Shown one piece after another: positions 1 to 64,000 of a stretch of DNA of 64,000 bases. Both the position numbers and the translations under genes were made by a program. Below the pieces are notes generated by a model. It did not search any database. It was given only the letters and a program-made list of their open reading frames with translations, and had not been told where the DNA came from. The number at the start of each line of letters is the position of its first letter. Positions within the stretch are counted from its first letter, which is position 1. Source of the DNA: Rhizophagus irregularis (taxonomy: Eukaryota > Glomeromycota > Glomeromycetes > Glomerales > Glomeraceae); NCBI RefSeq assembly GCF_026210795.1, contig NC_089456.1, positions 1,056,501 through 1,120,500 on the forward strand, given 5' to 3'.

Positions 1-3000
1 TTTACTAACAAAATCTTCGGTAAAATAAAATAAACTTATTTCAGCCTTGCATTCATCTATACATTCCCAAACTCGATCAATGGAATCCTCTGCTTGGTGT
101 AATTCATTTTCTAACCATTCAATGTTTGCTTCCTTGTATTTCGATGAGTTCTCAGTAATGGATAATGATTTTAATGCAAGCTCAACTTTCTCGTACTGAT
201 TGTACCTGAAATCACAAATTCAAATGAGTTTGGACAAAGGAAAGAATTTATTGTAAAAATTTTAAATCAAACGTTGCAAACCTTAATTCATCTTCCAGCT
301 CTAAACAACTGTCAATCTCATCAGTATCTGAAGGATGATCAGTAATTGTCTTTTTCAATCGATTCTCGATTACTTCCATTTTACTTTGCAGCATAATCAA
401 CTCCGCAATTATATCTACTGTCTGACCTTTCAAAAGAATATTATACTTGCTAACCGCTTTTTTACCTTTCTCTTCCATGAGGGCATGACAAAAAATAGTC
501 ATATCATTATATATCTCATTAAGTATTGTGTCATAATCCGAACGGAATTTTACTCGTTTATAAACCCGGCGAAACCAGACTTGGATTTTTCTGGCTGCTT
601 CTTGAGTCTTGGGACAATTATGCATCTGACTTAACCAGACTTGGACCTCTTCAGAAAATGCAAGTTGCTCAAAAGTGTCTGTCAGGTCAGTATTCTTATC
701 ACTACTTTCGTTACTTTGTGATTGAGATTGATTTTTTGAGATTACATTTCCTCCAGCAACTACTGATGATTTAATCTGCTGAAGAGCAGAGCGGAAATCC
801 TTAGCAGAGTTATATGTAAGTTTTATGATGCCATATTTCTCATATTTCTCCCATTTAGAAATTTTTGATGGTATATCTTCCAATTGGTAATAAACAATAA
901 TCAAAGAATCACAGCCTGTTTCTTTAAGATCATTGTACAGAACATTTATGACTGACTCCTTAGATTTCTGTTTTAGATATTTTTTAATCTTTGCGGAAGA
1001 AACTTTGTTATTCAAGTATTTGAAAAGACTAAATATTCTCGTTATAAAAGTGGATTCATTTAAACCGATGAGAATCAAGAGCCGTATTAGTCGAAGAATA
1101 ACCAACAAGTACAACTGTTCCTTACAAATCAACAGCTCAAGAAGCTGTTGAACTTGGTCAAAGGAATTCTTAACTGCAGTTAGATAATCTTTTCTGTTAT
1201 ATTCTGGAAAGAGAGGCATTGCAGAATATGTGTCAAAGTAATTAAACAGATAAGATCGAGGAAGGAAAAAATCACAACATCTAGGACTAACTGCAAAAAT
1301 CAAAGATGTTGCAAACTCCATAAGGGATACAAGGTCACCAAAAGCATCAGATGTAACCAAATTGACTTTTTGATTTTTGCTTATAGCATATTGAATAAAT
1401 ACTTTTATGTTTAAGATTGCTTCGATCACATGGTTAAATTTAAGATGGTGAAAGAATAATGAAAGTCGCTTTCCAACCGGAATTGCTCGGTGATATCCAT
1501 TATGGACATCGCGGTACTCAAAGCCAATAGGTAAATTGTTAGGATTTAAAAGCTTTGTTGTTTTTGACATTTCCCAATCGAACGTATTAATACCCCATTT
1601 ATCCTTCAGCTGCTGAAAAATAAACATGCATTTTAGCATGATTTCAAAATTGCCGACATTATTATTAAACTCACATAACCATCTCTTACGAGCAATTTCA
1701 ATAAACTCTTTACGTGTGCAATCAGAAAGATTAGCAAGCACCATGCAAGTGACTTCCGGACAGCTTATCTGTGGTGATTGATAACGAATATGAAATTTAA
1801 CTAGACTTTCAGCCCACCACCTTTGTAAGCCACGAACTTCTATACTTTGTTCTTTAAGAAGTCGATGACGATACAACACATCCAACTTTATTATTACAGT
1901 ATATTGAAGGAATGCTAGTTCCAGACGTTTGTGCAAAATTGTTGGTGTTGTAATTACATGATGATTTTGGCAATTTTGCTTCAGACAAGATTGATAAGAT
2001 ACAAAATTGTAGCAGATTTGAGAACTTATATTTGGAATATTCCTCCCCTTCTGATTAGATTCCAGGATGAGCTCAGAAATATACGAAGCGAGGAATTTTG
2101 AAACTGTCTCGTATATAGTATCTACGTTGTAAATATATCGATTATTCGTGATTTCTGTTACATCTTTTTTTGAGTTGTTGCCGTGCATTTCGTTTATGAG
2201 ATGAACTAATGGATTACCAAAACAAATTTGACGTTTTTGTGGACAGTCACTTCGCTTACAAAAAAGATGCTCTCAATAATTTTGTTGCCATTGTATTGTG
2301 AAGCTGTTATTGAAGGGAAAACTAAGTCACATAGCCTTAATATATTTTGTAACCTAATTTTCCAATACTCTGCCTGAATATTAGATTTTGGAACCTGCAA
2401 CCATATGTTTATCGCATGAAACTCAATAGTAAGCTTTTTACGACGTCTAAAATATTGTATACACTCGTAAGTCTTATTGATATCCTTATCTAAATAAGCT
2501 GTATATAAATTATATTCTTTCATCAAATCGTTCCATTTTTCAGATTTCCTTATCAATTGTGATTCCATTTTCACAATAAACTCGTTTATCTTGGAAAGGT
2601 ATTGTTTCAGGGTACTGGAATCTGTAATAGGTACCATTGTTTCATTCAATATATTAAATCTGCATATATATAAGAGGAACTCTATTATCTCTTTGATATC
2701 TTCATAACTATTAATTAATTTTTCATAAATTTCGACAGGCTCCTCAAATTTACCATATAAAATGGCAGTATTGTGATAATGAAGTTTAATGTGATGAGCA
2801 ATATTGCAATATGTCTTTTTACTAATTTTCTGTTTGTATCTTTTAACAATAAATAGGTAAATATTAGAATATTATGTTATTTTCACAAATCAATTAAATA
2901 AATGAATTAAATAAACTCACTTCAATATAAACTTAATTGCAATTTCATAAAAGAGACTATCTTCAAAGAAACCATCTTTATAAGCAAGAGCAGCATAATC

Positions 3001-6000
3001 ATATTTCTCTGCCTTTTCAAAATATTCACCAGCCCCGTGCCACATATTGGCCTTAAGATAACTACGCGCAGCAGATTCAAACATATTATGTTCGACATAA
3101 ATATCGCCAGCTTCTTTGTACATGCCGATATCCTAAGAATTATTACAATTTTGTGAGTATCAGCTTAAAAGTAATGAATGCTAATTTAAAAAACCAAAGT
3201 ACATGTTATTAAAAATTCAAGCTCTACCTGATAGCATAAAGCTGCTTGGCCTGGTCTTGAACACTCTTTGAAAGCATTAATAGCATTAAAGAAATTGGAC
3301 TTTATAGTATCATCATCGGAATCATTTATAGAATCCTTAGCAATCTGTTGAAGATAATATGCATTGGCTAGTTTGCGTCTCTCTTCATTTCCACTTTTTT
3401 CAAAGCAAATAATAGCCTAAAAGTAATAATAATATAACTTATTTAGTTAATAATGATACAAGATATTTCAAAGTATATTACCTGTTCATATCGCTGCTCT
3501 TCAAAGAGATTTTTTCCTCGTTGATTCCATTCATATGATCCACTCTTTTTAGCCAAATTGGATACAATTTTGCGTTCACTTTGAACTATCTTGATTAACC
3601 CAAGATTTTTCCAGTGTTCTCGAATTGGCTTACTATACTCAATATTTTCGTCACATATCCAGAGACGCTGCCGAGCCCTGGTCACTGCGACGTAAAGATT
3701 TTTGAGCTCTGAGGAAAGGATGTAATGTTTCTCGTGAGAGAAGGTCTGAACACCCTTAGAATTTTTGCTTGAAATAGAATCAATTACTCGCCACTAAAAA
3801 ATAAATAATAACTAATAAGTGAACTATCAATAAGAGATATGAGACCAATAATATATTATCATACCTTTCGACAAGCAGGTGAATCAGTAAAGAAATTATA
3901 TATAAGCACATCATTAAACTCCATACCCTTAGCTTCAAAAACAGTCATTACCAACCCAGCTTTATTAATAAGTTTTTTCACTTGTATTTTGGCTTTATCG
4001 TCACGTACAATAATGACCTGATCAGCACCAAATTCAATGAATTGATTTTCGTCCAAATCAACGTGTCTTTGCTTGTTATGGGTATAATCATCATCAAGTT
4101 CGCTTTCCTCGCAATCCATTAAATGTTCTTTTTGGAACCCATCAAAGAGAATAGGTCGCGGACCACCAACCTTACTACGTTCACGTGATAGTTTGTCAAT
4201 TGAATTAGGAAAAAAGTGCTGAACAAGATCAATTACTGAAGAGGCAAGCTGAAGGATCCCATTATGAGATCGGTAATTAATATCTAGCTCAAACCGGTTT
4301 GGGTTTATATCAATATTACTATGGTTAATTTTGACACGAGTACGTTCCCAATTATACAATAAGGCATGTAAATCTATATTAACATAAAAAGAATAAATTA
4401 TTTGTTTTAAAATAGAAATAATATTATTAATTGGTAAAGTACTATCTATGTACATACCCTCGAATCGAAAAGAAGACCCTCGGGCAATGCATTGTGCTAT
4501 ATCTCCAGCTAAAAAAATATTATTGACGCGATCAAAAACTTTCAAGATAAGTGTTAAATCCACAATTTGATTATCCTGACATTCGTCAATATATACTTCA
4601 TGAATACGTGGACCACCGAGTGCTTTTTTCTTGGCAATACGTAAGATAGCTAACGTTCTGCAAAGTAGGATTTCAGGTAGTAAAATTAAGCTTAGATATA
4701 TATATTACTCAGAAACAAAGAGAATTTTATAAATACCGATCTATTGAATCATAATGGCCATTTCGCGCCTTTTTTGCTTCATATTTTTCAAATAAATCAT
4801 AAATTCGATCCCGATCAAATGAAAATACCGGGTATTTCTTGATACTGATGTTCCTATAATCTTCTCTTGATAAAAAATTTACTTCGGGTTTTGAACCCTA
4901 AGTAAAATGAAAGATTGAGATAGAAAAAATATATTAAATATAAAAGAAAGCATGTGACAAATAATTACTAAAATACATGCCTTAATAATAGAAAATTCAG
5001 CGTAAACCAACTCGCAATCAAATTTACAATTAAGACAAGGCCAATACTTTTTCCGAAAGACATTATAATCAACAAAATTCGTTGTTTTAATGGAAGATGA
5101 TGACTTTTGGTAAAAATTTTCATTTGTATCAATTTCATCTGCTGCATCTAAATTTCGTTGATTTATGACGTTCTTAATGCCATAAGTTTCTCGAAGCATT
5201 TTAGAAAACTTGTCGTAAGTTATGAACAAAGGGAAATGGTGATCGGCAAGCTTATGGAATGAGTTTGGAATATTATCATCTTCATCTCCTTCTTCGAACA
5301 TTGAATCAATTCTATCTGCTTCTTCTTCTTCTTTCTTTCTTCTATATTCATTTAATTGCGTTATTGAAATCTCTTTTCCGGCAAGCATCGCAGACTCTAG
5401 CAACTTGTTAAAATATTCCTTTACTCGATGACAAAGATTGGGGCTCAATGTAATAAATATTTGTCTTTTGTGGAAAACCTTGTCATTGGATGGCGTTTTA
5501 CAGAGTTGACTATTTAAGTATGAAGCAATCTGTCTAAAAACAATACATGTAGTCTTTCCAGTCCCTTGATAACAGTTATGTAATATAGAACAATAGCATT
5601 GTATTTATTTTCTGGTTACAAAGATTTGAAACTGAACCAGTCACTAACCTGATCGACCAATAATAATCGCTGATGTAGGATTGTTAATGATATCGTATTC
5701 TTTCTGGGACACCTGAAAAGTGAAATTAAGACCACCCAAGACAATCGACTTGTACAAGTTCTACAAACAAAATAATGCATTATTATATAAATTCTAATAT
5801 AAATTCGAATTTTAATAATTTAATTCATATTTTACCCATGAAAAGGTAACAAACTTATTTGTAACAAGCATATTATGAACCCCTAGCAATCTCTCATCCA
5901 TCAGTGAGTTACTATGCAATCCGTTTTCAGGAGATCCCATTTCTTCATTTCCTAAGGTCTTTGGTGAAATTACATTATCTTTATCTGCTTGTCGAGTCAC

Positions 6001-7500
6001 ACACAAATGCTTTGGAGTATAAAACTGGTGAACTATCAAGAGGTTTTCTAATCTTTTGTGGATTTGTTCCTTATTGGCTGTGACAGCCCAAATTTTAACA
6101 AGTTGTGTGAACGTTTTACTACGAATAGAGAATCCATAGTCGACCTGCCAGAGGATCTTCAGGCTGTCATTATCTGGAAGTTCTATCTCATAAACAGGAA
6201 TGGCATGAGTTTGAACCTTACGTCGTAGTTCATGTTTGTCCCATTTTCCTAATGATAACTGCCCAAGTTTCTTTATGACTGTCCTAATCATCTCAGGTGA
6301 TGACTCCAATTGACGCAAATCTTTGATTGTGTCTTCGCTAAGTAGGATGTCCCATGGTCCAAGGTTATCATAATCATTAAATTCAAACGGAAGACTGTAA
6401 AGACAATCTGATGATGATGGCTCCTCTTCCAATTCCAAAAAATATTTGTCACGAGAAAAATGAGTAAGAGCTTGTTTATGACAACTTGCACATTGTAATA
6501 AATCTATCAAAACCTAATTGAGATTGAATAGATTTATCAGTTTTCTTAGCTTTACTAATTAATTTTTGATTAAAATAGATTAAAATAAAAATATTACCTG
6601 GAATGAATTTATTTTCCGTTGTTCAAGAGCTTCCAAAAAGTTTGGCAAATCTGATGGCTTTTTGGGTGCCGGCATCTTTAACAGATTGAGGTACTGTTCA
6701 CATTCGGTGGATAGAAATGTTGAGTTATTGGGGATGTTACTGACGTCTCGCTTTCTGTTCCAATGTTGCTTCTTGGAATTCTTATTATTAAACCTAACCA
6801 TATCATCCAATATAGGTTGTGAAGAGTCTTTTTCGTTAACTTGTTTTACACCTTGACATTCCAGAATTTGCAACAATGTATTGCAGGATTTGTATACTGA
6901 AAAACTCTTTGAGAGTCGAGATGAGACATTCTTGTGTTCGGAACATTTCTCGAGAGCCGAAACTACGCCCAATGCTTTGTACAGCTTTTCTTGTTCGATA
7001 TGAATTATAATTTTGAAGTCAAATAATATGCGCTTTAGACAGCGATGGCCATAATTCTCTGATATCAAAACTCCAAAGACACCGTCTGCATCTAGAATTG
7101 TACTTAAGATATGTTTAACTGTCAACATATTGTTATCTTTGTTACTGTTCCACCAAAGAAGTTCAATACAATTGTGAAAGAATTCTCCAAAGCCAGGAAT
7201 GTCGGAATTTTGCAGATTATTCGCAATAACATCGGTTAATAACATCGAGATAAATTTATCGAGCGAAGTGTTCATCAAATTGAGGCTTAGAGTGACTCGT
7301 AAATATTTATTATAAAGGTGTAAAATAAAAATTTGTAGGGTCGGTATATAGGTATCAAAGGAGTGCGATAATTCGCCAAGGAACTTATCCAGGTCTAATT
7401 TCGGTGCAGTGAGACACCGTTCCAACAGGATGTCCCATCCATCATCATTTGGAGAATCTACTAGGTTTTCCCACAGTTCATTGAGAGGCCTCTCAAACAT
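1..7500 (-). CDS. TRANK1-like UvrD-family helicase, copy A (frameshifted, runs off left edge)
   Basis: Large superfamily-1 (UvrD-like) P-loop ATPase of the fungal TPR-and-ankyrin-repeat-protein-1 (TRANK1) type; cellular role unknown. Exons by splice signals: 7500-6598, 6513-5836, 5760-5649, 5564-4981, 4897-4737, 4657-4458, 4373-3865, 3793-3482, 3416-3228, 3132-2921, 2839-282, 205-<1. Visible motifs are GRSGTGKT (Walker A, split by intron 3), YIDECQDN (Walker B), FLAGDIAQ, DINYRSH, EAKGMEFNDV and YVAVTRAR. TPR-like alpha-helical repeats follow in exons 9-10. Compared with copy B, exon 11 lacks TCTC between 2247 and 2248 and about 40 codons near its start. The frame then closes at 2206, giving about 1,500 aa with the helicase intact but without the CCCH and IQ parts. 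These lie in the intact reading frame 2188-248. The last exon has no stop before base 1. A pseudogene, an expressed truncation or an assembly error are all possible. Confidence 0.85.
248..2188 (-). CDS. Detached C-terminal part of TRANK1-like copy A (after the frameshift)
   Basis: This is the part of exon 11 that follows the 4-bp deletion. It is a clean open frame starting with an ATG just after the lesion, and it is collinear with the C-terminal third of copy B. It contains a CCCH-like cluster (C-x8-C-x4-C-x3-H, CYNFVSYQSC...) and an IQ-type motif (IQVWFRRVYKR). In an intact gene it would be spliced at 282 to the last exon starting at 205. Whether it is made as a separate protein cannot be told; retention of an open frame could simply mean that the deletion is recent. 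Confidence 0.5.
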   Translation of the reverse strand: MHGNNSKKDVTEITNNRYIYNVDTIYETVSKFLASYISELILESNQKGRNIPNISSQICYNFVSYQSCLKQNCQNHHVITTPTILHKRLELAFLQYTVIIKLDVLYRHRLLKEQSIEVRGLQRWWAESLVKFHIRYQSPQISCPEVTCMVLANLSDCTRKEFIEIARKRWLCEFNNNVGNFEIMLKCMFIFQQLKDKWGINTFDWEMSKTTKLLNPNNLPIGFEYRDVHNGYHRAIPVGKRLSLFFHHLKFNHVIEAILNIKVFIQYAISKNQKVNLVTSDAFGDLVSLMEFATSLIFAVSPRCCDFFLPRSYLFNYFDTYSAMPLFPEYNRKDYLTAVKNSFDQVQQLLELLICKEQLYLLVILRLIRLLILIGLNESTFITRIFSLFKYLNNKVSSAKIKKYLKQKSKESVINVLYNDLKETGCDSLIIVYYQLEDIPSKISKWEKYEKYGIIKLTYNSAKDFRSALQQIKSSVVAGGNVISKNQSQSQSNESSDKNTDLTDTFEQLAFSEEVQVWLSQMHNCPKTQEAARKIQVWFRRVYKRVKFRSDYDTILNEIYNDMTIFCHALMEEKGKKAVSKYNILLKGQTVDIIAELIMLQSKMEVIENRLKKTITDHPSDTDEIDSCLELEDELRFATFDLKFLQ

Positions 7501-8734
7501 CTTGTGGAATAATGTATAAAATACGCTTATTTTTCTTAATGCTTATAAGTCTTTAAGAAAAGTAGTGGTAATTTGCTGTTTCTTTATCAACTTACTCTAT
7601 TATTTCCTAAATAAGTGGAAATATTACAAAGTGACGAAAATGAATTCAAGAATTCAAGAAGTTTGAGTGTGGGAATTAGTAAACAGTGTCACCGCAATAA
7701 CCGGTTAACAATTGCACATATGATCCAAATTTCATATGATGATCAGCATAATGTATAAGATATTGCATCTAATAATACAAACTATATGATTACATAATTC
7801 ATATCAGATTGTTTTCCATTATCTGAAAAACAAAAATTTGATTCGGGAATTACATGTGTCAGGAATCTCCATTTTTAATTATCCTATGAGATAGAAAAAA
7901 ACTTGTGCTCCTAAGAGAGGATCCCATTACATCCCATTACGTACGCAAGATGTAATTTATAAATTATTATTAAAAATTTATGCTATCCCCAATTAAATCT
8001 CCTTATAAATACTCTTAACATTTGATACATTTGATACTTAAAAATTTGAATAACATATTTTAAAATTTCAAATTATTTCATTAAAATAAATATTAATATA
8101 TTTGGAACTTATCTTGATACGCCAGTATCAGCAATTCACAGCCCAAATAAGTATGTTCGACCGAAATGAGAGTGCACATGAGATTGCCAATTTTCATATA
8201 CAAAATTAAACACACTTTCGTCTCGTGAGCAATTACAAATTTAACTTTTTATACAAATTTATAAATAATCATATAAAAAGACCTATCAGACTGAATTGTC
8301 CCTTTAGTTACATAATCATTTTGGACTGCAGTGAAATGATGATTTAATAAAAAAATTTTTTTTTTCTTTTTCTTCTTTTTATTTTAGTGTTTATGTATTG
8401 ATTGTCAATTACGTGCGAAACGTTAAATTTAAGTGCTGTCAAATTCTTGAATTATGGCAGCAATTGTGGCGTCGGCGTTAAGATATACAGTATATCAAAA
8501 TTACTTAAAATGCTGTAACTGTAAGAAAAAAAATATATTACGTCATTACATAAACCGCAATTATTTTGCAGCCGGCATCATAAAAGAACAATGGGCTAGA
8601 TTATTGTTATTTTTTTATACATTCAAAATTTTATATTTTAAATAATATTATTGTACGATCTTAATGAATATGTCCACTGCCAATCAATCATCATATGATG
8701 TTTCATAAGCGGAATTTTGGGACTTGGAAATTTT
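7501..8734. other. Intergenic, upstream of copy A
   Basis: AT-rich spacer between the start codon of copy A and the exon relic. I see no convincing coding frame; the 63-codon plus-strand frame at 8454 has no family signature. Around 8222-8256 a phrase (GTGAGCAATTACAAATTTAA) recurs in modified form near 19775, so some of this may be old repeat sequence. Confidence 0.5.
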
Positions 8735-8925
8735 TTTACTGACAAAATCCTCGATAAAATAAAATGAACTTATTTCAACCTTGATACATTCTCAAACTTG
8801 ATCAATGATATACTCTGCTTGATGTAATTCATTTTCTAACCATTCAATGTTTGCTTCCTTGTGTTTCGATGAGTTCTTAGTTATGGATAATGATTTTAAT
8901 GCAAGCTCAACTTTTTCGCAAAGGA
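8735..8925 (-). pseudogene. Relic of the TRANK1-like last exon (third copy)
   Basis: The minus strand reads EKVELALKSLSI, WLENELHQAE and FYFIEDFVSK, matching the last exon of copy A much better than that of copy B. It has an in-frame TGA after HQAEYIIDQV and an indel after it. No other exon of the family is found nearby; homology stops abruptly at about 8925, where a purine tract begins. It is therefore a partial duplication or deletion remnant of a copy-A-like gene, not a functional gene. Confidence 0.8.
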
Positions 8926-9080
8926 GGGAACAAGAGAGGAAAAGAAGTGAAAAGTGAGGATTAGAGAAAGGAGTGGGAAGAGTGAGAAAGGGTAGAGTGG
9001 GGATAGTTAGAAACGGAAAGAATGAAGGAAGAGAGGAAATAAAGAAAGGGAAAGAAAGAGTGAGAAAGTAAGTGAAAAAT
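8918..9080. repeat. Polypurine (GA-rich) tract
   Basis: About 160 bases whose plus strand is nearly all A and G, with few pyrimidines and no fixed period. The minus-strand open frame through it is a low-complexity artefact. It begins exactly where homology to the TRANK1-like exon ends. Such tracts can adopt triplex (H-DNA) structure; that is general knowledge, not shown here. Confidence 0.7.
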
Positions 9081-9091
9081 AATTGTGACAT

Positions 9092-11048
9092 GATAAATAA
9101 AATTTTAGATTATTAGTTAGAGTTTAAAATATACTTTCTGACTCATTATTATTTTGGTCATATGTTAATGCGCAAAATTATGAATGAATTACCATAAGTT
9201 CTTCTAGCTCTACATACTTTGGTTACGATGGTAAGTTCTATGATTTAAGTCTAACTTTAGTAAAATACACTAATCAGTTTAACTTTCTAGCTCTCGTATC
9301 CTACTTACGAAATTATAAAGTCATTACCGTGATTTCTGGAACTGAATCGAAATGTCTTTTGTTTCTTCCTGTCTGTAAATTCTGTATGATTTTGGTCTTG
9401 CTTGGACTGCGGGAAACGACAAACCTTTTAGATCAAGAAAGTCATACTCTCAAAATACAAGTTGCGTTTTTTTAAAGGAAGGTAGTAACTCCTAGATACT
9501 TCGAACATTCGCCCGAATTACAGCTTGGTAACCACATCAAATCCTCAGCTCAGGGCGACCAAACCTTGTGTTGTTGTTTGTAAATACCTTCTTTATCAGT
9601 GAATAAAAAATATAACATTTCCTCCCAAAATTTTTAATAGTCAAGGAAACGCTACAAGATGAATAGTTTGATAATGAAACCTTATATAATATATAAAAAT
9701 AATATCAAGTAAATACAAATCATTAATTGATAATAAATACCGTACAATAAATGATTAAATACATTAAGTTTGTTAAATTCGTAATAAATACATTTTCACC
9801 AATTTGTGGACCAATAGTACCTTATGTATAGCACCTATCTACCAGAAAAATCAGCAAGAGTATCATATTAAAAATTGTACAATACGTAAAAATATCATCA
9901 TATAATGTAACCTTCAATTCCTCTAAATTTGTATCATTCATGGTACTATTATGACTCCGCTATACGGTATACACAGCATAAATACTAAAATTATTTCAAT
10001 GATTCTTTTTTGGATAATGCCGCTGGATCATTAGCAGCAAGTAAATTTGTATTTCAGGTGCCAAATATGTTTTTAATCCTTTATTGTCTTAGAGCTTTTA
10101 ATATAGATCATTTGCCCGCAACAAAAAATATACTTTCACATTTCGGCAGATTAGATCTGTCGCATATAGCGGTGGTGGTGATAAAGTAGTGGTATTTTTT
10201 TTTTATTGTGTATTCAATGTAACAAATCATCATGCGAATAAATTAACATCTAGGTCTCACCTCTTGTCAAATCAAGAATCTTGATGATGAAAGTGACAAT
10301 GAAAGTCATAAAAAGAAAAAAAGCGAATCTCTACTTCACAACGAGTTTGTAAAGAGATGTACAGTATGTAGCTGATGAAACGAAGAAAATTAATCTGAAC
10401 CGGAATTGGTACAGAATTTGTTAACGATAACGATTCTACGGAATCTTCGACCTATGACTAAGTTGAAGACAAAGATAGGTTTAAAGACATACTCAAAAAT
10501 GAATAACTCGAACAAATGGACTAAATGGACTCTTTCTATGGGTATACATACTATAAGTTTGGTATTAAATAAATGAGCATATCTTTACTGAGTCCAGTCA
10601 TGTCAATTTTTAGCGCAGTCATGTGAATTTTGATGCAGACCGAATTTAAACTTTGATCGGACTTCGCTACCATCGGACTGAGTTAAATGTGCTAAGTCCT
10701 GTGATTTTGATCAATCTGGCCGAACTAAATTTACATGTCTGATCCATATTTTATGTTTTATTGTATTTAATAATTATTTAATAGTTGTAGATTTTGTAGA
10801 TTAAAACAATAAAAAGATATTATTGGGCGTTTTTTATAAAACTAGTAACGATTTTGTTGATCATTTGTTGATCATTTATTTTAAATTTATTATAAATTTT
10901 GTCACGAGATTTTCTATGGAAATCATTTCTCAATTTGTTATTAAAACACCTGCTGAATTGCCTCGAAATTGAAAATCATTTCCCTTTTTATAAAAAAATT
11001 TCCTTTTTGGTAAAAAACTCTCAGATTAATCTTATATAACTTTATGTC
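9092..11048. other. Intergenic, no gene seen
   Basis: AT-rich sequence with a few less AT-rich patches (9340-9590, 10250-10700) and many stops in all frames. I could not recognise a gene or an ordered repeat here. Confidence 0.5.
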
Positions 11049-11143
11049 AATGACAATGACAATGAAAAAACTTCTTCCCCAAATTATTAAAAACATAACA
11101 ATTCCGCAGTAAAAATAATATTTTTACTCAGTTTTTTATTAAT

Positions 11144-12655
11144 ATGGAAGATAATAGAAAATATCCTATAGCCGAACATAAATTTCCTTATGGGTCCGGC
11201 GACGAATATAATTTTTTATTACTAACATATCACCATTTTATAAAATTTTGTGAAAGTCTAGCTTCTTCATTTTTTTCAGGTCATGACACAGAAGTTCAGC
11301 GTAATATACTGCGCTCTAATTTTGGCCTTTCAGATGAAGATATTAATAGTTGGAAAGAAAGGGCTTCACGCTACAACATGTCAACTGAAAGTTTCACATT
11401 TTTTCTACATATAGCAATATCCTCTGCGGTGGATGGTTTCCAAGCACGAAGGAAAGAATTAGAAACTATTGTAGATCACGTGACTAAATATAGGGAGACA
11501 TCTAGCAAAAAGTCCAAAAAAATCGACAAAAAAAAGAAAAAGTCAAATAAATCCAAACACCGTTCCATAATTAATTCTGACGTAGATTCAGATGAATTAG
11601 ATGATTTTCTTGATAAGGCAAATGAAGAGTTCGCTTATTTAAATTTTTCTTCCGATGATCGAGATTCTAATATAAATCGGCCGATCGCGACAGCCTCTGG
11701 ATCAAAAATGGATGTTGATCATCCGATTAATACAAATGAGTCATCAAATACGGTCTTACAATCGGTACCTAATAAGCCTCAGTCGCAGCCTATACAAATA
11801 CCGGAGAAAAGTATTACCGATTCAACAAAGTCTTCAAATAAAAATAAGAAGTTGAATAAACACCTTATCGAAAAAGTTATTACAGGTCATAAGCCAGCTG
11901 ATGATGATACATCAAGAGTTAGAGATATTCTGGTTTATGACGTCCCAGTATCCTGGACGGCAGAATATATTCTGCAACAGTTAACGCTGTGGGGAAAGCC
12001 TATCGATATTCAGATGAAACAACAAAGAAAATATCAGACTGTTCGTTTGAAGATAGAGTTAAGTACCTTTCGTCTTGCCTAATTTGAAGTTAATGAAAAT
12101 CCTGTGTGGACAACAGATTTAGGGGGGATACCGGTAAGATGGTTTCCAGCAAGGTGGACTCTCAAAGAACGAAAACAACGTGAGAAATTCCAAGCTACGA
12201 TTAGAAACATTCCAGATTCTATGACGTATGCAGCCTTATGGGTCGACCGTCTCCCACATACTTTTCTTTCTTCGGTTCGAGGGTTGAAAAGTTTTAAAAT
12301 TATTCAAACAGCTCGGGGTGAACGTAAACTTATTGGTTATTTCGAAAAGTGGGTTGATATGCGGAACGCATTAGATAATCAATTCGTTTGGGATCATCAG
12401 TACCTATCTTGGAACCGATACGAACCTCCGACGCAACAAACAAGGTCGCATGGTAGTAATGCCAACAAGAACCAAGGAACTTCAAGAAGTCAATTGACTA
12501 ACAAACATCAACGAAATTCAAAGAATTTGAAGAAGAAACCAGAAGAGACGAAGTCTGAAAAGCCAAAGAAGCAAAAGAAAGACAAGTCCCGTAAATCATC
12601 GAGATCGAAGGTCTTAGCGGAAGTTATAGATGTTTTGCGTAAATTAATAATTTAG
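11144..12655 (+). pseudogene. ORF1-like RNA-binding-type protein in the retrocopy, one internal stop
   Basis: An ATG-started frame of 312 codons ends in TAA at 12080-12082, then continues in the same frame for 190 more codons to the stop at 12655. Joined across the stop it would be about 503 residues. Order of parts: an alpha-helical N-terminus, a Lys/Ser-rich linker (residues 115-145), an acidic/Ser stretch, then an RRM-like beta-alpha unit (DILVYDVPVSWTAEYILQQL). After the stop come GGIPVRWFPARWTLKERKQR, FKIIQTARGERKLIGYF and a Lys-rich tail. I recognise the last part as the kind of domain found in ORF1-type and reverse-transcriptase-associated proteins of AM fungi; this is from memory. A single C-to-T change (CAA to TAA) would explain the stop. 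The frame after the stop has no ATG near its beginning. Confidence 0.7.
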
Positions 12656-12962
12656 GTTTTAGAATTGAGGGTAAAATAGTGGTTCATAGGTGCCAATTTA
12701 TTTTTATTTAAAATAATTTTTTATTCCTCGTTATTTTATCCATTTATTTTCTGTTTGTTCGCCCTTTAGGGTTGATTTATTTTTGTTTTTGTTTTTTTTT
12801 CCCCTTCCCCTTTTTATGGTCATATTCTTTATCCCATTTTTTAAGCCAGTAGGTCTTTAAATATTCGTTATTTTTAGATTAGCTGTTGTAGGTTACTCGC
12901 TGTTTACTTTTGTATTTGCATTTGTTAACTTACATAACCATGTAAATTTTTATTTTCTATTC

Positions 12963-13008
12963 AATAAAGTGTGATCGGTTTGCTTAAAAAAAAAAAAAAA
13001 AAAAAAAA
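12963..13008 (+). terminator. Polyadenylation signal and reverse-transcribed poly(A) tail
   Basis: AATAAA lies 17 bases upstream of a pure run of 23 A. The run immediately precedes the right-hand target-site duplication, so it is a copied RNA tail rather than a chance A-run. Confidence 0.8.
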
Positions 13009-13259
13009 TGACAATGACAATGAAAAAAACTTCTAATGCCAACTTTTCGCAAAAACTCTTCCTGTGCCACTAAAAGTCCCTGTTAAATTGTTGCATCATT
13101 CAATATTTGCATAATTTCATTTTTTTGTTGATCATTAAAATTTCATAAAATATTGCAAAAAAATAAAAAAATTGTAAAAAAAACGGTTTGGCATTTTTCC
13201 ATATAAAATTATAAAAAAAATAACACAAAAACGTTTTTTCTTCATTTTTTATTTTTTAA

Positions 13260-14770
13260 CAAAAAATGTCAAGACTGACGTTTTTAATTAAAAAAAACCA
13301 ATATTTTTTTGATTTTTAATCACAAAAATGTCAAGTCTGACGTTTTTAATTAAAAAAATCATTTTTTTTGATTTTTTAATTACAAAAACGTCAAGTCTGA
13401 CGTTTTTAATTAAAAAAAAACCAATATTTTTTTGATTTTTATTTTTTAATCACAAAAATGTCAAGTCTGACGTTTTTTAATTAAAAAAATCATTTTTTTG
13501 ATTTTTTAATAACAAAAACGTCAAGTCTGATGTTTTTAATCAAAAAAATCATTTTTTTTGATTTTTTAATTACAATAACGTCAAGTCTAACGTTTTTAAT
13601 CAAAAAAATCATTTTTTTTTGATTTTTTAATTACAAAAACATCGAGTCTGACATTTTTAATCAAAAAAATCATTTTTTTTGACTTTTTAATTACAAAAAC
13701 GTCAAGTCTGACGTTTTTAATTAAAAAAAACAATGTTTTTTTGATTTTTAATTACAAAATTCCAACTGCCAAGTCTGACATTTTTAATTAAAAAATCAAT
13801 ATTTTTTTGATTTTTAATCACAAAAACATCAAGTCTGACATTTTTAATTAAAAAAAACCAATATTTTTTTTGATTTTTAATCACAAAAATGTCAAGTCTG
13901 ACGTTTTTAATAAAAAAATCATTTTTTTTGATTTTTTAATTACAAAAACGTCGAGTCTGACGTTTTTAATTAAAAAATCATTTTTTTGATTTTTTTAATT
14001 ACAAAAACGTCAAGTCTGACGTTTTTAACTAAAAAAATCAATTTTTTTGATTTTTTTAATTACAAAAACGTCAAGTCTGACGTTTTTAACTAAAAAAATC
14101 AATTTTTTTGATTTTTAATTACAAAATTGTCAAATCTAACGTAAAAAATAATTTTTTGAATCATAAAAATGTCAAATCTGACGTTTTTAATTAAAAAATC
14201 ATTTTTTTTTATTTTTAATCACAAAAATGTCATGTCTGACGTTTTTAACTAAAAAAATCATTTTTTTTTTGATTTTTTAATTACAAAAACGTCAAGTCTG
14301 ATGTTTTTTAACTAAAAAAGTCATTTTTTTTTGATTTTTTAATTACAAAAATGTCAAGTCTGACGTTTTTTAACTAAAAAAGTCATTTTTTTGATTTTTT
14401 AATTACAAAAACGTCAAATCTGACGTTTTTAATTAAAAAAATCATTTTTTTGATTTTTAATCACAAAAATGTCATGTCTGACGTTTTTTAACTAAAAAAG
14501 TCATTTTTTTTGATTTTTTAATTACAAAAACGTCAAGTCTGACATTTTTTAACTGAAAAAGTCATTTTTTTTGATTTTTTAATTACAAAAACGTCAAGCC
14601 TGACGTTTTTTAACTGAAAAAGTCATTTTTTTGATTTTTTAATTACAAAAACGTCAAGCCTGACGTTTTTTAACTAAAAAAGTCATTTTTTTGTTTTTTT
14701 AATTACAAAAACGTCAAGTCTGACGTTTTTAATAAAAAAATCAATTTTTTTTATATTTAATTATAAAAAC
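13260..14770. repeat. Satellite of about 25 units, each made of two palindromes
   Basis: Roughly 60-base units are repeated head to tail with small indels. Each unit has a core palindrome ACGTCA-AGTC-TGACGT with A/T-run extensions on both sides. This is followed by an A/T palindrome in which AATTAAAAAAATCA faces TGATTTTTTAATT. Core changes are mostly single transitions (ATGTCA, TGACAT, TGATGT). Units near 13741-13780 and 14101-14160 are the most diverged; the last complete one ends near 14740. ACGTCA/TGACGT is the half-site of CRE/bZIP factors, so the array would present dozens of half-sites; binding is inference. There is no coding potential. It is not a CRISPR array, because there are no unique spacers. 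Confidence 0.9.
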
Positions 14771-15075
14771 GTTTGATGACCCAACCCAAAATTTTCGAGT
14801 CAATCTGACAGTATAATGATTATAACTCACTAATAATTACCAAGTTACTCTAGTTTAAATAAATATTTTTTATACAATAAAATGGGTTTAAAAACTTATA
14901 GCAAAAATTTAAATGCATTTTAATTTTATTGAAACAAGAGGTTCCTAGCAATTTATACTATATCATCATTATCTCATTAAATATTTAATAGTAAAAAAAA
15001 AATTTTTTTTTTAATAACTCTCATTATAAAGCGAACAAGCTTTCAAGTAATTTTAAGCGAATCACTGGACCGTAT
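14771..15075. other. Intergenic spacer after the satellite
   Basis: AT-rich sequence with no gene seen. It ends at a perfect hairpin at 15076. Confidence 0.5.
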
Positions 15076-15105
15076 GGTCCGATGATCCGGAAAGATCATC
15101 GGACC
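15076..15105. repeat. Perfect 12-bp hairpin
   Basis: GGTCCGATGATC (15076-15087) faces its exact complement GATCATCGGACC (15094-15105) across a 6-base loop CGGAAA. It is much less AT-rich than its surroundings and probably the core of a small foldback element; no gene is adjacent. Confidence 0.7.
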
Positions 15106-15821
15106 GGATACCGTAAGGCATAACCTTAAATAAAGGTATGAACAGTATTTATGAATTGGATGCAAACTTTTGAAAGTATTTTTAGTTTTAAAAGATAATT
15201 GTTTATCCATTGATAAATTTTTTACTACGATTCACAATGTAAATGTGCGTTCTATCTGGAATTCCCCTTTGATATATGCATTTTGTAATTTGTAATTTGT
15301 ATGACATACGGAAAATTTTTTGCCGGTTGTACCAATCTTTCATGAGGAAAAAATTGAAAGACTGCATGATGTGCATGATGTATATCATTAAAAATGAAAT
15401 AATGAGCCAATTCAAAGAATTTTAAATTTTGAATATCTTTTAGGCATCATGTATGTCGTTAAAAGCAGTTCATTTAGATTCGTCAATTTTAATATAAATA
15501 CAAGAGCTTTTCAAATTCTTTCGTCCTCATATCAAGTTTTAACGAGGAAAAAAAAAAAATTTTTTTTTCAACAATTACGCTACTTTATACTCTAACCCTT
15601 AAATCATTTGGTTGTATCCTAAAAATTGAGTGCTAAGAAAAGGACGAATTTCTTTGGGAAAAATATTCTCTAACTATATTTGATAACATGAAACACAAAA
15701 TGAATTGAGGTATTTTCCGATATTTCATATTTAACACTCACGTGTATAAATTATATTAGTAAATAATCTGTAAAATAAAATAAAATTTCGGATTTTTCCG
15801 TAATCAACGGAATAAAAAATA

Positions 15822-15926
15822 AGAATTGATATTACACAATTCAAAGGCGCAAAAGAATTGATATTATACAATTCAAAGGCGCAAATAATTGATATTACAC
15901 AATTCAAAGGCACAATTAATTGATAT
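15822..15926. repeat. Short tandem repeat, about 32 bp x 3.3
   Basis: The units read GAATTGATATTACACAATTC followed by AAAGGCGCAAA, with small changes. They are repeated three times plus a partial fourth. Each unit contains a small palindrome GAATTG...CAATTC. No gene is associated. Confidence 0.8.
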
Positions 15927-16161
15927 TACCACCTGATGCACGCATGATTTCATTTGCAATACAACAAAATTTTTAAAAATATTTTATATAATACAATATA
16001 TATATATAATATAATATAATTGTTGCTTTTGCGTCATTGAAGCAGATGACACTGCACACAATGTGATACAAGGATTTGTCCACTCGGGAATTGGAACTGG
16101 GCGTACCAATTGAATTGAGCAAGAACGATCTCAGAAATTTCCATTGTTCATTTATAATGAC

Positions 16162-16202
16162 TTATCATTGTTTCCAGTCTCTTTAATGAGAAACAATGAT
16201 AA
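16162..16202. repeat. Perfect 13-bp hairpin
   Basis: TTATCATTGTTTC (16162-16174) pairs exactly with GAAACAATGATAA (16190-16202) over a 15-base loop. It lies in gene-free AT-rich sequence about 690 bp upstream of the Myb-like gene. Confidence 0.7.
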
Positions 16203-16813
16203 TTCCGAAATTAATGAGTTCGTGAACTTGTAACCAGTCTTCCTGAAAAATTCATTTACTTAGATTTATTATAAACATTTTATTAAACATTTGATAGTGT
16301 AAAATAGTTTTTAAAATGTTAAAATATTTTAATAATTATTGTATTTAAGTTATACGTAAATTGTATAAAAATCCTTTATAAAATAAAATATATATATATA
16401 TTTTTATATTTGTTAAATAAGAGAAATAATTTTTTTTTTTCTAAAAAATCATTAATCCAAATTAAGAATGAATGACTTCTCGATCGATTATCATTTGACT
16501 GTCTTATTTGCTCCAAAAAAAGATAAAAAATAATTTTAGCTTATCAAATAAGAAATGCTTTATTCGTTATTACCCCATATGGATTACTGAGAAGTAATAT
16601 AATTATGCATGTTAATAATCTTTGTGACTTGTGTCACCAAAAAATTGTCAACCTTTAATTCTAATTATCTCCGATCCAAGTACTGTAGTACTGTAGTATT
16701 ATACACGAATAAGTGAAAATGAATATTTCATATGACCTTTCAATGAATATTGACGACAGACCTCTGGGCTAAAAAGTTAAAGATAATCCTCAACAATTTA
16801 CTATCTAAAAAAT

Positions 16814-16823
16814 TATATAAAAA
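16814..16823 (+). promoter_or_regulatory. TATA-like box of the Myb-like gene
   Basis: TATATAAAAA lies about 70 bases upstream of the ATG at 16890, with a pyrimidine-rich CTACCTTTCAATC stretch in between that would suit a transcription start. The position is typical, but AT-rich background makes such boxes common. Confidence 0.35.
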
Positions 16824-16889
16824 GCCAAGTGTTTTCCCTACCTTTCAATCATCATTATCATCACAACAAAAAAAAAAGTCCTAAAAAAA

Positions 16890-17651
16890 ATGGCCGATCA
16901 AAGAGTATATTCTAGTCAAGAAGTACGTCCCAAATTTTTTTTTAAAAAAAATAAAAAAAATTTATTAAATTATTATTTCTTTCTTTTCAAAAAAAAAAAA
17001 AAATTTATTTGTAGTATGATAATGATATTGAAAAATATATGAAAGAAGTTAAAGATCATCCAAAACGCTTCACTCTAGTTAGTAAACAAATGGGTAACCG
17101 AATTAGTTCAAAAAAAATTCGTCAACGGTAAATATATTTTATTATAATTAATTCTAATTTTTTTTTTTTTAATGAAAAAATTAATTGTTATTGTTTATAA
17201 TTTAGTTGGATAAATAAGCTCAATCCAAGTCGTAAGTACATTTTACCTTTTAAAATTTTCTTAATTTATTATAATTTGATTTAAAAATGATTTTCTAGTT
17301 TGTCACGATCCTCTTGATGAAGAAGAAAAATCATTCATCAACAAATGGGTTGAAAATTACAAAAGTCAGAATCCATCTGCTGACAAAATCCCTTGGAGTA
17401 AATTAATTCTAGTTATGAAAGAAGAGTTCGGCAAATTACGCTCCGAAAACAAAGTAAAGAATTATTGGCACCCTCAACAAAGGCAAAGAGAAAGAAATAC
17501 AAGTCAAGGTCCTTTCGGAATTAATCACGATACTCAATCTAACAATAGTCAAGATCTTTTCGGAATTATTCACGATAGATCTAACAATGATCAAGGATCT
17601 TCCGAAATTAAAAAAGATCCTAGAATGGAAATTTCGCATTTGATAAATTAA
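16890..17651 (+). CDS. Small two-repeat Myb/SANT-like DNA-binding protein
   Basis: Exons 16890-16922, 17015-17127, 17206-17231 and 17299-17651 join to exactly 175 codons (174 aa). All three introns are GT-AG and 67-92 nt long. The product has two Myb-type helix-turn-helix units. The first is residues 11-57 (KRFTLVSKQMGNRISSKKI, then RQRWINKLNPSL). The second is 59-115 (DEEEKSFINKWVENYK...IPWSKLI...KNYWH). The RWINKLNP joint matches the linker between tandem Myb repeats. The C-terminus (from about 125) is a low-complexity Asn/Gln/Asp tail with three loose repeats of the type FGI-x-HD. It is probably a nuclear DNA-binding protein; its targets are unknown. Small stand-alone Myb-like proteins of this layout are numerous in AM fungi, as I recall. 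Confidence 0.8.
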
Positions 17652-17692
17652 TTTTTTTATGTAAAAGAAATTTATGATGTTTTTTATAATTA

Positions 17693-17748
17693 GCATATAG
17701 TACCCGAGTCTTATAAAGTGAGGGTACGCAAAGGGGGATACTATATGC
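17693..17748. repeat. Small foldback just downstream of the Myb-like gene
   Basis: GCATATAGTACCC (17693-17705) pairs with GGGATACTATATGC (17735-17748) with one bulged base, around a 29-base loop. It begins 42 bases after the stop codon, so it would be in the 3' untranslated region or just past it. It could be a tiny inverted-repeat element or an RNA hairpin of the transcript end. Confidence 0.6.
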
Positions 17749-17751
17749 AGT

Positions 17752-20700
17752 ACTAGGCGATAAGATAAGGTAATAAGTAATAAAGCAATTAAGGTTTATA
17801 AAATTATTTCTAATAAAGGTGTTTTTTTTTGTTATTGTTGTTTTTCTTGATAAATTCTACTTCATGATCATTTTAATAATAAATCGCGTATTATTTTGAA
17901 AATCATTGCGTCAAATCATCCCAAAATATAGTTTGTATGAAATCAAGAGTCAAATTAATCATCATATTCTCGAAATAAATATATACTGTAATCACGATTT
18001 TCTCTCGTGAATAAAAGAATCTAGAACATTCGTAAAATGCATTGATTGAGTTGTGTTAAACATCATGGCGGATTTATGAAATACCCCAAAATTTGTCCGT
18101 CATGTCAAATTAAATAAATATTTGACAGTATTTTAGTCACCAAATTTCTATTTGAGTCCCAACCATTTATTATTATTGAACAGTCAAAAATGAGCTCTAA
18201 AAAATTTTTTTGTACCCCAAATCTTGCGCCTAACCAATTTTCCCATTATCTAACCAGTTTTTTCAGTGTTAAAGGCGCGTCATTATTTGACATTTTTTAG
18301 GAAAAATGTTTCTATAAGTCAATTTTAATTCCCGAGGGCGCAGCAGGTTTTTGCCAAATTTCATCATTTCCCATTTCGTGTGCTGGAAATTTAATATTTT
18401 TAAATTTCTAGTTTTCATTCCAAAAAACTCCGATATGTGATTAATTTTCTAAAAAATTTTTTATAAATTATAATAGTCCAATGAATGTTAGTCAGAGTGC
18501 ATGATGTATTTATAAATATTTTTAAGTTTGACCATTTGCACCTAAAATAGTCCGGTTCTGAGTATTTTGTATGGTGCAATTGGTGCATGGTCAAAATTAA
18601 CCTAATTTTTACCATTACGCTCAGGCATATGGTTTTTTTTCCCGGAAATAATCATCTTTAAATGATAGAGTACTTAAATTCTGTATTTTTGATCATTGAT
18701 TCGCCTTCTCATGACTTTTAATACGCTGTTAGTAATCTGCAGTTGGTTTTTTCACCATAAACCATTTAGATTAGTAAAGGATTTCAAAGTTGCAGTCAGA
18801 TATAAAAGAGAGTATAGTCTGCCCTCATAACAAATTTGACGACTGGGTCGATCAGGAGAAAGAAATAGAATAATTGGGTATAAATTTTCGTTATATTACT
18901 GATATCTAAAAAATACTAAATTTGTTATTAGATTTATTATAAAAATTATGCGGTTTTTGGTTTTAGTTCCTAAATTTTTAATATTATTATACTATTATAT
19001 TGAGCCTCTTTAAATTTCCTAATTAATATTTAAAACAATTTTAAATTAATTTACTATCCATTTTTTAATAAAAGTGTTTCATTTCGCTTTGGTATATTCA
19101 TAAAAATTCAGAAAAATTCGGTATAAAAAAAAATCTGTTATAGAACAGGTTCATTTTTAGATATGCCCTTATTCACACATTTTACTTAAAATTAAATGTT
19201 AGCCGAAAATTAAATTTTCGGTTTTAACGAGATTTTTTTTTCGTAGTTCAAAATCTGTACGATTGATGACTTGCCCTCCCATAACTCCTCCCATTTGTGG
19301 GACCGTCTATTTGGCATCATAATAAAACCATACGATGTAAATACTTGCTTCAAATCCTTGCTATTATCTAACTTGAGAATTTCGATTTTTTTTTTTTGTT
19401 AAAAGAATGAAGAGTAGTATTTGTTAGAAATTTGCTATGAGAATGTATAATTATTAAATAGCCAAACAAAGACAAAGGGGACGTGAATACACAGGTAACC
19501 TATTTATTTTAAAAAGAAGCGACAAAATGCAAAGAAATCATCGGACGACCCGAATTGCATAAAACAATATCGGCAGTGCATTTTTAAGCGAAAATCAGTG
19601 CTTCCAACTAGGATACAACACAAAACAAGACGAAGCATTCGACCAAGCCAACTTCAAACGGATACCAATCGACTTCTTGTGGTTTGTTTTGACGAGGAAG
19701 TGCTAAAGGTAAAATTGAGAGAGCACAAGTACGAACTCGAGAATGGGCCACACTTCCTCGCATAAGTCATTACTTGTGAGCAATTGTAAATTTAACTCTT
19801 TCTATATCTTGTATTCAATTTCAATATACTTTCGCATAAATCATAGACTTCATGAGATCCGACTACACGATGTCCCTATTTATATAAATCCTATCTTCGT
19901 CGAAGCAAACCCAGACCTACTGATGGTCTGACCTTCACTCCATCGAGACGATTCCAGGCTTCCAGTTTGGAAAGGGCAGAGGTGAGGGAAGATAAAAAAA
20001 AATTAAAAAACATGTTCGTAAAACTTAGTTCCTGTTCGTTTTCTTGATAAATTAGACTATTTCCTTTTATTAATTGATCGTTACAGTGACCCGTGTTACT
20101 AATACATCAGTGCTCTTTGATTTTTTTAGGTATTTGTTTTTTTTGAGACTAAATTATATAAGCAATCTAGTCTATAATCAGTCAATTTGCAACACAATTT
20201 TGGCTCGGTTCAATCTCAAAGAATGAATATCAAGAAATTTGACTCAAGATTTAATGAAGAGAGTAAAGAAGGATTTATGAGGTAAGTACAAAATTGTGAG
20301 GAAAGGTCGCTAATCGGTAGTAATAATGATATAAGAATTGAAAATATTTGCAATGAATGTTTGAATGTTTTACACTGTATTCCTTTATTTCTTTATTTAT
20401 TTTATTCTTAGTGTCAAATTATATGTTCGAATATATTTTCAAAGCAGAATAAAAAAAAAATCAAAGAATTTTAATATAAATTACATCTCAAAGGAACGCG
20501 TTGGCAATTTCTACTTGTATGCAATAATCGAAGAAACAACTAATTTTTGAAAACATGTACTTATATAAAAATCAGAAAAAGCCCTCGCTAAAAATTAATA
20601 GAGTAAAATAAAATACGCTTATAAATAATTCGTAATTAATTATCACATAATTAAATGTTTAAAATATAATCGTAATTAATTATAAATATAACGATAGCTC

Positions 20701-20944
20701 CGATGCTTACCTTCAGTAACATTTCTTGGTTCATGCAAATTTTACTTTATTGATAGATTGAAATTTGTAAAATTCTCGCTTATTTTACCGTAAATACTAT
20801 TAATTAATATCAGGTCTGAGATCTTTAGCATCCCAATATTTTTCAATTAATATTTTGTATTCTAAGGCAGTTCCTGGAACTATTTTTGACCTCATTCCAT
20901 TGATGTTAGCAAAAGGTCCCGTAGCTTCATTAAATGAGACTTAT
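17752..20944. other. Intergenic, possible degraded element near 19480-19930
   Basis: Mostly AT-rich sequence without a credible gene. Between about 19480 and 19930 base composition is less extreme and short open stretches exist in several frames (for example FDQANFKRIPIDFLWFVL at about 19637-19690), interrupted by stops. This looks like a decayed coding or transposon fragment, but I cannot assign a family. Confidence 0.4.
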
Positions 20945-20980
20945 GTAATAGAGTGACGTCTTGGTACGTCACTATATTAC
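20945..20980. repeat. 15-bp hairpin containing TGACGT/ACGTCA
   Basis: GTAATAGAGTGACGT (20945-20959) pairs with ACGTCACTATATTAC (20966-20980), with a single mismatch and a 6-base loop. Its inner ends carry the same TGACGT/ACGTCA half-sites as the satellite at 13.3-14.8 kb, here in the opposite order. Confidence 0.7.
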
Positions 20981-21188
20981 TTCATATATACGTCCGGATG
21001 AGATTTCCCACATATAACAAATTTTTTGATATTATCACATAATGACATCTATTATTTTACTTGATTAAAAAATTGTGTTAAATTTAATTATAATTCTGTA
21101 TTATTAGTAGACACATTTGTTATTTACATTAACTTCGTGATTGTAGATTCGCAACCTTGTCCGTCATTTTCTTTGACTGTGTCTGTTA

Positions 21189-21379
21189 GTGTTGCCTGCC
21201 GTAAATAGTTGTAAGTCTAAAAATCAAGTAATTATAATGGTTGTAAATCAGAATTATCATCTTTTAGTTAACCACAATAGCATAGTATTTACAACAAAAT
21301 TACAACTTATGTTTATAATATTACAACCCGCTTAGGTTGTAATTCGAAATATAATAATCAATACTTACGGCACGCAACC
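21189..21379. mobile_element. MITE copy 1 (191 bp, TTA flanks)
   Basis: The ends are imperfect terminal inverted repeats: GTGTTGCCTGCCGTAA on the left and, read inward from the right, GGTTGCGTGCCGTAA. It is flanked by TTA on both sides (21186-21188 and 21380-21382). The interior matches the copy at 62336-62525 through several long blocks, for example GGTTGTAAATCAGAATTA. There is no coding capacity. A 3-bp TTA duplication is the habit of PIF/Harbinger-type elements; that assignment is inference. Confidence 0.8.
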
Positions 21380-21399
21380 TTAGTGTCTGTCTTTGGCGT

Positions 21400-22632
21400 T
21401 ATAGATTGATTTATCGTATAAAACCAAAAAATAAAGATTTAAAAAAAGATGATAAAATGATAAAGAGCAAGTCAAAAATTTAGATACATTATCTATTTAA
21501 CGAAATAGCAATTACACTGCATATGAAAATTACAAAAATATAATGTATTATAATGATATCAAGGAGATAAGGTAAGTTGACAACGTTACATTTATAAACT
21601 TGCATTTGTAGTTCATCTAAGTCGAATGGTTGATGAATCTTTTTCCAATAGCAAATGGAATCAAAGAAATTAAATTCATTTTTTACAATGTATCATATAA
21701 TTTTATTAATTGATTTGGGAATAAATAATTAAATCTTTAATTACGTTAGTAAAATTACACTACAAGTCTACGATAAGAGAATGATACTAGTGATACTGCT
21801 GCCTTAAACTGTCTGTCCATAGGCCATAGCCAATTTTTAAATAATTTGTATACCAGTGCAATTATTTATATTTTTTTTGATAGCCGTAACGCGCTCATAA
21901 ATCACGTGATATAGCGAATGCTCTCCAATGATATTAAGGAAATACTACCCTTTCTCGAGGTTACAGCTTTTCGATTGATTATCGCCACATATAAGTGAAT
22001 GAAGGAAAGGTTATGGTTGAGAGCTTTCAGTTCCACCAAAATGCTCTAGCCTTCTTCACCCAGCCGATTAACCCAATTGATCTGTCTTGCCAAGGATTCA
22101 AGTTTTTCGTGAAGATTTTTTAATCAGGAAATACCATTTTGAAATTTATCTATACCGCACGATATTCATTGAAAAGACCGATTGTTGAAAACAAATGTTT
22201 TGAATCTGATGCTATTATTATGAAAATTGTTCATTTTATAATATAAACTATTTTATTACTCACGCTGCATATAAAATGCAGATAGCAGGATTTATTATAT
22301 AATTAGTATAACAAATAACAACTTTGCTCATAACAATCGGTAATAATAAACCTAAAAGTATGTAATGTTTTATAAAGGAAATACTCAGCTCTTTGAAGAA
22401 TTTGTTGGCTAACTTTCTAATTCAATAGAACAAAGTCATGGTCAAGTAAAAATATAGTGATGATATTTTACGATCTTATCATTTACTTAATAATAATGTG
22501 TTTATTTTATTTACAGTTAATCAAAACATAATTAAGAGAACTATATTTATGACAACCATTGGTTGTCCATCTGACACACAAGTAAGGCAAAAAAACCAGA
22601 ATACCTGTTTATATAAATACAAAAACATGAAA
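21400..22632. other. Intergenic, downstream of TRANK1-like copy B
   Basis: AT-rich spacer with no gene recognised. The plus-strand frame at 22498-22707 overlaps the 3' end of copy B and is not credible. Confidence 0.5.
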
Positions 22633-25600
22633 TCATTTCGTGACAACCTTCTTGCATTCATTTATCCATTCCCAAACTTGATTAATGATATCTTCTGCTT
22701 GATATAATTCATTTTCTAGCCATCCGAGGCTTAATTTCTTGTGTTTTTGGGAGTTCTCGGTTATGGATAATGATTTTAATGCAAGCTCAACTTTCTCGTA
22801 ATATTTGTACCTAAAATCACAAATTCCAATGAACGAAGTAAAAAATTCGTTAAAAAAAAATTCTATATATATATATATATATATAATTAAATGTTACAAA
22901 CCTTAACTCATCTTCTAGTTCTAAACAACGGTCAACCTTGTTTGTATCCGAAGAATGACTATTGATTGTTTTTTTCAATCGATTCTTGGTCTCTCCCATA
23001 CTACCTTGCAGCTTAATCAACTTCACAATCACAACTACTGTCCAACCTCTCAAGAGAATAATATACTTATTCACCGCTTTTTTCCCTTTCTCTTTCATGA
23101 TGGCCTGGCAGAAAATCATCATATCATTATAAATTTCATTTAGGGTTGTGTCATTATCAGTACGAGATTTTGCTCGTTTGTAAACCTGGCGAATCCAGAC
23201 TTGGATTTTTATGGCAGCGTCTTTCGCCTCAGGAGAATCATGAATCTTACGAAACCAGGCTTGAATTTCTGTTTCCGGCTCTTTAGCCTCTTCAGAAATT
23301 GCGTGCTGATCAAGCTGATCAAAAGTGTCTTGCATTAGGCTAGTATTCTGATCATTACCTCCGCTTTTTTGTGATGAAAATTGATTTTCTGAGACTACAT
23401 TTTCCACAATATTTACTGACGATTTGATCTGCTGAAGAGCATAGCGAAATCCCCCGATAGAGTTGTACGCAAGCTTTTTAATACCATGTTTCTCCCAGTT
23501 AGAAAATCTTGACGGTATACTTTCTAATTGGTAATAAACAATGACCAAGGAATCACAATCTGTTTCTTTAAGATCGTTATGCAGAACATTAACAAGTAGT
23601 CCCATAGATTTCTGTTCTAAGTATTTTTTTATCTTATTAGAAGAAATTTTGTTGTCCAGATATTTGAAAAGATTAAAGATACTAGGCACAAAAGTGGATT
23701 CATTCAGACCAATAAGAACTAATAGCCGTATTAATCGAAGGGTAATCGTAAAGTAAGTATATTCCTTGTAAGTAAGCAGATAATTAAGAAGCTGTTTAAT
23801 TTGCTCAAAGAAAATCGCAATTGCAGCCAGATAGCTATCTCTGTTGTAAGCATGTCGAAGATTCGGAATGAGCGGTGTTACAGCGTATATATCAAAATAA
23901 TTAACTAGATAAGCTCGAGGAAGGAAAAAATCACAACATCTAGGACTGATTGCAAAAATCAAAGATGTTACAAATTCTATAAGGGATACAAGATCACCAA
24001 ATGCATCAGATGTAACCAAATTTACCCTTTCCGTATGGCTTATAGCATATTGAATAAATATTTTTATTTGAGAAATTGCTTCGATCACATTGTTAGATCT
24101 AAGATAAAAGAAAAATGATGAAAGTCGTTTTCCAACCGGAATTGCTCGGTGATATCCATTATAACAATCGTAGTACTCAAGACCAACGGGTAAATTGTAA
24201 GGATATAAAAGAATCGTTGGCTTTGACATTTCCCAACAGAACGTATTAATACCCCATTCGTCTCTCAGCTGCTGAAGAACAAGCATGCATTTTAGCATGG
24301 CTTCAAAGTTACTGGCATTATTAAACTCATACAGCCATCTCTTATGAGCAAGTTCGATAAACCCATTACGTGTGTGATAAGGTAATTTAGCAAGCACCAT
24401 GTGAGTGATCTCCGGACAACTTGTCCTTGAAGAATGATAGCGTATATGATTTCGAATCAAGTTTTCAGCCCACCATCTTTGTAAACCGAGAACTTCTTTG
24501 CTTTGTTCTTCTTTAAGTAGTCGAAGATGGTATAATACAATCAATTTTAGCATCACGGTGTATTGAAGGCATGAAAGTTCCAGGCGTTTGTACAGAATTG
24601 ATGGCGTTGTAATTACGTGATGATTTTTGCAATTTTGTCTTGAACAATATTGATAAGATATAAAATTGTAGCAGATTTGAGAGCTTACGTCTGGAATATT
24701 TCTACCCTTCTGATTATCATCCCGGATGAGCTCAAAGATATACGAAGCGAGGAATTTTGAAATTGTCCGATATACAGTATATACGTTATAAACATATCGA
24801 TTATCCGTGGTTTCTGTTACTTCTTTTTTCGAGTTGTTGCCGTACATTTCATTTATGAGACGAACTAGTGGGTTATCAAAAAAAATTTGACGTTTTTGTG
24901 GACAGTTCTCCACTTTGCTTACAAAAAAAATATTCTCAATAATTTTATTGTCATTGTATCGTGAAGCTTTTATAAGAGGAAAGACTAGATCACATAGCCT
25001 TAATATATGTTGTAACCTCTTTTTCCAATACTCTTCCTCAATATCAGGTTGTGGAATCTGCAACCATAAGATTATTGCACGAAATTCATGAGTAATCTCT
25101 CCCTGATTCTTAAAAAGTTGTATATACTTGTTAACTCTATTAAGACCCTTATTTAAATAAGCTGAGTATAATTGAAATTCTTCTTCCATTATTTTTTCCC
25201 ACTTTTTGGACTTTTTAAACGATGGGTTGATTTTTGTAATAATATCATTCGCCTTGGAATGGAGACTCATCAACCCAGAATTATTCAAATTTTTGATCAT
25301 CGACTTTAATATATTTACTCTGCATAGATGTAAGTAACACTGTAATGCCTCAATCTTATCCTCATCATTGTTTGAGCAGTTAAACTTATCAGCTGCCTTT
25401 TCAAATTCACCGTGTGAACGCAGATCTTCAGCTACGGCACGAAATTGACCAGTCTTCTCACAGACTTCTAAAAATTCTTCTGGTGCATGATCTCTCAGAA
25501 GTTTAATTTGTTCCTCCTGGGGGAGGATAGAAAGAGCTATCGTACTCATTTCTTTATTATTTGTACGACGATAATGGATGTTGACAAGACGGGTAATACG

Positions 25601-28600
25601 GTGAAATATTTTATCATCAATTTTTTGTCGATATCTTATTAAAAAGATTAGGTTACATTACGGTTAATTGTATAGAATTTGTCAAATTAGTTATGCTACA
25701 TCAATAGACTTACTTTCGCATTAGCTCGATTACTTTTTCATAACGGTTATCATTTTTATATGCTACAACAGCATCAGTATAGTTCTTTGCCTTTTCAAAA
25801 TACTTACCTGCCTCGTACCACATACTAGCTTTATTATAACAACGCGCGGCAGGATCAAACATATTCCATTTGACATATACATCACCAGCTTCTTTATACA
25901 TGCTAATATCCTAAAAGTGTATAAATCAATTTAAAGCAGTGAATATCGATCGAGTAAAGGAAATCAAAATCTTACCTGGTAACATGAAGCCGCCTGATTG
26001 GGTCGGGAGCACTTTACGAAAGCCTCAGCAGCACAAATGAAATTGGACTTTATAGTATCATCATCAGAATCATTTGTAGAATCCTTAGCAATCTGCTGAA
26101 GATAATATGCATTGGCTAGTTCTCTGCTCTTTTTATTTCCACTTTTTTCAAAGCAGAAAATAGCCTAAAAAGTAATTTATTTAGATATAATACAGCTAAT
26201 TACATAACATTAATATTTCAAAAATGGTATTACTTGCTCATACTGCCGTTGTTCAAAGAAATTTTTTCCCTGTTGATCCCACTCATCTGAATTGCTCTTT
26301 TTAGCCAAAGTGGAAATAATTTCGTCTACACTTTGAGTTACTTTAATTAGCCCAAGACGTTCCCAGTACATTTTGAGTGGAATGCTATATTCGGGATTTT
26401 CATCGCATATCCATATATGTTGCCGAGCCCTAGTTACTGCAACGTAAAGATGTTTGAGTTCTGAGGAAAGGATGTAATGTCTCTCGTGGGAGAAAGTTTG
26501 AACACCTTCAGAATTTTCTCTTGGAATAGAATCAATTACTCGCCACTAAAAGATAAATAATAAGTGAACTATCTATAAGAGATTTGAGACCAATAATATA
26601 TTATCATACCTTTCGACATGCAGGTGAATCGTTAAAGAAATTATACAAAAGCACATCATTAAACTCCATGCCTTTAGCTTCAAATATAGTCATTACCAAT
26701 CCAGCTTTATTAATTAGTTTCTTCAACTCATCTTTAGCATTATCGTCACGTACAATAATGACTTGATCAGCACCAAATTCAATGAATGGATTTTCGTCAC
26801 CATTAACAAGCTTTTGCCCATTAGAGGTACAAACATCATCAAGCTCACTTTCTCTGCTATTTGACGAGAAGATTTTAAAATGATCTTTTTGGAACCCTTC
26901 AAAGAAAGTAGGTTGAGGTCCACCGACCCTACCATGTTCACGTGATAGCCGGTCGATAGAATTAGGAAAAAAGTGCCAAATAAGATCAATTACTGAAGTG
27001 GCGAGTTGAAGGATCCCATTATGGGATCGGTAATTAATATCTAGCTCAAACTGTTTTGGATTTATAATGCTACTATGATTGGTTTTGGCTCGTGTACGTT
27101 CCCAATTATACATTAAGGCATGTAAATCTATATTAAATTATCAAAAAAATTGTTTAATAAAGAATAGAAGAATAATATTGGCAAAAAAATATCGCGCATA
27201 CCCTGGAATCGAAAAGAAGACCCTCTGGCAATACATTGTGCTATATCTCCAGCTAAAAAAACGCTATTGGCACGGTCAAAAACCTTCAAGATAAGTGCCA
27301 AATCCACAATTTGATTATCCTGACATTCATCAATATATACTTCATGAATATGTGGACCACCGAGTGCTTTTTTTTTGGCAAGACGTAAGATTGCCAACGT
27401 TCTACAAAGATTCCAAATAAAATTAAGCAATTAATAATATGCCCGAAAAATAAAAGAATCACATATTATCTGGACTTACCGATCTATCGAATCGTAATCA
27501 CCATTTCGTAACTTCATTGTTTCATATTTTTGAAATAAATCATAAATCTGATCCCGGTTATATGAAAATACCGGATACTTTTTGGTACTGATGTTTTTGT
27601 AATCTTCTCTTGATAAAAAATCTACTTCGGGATTTGAACCCTAGGTAAAATAAAGATTGAGATAAAATATATATATAAGTATTAAAGAAATTGAAAGAAA
27701 ACAAGTGACAAATAATTACAGATTACATGCCTTAATAATAGAAAATTCAGCATAAACCAATTCACAATCAAAATCGCAACTAAGACGACGCCAATATCTT
27801 TTCTGAAAGACCTTATAATCAACAAAATTCGTCGTTTTAACGAAAGATGATTTTTGGTAAAATCTTCCTTCTTTATCATATGAATCAATATTATCTGCAC
27901 CTAACTTTCGTTGTTTGATTAGGTTCTTAATGGCATACGTTTCTTGAAGCATTTTAGAAAACTTATCGTAGGTCATGAACAAAGGGAAATGGTGATCTTC
28001 TAGCTCATGGAATGAGTTTGGAATATCATCATCATCATCTCCCTCTTCGAGCATTGTATCAGTGCCATCTGCTTCTGCTTCTTCTTTCTTTCTTCTATAT
28101 TCATAAAACTGCGCCATAGAAATTTTTTTCCCGGCGAGCATGGCAGACTCTCGCAACTTATTAAAATATTCCTTTACCCGGTCACGAAGATTGGGGCTCA
28201 CTGTAATAAATATTTGTCTTTTGATAAAAACCCTGTCATTGGATGACGTTTTACAGAGTTGTCTATTTAAGTATGAAGCAATCTGCCTAAAAATAATACA
28301 TGTAGTCTTTCCAGTCCCTAGATATTAGAAATATATAGAAACAAATGGCATTAAACTTATTTCCAGTTGCAATGATTGAATCAGATTGATCACTAACCTG
28401 ATCGACCAATAACAACCGCCGATGCAGGACAGTTAATGATTTCATATTCTTTCTTGGACACTTGAAAAGTAAAATTAAAACCACCCAAGGCAAGTGATTT
28501 GTACAAGTTCTGCATTAAAAAATAATGCATTAATATATAATAAATCCGAATTTCATAATTTAATATTATTAACTTCATAATTTACCTTTGATAAGGGAAC

Positions 28601-30255
28601 AAACTTATTTGTAACAAGCATCCTATGAACCTCTAGCAATTTCTCATCATCCGTCAGTGAGGTATGCAATCCGTTTTCAGGAGATTTTATTTCTTCTTCG
28701 TTTCCAAAGGTCATTGGTAAAATTACGCTATCTTTACCTGATTGTTCCACCATACACAAATGCTTGGGAGTATAAATCTGATGAACTATTGAGAGATTTT
28801 CTAATATTTTGTGGATTTGTTCCTTGTTTGCTGTGACAGCCCAAATTTTAACAAGCTGTGTGAGCGAATCACTACGAATAGAGAATCCATAATCAACTTG
28901 CCAGAGAATTTTTAGACCATCATTATCTGGAATTTCTATCTCATAAACAGGAATGGCATGAGTTTGAACCTTACGCCGTAATTCATGTTTGTCCCATTTT
29001 CCTAATGATATCTGCCCAAGTTTCTGTATGACTGTCCTAAATTTATCAGGTGATGATTCCAATTGACGCAAGTCTTTGATTGTGTCCTCGCTAAGCATGA
29101 TGTCCCATGGACCAAGCTTATCATCCTCATTAAATTCAAATGGAAGACGGTAAAGGCAATCTGATGATGACTCCTCTTCCAAAAAGTATTTGTCAGGAGA
29201 GAAATAAGCAAGAGCTTGTTTGTGACAACTTGTACATGGTAAGAATTCCATCAAAATCTAATTGAGGATGGATAGGTTTATCAAGTTCCCTATCATTAGT
29301 TATTTTTGAATAAAACAAAAATATTTACCCGGAATGAATCTATTTTCCGTAGTTCGAGAGCACGCAAAGTGTGAGGCAAATCTGATGGCCTTTGAGGTTT
29401 CGGCATATTTAATAATGCGAGATTTTGTTCATCTTCAATGGATAAGAGTGTAAAGTTGTTATTGATGTTACTGGCGGCTCTCTTCCTGTTCGAATGTTGC
29501 GTTCTGGATTCCTTATCCTCAAGCCTAACCATATCATCCAATGTAGGTGGCAAAGAATTTTTTCTGTTAACAAGCAGGATTTGTTTTAAACTTTGATGGC
29601 TTCTTAGAGTTTCCAACAATGCCGTGCAGGCCTTGTATATTGAAAAACCCTCTGATAACCGAGATGGGACATCCTCGTGCTCAGAACATTTCTCTACGAG
29701 AGTCGCAATCACGTCCGCCGCTTTGAGTATCTCTTCTTGCTCGATACGAATTAACATGTTGAAGTCAAATAATATGCGCTTGATACAATGATGACCATAA
29801 GTTTCCGTTATCAAAACTCCAAAGACTTCATTTGCATCCAGGATTGCGCTGAAGACATGTTTGGTTGTCAACCTATTATCTTTATTATCAGTACGCCAAA
29901 GGAGTTCAATACAATTGTGAAGGAGCTCTCTAAAGCCAGGAACGTCAGAATTTTGTAGGTTTTTCATAACAACATCGTTTATTAACATTGAGGAAAATTT
30001 ATTGAGCGAATTATTCCATCTATTCAAACTGAAGTTTGGAGTAGCCCGTAAATTTTTATTGCAAAGGTTAAAAATAAAAGTTTGTAGGGTTGATAGATAA
30101 GTATCAAAAGAACGCGATAATTCGTCAAGAAACTCATCCATGTCCGATTCTGATGCATTGAGACATCGTTCCAGCAGTATATCTCGTTTCTGACCGTCAT
30201 CATTCTGAGAACTTGCAAGGTCTTCCAGTAGTTCAATTAGAAATCTTTCATCCAT
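22633..30255 (-). CDS. TRANK1-like UvrD-family helicase, copy B (intact, 12 exons, 2,261 aa)
   Basis: Exons: 30255-29329, 29257-28586, 28509-28398, 28317-27731, 27640-27480, 27401-27202, 27127-26610, 26545-26234, 26164-25976, 25910-25714, 25634-22902, 22810-22633. They total 6,786 nt and every junction keeps frame. Start is the ATG at 30255. Order: N-terminal alpha-helical region (1-309), CxxC-led second region with conserved LSLGKWDKHELRR-type block (310-533), then UvrD-like helicase core. Motifs are GRSGTGKT (about 570), YIDECQDN (about 845), FLAGDIAQ, DINYRSH (about 914), EAKGMEFNDV and YVAVTRAR (about 1095). TPR-like helices follow (1160-1290), then a CCCH-like cluster C-x8-C-x4-C-x3-H (about 1617) and a perfect IQ motif IQVWIRQVYKR (about 2110). 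The family is usually annotated only as P-loop NTPase; a nucleic-acid substrate is likely but unproven. Intron 4 uses a GC donor. The last intron uses GTTTGT and carries a TA microsatellite (22863-22886). Confidence 0.9.
22863..22886. repeat. TA dinucleotide microsatellite in the last intron of copy B
   Basis: A run of about 12 TA units lies between the penultimate and last exons of the minus-strand gene. Copy A has no such run at the same place (about 245-270). Confidence 0.8.
27640..27731 (-). promoter_or_regulatory. GC-AG intron in copy B (matching one in copy A at 4898-4980)
   Basis: The exon ends ATT ATT AAG and is followed by GCATGT; the acceptor is CCTAG before GGT TCA. Only the GC donor keeps the frame (SIIK then GSNPEVDF). 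The nearest GT would shift it. Copy A has the same AAG-GCATGT donor. A +2C donor in both paralogs means it predates their split. Confidence 0.75.
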
Positions 30256-33129
30256 TATGATCAATTTTCGTTTTTTTTTAAAAAAAAGAAAAGAAAAAAA
30301 ATAAAAATAAAAAATAAATAAATATATTTAACGCACTAATGAAATAATTATAAGTTTATCTCAAGGATATAAGGAATAATATTTTTGGAAAAGTCTGCTG
30401 ATTTTTTACCAACATCACACTATATTCCTTAAAAAAGAAATTTATTAAAAGTATTAAGAGCAATAAATGATTTTAACGAAAAATTTTGATTTCAAGAACA
30501 ACAGAATAAAAATTTTGTTTCTGTGGGAAAAAAACCAAAGTATTGATGGTTGATATAATGTCTCCCGCATAACTCGGGTAACAGTGAACCAAAACAACAC
30601 AGTGCATGCAATGCAGATCGTGCTTAAACCTAACTTGTGACGATCAGTAGTAAATCATGCACGATGTTGTGACAATTAATTGTTAAATATTCCTATTTGA
30701 AATACTTCACTTAAACCATTGTTGAAAAAAAAAAATCACTAATATTGTTAGAAATTAAATTTTGATTAAGTTGCGTACAAATGGAACTATACCCTAAATC
30801 CTCATTTCAGGGAATCTTTTATAGGGATTATAGGAATGTAGATAGTTTGAAATTTGAATCCTCATATTTCTGCGCCACTTATTCCAAGTCACGCCAAATT
30901 TCGGTAACGTGACTTGACGAATTTTATTGGTCAGGTGAGCATTTATCTTAAAAATACTTTTACAAAAAAAAAATACAAAGAAACGTTTAAAATATTTCTT
31001 ATGTTCCTTTTCATTTTATTAAATTTATTGCTGGTTTTTTTTATTAAAATGAACTGAATAAATTATTTGTTATTTTATAGAATTTGAATTTTACGATAAA
31101 TCTTTATCTGTTATATTACTTATATAATTTTAATAATCGTAATAAAAAGATAATTTTTTAATGTATTAAATAGAAAAGTCTTCTTCTTTATACTCCCAAG
31201 GCTGCAAAAAAATTTTCAATATATTTTATAAAAGATCGCGTTTTTATTTTCACCACAAAATAAAATACAATAAAAATAAGAAATATAATAGAATAAAACT
31301 ATAATAAGAAGAATAATATACATTCAAGGCGAAATTACAGGTACTAAGATGAGAACTGATATATGTACAAAGTTACGATTACCGAAAATAAATTGGTGGT
31401 GTTTTTTAGGTGAATGTATACAATGCACAAGTTATTTTGCATGAAAATGTTCGACTTTACACTTCGAAATTTGCAAAATATTAAAATATTCGAATATTTA
31501 TACTAGAACCAAGAGGCCCTGGTATATAAGCTGACCCATGAAAACTAATATTTGTTTTTTAAAGGTCTAAATGATCGTTTCTAGTCGGTTTTATCATATA
31601 AACTGGTAAGATAGGTGAAACCGGTTAAACTGTTGGCATCGCTAATAGCCTATTACAGGATAGATTTCAGGGTTGGTTAGAAGAATAGCCTATATCTTTC
31701 AAAGAAATCTGTTATAACAAGGAAGGAAAGTTGGATTTCAGGTTTCGTAGAGAGCATGTTGCAAAGGTTCAAGGCTTCAAGCTGAGAAGAAATTTTGTGT
31801 TGGTATCAATTTGTAAAATGCTTCAAAAAGGAGGAATTGCACGATCTTCCTGGAAAAAAAAAATGTTTATTGGATGAAAGATTTGTTGTAACCTTATAAC
31901 AATAGGAATAGTACGCGCATACGGATCATTACTTAATTTATCGTTTCATTCAGTTACAAAACAATATAACATCATTTTAAAAAATCTTTTAATTTTCAGT
32001 CTAGTCAGTCTAGTCACAAAAATTCACGAGAATCTCAATTTCCTCACATGATCTAATTTAAATCACTTATCTTTAAGTCTTCGAGAGGATCACTAAGGAT
32101 CTAAGCATTTGGTGAAGATATGTGATTATTGAATATTGTATCGTCATACGAGATTCATTGGAACGTTTCGAGACTGGAGTTATAGAAACAATTGATTTTG
32201 AATCTAATGAAAGTATTTGAAAAATTGTAGACCTGGGCCGCTGGGCGTCTGGTTATGAAGACGAAGGAAACAAATTAATTTGTGAGCGTATTCAGTGAAC
32301 AATAACTGTTTTGGGGATGATATTATAGAACTATATAATATTTTTCTCAATAAAAATTATAATTTTATTTTTTGTTTGTATTACACACAAGCTGCAACTT
32401 TGATTCGAGTATATCTATTTGTATTTGGACGCTTGGACTTCATATCCCACTAATTATAGACCTAATATTTCTTTTTATCATACTAAGAGTCTTGTACATA
32501 TTACAAAAATAAAAATAAGAAGTAAAATGTGTTTCAGCATTCTATATATATATATATATCTAAGGATTAAAGCAGTCTTATTCTTGTTAATTTTAAAAGA
32601 ATAAATTAATGAAACTATTCTAATTGAAGTATAATGAATATTGGTACAAACCTATCGACTTAAGACTGTAGGGATGAAAAATGCAAGCTGGATATAAAAT
32701 GGGTTAGCCTATATTTACGCCACTAAAAGATTACTGTTGTTTAAAAGTGGAAAGGTTTAGAAGGTTAAAATTTAGATCGGTAAATCGATGCCAAATTAGG
32801 GTAGGGTATTCCGGCGTTTTACGTTAATGCTATTAACATTAACGTTAACGTTTGAAAAACCGATCCAAAGTTTAAAAAAAACGTGAACATTAACGTTAGC
32901 ATTTTGTATCAAAACGAAACGAATCTTAACGTAAACCCATGTCCATACCACCCATCTGAGCAAGGGGCGCTTATGTAATTATTTTTTTTTGCCGACAAAT
33001 GGGGAAATGTGGAATGTGGAATAGGGTTAAAATAGTACTATACTGCTATTCTTACTATTTTTGGAGCATGAATTGAATGATTTTCTCCGATCTTTTCTTT
33101 ATCGATTACAAATTCTTTTTGTCCTTTAG
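30256..33129. other. Intergenic, no gene seen
   Basis: AT-rich spacer upstream of copy B. Notable items: a short TA run near 32545-32560, and at 32820-32935 several repeats of the self-complementary AACGTTAACGTT-type motif. No credible coding region. Confidence 0.5.
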
Positions 33130-33338
33130 GTGTAGTTGGGATCTGCGGATGATACCGAAGCAACTTAGTTGGCGTACCACGGTGAAATCGACGGGTACTC
33201 CTTTTTTTTCATTTTTCCTTGGCGTTAATTAATCACTAATCAAATTTTTTAAAAAATTTTTGATTTCTAAGTTCGGTCAAGGACCAGCAGTTGATGCCAA
33301 AGTCCTGGGTGGGAGTAATGTGGTGAGTGAATCAGCAG
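33130..33338 (+). pseudogene. Two spliceable exon fragments of an unassigned repeated gene
   Basis: A pyrimidine tract and AG at 33128-33129 open a 65-base exon (33130-33194: WDLRMIPKQLSWRTTVKST). A GTACTC donor follows. After an AT-rich 87-nt intron, an exon at 33282-33338 (GPAVDAKVLGGSNVVSESA) ends at another GTACGA donor. The two join in frame. No start, stop or further exon is identified, although another branch-like TACTAAT and a CAG acceptor follow at 33373-33392. The phrases TTVKSTG and LGGSNVV recall a repetitive protein family in Rhizophagus, from memory only. Probably a relic. Confidence 0.35.
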
Positions 33339-33838
33339 GTACGAGGTTTTTTTTCGTTTTATAATTGATTACTAATCAATTTTTTTTTCAGTTTTTCTTT
33401 TGTCATATTTGAGTTCAGTCAATGTAAAAAAATTTCTAGCTTTTTTTGCTAAAATAATAAATAAAAAATCTTCCTTTTCTTTAAATACTAAAAAGAAGCC
33501 ACTTTTTCTCAAAAAAAGAAATAAATATTTATTCATAATAAATTTATATTGTTTAATAATTTCTCTTACCACATGACATATTAAATGGTTATACAAAGTG
33601 TATTATTAATTGCCTTATTTGACTAAGTATGGGAAAATCAAATTTGCCTACAGATTGTGGTATTGTTTTTGAATCCAAAGCCAACAGCCCAACACAATAC
33701 TAGTTATTGTTTGCTTAAAAAGAATTCGATGATCTGATCAGGTACTACATAAAATTGTGCGACTGAATCTCGTATAAATTCGCTTAACGAAGAAATGTAT
33801 CGATTGGTCTTTGCAGTCTTCTCAAATAAGTCAATGAA

Positions 33839-34693
33839 ATGGAAGTGCAATTTATCAGATATCTTCAAAAAAACAAGACATTCCATCTTTTAAGTCTGCT
33901 TTTATTAATACTTATTATTTACTATGATAAAAACCATGCTCTTAATTACATTTTCGTATCTGTCGAAGCATATTTATATATTTTTACATACGACATGGTA
34001 ATCTCACGTAGTGTTACCAATTATGATTCTTCTAGTGATCACGTTTACACTAATGCCATCCGAAAGCGAAATTATGAATTTATTGGTGTCAGATTATTCA
34101 TCGCTTTTATTTTTATAATGTACATTCTGGCTGACATTCTTCCAAATGTTTCATCATTATTTGTATGGCTTTTTATTTTAGTACCTATGGTATATTTTCA
34201 CCAATTCTACCAATTCAAGGTCTTATTCGATTTTTCTTACTTCTGCCCCCCTCTAGAAGGTTGCTTTAGGATTCTTACAATTGCATTTCCTTGCATCTTT
34301 TGTGGAAGTAAGGATAGCAGAATATTAGTTAGTATAATCCTTTTCTTTTTACTTGTGTCTATGCACAAAATTAGAAGATTGGTGAGAACAAGCTATTCTC
34401 GTGCAACACATAACATTAAAGATATTGAAGAAAATCAATATGACAAAATTGTATTATACCTTATTTTCTTTCTTTCGTTATACAATAGTATTCCTATGTT
34501 TTTATATTTTATAATAGCAAACTTTTTGACTAGAAAAGTTTTTTTTAGAGTTAATTTCGGTGGAGAAGGAGAGGAAAGGATTACGATGTGGGGATTATCT
34601 TGGCCTTGTGATGCGCTTGTTTCTCCTATGGATTTTGGTGTAATCTACATAAGCTTTGCCTTGTCTGTAATTTCAATTGTGTTTTACAATTAA
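33839..34693 (+). CDS. Multi-pass membrane protein of unknown function (284 aa)
   Basis: Single-exon frame from an ATG at 33839 to TAA at 34693. Hydrophobic segments at about residues 16-28, 34-52, 81-100, 104-121, 161-175, 203-229 and 265-282 suggest six or seven membrane spans with short loops. There is a Cys-rich patch (FCPPLEGC, PCIFC) at 135-155 and a Gly/Glu loop (NFGGEGEERITMWGLSWPCD) at 239-258. No known family is recognised. Length, clean frame and regular hydrophobic pattern argue that it is real, but expression is unproven. Confidence 0.6.
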   Translation: MEVQFIRYLQKNKTFHLLSLLLLILIIYYDKNHALNYIFVSVEAYLYIFTYDMVISRSVTNYDSSSDHVYTNAIRKRNYEFIGVRLFIAFIFIMYILADILPNVSSLFVWLFILVPMVYFHQFYQFKVLFDFSYFCPPLEGCFRILTIAFPCIFCGSKDSRILVSIILFFLLVSMHKIRRLVRTSYSRATHNIKDIEENQYDKIVLYLIFFLSLYNSIPMFLYFIIANFLTRKVFFRVNFGGEGEERITMWGLSWPCDALVSPMDFGVIYISFALSVISIVFYN

Positions 34694-35254
34694 ATTAGTT
34701 TCCTTGTCATATTTCATATTTTCATCTGATTGATTTTCTCATAATTTTTATTACGTTTAGCTTTTCTAAACAATGTTATAAAATTTAATAAATGTGGTAT
34801 AAATTATTTTATCTACACAATTTTTTAATGCCATTTAATATTGTAATATATGTGTTATTAACAAGAACATTATGAACATTATGATATGATCAAGAGATAT
34901 TTTATTGTAAATATATATAAAATTCGAAAAATAAGACTAGATATGAGGACCGGTCTAGCAAAAGCCGGGATTTGTCCGATAACGTATTTTCGAGGTTGAA
35001 ATTACGTAATCAATTTGATGATCATTACGACAAGAATTGGATTTTTTTCGAAACGGTCTTAAGAAAATTAATTGAAGCCTTAGGTTTCAATAAATTATAT
35101 CAATTTAATTTATATCATAAAATTTGTATAATACATATTTTTAATAAATTTAATGCAATATTTTTTAATAAATTAGTTCACCAAAATAAAGTATATTATG
35201 AATGGAAAAACTTTTTTCCAAATGGTTAGACTCATAAGCTTATTAAAAATCGTG
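34694..35254. other. Intergenic, no gene seen
   Basis: AT-rich 3' flank of the membrane-protein gene. An open stretch from 34972 to 35229 starts only at TTG and has no recognised family. Confidence 0.5.
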
Positions 35255-35261
35255 AAATCAC

Positions 35262-35518
35262 GTGACCGGACCCAACCCCGGCATCTTCCCCAGCGTCGCC
35301 CCAAGATTTTTCACCCACGTGACCTGCATAAAATGTCACCCCGTGTCACACCCAACCTTTTTTATTTTTTCATAAGTATTCTGGGGACTTGAAAATTTTT
35401 AGTGGTGAAAAAAATATTTTTCACGCCCCTTAAACATCACCGGTCACGTGGGGTGGAATTTTACTAGAAATCTTGGGGCGATGCTGTGGTAAATCAACCC
35501 CGACCAGGCCCCATATAC
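35262..35518. repeat. GC-rich foldback element with CACGTG sites
   Basis: An island far richer in C and G than its surroundings. CGCCCCAAGAT (35297-35307) pairs perfectly with ATCTTGGGGCG (35470-35480). CACGTGACC (35316-35324) pairs with GGTCACGTG (35442-35450). The outer parts (ACCCAACCCCG on the left; CCCCGACCAGGCCCC on the right) are less well matched. No coding frame. It looks like a non-autonomous inverted-repeat element of about 250 bp. CACGTG is the core E-box of bHLH factors; function is inference. Confidence 0.7.
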
Positions 35519-35524
35519 CTGAGA

Positions 35525-36719
35525 CGCAAGTTCCGAGTTACAAAATCTGATTGATTAATTTTATACTGATATGTATTTTCAATAAAGGCTCTAACATATT
35601 TTTTTAAAAAATAAAATTTTTAATAATTATTTCTCTACGAAAGTAAAGTACATGTATATAATTCATATTTTTTACCAGGTTCCCGTCGAATAGATTTAGT
35701 TATTTCACTTTAAAATGATTGATTTGATTTTACGTTCTATACGCGTTTCTAAAAGTGATTATCCTGCAAAGTTTTAATAAAGCATCGTTAATAACAACTT
35801 GTTGATGTAATAGACTATTATTATCATTATTTTAAATAATAATTTTTGTGAAATACCACGAACATTATTTTTGATCTCTTTTTAATAAGCCAGAATTAAT
35901 GAAATCACGCGCAGCAAGTTTGATCCAACAGTCTAGTATGACACCACTTATGGTCTCGGGGACGGGGAGGTAAGTTTTGATATGAAGCAAATCGACAAAT
36001 CAAAGATTAAGAACTTCATTAGTTGTAATAAATGGTCTGATACACTCAAAAGATCTTAAAATTCAATAATGAAATTATGAACATAATAATTAAACTTACT
36101 TCTAATATCTTGACTGATTTTATCTATGCATGTCAATGTATCATTGACCTTTTAAGATTTATGTCCATAATTAATGTTTAATTCTAAAATTCCATCATCT
36201 TACCCATATTGTTGTGAAAATTGTGATTTTGGTAGCATGTAACAATCAATCCAATCTGTTACAATACATAAAGTAAAGCAATCTCTTATTCTCTTTACAC
36301 CTGTATAAATAACCGATTAGAATTCGCAAAATTTTAATAATAAAAATAAATTACTACAGTAATTAGGTTATTGACTTCCAAAATAATTTTATTATATCAA
36401 ACTTATAAAAATAAAAGAGATAAAAGATTCGTCAAAAATTTTTTTTAAAAAAAAAAATGGAAAGGGAATATGCATATTCTGTATACGTACACCGGAAGCT
36501 TATAAGCTATCTTAATTATAAAAATATAGGGAAAAAAGTAAAAACGAATTTAAAAATTGATTTAAAATTCAAAATCATATTTAAAAAAAATCATCGTTTT
36601 TGTACGAAAAAAAAAAGAAAAAAAAATTTAAACCGATAAAAAAATTAGATACCCGAACACATTGGAGGTAAAGTAAAAAAAAAAAATTTGTGATTTCATG
36701 AAATAAATTATTCGAATTT
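35525..36719. other. Intergenic, no gene seen
   Basis: AT-rich. The plus-strand frame at 36457-36639 is lysine/asparagine-rich low complexity with no family and is not accepted. Confidence 0.5.
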
Positions 36720-37085
36720 TTAATACGGCGGATTCGGCGGATATTGAATATATTTTTCGAATAACTCTAATAACTCTTCTTCAGAAGATCGATCGAAGTT
36801 CATAATGTTGGTCGAACTAGGTGGTACGACCGTGGAGTAAAAATTTCGAATTTTATATTCATCTTTCGCATACTTTATAAATTCGTTTTTTAGATAACAC
36901 GAAAGATTTTCTCGCCACATTTGTCCGGTAAGTCGGCCGATTTGCCAAGATAACAACTGAGGATTGTCGTTTTTTAATATTTTGGAATAAATTTTATAAA
37001 AATAGATATAACCGTTGGGCGTACGAGCCCTAACGGTTCGTGTTTTCGAACGCGTACGTTTCGGACGAGGAGGTTTTTTGGTCAT
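36720..37085 (-). CDS. HMG-box (MATA_HMG-type) transcription factor, 121 aa
   Basis: Single-exon gene, ATG at 37085. A basic N-terminus (KKPPRPKRTRSKTRTVRAR) leads into an HMG box at about residues 21-83. Hallmarks are the RTPNGYIYFYKIY start (cf. RPPNAFILYR), the helix-2 phrase ISxxxGxMWRxE represented by SWQIGRLTGQMWRENL, and the closing helix LKNEFIKYAKDEY. The C-terminus is acidic then Pro-rich (EEELLELFEKYIQYPPNPPY). The family binds and bends DNA; fungal MATA members include mating-type and sexual-development regulators. AM fungi carry many such genes, so the class does not by itself mean a mating-type locus. It lies 2.6 kb from PRM1 on the same strand. Confidence 0.85.
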   Translation of the reverse strand: MTKKPPRPKRTRSKTRTVRARTPNGYIYFYKIYSKILKNDNPQLLSWQIGRLTGQMWRENLSCYLKNEFIKYAKDEYKIRNFYSTVVPPSSTNIMNFDRSSEEELLELFEKYIQYPPNPPY

Positions 37086-39045
37086 AACAAATAAAATAAT
37101 TAATTCTCGCCGAAAAAAAGATGAGCTAAATTTCTGTCATTTTTATACTTTATTTTTTCGTAATTAATTTTTTATTGAAGGAAAAAACAGATTTTTCTCC
37201 GATTTAAACGTAATTGTAAATCTATTCTTCAAAGTTCGGAAATAAATGAAAGTCAACTCCGTCCATAAAAAGGAGTAAAGGATAAATTTGTTTAGAGTAT
37301 TGTGTCAGAAGGTATAAAGAATTACGTGCGTTCATTCTTTCAATACACCAAATCGAAATGATGATTGATGACAAAAGGAAATAGATTAATGAGTTCAAAT
37401 TTAGTAAATGTTAAAAAGATCTATCGCCAAATTATTAATGGTGTATCAAACAAAATTAAATGTAATGAAATGAAAATAAAAAATTTTAAGAGAGATAAAA
37501 TGAAGATTATTGATAAAATTGGATGCTTTTATAGTCTAATTTTAGAAATATGAACCACCATATTTATCAAAAATAATAATCATTGAAAAAAAAAATTAAT
37601 AATCAAAATGTATGATGCATTTTTTTTTTTTTGGTAAAACATTATAAACCGATTTTTTTTTTCAAGGACCCTAAAAGACATAAAGATCGGCATTATCAGA
37701 GATCTTTAAATTTTGATTGGCTCCTTTATTTAGTAATAGGAACGCGAGATCTACCAATCGTTGATTTTAATCGAAACTTTAAGTATTTATAATTATAATT
37801 TATTAATTAATATAACATGAAAAAGATTTCACTCGAAAATTATAATTTTATTAGCCGTATGTAATGAAATGAAAAAAAATTAAAAATATTTCTCTTTCAA
37901 ACGCTGCACGCATTCTTTTTTTTCTCCCTATTTCTTCCAAATATTTCCAAAATTTTTCTTTCATTTTACTATTGTCGAAATATTTTGTTATAAGTTGGCG
38001 CTGTTGTATCAGTATGCACTGCAGTATGCAATTATAATATATTGTTTCTCATTATGTGATTGTGTGTAATCTTTTCTTTCGCTTATGACAATATGTTGCA
38101 TTAAATCAATGCAAAATTGGTAACTTTCTCAAAGTTTTTGTGTAATGATTATTGACTCACAATTAAAAATAGAGATAATAATAAAGATGGTAAATTTAAG
38201 TGGATATTTACCCGTTTTAGTAGTGGCACGGCAAGGACCATCAGGTTATTAAACCATATTTGTAGATGATAAATTTTGGTTAAGCTTAATAAATTTTTAT
38301 TAATGATATCAAAATATTGGACCCTAAATTTATTATTAAAATTGTTATTATTTACGAAAATAGAAAAATATTAGGGTGCTAGAAAAAAGGGGCAATTGGT
38401 TTGAATATTAAATATTGTTCTATAGTAAAATTTTCAAATTGTTATGTGTTTGATCACCATGCTTAAACTTGTTTATTCAATCAATTTGGTAGTACCCACC
38501 CCATATTGGCGCTGGTAATCTCTATTAGAAGTTTTTCCGGTTCTGCACCACCTAGGTTTTAAAAAAAATTATTTCTGATTTAATTCTTTCAAATACGATA
38601 TTCTAATAAGCGTTTTCATTGCAATATGAAGCTTGGAATATGCAAAATATAGAAGTGAGAGCATCAAAAGCTTTGTATCTTTTGTATCTAGAAAACCAGT
38701 ACCAATGTATTTCATGGTTTCCTAGAGTAAGCTTGTATTCGAGTTACCTCGGTTATTCCAAGTACTTTTTCTACAAATCAGAGTTTTTTTTTTGAAATTA
38801 GGAAGAAATAAAACACAGCAGATGTGTTTATACCTGTAACAATATAGTACTTTCACAACAGCAAATACCATTGTCACGAATTAAATATGGTTTAGATATA
38901 TATAATTGCCAAATCTTATAGTAATTTAAATTTTGTGCGAAGTTTTATTCCTTAACATTTGTCAAATTCATGAGCAAATTTCTCCATGGAAGTAGAGGAA
39001 ACCAGATAATAGGGAATTAAAATAGGTATTAAAGGTAAGTTTTTT
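37086..39045. other. Intergenic between HMG-box gene and coding relic
   Basis: AT-rich. The frame at 37365-37553 is short, basic and low complexity and is not accepted. Nothing else recognised. Confidence 0.5.
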
Positions 39046-39065
39046 GTGTTGACTAATTACAACTT

Positions 39066-39285
39066 ACCGTCGGTAGCAGATGGTTTAACTAACATGAATG
39101 TATTTTTTTTGAACGGAACTTTAGGTCATAATGTGGTCGCTGGGAGCAGGATCTTAGAATTTCCTGACGTTAGTTTTCGTGTGTCGTCGCGTATTTCTAT
39201 ACTAGCAAGATCAATTTTTCCTTCTTGATACCAAAATCCTTGTCTAGCGGGTTTACTTGGATTAACGTCGACCAAAATTTATATT
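39066..39285 (-). pseudogene. Degenerate coding fragment, family unassigned
   Basis: The minus strand is open for about 50 codons (VDVNPSKPARQGFWYQEGKI, DLASIEIRDDTRKLTSGNSK, ILLPATTL). It meets one TGA at 39126-39128, continues in frame (PKVPFKKNTFMLVKPSATD) and ends at a good GTAAGT donor at 39067. Codon use is less AT-biased than the surroundings. No start or preceding exon was found, so this is most likely a decayed exon of a repeated gene. Confidence 0.45.
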
Positions 39286-39684
39286 TCGCAAACGAGACAC
39301 AAAAATGTATTATGTTTTATAACGTGTTATATTATTATTGATAACTTAAATAAAGAAAATTTCATTTTACTTAATAGAAACTGGCGGATAATCAGTCAGA
39401 CGGGCATTATTTATTGAAAAGAGATTTCTCAAAAACACGTACATCTTTACTTCTTATTTAAGGTAAGACCGATCAATTAATAATAATTTAATTTATAAAA
39501 TAATAAATAATGCTATCATATTTTTATTATAGGATGACATTTACATATAATGAATGAAATACATGGAAAAATATTGTATATCAATTAAATAAATTACATG
39601 TGATTAAATAATATAATTAATAAAATTATTACATATATATATAATTTTTATATCATAATTTTTTCTTTTTTTTCTTTTTTTTTT

Positions 39685-41867
39685 TTAGTGATGAAGTTTA
39701 AACCATATAATTCTTATTAATCCAAAAATTAATACGACGCCCCAACAAGCGATTAAAATCCAAAAAAGAGGGAGTTCGGATTTTAACCTATCTTCATAAG
39801 CATCAAATAATCTACCAATTTGTCCTCCCGTACCTTCTTCATCGGGTTCACCTGCAAATCTAATCGTAGCTTCACTTATGACTGAATTCATTTTATCAGG
39901 TTTTATCATTAATATATTTTCACTAACACGTGGCAAACCAAGGTGAGAATTATCTTTTATAAATGTTAACCCACTTTGAATTCCTTTAATTTTTACAAGA
40001 ATTAAACAATTTAATAATTCATCAATTACATTTCTTATAAATGGAACTCCACCAAATGTTGTATTAACAAATCCAACAATTTCATCAACTGCTGTATTCA
40101 ATGTATTATTAAGAGCTGTTGTGGTAATATTAACCCAACCAAATAAATTTTGATTTATATCATTCTCCAAATTTATTATAATATTGTTGCTTTGTGTAGA
40201 ATATTGCTATAAAATAATAATAATAATAATAAACATTAATATTAATTTTTTTAAAAAGTAAACTTTTAATAATAATTAATACTCACTTTAGATGATTCTT
40301 GTAAATTTGAATTCATAAGTCCCATAACAGTATTTCCAAAATTAGCAATACTTTCACTAATTTCATCTTTATAAGTATGTCGAACACCATTTAATATTGC
40401 AATTTGAATAAATATAGATATAATTCCTGATAATCCAATAATAAAACATATAATCGCCGGTTTAAATAATATATAATCCCAAAACCATCGATAAATTTTT
40501 TGATTTTCTCGATTCTTAAAATAAGTTGAAGTTTTAACTATATAATTTTGTAAAAATGGATTTTCTGAAAATTTAATAATATCAATAATCGAATTTTTAT
40601 TTATATTCGAATTTGTCCTTTTAAAATTATTTAAACTTTTATCAACTTTGTTCATAAATCTTTTATGAGAGATCCAAATATAAAATATATTTGCTAAAAT
40701 TAATAATATAGAAAGTGCAAATAATATAGAAAGTCCAATCCATGCTGTTCTTTTCAAATCATTTTTAATATTATCAAGTACTTCAAGATTTAAATTATTT
40801 TCACAAAATTTTATGTTATTACCCATTGGAGGTACTGGAAGGATTGACGAATTAAATTTTATATCTGACATAGAATTATTAATAATAACTCGTAATTCAT
40901 TAAATGGAATTGAAATTAAATTTGTTAATCTATTTTCAATTTCATCCATAGAGGGAATACTTGCATTAAGAGTATCTAAACCATTAACGATACCGGTCGT
41001 TGGAAATGTGACCTTATTTAAATCTTCTGCTGCCGGAATAGATACTGTAGGAATTTCGGGTAAATTTAATAATCCACCAACATTTGATAATGCATTTCTA
41101 ACACCTTCTAAAGATGAATTAATTCCAGCAATTGAATTGTCTATTGCAGTCTTAATTCCAGCTAATGCATTATTTGAGAAACCTTGTAAAAATATAACAG
41201 CTTCTGATACGGCACTTATTGATCCTCGTACGGCCAGTTCTAAAAGACATCGAAATGTACTTTTATACAAATTAATGAAAAATACTATTATACCGTTCAA
41301 TGCTTGAATACCCAAGTCCAAGGTTCTTACAAATCCTCGAATTGTCGAATTTATTGTATCAGTTATTGAGTCATTAAAAGGTCCAGCCATAAAATGTGGT
41401 AAAGATATTAAAGATGACGTAGCTAATTCGAGTGCATCACATGACTTATTGACTCGTTGTCTTATATCTTCTATAATTGGATCAATCGAATTCATTGCGA
41501 TGAATAATCTGCCGATTACAAATATAAATGAAATAATCGGGTAAGTGATCCATGCTAATGATAACTTTCCACGTAATCCAATATATGGATGAATATTAGA
41601 ATAGGAATCTACAGTATTTAAAAAGTTAGTAATTTATTTACTGGTTAAATTTAATTTATCAGAAAAATGTAAAAAATTTTTTAATTTAAAAAGAATCATA
41701 TTTTTCAACAAACCATCATTAATAAATTTCTCAGAATTTATAGAAGCATTTGATATATTTTTATGTTCTGAATATATACTAGAAGATGTATGTTCTGATG
41801 ATGCAACACCCGCTGACCAAGAAGCTGAATGGCTTAGAGGTGGCTTGTTTATATTTTTTTGAGACAT
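39685..41867 (-). CDS. PRM1: Plasma membrane fusion protein PRM1
   Basis: PRM1 family: multi-pass membrane protein that promotes plasma-membrane merger in mating or hyphal fusion of fungi. Exons: 41867-41642 (or 41714), 41608-40287, 40206-39685, giving 689 (or 665) aa. Recognition: HPYIGLRGKLSLAWI before the first membrane span, CDALELATSSLISLPHF, the second span in SILFALSILLILANIFYIWI, a long span pair near FIIGLSGIISIFIQIAIL, then FGWVNITTTALNNTLNT with N-glycosylation sites, LTFIKDNSHLGLPRV and a last span WILIACWGVVLIFGLI. These follow the order known in fungal PRM1. The first intron is unclear. Either a 33-nt GTAAAT...TACTAAC...TAG intron or a 105-nt intron with a GTTTGT donor keeps the frame; unspliced, a TAA at 41634-41636 interrupts it. 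The Ser-rich N-terminus (residues 12-45) is cytosolic in the family model. Confidence 0.9.
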
Positions 41868-42320
41868 TTTCTCGTTTTTTTTTTTATCCCCTCAATCGTT
41901 TTAGTGCAAATTATATAATTTTACGAAAAAAAAAATTGAGGGGATAATTTGGGCTAAATCAAAAAAAAAGTTTTTTTTTAAAGAAATTTCTAATTTATCA
42001 TGTGATAACTATTATTACACGAATTTGTATTAGTAAATTTATGACGACAAAACGATAAAATTATGATGAAATGAATTTAAACGATATGCGGGTTAGTAAG
42101 AATACAATCGACAGTGTGTATTACCATTAAAAGAAATTGATAATCACGCCACTAGGTAAATGGCTAAATTTTACCAAGAAATTTACATTTCATGTCGTAA
42201 CTCCAGGGTTTTCTGACGTTTTTAATTAAAATGACAACCTCAGATCATGAATTATTTTGGTTTAATGGGATGATAAAAAAAAAATAATCCTTTTTTGATC
42301 TATTATTTTATTATTTTATT
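41868..42320. other. Upstream region of PRM1
   Basis: AT-rich sequence with homopolymer A/T runs directly before the ATG; no gene. Ends at an inverted-repeat element. Confidence 0.5.
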
Positions 42321-42568
42321 AATGGGTTTTGTTTTTTATCGCACCCGTGAAATATCGCGCGAATCGTCAAAATCCCGAAATGTCCCGACACCCCCATAAT
42401 ACTGATTTTTCTTTCTTTTATTAATAAATTTTCAAGATTTTTCATTTCGGTATTTTGAATTCGGGATTATGAACTGTCGGGCTTATGAAATGTCGGGATT
42501 ATGGCAATTCAGGATTTTGACGTTTCGGGATTTAGAGTGTCGGGATAATGTACCTTACCAAACCCATT
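42321..42568. mobile_element. Inverted-repeat element (GGGTTTTG/ATCGCACC family, copy I)
   Basis: Terminal repeat AATGGGTTT (42321-42329) faces AAACCCATT (42560-42568). Next to the left end is GTTTTTTATCGCACCCGTGA, which recurs in the copies at 59.1 and 61.7-62.0 kb. Inside is a nested palindrome: CGTCAAAATCC (42365-42375) with GGATTTTGACG (42512-42522), plus several (T)GTCGGGATT/TCCCGACA phrases. No coding capacity. Confidence 0.7.
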
Positions 42569-42707
42569 CTAAACCCTTTTTGATATACTAAATAAAATTG
42601 TAAAGCAGGCAGGAATATTATATGATTTTTTAAAATCCTTTATTAATTATTAACTAAAATTAATTATTATAATCTATAATATATATTATTTTCTATTACT
42701 AATTTTT

Positions 42708-44233
42708 TTATCCTTTTACAGGAATACTTTGAGGAAATTTGAATAAATTATTAGGATCATATTTCGTTTTTATATCAACTAACTTATTAAAATTTTGACC
42801 ATAATATCTCGTTTGCCAATCATCTAAATCTCTATCAATATAATTTTGATAACTAAAATAAGAAGTAAATTTTGATTGAAAATTCTTTCCGAAATCATTT
42901 AATTCTTTAACACATTTATCACCTTGCGCTTTATTTTTCCAATCTGAACCAACTAATTGTATACCATAAATTGAATCACGATGCATGAATGATGAAGTAT
43001 CATCAACAATATTTGCAGTTCCACCAAGTAAATCGAATAAAGCATAAGTACTACAAGAAACAGTACTCAAAAAATTTGATAAAGTATCTATAGCTTCTGA
43101 GGTTAATCCTTTATTAACGAAAAAAGATTTTGCTTTAAAGAAATATGGATGATGTTTTGGTTTTACTACATCATTTGGAGGAACGTAAGAAAAAGTTACA
43201 ACAGAATCAAAAAATGTTTCTTGTTTAAAATTTGATGATGTTGGTTTTGGTGCTCTTGATAAGAAAGGTTTCATTGCATCTTTTGCATTTTTGGCTGGAC
43301 CTAAATATAATCCATCAATTGATAAACTATCTTTATCAAGAGACACTGAAAGAACAATATTATTATCAAGTGTTGGGCCAACTTCATTATAAGCAGTAAA
43401 TAGTTGTTGTACTTGAGATCGTCTAAATTGAAATTGCATCGAAGTAACTTGTGGTGGTACTTCATGAAGCTTAAAGACAAATGATGTTACTATACCAAAA
43501 CTTCCACCACCTGCTCCTCTTAAAGCAAAGAATAAGTCGGCATTTGTTTGTTTATCAACTTGTAAGAGTTTTCCATTAGCGTCAACCATTTCCATAGAAA
43601 TGATATTATCAGCAGCAAAACCATATTTACGACCGGCAAACCCATAACCCTATTAAATAAATAAGAAATATATTAAAAATAAATTTAAATATTTGAAAAA
43701 GAATGATTTAATAATTTAATATTTACCCCTCCAAGAGCATGACCTCCAATTCCAACAGAAGGACAAGTTCCGGCCGGAATTAAGAAACCAGCTTGACTTA
43801 ATTTATCATAAATGACGCCTAATCTATTTCCTGCACCAATTTTAGCAGTTTTCGCTTTTGAATCAATTGTGATTTCATTAATATTTGTTAAATCCACTAC
43901 CATAACATTATTTCTACCACCTAATCCATATTTTTCATACGAATGACCTCCTGAACGTGCAGTAATATCCATTTTCAATTTAGTAGCGCAATTAATTGAT
44001 GTTTGTACATCTTGATTATTAGCAGCGTAAATTAAAACTGATGGAGTATAATTCACATAAAGATTTTCATCAAGAATTAATGATGGAAAGGTTTTGTTGT
44101 TTGGATAAACGGTTTGACCTTTTATTGAAGAGAGACATGATGTTAAAGGGCTGGCATTTACTTTTACGAGATTAATTAATAAAATACACCATAAAAAAAA
44201 TAAAATTATATTAAGTTTTTTCATTGATTTCAT
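42708..44233 (-). CDS. Secreted BBE-type FAD-linked oxidase, 482 aa
   Basis: Berberine-bridge-enzyme-like flavoprotein. Exons 44233-43727 and 43649-42708 join to 483 codons. Residues 1-27 form a signal peptide (LNIILFFLWCILLINLV, cleavage near NAS). The FAD-binding domain follows, with ARSGGHSYEKYGLGG (His97) and PAGTCPSVGIGGHALGGGYG (Cys157, spanning the intron). This His/Cys pair is used for bicovalent FAD attachment in the family. FFALRGAGGGSFGIVTSF is the conserved end of the FAD domain. A C-terminal BBE domain closes the protein (YYGQNFNKLVDIKTKYDPNNLFKFPQSI). Members oxidise sugars, alcohols or alkaloid-like compounds with O2, giving H2O2; the substrate here is unknown. Length and order are normal for the family. 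Confidence 0.9.
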
Positions 44234-44304
44234 TTTTATCTTTTTTTTTTAGGGTAAAAAAAGTTTAATTATAGTGTATTGTAGTTTATTGCTGGGTTGA
44301 CTAA

Positions 44305-44320
44305 AGGTGTATATATATGT
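44305..44320 (-). promoter_or_regulatory. TATA-like box of the FAD oxidase gene
   Basis: GTGTATATATATG on the plus strand (TATATATA on the minus) lies about 80 bases upstream of the minus-strand ATG. Plausible spacing, low specificity in this AT-rich DNA. Confidence 0.3.
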
Positions 44321-45777
44321 GTTTTGCGTAAATCAAAAATTAATGATGTAGTCATTTACAAAATGGTTCTTTCTAACCTTATTAAAGCAAAACTATTTTG
44401 GGCAAATAAAAATATGAGGAGTATGGGAGATCCAAATTAATATATACCTATAAATAGATATTCTATTATTATCATCATAATAAAATTAAGAAGTGATAAT
44501 CCATTTTAATCACCAAAGGTTCAAAAGAAACTTCGAATCACTTCAAGATCCGAGGTAACTCTGGAATCGAAATACGAAAAAACTCTTCTCAAGAAATTTA
44601 TCATGAATTAAAGAAGACGAAAAATCATTAAATCATGGATTTTTTTTGTCTTTGATTATTACGTTATCATGCGCTAAATGTTGTACATACATTACATAAT
44701 CATACGAAAATATATTGATAATATAATCGTTAAATATGAGGTGACTGACAACCTATAACAACAGATAATATGGAGATTAGCTTATTGTTACAATTGCTTG
44801 ATTTTTTTTTATTACGGTTTACTCTATTATTATTATTCATTTTTTTTGCATGACTTTCCTATAAATTTTTAATAAAGGAGGGATGCTATTGATGCGCATT
44901 GATGCGCATAGAAATTACATGCATATAAAAATAAAATATGTATACTTTTACACATGTAAAATTTAAAAGCGAATCGCGGAACCAAAGCAAATCCGATCGA
45001 CCGATATTGATTTTCGATTACTTGGATTACTATAAACAAATACAAATAATAAATAAAAGGACTATTTGAATAATAAAATATTATATACTATTTATAATGT
45101 ATATAAATCTTTTGAATTTTTGAAGAAGGTTTAGAGCGTAGTGGTAGCGTAGTATTATTTACGTGGAATTACTCTAGTATAGACTTTAAGTCGGTTCGGT
45201 AAGGCTATAATAATAGTTTGTGTAAATTATTGGTTTCATCTTTTTCTTAGTTTGTGTAAATTGCTGTTTCATTATATTTTTCTTAATTGGTCGAAAAATG
45301 CGAGACATTTTCCGTCATTTAAATTAAGGTTTTTTTTAATCCCTGCGCACGCTGTTCTCGGTAAAAAAAAAGAATGTGACACAACGATATGATTTCGCAG
45401 CTAAACAAACATAGAGGAGTGCATGCATAATATTTATTATTTCTTATTCACCTAATCTGTTAACATTTATTACCAAAAATTTAATCATTTTGGTGTAAAA
45501 ATAAATTTTTTTTTTATTTTTTTTTCATAAAAAAATCTAATTTTCCAAAGATAACAATCAAGTGACTCTTTTAGTTCCATTTTTAGGAATAATTATAAGA
45601 AAAACCCCATGCATGTATATATTATGTTAACTAAATTAAGCTAGATAATATAGATAATAAATTAATGATTTAATTATTTCACGAGGTAACTTTGCGATAA
45701 AAATAAAATTAAAAAAAATCCAAAATTATTAATTTACAAATTTTTGTCCGTATTAATTAATAAATACAAAAAAAAAA
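44321..45777. other. Intergenic, no gene seen
   Basis: AT-rich. A small direct duplication TTGATGCGCAT x2 occurs near 44889-44911. No coding region recognised. Confidence 0.5.
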
Positions 45778-45785
45778 AAAAAAAA

Positions 45786-46200
45786 TAGATAGATAGATAG
45801 ATAGATTGGTAGATAGATAGGTAGAATAAATGATAATAGTAGTATGTTCATATAGAAAATAAATTATTAAAATTATAAAATTATTAAAATTTAAAGAACT
45901 ATTAGGATTTAAAATGAATGATAGTAATAAATAAAAAAGAAAAAAGTTCATATAAGATAATAAATTATTAAAAATTATAATTAAAATTAATAAAATTTTG
46001 GGATTTAAAATAAATGATAATAATGATAATAATAAATAAAAAAGAAAAAAGTTCATATAAGAAAATTAAAATTATAATTAAAATTAATAAAACTATTAGA
46101 ATTTAAAATAAATGATAAATTGATAATAATAAATAAAAAAGAAAAAAAGTTCATATAAGAAAATAAATTATTAAAATTATAAAATTATTAGAACTATTAA
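45786..46200. repeat. ATAG microsatellite followed by about 100-bp tandem repeats (3.5 units)
   Basis: A run of ATAG tetranucleotides (45786-45828) is followed by units that each begin GTTCATATA(A)GA and end AATAAATAAAAAAGAAAAAA. They start near 45847, 45947, 46051 and 46149; the last is partial. Units differ by small indels inside the A/T-rich middle. The minus-strand frame through them is a low-complexity artefact. Confidence 0.8.
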
Positions 46201-48805
46201 GGATTATTTGATTCAGTATAAAATGCGCCATAACGATTGGTTATAACGAGAGGGATTTTGTCCAAGGAAAGTTGGAGGCGATATGGATTAACCAGAGTTT
46301 GCTTAATTAAGTACAGTGAGTAAGGGATCAATGTAAATCATCCATAGTAATGGTGAAATAATTTTCTTCATCCGTTTCTTCCCATTCCTCGGAGTGGTAG
46401 TTTAAAATTCGAACAAGATCCTTTTCGGGATATCTGCAAATTTATTTGTCTTTGTTTTGTATTCGCCTTGGTTGCCGATGCGAACTTTGTATGAGTGGGT
46501 GGATAAATATCCTGTTAGTTCCTACTACCAGATGGAGACATTAAAAATGTAAAATTATTCTATCCTAAATTTGCTGCCTTTTGATATAATTCAACCACCT
46601 CCTTTTTTAATTTTTAATATTAAAATTAAATATATTAATTTCCCTTTCTTTAATATATATGTATATATGTATATGTTATATGTATATATTTATGTGTATA
46701 TAAAAATAAAATCTATATTTAATATTATTAAATCAGTATGTGATTTTCATATGTCTGCCCGTATAGTTTGAAACCCCTTCAGTATAGGTCTGTCACTCAA
46801 ATAAATTATGTATCGGTATAATACTATCTTTACTCATATCATAAACCCATTTGTCCATAATTCTATATTACATGATTTTATGTCGTCATCTAACTTGGCA
46901 GTCTTATGATCTAAACTTTATCATGTTATTTAAATATAATTCATTGTTAAAAATGCGAAATAATAATTTAAAAATAAAATAATTATATTGTGGAGGTGGT
47001 GAATGCTTCTGGAAACAAGTAAGGGTAATTTAAAATAATTATTTGTAATATTTTGTAATTTTATATACTGTATATAATTTATAATTTATAATCAGTTATG
47101 GAAATAATTTTTTTTTTTCTTTAATTTAGCTTTGTAGTAGTGGATAATGGAGTGATATAATCATTTCCTAAGCAGTGTGAGTGAAGAAATTAGAAGTAAT
47201 TTGATGGTTTACAGAAGACAGAAATGTATAATAAATATATCTAAGGATTGTTTGTTAATAATTGTAAGGTAAGCATTATAATTTTGGCAGTGTAATAAAA
47301 TGTATAAATTTTGAAAATGTATATGTTTAAGGTATTATATATCCTTAATAAAAAAAAAAAATATTATATATATAATAAATAAATGTATATTGAGTATATT
47401 AATGTGTATAAATTTTTATGACCAATCGGTCGTATGAAAGGGAAGTGTTTTTGATAATGAATGCTATTCCATATCGTAGAACTTTCGTGGAAGTATTGTA
47501 TATTGTATGGTTTTGTTAAATATAGGGCGGGCGAAGAATTGTAACTTGATTTTGTACGATAGCTCTTTCTTCCTCAGAAATAATTTAAAAAGTGAATCCT
47601 TCACTTTTTATTTTTAATATTAACCCATTTAGTCACGTGGAATTTCCAGGGAGAGAATCGTAAGAAATATGTATCAGATAGTACGTAAAATATGAAAATA
47701 TGTAAAAATATATTAAATATGTAAAAAATATGTAAAATATGTTAAATATGTTTAAATATGTTAATATGTAAATTATGTTAAATATGTAAAAAATTCGTCA
47801 AATATGTAAATTTTCATAATTTCTATCTTGATCTCTATTTACTTAATTATTTTAAAAAAAGAAAAAGTTTTGAATAAGAATTTTTTTTTTATTGTTGAAT
47901 ATATAGGATATATAGGGAAAGAAAAATAGCTTTTTTTTTAAAAAAGTGAAATAATTTTTTTTTTTAAAGTTTTAAAGGTGGTTGAATGATTTTTTTTTTA
48001 AAGTAAAAAGGTGGTTGAATGATTTTCTTTTTTTTTCCGATTTTTTTTTTATAAAATAAATAATATATATATATAATAAATTATGAAGAAATAATTCAAT
48101 AATTCATGTAAAATTTTTATCTTCAAATTTTCTTTTATAATAAAGTTTAATGGTTAATATATATATATTATAAGAGGAGAGATTTTTTTTAAAAAAAATT
48201 TTTTATTCTTTTTTTTTTGATTGAATATATGATTTTTTTTTCAAGATATATATTATTATTGTTAATGTCTTTTTATTTATAAAAAAAAGAAAATATTATT
48301 ATGAAAAATATTATCATTATTATCGTTATTATTATGTATCAGGATATTATTTATAGGATTTATTATATATTTTATTAATTTTATTTATAAGAAGAGTAGA
48401 AAAGAATAGACGAAAAAAAAAATAAAAAAATAATCGAAATTGAAGAATATATATGCAGATACAATAGATATGCAAATAAAGTATTAATAACTTGTAAAAA
48501 TGACTCAGTGAATCTTACGTATCAAAAGAAAATCAATATTGCGTAATATAGAACAATTTTTTTTAGATCTATTATCTGATATTACAATTACAACAATAAC
48601 ACCATTGTTATAGCCAATACACAAGATCACAGGTTTTCACGTGTTGAAATTATTTATATTATTTTTATTAATTTTATCTATTCCATTAAAGATAATAAAT
48701 AATTTTTATATAAAAAAAAAAAATTCTTCAACTTATTCATCTTCTATTCAAAATATAAATAAATAAATAAATAAATTTCATGAAATTTCTTCAAACTTAT
48801 CTATT
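46201..48805. other. Intergenic, low-complexity rich
   Basis: No gene recognised. It contains TATG/TATA runs (46645-46700), an irregular AATATGTTA-type short repeat (47685-47810) and a direct repeat AGGTGGTTGAATGATTTT (about 47977 and 48009). Long T runs also occur. Confidence 0.5.
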
Positions 48806-50902
48806 CTATGGTATTTCAGTAACTTCCACTTCATCAATTTCTCCTTCCTTTTTTACTGACTTTTCCAATTCTACAATTTCCTTAATACCTTCTTTTTCTT
48901 CTAACCGTTTCATATTATTAGCTTTAGAATGTGTTCTTCCATATGAAAAATAAATCACTAATCCAATAGCCATCCAAACAAACAATCTTTCAATACTAGA
49001 TACAGTTGCTGTGGCTAATAATAATAAAGATAATGCTGCTCCTAAAATAGGCACAATGAAAGGTCCTCCTGGTACTTTGAACTTTCTTGGAGCGTCTGGC
49101 GCTGTTAACCGCAATATCATTACACTTATATTTACTAAAAAGAATGCTAATAATGTACCAACTGATGTTAAGTTTGCCAAGACGTCTATGGGAAGTACTG
49201 CTGATGCTACTGCGCAAATCACGCCAGTGATAGCCGTTGTTACGTAGGGTGTTTTAAATTTGGGATGAACTTTAGAAGCTGTTTTCGGAAGGAACAATCC
49301 GTCTCTGAAAAAAAAAATAAAAATAAATTGATTATTTTTTTTTTGAGAAATATTGAGTTAAATAATATTAACATAAATCGACTGTAAACTTACTGTGCCA
49401 TTGAATAAAAAATACGTGGTTGTCCCATAAGAGATACAAGCATTACAGACGTTAATCCAGCAATAGCTCCGAGGTTTACAATAATTTCGAGCCATTTCAT
49501 ATTAATCGATTGAACTGCAACTGCTATTGGAGCTGCACTGTTTAACTGACGATAAGGAACTATTCCTGTTAAAACAACACTTAATACAACAAAAAAATAA
49601 AAAAAAAATTAATAAAAAAAAATTTACATTTCAATATCATCAAAGAAATTATAAAATATTTACCAAACTGCAATATATAAAATGGTGCAAATTCCTAGAC
49701 TTCCAATAATTCCAATAGGTAAATCTCTTTGAGGATTTTTAGCTTCTTGAGCGGTAGTGGAGACTGCATCAAACCCAATGTAAGCGAAAAATACTTCACT
49801 AGCTCCCGCAAAAATTCCTGTTACACCAAATGCTGAAAAGGTTCCTTCATTTGGTGGCACAAAGGGTTTATAATTTTCCGGATTTATCTTTGTACCAGCA
49901 GCTATAACAAATATTACTATGACAAAAATTTTAATGCCCACGATTACTGTATTTACTGTAGCAGATTCTTTTACACCGATAATGAGTATAACGGTTAAAA
50001 GTAATATTATTAGAAATGCTGGTAAATTAAAATATGCGCCAGGTACAGTTGAGAAGGATCCAGTTGTTTCATCAAACGTAAACGGAGCATTTGTCCATGA
50101 ACTTGAAAGTTCGATACCGAACGTGTCATTAAAGAAATGAACAAAATATGCCGACCAGCCTAGAATTATTCAAAAGGACATGAATGAATATTTAAATGTG
50201 GCACAAATAATTTTGTAACAAGAGCAAATTGCAACTTACCCACTGCTACGGCTGCCGCAGCTATTTATATTCAAATACAAAAAAAAAAAAAAAAAAAAAA
50301 TATAATTAAAATAAATTAAATTAAAAAAAAAACGGTTTTAAAGAATGTTATTCTTAGAAGTTTTACTCACCGACTAAATATTCTAATATAAGATCCCATC
50401 CTATAATCCAACCCATGAGCTCACCCATTGTTGCGTAAGAATATGTATATGCAGATCCGGCAACTGGGATCATGGTAGAAAGTTCGGAATATGACAAAGC
50501 TGCAAAACTTGATGCTATTCCAGAAATGATGAAAGAAATTACGATGGCCGGTCCTGATTTTGTTGCTGCAGCTTGACCTAATATTATTTATCAAATTTAT
50601 CGATTTATTAATAAATTATCCAAAAAAAATAAAATAAAATAAAATAAAATAATCGAATAATTTCACTAATTACCTGTAAGTACAAATATACCCGAACCAA
50701 TAACATTTCCTATTCCAAGCATAATAAAATCCAGCCAATTAAGAGACCTTTTTAATTTCGAAGCTTCTTGATCTTCTTCAAGACTACTCAGAGATTTTGT
50801 TGTAAATAATTTTCTGATAAAATATTTCCATTTTGACTCTCCATCTTGTCTTGGAGAACCAGAAGTATAAAATGCATATCCACTTAATGCACTTGAGGAC
50901 AT
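48806..50902 (-). CDS. Cationic amino-acid transporter (APC superfamily, CAT-like), 545 aa
   Basis: Exons 50902-50674, 50577-50371, 50260-50240, 50159-49664, 49579-49394 and 49304-48806 total 1,638 nt with all phases consistent. Start is the ATG at 50902. After a cytosolic N-terminus comes the APC signature LNWLDFIMLGIGNVIGSGIF, then GSAYTYSYATMGELMGWIIGW, FFAYIGFDAVSTTAQEAKNP, SVMLVSLMGQPRIFYSMAQDG, HPKFKTPYVTT and RKFKVPGGPFIVPILGA. About 12-14 membrane spans and a charged Glu/Lys C-tail follow. The layout fits SLC7/CAT importers of basic amino acids across the plasma or vacuolar membrane; substrate is inferred from family only. Exon 3 is only 21 nt long and lies inside the loop and helix after EYLVG. 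Confidence 0.92.
50240..50260 (-). other. 21-nt microexon of the transporter gene
   Basis: Between an AAATAG acceptor and a GTAAGT donor lie exactly 21 bases. They supply AAAVAVG between EYLV(G) and WSAYFV. The flanking exons end and begin in the phase that needs it. Skipping it would keep frame but delete seven residues of a membrane helix. Confidence 0.85.
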
Positions 50903-51499
50903 TTTCAAAGATTTAATTTTATTTGAAGGCTTTTAGAAAAAATAAATTTTTATCATGAAGGAATCATGAAGAAGAAAAAAAAAAAGGAAATTGATTTATT
51001 TATAACGAAATATGAGAAATATGAAAATGTGAGCTTATCAATTACTGCAATTACTGATTATCAACGATTCTCAGGGGTAATAAGTTTCTTACCTTTTTTT
51101 AGAACTCTTAAGAATAATTAGGAAATTCCCTTATCGGGGCTTCCATGATCAACAAAATATTCTTTTTTTGTAAAATAGTTTTCGATGATTAGTCTAGTCG
51201 AAGCTGGGTTTGAGATATCATTTTATTTTTATTTTTTATTTTAATTATTAATTAAATAATATTATAAATAGAGAAAATAAATACAAGATTATCACGTATT
51301 AACCAAATTTCTTAAATATATTTTAATAAAATCAATTAAAAAGATATGTTAAATTATTAGAATGATCAGTTGTATCGACAGTCGATGATTACCGAATGCC
51401 ATTTAAACCATGCGAAAATTATATTAATCTGAATAAATTGTATGTCACCTGAGCACCTAAGATCAACAGATGCCAATTTTGAATGTAGTATAGTTTATA

Positions 51500-52200
51500 T
51501 CGCTTATAGTAACACTAAGAATGCATATCGCGTCTTATGATAACACCTTTACACCTTCGATTGAAGATATTCGTTGTAAATCACATTGTGTATATTGTGT
51601 AGGCCGATTGATGCAATGAAATTTTTGAGTCCAACCGGAATAGTCTATTTTCGGGATTTGATTCTCAAGTTAGCCAAGATCTTCTATCTATCAAAGTTAA
51701 TCAATACCTAGATGAGAAAATAACGGCCGACGGTAAATTGATGATCAGCTTCGTATCTCTGCATTCATTCTTTATTTGCCCTTAAATATATACGTCTTTA
51801 GAAATTGGCTACCAATTTTTAGGCAAACTTTGGCTACAAATATCATGCTACCTCTTTATAGAGATTTACATAACCTTAAACCCGAAACCTGCAGGATTGA
51901 ATCATAGATGTCCAAGAAAAAAAAATTGAGTCTTTTGATACACTTTTGGTGAAAATGTTCGTTGCATATCGCGTTATGATGCCTGTTGGAATAGTTTATC
52001 CTCGGGAAATAATCCTCAAAGTGGCCAAGATCTACTATCAATACCTATTAAAGATGATAAGAAGGTATGAACAGCCGAAACTAATAAGTGGATGATCAGC
52101 TTCGTATCTTTGCGTTAAAGTTTGATTAATTATGAGAAAATATTCTCACTCACAAAATTAAAAAACGTCTTCGGTAATTGGCCATCAACTTCTCGAAGTC
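51500..52200. repeat. Diverged tandem duplication, about 330-bp units
   Basis: Two successive blocks share an ordered series of phrases: GCATATCGCGT, GGAATAGT(C/T)TAT, TTTCGGGA/CCTCGGGA, GCCAAGATCT, GATGATCAGCTTCGTATCT and TTGGC(T/C)A(C/T)CAA. Many indels separate them, so the duplication is old. No coding frame is preserved. Confidence 0.6.
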
Positions 52201-53101
52201 ATTCATCATTAAGGTGTACATTGTCTTATTCCCATTGTTACAATTTCCATAATCATAAAATATTTGTGATCCCAAAATAGACTATCAACTTAAGAAACTA
52301 TAAAAATTATTAATTTTCTCAGCGGAAAAACTAAAACCCTTAATGAAAAGAAGTAATTTTATCTTATCTATCTCCTTAAACTAGCCTTCTATTCAAAAGT
52401 ATTTTTCCGTTTTTGATTTTTTCTTAATAAGCGTTATTGTTTCATTAGATTTAACGTAACATTCGCCAAAGATTCTGAAACATGTAATAGGATTAATTAC
52501 TGTAACTTTTGTAAGAATAGTTGGTAGAGAACATTCCTTGAACTAAGAAACTTTTACTTTTAAAAAACGAAATTTTTCTTAAAAAAAGCTTTTTCGGATT
52601 TATATAATAGTGGAAAAAGTTGAAAGGGATCGATTATAATAAAAATAACCAAAAGTTGGAACAACCGGTCAAGACGGTGGTGGATATAATTCTGGTCGGG
52701 AATTATATAGTGCGGGCAAAAAAGCTAGGGATATGCAATTGCGGGCACGTTTCACGAGCTCGAAGGTTTAATTTCTTAATCTTTCTACAATAATATGTGA
52801 GTAGATAACAATTTACAGTCAAAAAAAATAAAATAAAATAAATTTGACTTAACAGGTTAATTAACCGGTTGAGGTTTTTTTTAGACGGTTTTAATCTCCA
52901 ATCGTGTCTACATTTTAACAATAAAGAAATTTTGGTTAATCCTTTCAATTAATATATTATTTGAAATGTGAATACAAATTAATGACATTCAAATTTATTA
53001 GATTAAGGTTGATATATTTCATATAAAGTCGCAGTCCTTTCTTACGTATAATGGAAAACTAATGTACTGTAGATATAATAAAATTAGGGTCCGTACAAAA
53101 T

Positions 53102-53199
53102 CGAATGTCAAAATCCGAGAAATCCCGAAAAATTGGCCAGCATTAAGCATAATGCTGGCCGGTTAGGGATTTTCGTACCATTCAGGATTTTGACATTCG
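53102..53199. repeat. Nested foldback element
   Basis: Outer arms CGAATGTCAAAATCC (53102-53116) and GGATTTTGACATTCG (53185-53199) are perfectly complementary. The inner arms GGCCAGCATTA (53135-53145) and TAATGCTGGCC (53150-53160) pair over a 4-base loop. The GTCAAAATCC/CCCGAAA vocabulary is shared with the elements at 42.4 and 63.2 kb. Confidence 0.8.
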
Positions 53200-54790
53200 T
53201 CGGGGATTTCGATAAAATTTTCACAATATAACGGATCTTCACTCAGTCCCGATTTTTGAACTTTACCGTAAACCGTTTAATGACTATAATTAATTTTATT
53301 TATGACGAAAATTTTTTTTTTTTTAGTATAATGAAAGATTTGCAAATAAATTGTATTATAAAGAATGAAATGACCTTTCCTATAATTCATTATGATGTTC
53401 TTACAGTAATGAAGACCTGATCGGCATGGATACCTACTTTAGAGCTGATTGCATATTTAATATTTATATAGTAAACTTTTTTTTTTTTTATGTCTGTACT
53501 TTTCCATTTACTGTAAGTGCGTTATTTTATATCATAACTAAATTTAATAATATTAATGGATCGCTTCACGTTATTACGTACAATATAGCTTTAAATGAAT
53601 ATTTAATATAAACCACTTTATTACAGTGATAAAATTGGAAGCACTATTGGAAGCACCTTTGAAAGGATTGGAAACATAATTTTCTAATAAAACCATTTGG
53701 ATTGGAAACTTTCAAGTTCAAACCAAATTTTTATATTATTGGAAACATAAATGCACATCACTAATTTATTACATGCATATATGAACCAATTTTTGGATTT
53801 CAAAGAAAAACTCGCATTTAGAACCGGTTTCACGGACAGTCATGGGCCAAAACCCGGGTTACTTTCGGATAATATTTCATGAATATTGACAAAGATTGGT
53901 TTTTTAATTTTTTTTGGGAATTGATTCGTTCAACCAATTTATTATTCATTTATTTTTTCTTTATTGTATCAAATAATAAAAATAATAATAAAGTGTTACA
54001 AATTGTAATTTGAAAAATTTTTTGTCGGGACAAATTGATTTTTATTATGAATAAATTGTTTCAATAAACAATGGACAAATAATATACTATATTTAATAAA
54101 ACTTTATTCCTTTGCCTTTATTCCTTTGCTTTATAAAAAAAATTTTTTTTTTGGAAAACTTTGTATAAAAAAATTTTTTTTTGGAAAATATTTTGTCAAT
54201 ATGTTATATATTAATTATTTATCGTACTGCTGCTGTACATATAGATTCAGATTGGTGATATTGAAATTCCAAAAGTAATTAAAGAAAAAAAAAAAGAGTA
54301 TAAATTCCTATTTTTAGTTATTGTTATTACATATCGGGAAATATAAAACCGCTTAAATCTGTCAATCTTTTCTTGTTATTTCTTGTATTACATTATTACA
54401 TGCATGTATTTACTTTGCGTTCAATTTTACATGAAATAAATATTTTTTTTTTTTTTTTGTCTTACAATAATTTATTATTTTTCTTTCAAAATTTGAAAAT
54501 CATGAGAGTACAAAAGTTTTGTTTACAGTACTTTTTACGGATAAAATACATCTTTTTTGACGCTCTCATAATATAACATCTTTTACATTATAATAATTTA
54601 TGAATTGTAACATATTATAATATTATTGTATGCATGATTTTATTTTATTTTAATATAGATATAATGAATAAATAATTTACAAAAAATATAAAATAAATAA
54701 AAATAATAAGTAAATAAAGAATAAAATGAAAAAAAAAATTAATTATATTACAAAAAGAAGAATTTTAAATTTTAGTGTTTTTTTTTTATG

Positions 54791-54845
54791 ATCAATCAAG
54801 TCAATCAAATCAATCAAATCAATCAAATCAATCAAATCAATCAAA
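54791..54845. repeat. 9-bp tandem repeat at the end of kinase gene 1
   Basis: TCAATCAAA-type units are repeated about six times. The last unit overlaps the minus-strand stop codon of the kinase-like gene (TGA at 54843-54841), so the repeat starts its 3' untranslated region. Confidence 0.85.
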
Positions 54846-56430
54846 GATCAATAGTGATATCAGGTAAATTTAAATCTAATAATAAAAATTGGGAACTATT
54901 AATTGATTCATTAATACTTTCATAATTTGTTGTAGAACCATTTGTTGAATAATTACTTATATTCCTTCTATCTAATACATTTTGAAATTGTAATAATCTA
55001 CTAGTATAAATTGCTTCTTCACTTTTAACGGCCATAATTCTCTTTTCCTCAATTACATCAATAAGCTTATCAGCACTTAAAAATGAATTTCTAATTTGAT
55101 AGACTTCAGAATCATCCATGTTCATAAGGGACCACCAATGATTGAAAATATATAATAATTGTTTGGCAGTAGGACGCATAGAAGGATCAGCACAACAACA
55201 ATGTTTTGCTAATTCACCATAAACTTTTGGAGTTCCTTCAGCTAATTCCGGTCGTAATCCTTGACAAATTTCTAAAGCTAATTTATCATCATGTGGACGA
55301 TGTGAGAAAGGTGGTATTCCGGTTAATATTTCGAACATTAATATTCCAATACTATAAATATCTGATCTCTTTGATGCTCCTTTTCCTAAAATTACTTCAG
55401 GAGCTAAATAAGGTAAAACTCCATAAACATTTGTTATAAAATTTTCAGCATCATGAAATGATGAACTTGCAGGATAATTTAATCCAGTATCTGATAAAGC
55501 TGAAGTGGTCTCTCTTGCTAAATCACCAATTTGCAAAACATTTCCTGAATGTATATTCCCATGTACAATTCCCGCTTTATGTAATGTAAGCAAATTTGAT
55601 ATAATATCACAAAGCCACCAGATTTTTTCAGTCCAACGAAATGAAGAAAAATGACGGTGTAATAATAAATGTAATGAACCATGTTCAGCGTATTCAGTTA
55701 CTAATATATATTCACCGGTAGATGGATCTAATGATATTCCATAAAATTTAAGAAGTTGTTGCATTCTTTTGCGTGATTGAATTAGACTCGATTTATAATA
55801 AATCTTTAACTGAATAAAAAATCGAGGGAAATTAATAATAGTTTATACATAATAACAACATAATATCTAATATATCTTACCCGTTTTAAGTATTCATCAG
55901 ATATTTCTTGAGAATTCTTTATACATTTTAAAGTAACTTTAATCGGACTTGTGCGCATATGTTCCTGCATTTTATTATTTCTTCCTTTTTTACCTTCAAG
56001 TTTATTTTTTCTCCTAATTATAATAATATTTAATATTACATTTCGTAATAATAATATATAAAAAAATAAAAAAAAATAAAAATTTTTTTTATTACCTTCC
56101 TTGAATCCAAGTAGCTCGATAGACAACACCGAAACCACCTTCACCGATTTTGTGTATATCACGAAAATTATCAAAAGGAATCCATTCTAAGAAAGGGTCA
56201 GTCCAAGAAGTAGATTTTGATTGAGTGCGACGAATCAATTTATCAAGATCCCGAAGTCCAGTGTTAACACTTTTCATAGTACATTTTTTACACCATCCAT
56301 CGATATCCAGATATCTTTGAATATGTTTACAAGGAAACGAAGGTTGATTAGAGGAAGAACCTGGAAGGTTTTGTGGGATCGGAATGTTTATGTGACGTGA
56401 ATTATTAATTGATGACAATGAGGTTCCCAT
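54841..56430 (-). CDS. TKL-type kinase-like protein, probable pseudokinase, 478 aa
   Basis: Exons 56430-56096, 56013-55881 and 55809-54841 join to 479 codons. N-terminus: Cys cluster FPCKH...DGWCKKC (about 33-49), a degenerate form of the Cys-pair module common in kinases of AM fungi. The kinase domain has the glycine loop KIGEGGFGVVYRATW (about 95), the beta-3 Lys in VTLKCI, APE in PYLAPEVI, and DIYSIGILMFEILTGIPPF. The HRD catalytic motif reads HGN (239-241), so Asp is replaced by Asn, and DFG reads DTG (about 263). A long insert lies between the DFG position and APE. Phosphotransfer is therefore doubtful; a scaffold role is inference. It is divergent to the next kinase-like gene with 2.1 kb between start codons. 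Confidence 0.88.
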
Positions 56431-56493
56431 CTTTTCGAGTAAAATAATTTTTTTTTAGTCTACAAGTGGAACTCGATCGAAATTCCTAATGGT

Positions 56494-56508
56494 ATTTATA
56501 TATATATG
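56494..56508 (-). promoter_or_regulatory. TATA-like box of kinase gene 1
   Basis: TATTTATATATATATG on the plus strand lies about 70 bases upstream of the minus-strand ATG. Weak evidence because TA runs abound here. Confidence 0.3.
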
Positions 56509-56519
56509 TCGAGAAAAAA

Positions 56520-58569
56520 AAAAAAATATACATATATTTTTTAATATAATGTAAATATATATATATAAGAGTATTGTTAATTTTAAATTATTTATTAATT
56601 TAATTTATAATCTAATTTAAAAAGATAAATAAAATTTTAATCAAATCCAGTTAATTTTAATTTAATTTTTTTTTTTTTTTACTAAAAATTGTCACAATGG
56701 ACCTTTTTTTTACAAGGGCATAAATATATATGTATACATATACATATACGTGTTTATAATATACGTGTTTATATATACAATATACTTTATATGTATTATG
56801 TATATATAATATATATTATGTAAATATATATATTATGTATATTATATATATTATGTGTATATATATATATATTGGGAAGATCCAATCATTTTAACGTTAG
56901 AAAGTACATAAAAATAATAATATATCTTACATTTAAAGAAATCAAATTACGATTTTTTAAAAAAAGAAATATTTGAAATCAAAGAAAATCAAGAGAAACA
57001 TTTATTGATTTCTTTTTTTATTTTTTTTAGTTAAAAAACAAAAAACAAAAAAAATAAAAAAAAAACTTTAAAGTTTTGAATCCTGATTTATATATAATAA
57101 AAATTTTTTTTTTTAAATAATGAGACGAAAATTTTTTTTTTTATAACAATTTTTTGTTTAAAACTGCGAAAATTTTTATTTTATATGAAGACAATAGTAA
57201 AGATCAACGATATTTTTTTTTTGAACAATAAAAAAAATCATTTTAACTAATAATAGATAAAATTATGATAATCATGTTACAATATTTCTAACAAGTTTTT
57301 TTTGTACGATACAAATTTTTTATTAAGTTTATCCATAAAAATCATTTATTCGGGTAACATAATAAAAAAGCCTTAAAAAAATATTTTGATAGACAATAGG
57401 ATTTCATAAATTAGGGTATAATGTTTAGAAAAAAGAAAAAAAATATTAAAAATATTTTGAATGACAAAAATAAAAATAAATATTTATATATTCATGCATT
57501 ATGCATATTATCCTCAATGAGCTACAAATCAAATCACGGGAAACTCCCTAAATTAGCTACACAAGGATGTAAATATATTTTAGGACAGCAAATTAAAGTC
57601 ATTATGCCATACAACAAAATTTTGTTTACTTATTTGTCGATCAAACGAAAAAGGATTATTGTTATTTTTTAATATTGTTGTTTAAGGATATTTATTGTAT
57701 AATAATTTTTTATTTTGTGGAGAAGTTTTTGAAACAAGAGGATTTTTTTTTTTAGGGTTTTAAAAAATATTAAAAGGAACAATATATATGATGTCAGAAC
57801 TAAGGATTAAGGAGTCTCAATGATTATACGCAAAAGTGACAAAAGTGACGCAATGAAAAGATAAGTGTATCATTTGTTTCACTTTTTATTATTATAATTT
57901 ATAACTTATGATTTATGATATTCTTAACTTGAAACTGTATAAAAAGTTGAACCTTTATTATTATTTCAAGGAAAGATATAGTGAAAAAGGAGCGGATGTA
58001 CAATTAACAAGTTTTGAGTGGAGTGGTGAAATCAGATGATAAAAATAAGCAAAAAATTATAATATTATAAATAATGATCATTTAAACCTTTTATATGTTA
58101 CACACCGCTAAATCGCGCACTTCTTACCACTTAAATCTCTCTTTATAAAAGATTATACCATGACAACAAACTGTAAATGATATTAATATGGTAATATTCG
58201 AAAAATCTCCCTTGACATAAGTAATCATCCCAACCATTTAAAAAAAATAAATAATAACCAATATGTTTATTTTACGTTCTAATATCACCAAATTCCGATA
58301 AAATCACATGTAAATTTATATAATGATAAAATATATATACACTATATGTATTATTATAATAAATATGATTTTCCCCTTATATTCTGAATTTCTGTAATAG
58401 AACATTTTAAATGATGATTTTCAAATTTTAAAATTTTTATATGAAAGAGTGGCAAAATGATTGACATTTTTATGCTTATCTTATTATTAACCATATGATT
58501 TAGACCATCAGAATTATATATAAAACCATAAAAAAAAAAAAGAAAAAAAAAATTCATGGATTTTTAAAA
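56520..58569. other. Shared upstream region of the two kinase-like genes
   Basis: Very AT-rich, with TATA/TATG microsatellites (56730-56880) and long A/T runs. The frame at 57421-57672 has no family features. No other gene seen. Confidence 0.5.
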
Positions 58570-60826
58570 ATGAAAAAATATAAAGAATTTAAAGAATTTT
58601 ATAAAAAATATACATTAAAAAATAGGAAAAAGCCAAAGAGGGCCAGTTCCATATTAAGTTTTATATTTAGCCTCAACCCAGTAAACTCTAATAACATTTG
58701 TTCTTATTGTAAAAAACCATTTGATAAACGATTATGGTGTGAAGAATGTGATCCACGTAATATAATTGAAGGTTGGACGAGTGAAGATATTAAGGTTGAT
58801 AAATTTATAAAAGACACAATGTATGATGCAAGAAATAATGATAGTTATTTTAATCACTTTCTTGAATGGGTTCCATTTGAGAGGTTAGCAAATGTAGAAC
58901 AAATTGGTGAAGGTGGTTATTTTAAAGTATATTCCGCTGTATGGGTAGATGGTAAATCAACCTGTATAAATAAACCGATAGATAAATCATTTCGAAGAGT
59001 ATCAAATCTTAAACCTCTTATGAAAGTTGTTTTGAAAAAGTTAAAAGTATCACATAATGGTATGCCAGATTTATTTTTAAATAAGGTATGTAATAATATT
59101 ATATGGATTTTATAATTTATCGCACCTGTTAATTTTGCCTGGCATTACGTAATTTTGCCTAGGGATGTATCGTAGGTGCGATAAAAAACAAAACCCTTTT
59201 ATTATTATTATTATTATAATTATTATTATAATTATTATTATTATTATTAATATTATTATAATTATTATTATTATTATTAATATTATTATAATTATTATTA
59301 TTATTATTAATATTATTATTATTTTTTTTTTTTAGCTTAAATTACATTGGAATATTAATTTAAAAGATATTAATAATAATTTAAAATTTTATGGGATGAC
59401 CAAAGATCCAATTGCAGATGAATTTATGATAATTACAGAATTTGCAGACCAAGGAAATTTAAGAGATTTTCTTTCAACTAAATTTAACAGTTTTTTATGG
59501 AAAGATAAACTTGAATTATTATCAGATTTATTATTAAATCTTAGTCATTTACATAAATCAGGTTATTTTCATAAAAATCTTCATAGTGGTAATATCTTAA
59601 TGATTGATGGTTGTGCTCATATTTCAGATTTTGCTTTATCTGGTTCAATAAATGATCAGGATAATAAAGTATATGGTGTATTACCTTTTATTGCTCCGGA
59701 AGTTTTAATTGGGGACCCTTATACTACATCATCCGATATTTATAGTTTTGGTGTAATTATGACTGAATTATCATCCGGAAAACCTCCTTTTTATGATAAA
59801 TGTCATGATTTGGGTTTAGTATCTGCTATTTGTAAAGGTCTTAGACCAAAATTTGGTTTTGCAACTCCTAAAGCTTATAGGAAATTGGCTCTTAAATGTA
59901 TGAGTTCTAATCCAGCTAAAAGACCAACAGTTGAAGAATTAGATAATGTATTGAAATTTTGGTATAGATCTATTTTAAGTGATCAATGTTATAAAGAAAG
60001 AGAATTATTTGGTTATAAAGGAAATGAAATTAAAGCTATGTTTAAAGATTCTGACGAAGAAATACCGGTTATTTCGACTTCATATAGGAAAAATCCTTAT
60101 GCAATATATATTAGTCGTGCATTTGATTTTACTAATTTATTAAAACCTATCGGAAGATCTATTATTTCATATCGATTATCTAGTGAGAAATATAATAATC
60201 GATTATCAAATGAATTAAAAAAATCAAAATCTATGTGTATTAGTCGATCTATGTCGAATGAAGTTTCATTTGAGAGAAAACCAAATCCTTTGTATATTAG
60301 TCGTCGATCTAAGTCAAGTGAAGCTTTATACGAGAAAAAACCAATTTCTATGTATATTAGTCGTCCATCTATAGATTCTATTAACGAAGATGAATCTGTA
60401 ATTTCATATGATAGTAACCGACCATCTATAGAGTCTGATGAAACTACATATGATAGAAACATAATTTCTATGTATATTAATCGACAATCTATATCTGCTA
60501 ACGACGAAGAAGTCTCATATGTAAGAAATATCGATTCTTTATATATTAATCGACTATCTGCTAATAAGGATGAAATCTCATATGAAAGTTCGCTTATTAA
60601 TCGAACACCTACAATAAAATCTATTCATTCTATTGATGAGATCGATGAAAGTAATTCTGATTCTACATATATTAATAATCTACCGTCTACATATCCGTCT
60701 ACATATAATGATTTTTCAAAAACTAAAACTAATAGTTTTTCTCGTATTTCTTATCTTAAAGATAATGAAGAAGGTAATGATAATTTAATAAATTTTTTTT
60801 TTTTAAAACAATTAATTTTTAAATGA
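58570..60826 (+). CDS. TKL-type kinase-like protein, probable pseudokinase with repeat tail, 668 aa
   Basis: Exons 58570-59085 and 59336-60826 give 669 codons. N-terminus: basic start, then a full Cys-pair module CSYCKKPFDKRLWCEEC (about 44-60). WTSEDIKVDKFIKDT, the linker typical of AM-fungal TKL kinases, follows. The kinase domain has IGEGGYFKVYSAVW (about 110; third loop Gly replaced), beta-3 VVLKKLK, FIAPEVLIG and DIYSFGVIMTELSSGKPPF. HRD reads HKN (about 250-252, catalytic Asp to Asn) and DFG reads DFA (about 270). After residue 425 the tail contains about six degenerate repeats of the form YI(S/N)R followed by Ser/Glu-rich spacers (LYISRRS, MYISRPS, MYINRQS, LYINRLS). The intron sits at the same place and phase as intron 2 of the neighbouring kinase gene and contains a small inverted-repeat element. 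Confidence 0.88.
59116..59198. mobile_element. Short inverted-repeat element in the kinase intron (GGGTTTTG/ATCGCACC family, copy II)
   Basis: TTTATCGCACCT (59116-59127) is exactly complementary to AGGTGCGATAAA (59174-59185). The right end continues AACAAAACCC, as in the other copies. The inner AATTTTGCCT phrase occurs twice. It lies 30 bases inside the GT donor, so it is spliced out with the intron. Confidence 0.75.
59199..59330. repeat. ATT microsatellite in the kinase intron
   Basis: ATT/TTA trinucleotides with a recurring longer unit ending AATATTATTATAATTATT; directly follows the inverted-repeat element and precedes the T-rich acceptor region of the intron. Confidence 0.85.
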
Positions 60827-61670
60827 TTTATTAATTTGAACTTTTTTTATTTTTTTTTATTTTTTCAAAAGGCACGATAATATCTCCTTTTCATAATATA
60901 TATTTTTAAAGTATAGTGAGGCGTTTGTGATGAATTGTGGTGAATTGGTGTAATTAATACTTTAATTATTTATTATTTTATACTTATTTGATATTTTATT
61001 TTTTTATTGTTAATAATTTTTTGATTTTTTTTTATTTAATGGGATAGTATTACATATTAGAATATTGTTTAATTTTGATAGCTGTATATTTTCATCTTTA
61101 ATATAAATAAAATTAATTATTCGTTCATTCTGTTGAGGTTAAATTATTGTAAATCGCTTTTTAACAACTGTAACAACTGTAGCAGCAACTAATGCAAAAA
61201 AAAAGCTGAATTATAAAGAAGAGTTTTTTACAAAATCCTGACAAATGGCCCGCGTTATGCTGAATTATGTAAAGTCACGTGATTATTTTGACCAGCATTG
61301 GATTACATACTTGTTGGATACTGATTTACCATGTGGTCTATCCAATCGCAGCAGTGATGATTGGTGATTGCCGCTTAATTCCGGTCAAAAATTACAATTT
61401 GGCTAGAGTTTAAAATGCCGATTTATAATTTTGACCAGAGTTATAAAATACTGATTTTTAAATAATAAATATGTTGATAAATATGTTAACTATGACAAAA
61501 TTTTAAAAATTTTTATCAAAAAAAATTTGAATATATATTTTCACAATTTGAGTCTACAGAGGATGCAAAGTATAATTTACTGGTTAACGTTAATACTATA
61601 TAATTATGCTAATTTTATGCAATACTACAAAACTCTATAGTATAGTAACAAAATATAATATTTTAACGTT
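60827..61670. other. Intergenic, no gene seen
   Basis: AT-rich 3' flank of the kinase-like gene. A phrase ATTTTGACCAG recurs at about 61287 and 61427; no ordered element defined. Confidence 0.5.
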
Positions 61671-61974
61671 AATGGAATATGTTTTTTTCGCGCCTGCGAT
61701 ATGTCGCATCTCCCTTTTTTGGTAAATTTTTATATATTAATTAATCATTTTGATCACATGAATTCGTTAAGATTTCCCATTTTTTAAAAAATCCTAGTGT
61801 GAGACCTTATTCACTTACTATGTACTATAAGAAACCTTATACTATGCGTGTTTTTGATCGCTCTACAAGTTTTCTTAATATATCAAAAAGGATTTAGAAT
61901 GTCATTTTTGACTTTTATATGTAACATATTATAGGGGTGCGACATAACGCAGGTGCGATAAAAAACAAACCCCT
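61671..61974. mobile_element. Inverted-repeat element (GGGTTTTG/ATCGCACC family, copy III)
   Basis: The left end TTTTTTTCGCGCCTGCGATA then TGTCGCATCTCCC pairs imperfectly with the right end. Read inward on the other strand, the right end is GTTTTTTATCGCACCTGCGT then TATGTCGCACCCC. Terminal inverted repeats are about 30 bp with a few mismatches; the interior is about 220 bp and non-coding. Confidence 0.75.
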
Positions 61975-62335
61975 ATTTTATTATTTTATGATTTGCGCAG
62001 AGTTTACTTCATCATAATTGAATTTAAATCATCTGAAATTTTTGACCACTAACATCGTGCTGATGTGTGTTACACGAAAATATTTGTTTAAATCTGTAAA
62101 AAAATTTTCAAGTATTTCAAGAATAGTATTTTCGGATATATTCTTGGATATTTTAATATTTATTATGCGTATAGTATGATGTGATATTTATCTGCGTATT
62201 CGAAAATTGATATGTATACTCAGCAAAAAAATACTGAGTTTTGCAGTCATAATTTTGCGGAATCAAACCAAGATCACGCTATACTGATCTATACTAAACT
62301 CAGCTAGGCAATTAGTCTCAATTGTAAAAGAATTA

Positions 62336-62525
62336 GTGTTAGTCTCCGTAAATGTTGTAAGTCCAAAAAGTCAAGTAAATATACCGGTTGTAAATCAGAA
62401 TTACCATCTTTTAGCTAACCACAATAGTGTAGTATTTACAGCCAATTTACAGCTAACGTTTATAAGATTACAACCGCTAAAGGTTGTAATCTGATATATA
62501 ATAATCGTTACTACGGAAACCAACC
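62336..62525. mobile_element. MITE copy 2 (190 bp, TTA flanks)
   Basis: Same orientation and nearly the same length as the copy at 21189-21379. Shared blocks include GGTTGTAAATCAGAATTA, CATCTTTTAG and TAACCACAATAG. The ends are GTGTTAGTCTCCGTAA and, from the right, GGTTGGTTTCCGTA. TTA flanks both sides (62333-62335 and 62526-62528). Confidence 0.8.
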
Positions 62526-62954
62526 TTAAAAGGAATTACCAAAAAATTTTAATAAAGTGAAAAAATTAAAATTTCGTGTTTTTTTCAAAAAATTATCTGA
62601 AAAACAGCCTTTTTGACCTTAGACAGATCTCTTGTAAATTTTACATACAGTATAACTGTTTAATATCATAATATGTGTAATTAATTATTTAATTTAATAT
62701 TAATCTTATAAAATTTAAAAAATCGGACTGGTGACATCTCTATCGAAAATATATTGATTTTTATCGTCCGGAACAGTTTATACCCTGTTAAAGCATCCTT
62801 TCACAAAAGTCACCACTATCCTTTTTTCAATTAAATACATTTATGTAACTGTAACTCAAAGTAATCGTGGTTGATCGCAGTCATGTGCATACTGTGACCC
62901 TACCAGTTATGACGATGAAAATTCTTTTGATCTAATAACTTCCAAATTCTGGAT

Positions 62955-63190
62955 TTGTGTAATAATTTTGACACATGAATAATGCTAAATAAGCCATTGA
63001 GGTTTTAATGTTTTGAACCTAAACGGATTACCATTCACGATCAGAATTTCGTCATAATATTTTGACATGAATAAGTCATTGAGGTTTTAATGTTTTGAAC
63101 CTAAAAGGATACCGACGATCAGAATCACGTCATAATATTTTGATATGAATAAACCATTGAGGTTTTTAATATTTTAAACCTATAAAGGAA
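62955..63190. repeat. Tandem repeat, about 78-98 bp x 2.7
   Basis: Units contain CCATTGAGGTTTTAATGTTTTG then AACCTAA and end GATCAGAATN(T)CGTC. They start near 62955, 63054 and 63132, the last partial. Each unit holds a small AGGTT...AACCT palindrome. Confidence 0.8.
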
Positions 63191-63194
63191 AACC

Positions 63195-63730
63195 ATCCAA
63201 AATCCCGAAAATTCAAATCCCGAAATTCAAAATCTCGAAATTCAAAATCCTGAAATTCAAAATCCCGAAATTCAAAATCCCGAATCCCGACACTTATTAT
63301 ATATACTTCGCAAAAATTAATGAATTTATTATTAATGATTAAAAGTTATTATTCTGAATTTATTAATCTGAAAAAAATAAATTTTATTTTGTGAATTTAT
63401 AAAAAGTAATTTTATTTTGTGATTTATAAAAAAAAAAGAATAAAATATTAAATAGAAAAAAATAAAACTTTTTCTTTTTAAAAAAAAAATTTTGCTTTAT
63501 ATTAAATAAAATTGTTATTTTTTTTGAATTGCTTTTTAATATATTATTTAAAATCATTTTTTTTTAAATTTTTTTAATTTTTTTTTAATTTTTTTTTGTA
63601 TTCATTTCATTATAATATAATCGTCATTCGTCAGGAAGACAATAAGTGTCAGGATCTGAAATTTCTGGATTTTGTCTGTCAGGATTGTGGAACGTTGGGT
63701 TTTCGGGATTCTGGTTGTCGAGATTTCGTA
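63195..63730. repeat. CCCGAAATTCAAAA tandem repeat within a larger imperfect inverted repeat
   Basis: On the left, five to six units of about 15 bp (ATTCAAAATCCCGAA with variants) run from 63198 to 63285 and end ATCCCGACACTTATT. On the right (63640-63725), the other strand has the same vocabulary ending ATCCTGACACTTATT. The two halves face each other across about 350 bp of T/A-rich sequence. No coding capacity. Confidence 0.7.
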
Positions 63731-64000
63731 GTAAATTAATAAATCCTATTATTAATCGAGGATTTTTGTCATTTATTAGTTATTACTAATAGCATTAATT
63801 TGTTAGTGAACTCTATGGTCAAAGATATTAACCAAAAAAAAAAATACCAAAATTATTTTACGTTGAACCGAAAAAGGAAATACAATTAATGAAGCCACAG
63901 ATTAGGCATGCATGAATAAAAATAAATGATGGCTATGTAGATCTTATAGACAATTCCGGTAAATTAATACTGACTGGCCAGATTTGAAATGGCATGACAT
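63731..64000. other. Right edge, no gene seen
   Basis: AT-rich sequence to the window end; nothing recognised. Confidence 0.4.

Follow-up and report, generated by a model that had tools for sequence, protein, structure and literature searches.

The window analysed here, a stretch of 64,000 nucleotides from Rhizophagus irregularis (NCBI RefSeq assembly GCF_026210795.1, contig NC_089456.1, positions 1,056,501 to 1,120,500, forward strand), contains an array of tandemly repeated palindromes in which CRE-type half-sites recur. The question raised by this locus is whether such an array is a satellite in its own right, a regulatory sequence or a part of something else. The array is very probably the internal tandem repeat of a non-autonomous, HINE-like rolling-circle transposon of the Helitron clan, one that would be mobilised in trans by RepHel proteins, inserted at TT and altered in length block by block.

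Structure of the array and of the element that carries it

The array has a period of 60 bp, and 24 units were recognised in it by the rule of no more than six mismatches to a 25-base core. No such match arose in any of 20 mononucleotide shuffles of the array, nor elsewhere on the + strand of the window. Folding places two neighbouring hairpins in one rotation of the unit, in agreement with the tandem satellite of two-palindrome units described in the initial annotation. A single unit, taken as single-stranded DNA, has a folding energy of -15.6 kcal/mol (relative to dinucleotide shuffles, z -4.9) and the core by itself has a z of -5.0; the hairpin potential that had been ascribed to the whole array holds for the subset of units that was folded. 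The annotation had also assigned the full CRE-like motif to each of about 25 units. This number is close to that recovered, but the exact 16-mer ACGTCAAGTCTGACGT occurs only five times, and thus the full motif is missing from some units. Dozens of half-sites had been reported as well, and 12 ACGTCA and 17 TGACGT are present in exact form, but many others are degraded. Scans of the window for tRNA (ARAGORN, bacterial code) and for Rfam families returned no matches.

Rather than standing alone, as first supposed, the array is enclosed in a mobile element at 10801-14853, which is split in the window by a retroposed insertion at 11076-13008. The element consists of a left module, a microsatellite, the array and a short right module, and its termini are 5' TT/AAAACAATAAAAAG and 3' TTACTCTAG/TT (the slash marks the boundary); both termini are sharp, and the sequence flanking them varies between loci. 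The retroposed insertion noted beside the array in the initial annotation is real, but both lie inside this larger element, which was missed. The features are as follows.

10801..11075, + strand: left (5') module with terminal TT/AAAACAATAAAAAGATATTATTGGGCG, then the first part of the hexamer minisatellite (AATGAC/AATGTC)n; sharp boundary, differing flanks
11051..11075, + strand: left copy of the target duplication of the retroposon, 25 bases, recurring with one extra A at 13009-13034 (by eye)
11076..13008, + strand: retroposed insertion with poly(A) tail and ORFs at 11099-12079 and 12083-12652; not part of the element
13009..13244, + strand: right edge of the hexamer repeat, plus a middle module conserved in other loci, with a homologous stretch in the middle of a relative that codes for RepHel
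13245..14772, + strand: palindromic tandem array
14773..14853, + strand: right module (81 bp) ending in ACCAAGTTACTCTAG, then TT; same end point in other loci
14799..14809, + strand: hairpin GTCAATCTGAC in subterminal position (44 nt before the 3' end), which corresponds to the array core GTCAAGTCTGAC minus one base

Distribution of copies and insertion sites

The unit is not unique to this locus, as a search of the genome (146.7 Mb, 32 contigs) recovered dozens of copies. At least about 40 array loci are dispersed through it, a lower bound, since 40 of 242 candidates were scored, and 20 of the approximately 40 matched, including that of the window, were read with their flanks. The right end lies within the stretch read in 19 of these 20 loci, and in all 19 the element stops at the same base, TTACTCTAG/TT, after which the sequences differ. 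The left end lies within the stretch read in 17 loci, the window included; 16 of these ends are intact and start with TTAAAACAATAAAAAG, and the remaining one (L027) is missing 16 bases. A sharp left boundary with differing flanks was observed in the window and in 15 of the 16 other copies having a left end. In L012, L013 and L018 no left end was found within the stretch read, and matching left ends lie farther out on the same strand in L013 and L018. Between the two ends, the sequence from 13007 to about 13198 recurs in 19 other loci with 96-99% identity over 177-194 bases. The 15 copies measured are 2135-4988 long, later insertions included. The best 40 of 125 candidate left ends are 98-100% identical, suggesting that these copies, at least, are young.

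In two loci (L016 and L010) the joined flanks are continuous in related sequences elsewhere, which provides two empty sites of the form N/TT. A third empty site, GTAATG/TTTCC, comes from a RepHel-coding relative that has entered a LINE. Insertion of the array element is therefore at TT according to its two empty sites, where the TT could be either duplicated or owned by the element, and no target duplication longer than TT was seen at the empty sites of the two copies and the one relative. Such sites bear directly on the alternative that the array is an independent local satellite into which transposons have inserted. The retroposon adjoining the array would accord with that history; however, ends and flank breaks fall at the same bases across the copies read, and both empty sites lack the whole element, so that this reading is already contradicted and can be considered extremely improbable.

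No terminal inverted repeat of the element was found. Between the first 130 bases of the 5' end and the last 102 bases of the 3' end asymmetric or subterminal inverted repeats fall short of 11 bases, the longest inverted match with at most one mismatch being 10 bases in an ungapped search; a gapped AACTAG/TAAC match between the ends is visible by eye. The 3' end folds no better than its shuffles (z 0.15); its lowest-energy structure includes, and its centroid lacks, a weak stem that stops 14 nt short of the terminus.

Relationship to Helitrons

The Helitron Rep domain (PF14214) has 90 matches in the same genome, some loci being represented by several pieces. The most informative locus is on C12, where an array element contains a LINE, the LINE contains a 12-kb RepHel element and the latter contains a gene that, judging from the look of its protein, we take to be hAT-like. 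The RepHel element was considered as the autonomous version of the array element and rejected, because its junctions reveal a separate, related element nested in the LINE. Its helicase ORF matches PIF1 (PF05970, E 1.8e-26). Pfam support for its Rep ORFs is modest: the one scanned has weak matches to other Rep families, and the ORF adjoining it contains a PF14214 fragment (35.5 bits). No AP endonuclease domain was found in three scanned ORFs of this relative, whose frames are split. The 5' end of this relative aligns to that of the array element with a score of 111.5 (best of 100 mononucleotide shuffles, 60.5), the relative also has a hexamer repeat, and the stretch following the repeat aligns with a score of 67.5 (best of 200 shuffles, 44.0).

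A second connection is made by the 3' end. The motif CTCACTAA-N(12-20)-CTAGTT occurs at 100 places genome-wide versus 15 for the reversed pattern; the end is of the array type at 36 places (in one case with an altered base), of a sister type at 12 and of other types at six, while the two types seen beside RepHel account for 34 and 12. Rep matches that reach 300 aa and 80% identity occur at 12 loci; ten of these have the motif on the same strand, 1.4-5.1 kb downstream of Rep, the exceptions being C4:2704100 and C1:6823844. One of these ten Rep-linked ends was read apart, and has no array, and one was read with its whole element. Among the copies with the motif downstream of RepHel, one extends over 8.6 kb by its coordinates (C16:808889-817464). 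None of the copies read has both RepHel and the palindromic array enclosed by one pair of ends. At seven places, according to their coordinates, array matches in opposite orientation adjoin 5' ends like that of the RepHel relative, and thus the array seems to be common to related elements; in one 3' flank among these seven no clear end was seen.

Relatives that have a homologous 5' end, or with which a 3'-end motif is shared, encode Rep and a PIF1-like helicase. This places the element in the Helitron superfamily, which is defined by such autonomous relatives, and indicates that the array is carried by a non-autonomous, HINE-like Helitron. RepHel proteins of related autonomous copies would recognise the ends of the element in trans, the element would be copied by rolling-circle replication and inserted at TT, and the array would be carried as cargo, which would explain the same unit order at dozens of sites.

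Comparison with known elements

The closest layout is that of Cg_HINE of the Pacific oyster, in which, according to the accessible part of its description, a left module ending in a microsatellite is followed by a spacer, a satellite-like array and a 60-bp right module at a TT site (PMC7492417). Layout, TT site, genome-wide dispersal and the lack of any target duplication reported in that part are alike in the two elements. In contrast, the right module is 81 bp here, the subterminal inverted repeats of normally 11-12 bp in the oyster have no counterpart found here, the microsatellite is a hexamer rather than mostly a 4-nucleotide repeat, and the palindromic unit and the 3' end CTAG are particular to the present element (PMC7492417, same part). 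DINE-1 and the other Helentron/HINE elements of Drosophila and mites, as far as the consulted portion of PMC4067079 describes them, also exhibit TT preference, boundary Ts, central repeats and a microsatellite, and are likewise non-coding derivatives of RepHel elements; they differ in possessing subterminal inverted repeats, and the AP endonuclease given there as a marker of Helentrons is the domain that was not found in the three ORFs scanned of the C12 relative.

FoHeli of Fusarium oxysporum, of the Helitron2 type, is similar in its RepHel-coding capacity, non-canonical ends and fungal host, but in the available text its ends bear asymmetric inverted repeats, start with TCAG/TGCCT and finish with ATTTT/CTCCTGT, all different from those found here (PMC5148889). 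As quoted in the same source, canonical Helitron1 has a 3' end of the form CTRR then T, which the CTAG of the array element fits, but a 5' TC and an AT site, in place of which the array element has 5' TT-AA and a TT site. The inverted repeats by which Helentrons/HINEs and Helitron2 are recognised were not detected in the ungapped search, while the microsatellite in the left module, the central tandem array, the short right module and the TT target are those of a HINE. On sequence grounds the element may thus be filed as a non-autonomous member of the Helitron clan working like a HINE, with the Helitron subtype left broad.

Satellite-bearing transposons are already known from animals, of which this is a further example: a dispersed satellite array is revealed as the cargo of a transposon, and the HINE-type layout of animals is probably extended to a fungus. 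In the part of the R. irregularis transposable element paper that was seen, Helitrons are mentioned twice and the word satellite is absent (PMC11075540); the seen part of PMC4522978, on the topic of fungal Helitrons with minisatellites, describes no array in a Helitron.

Variation among copies of the array

The 20 copies contain 645 units, with 23-64 units per copy (median 29), and length therefore differs between copies at different loci. They offer natural replicas of one array in which the growth and shrinkage of a hairpin array can be studied. By eye, the unit variants follow one common order in the copies, and the longer arrays repeat blocks of 8 units (L012 and L023) or 12 units (L012). 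These observations suggest that the array travelled with the element as its cargo and changes as blocks of several units are duplicated or lost. The array may have originated by slippage at hairpins in a single-stranded intermediate, and the hairpin-assisted expansion put forward in the initial annotation is possible.

In the palindrome arms, CpG transitions at 4 of the 20 arm positions account for 443 of 774 changes in the 645 units. Units with more than four mismatches include some shifted by indels, which add false changes; without them the transitions are 432 of 623 in 614 units, and among 73 distinct units (four mismatches or fewer) 69 of 127. All of these figures count copies rather than independent events, and invariance at the T-run positions may be only apparent, because the search masks changes in run length.

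One reading of the hairpins is that they are selected as structures, for instance as Rep-binding or termination signals, with the arms kept complementary. For each of four unit types of these elements, the one unit folded is more stable than its mononucleotide shuffles (z -3.6 to -7.6), pairing (G-T included) is possible in 5966 of 6450 cases in the arms, the core resembles the 3' subterminal hairpin of the element itself, and 16 of the 17 units changed on both sides at the most variable pair keep a T-A pair. However, these 17 double changes compare with 56.7 expected if the arms vary independently, there are nine versus 11.5 expected among distinct units with four mismatches or fewer, and the other nine arm pairs have none. 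Compensatory change, for which a test had been proposed, is therefore not seen beyond chance, the pattern is close to the random arm mutation named as the contrary outcome, and the deficit argues against selection for pairing. The 3' ends of the two RepHel-coding relatives read also lack the GTCA-TGAC hairpin. Selection of the hairpins is thus unlikely.

The suggestion that the array serves as a regulatory decoy or boundary, its clustered half-sites binding putative bZIP proteins, is highly improbable. The 29 exact half-sites in 1.5 kb are what recommends it, but most half-sites are degraded, apparently decaying mainly through the CpG transitions above, the array sits in a transposon in all 20 loci read, and a related copy (C12L) fills the same slot mainly with hairpin units free of the motif. 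With arm changes that are non-compensatory and over half of them CpG transitions, selection on hairpins or on bZIP sites is not indicated, and at the level of sequence the regulatory role would appear to lack support.

Retroposon and LINE insertions

The retroposon of the window lies at the right edge of the hexamer repeat of the element. Its two ORFs have no Pfam match, and L018 contains two matches to this retroposon next to the array. The retroposon has no clear similarity (best protein E 0.047) to an 8.2-kb LINE that is found at C5, C10, C12, C14 and C19 (read in L033-L036, L037, L039 and L040) and that in its C10 copy encodes endonuclease, RT and RNase H domains. This LINE lies between the shared ends of three long copies (C5, C10 and C12) and was considered as the carrier of the array; this was rejected, since the hexamer repeat around the LINE and its poly(A) tail place it inside the element. 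Exact matches to the LINE 3' end number 14 in the genome, of which nine reach ATGNCAATG hexamers (ATG(A/T)CAATG) within 30 bases and five have no hexamer by that exact pattern. It looks as if the LINE prefers the minisatellite of this transposon as its target; a literature search on microsatellite-targeting LINEs gave no match.

Other hairpin arrays and the 3' end of the element

Shuffled versions of the right module matched the array core as well as GTCAATCTGAC does in 3 cases out of 20000 when a Markov scheme was used and in 4 out of 20000 for mononucleotide shuffling. The 3' hairpin is either the source from which the array grew or a worn unit contained in the end. A fuller version of the former, in which the unit is the amplified 3' subterminal hairpin of the element (stem GTCA/TGAC), the array consists of end signals duplicated during rolling-circle replication and the LINE subsequently came to land preferentially in the hexamer repeat, is tentative and rather improbable.

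C12L, a copy on C12 with the sister 3' end, holds an 81-bp array of 24 copies of AAAAATGCCGAAACGGCATTTTT-type hairpins, followed by 80-bp and 92-bp arrays, which may be part of a nested element, and by a few CRE-type units. In the DNA examined, the median folding energy of 47 CRE-type arrays is -24.3 kcal/mol per 100 nt, and the least stable of them reaches -12.2. Among 21 other arrays with periods of 40-150, the four strongest are the three types of C12L and one in an insert of the C5 LINE; two further arrays overlap the CRE range, namely L012 261-1698 (-15.3) and L038 2226-2356 (-13.2), the latter inside a RepHel element, and the remaining 15 fold more weakly. In this small, non-random sample strong hairpin arrays are concentrated in transposons.

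Short tandem arrays other than the palindromic one occur in the window at 62988-63284, 42446-42550 and 15824-15929, and those at 62988 and 15824, when folded, gave no strong hairpin. The array at L012 261-1698 lies upstream of the array element and comprises 26 copies of a 55-bp unit with a near-palindrome, GGACATTATTGTCC. The insert in the C5 copy of the LINE (L033, about 3130-4120) is a small inverted-repeat sequence, presumably hAT-like, with TAAAGCTCTAA ends and an 8-bp duplication, ATATTGAT, and it holds an 81-bp hairpin array of its own, AAAAACGTTGCGCAACGTTTTT.
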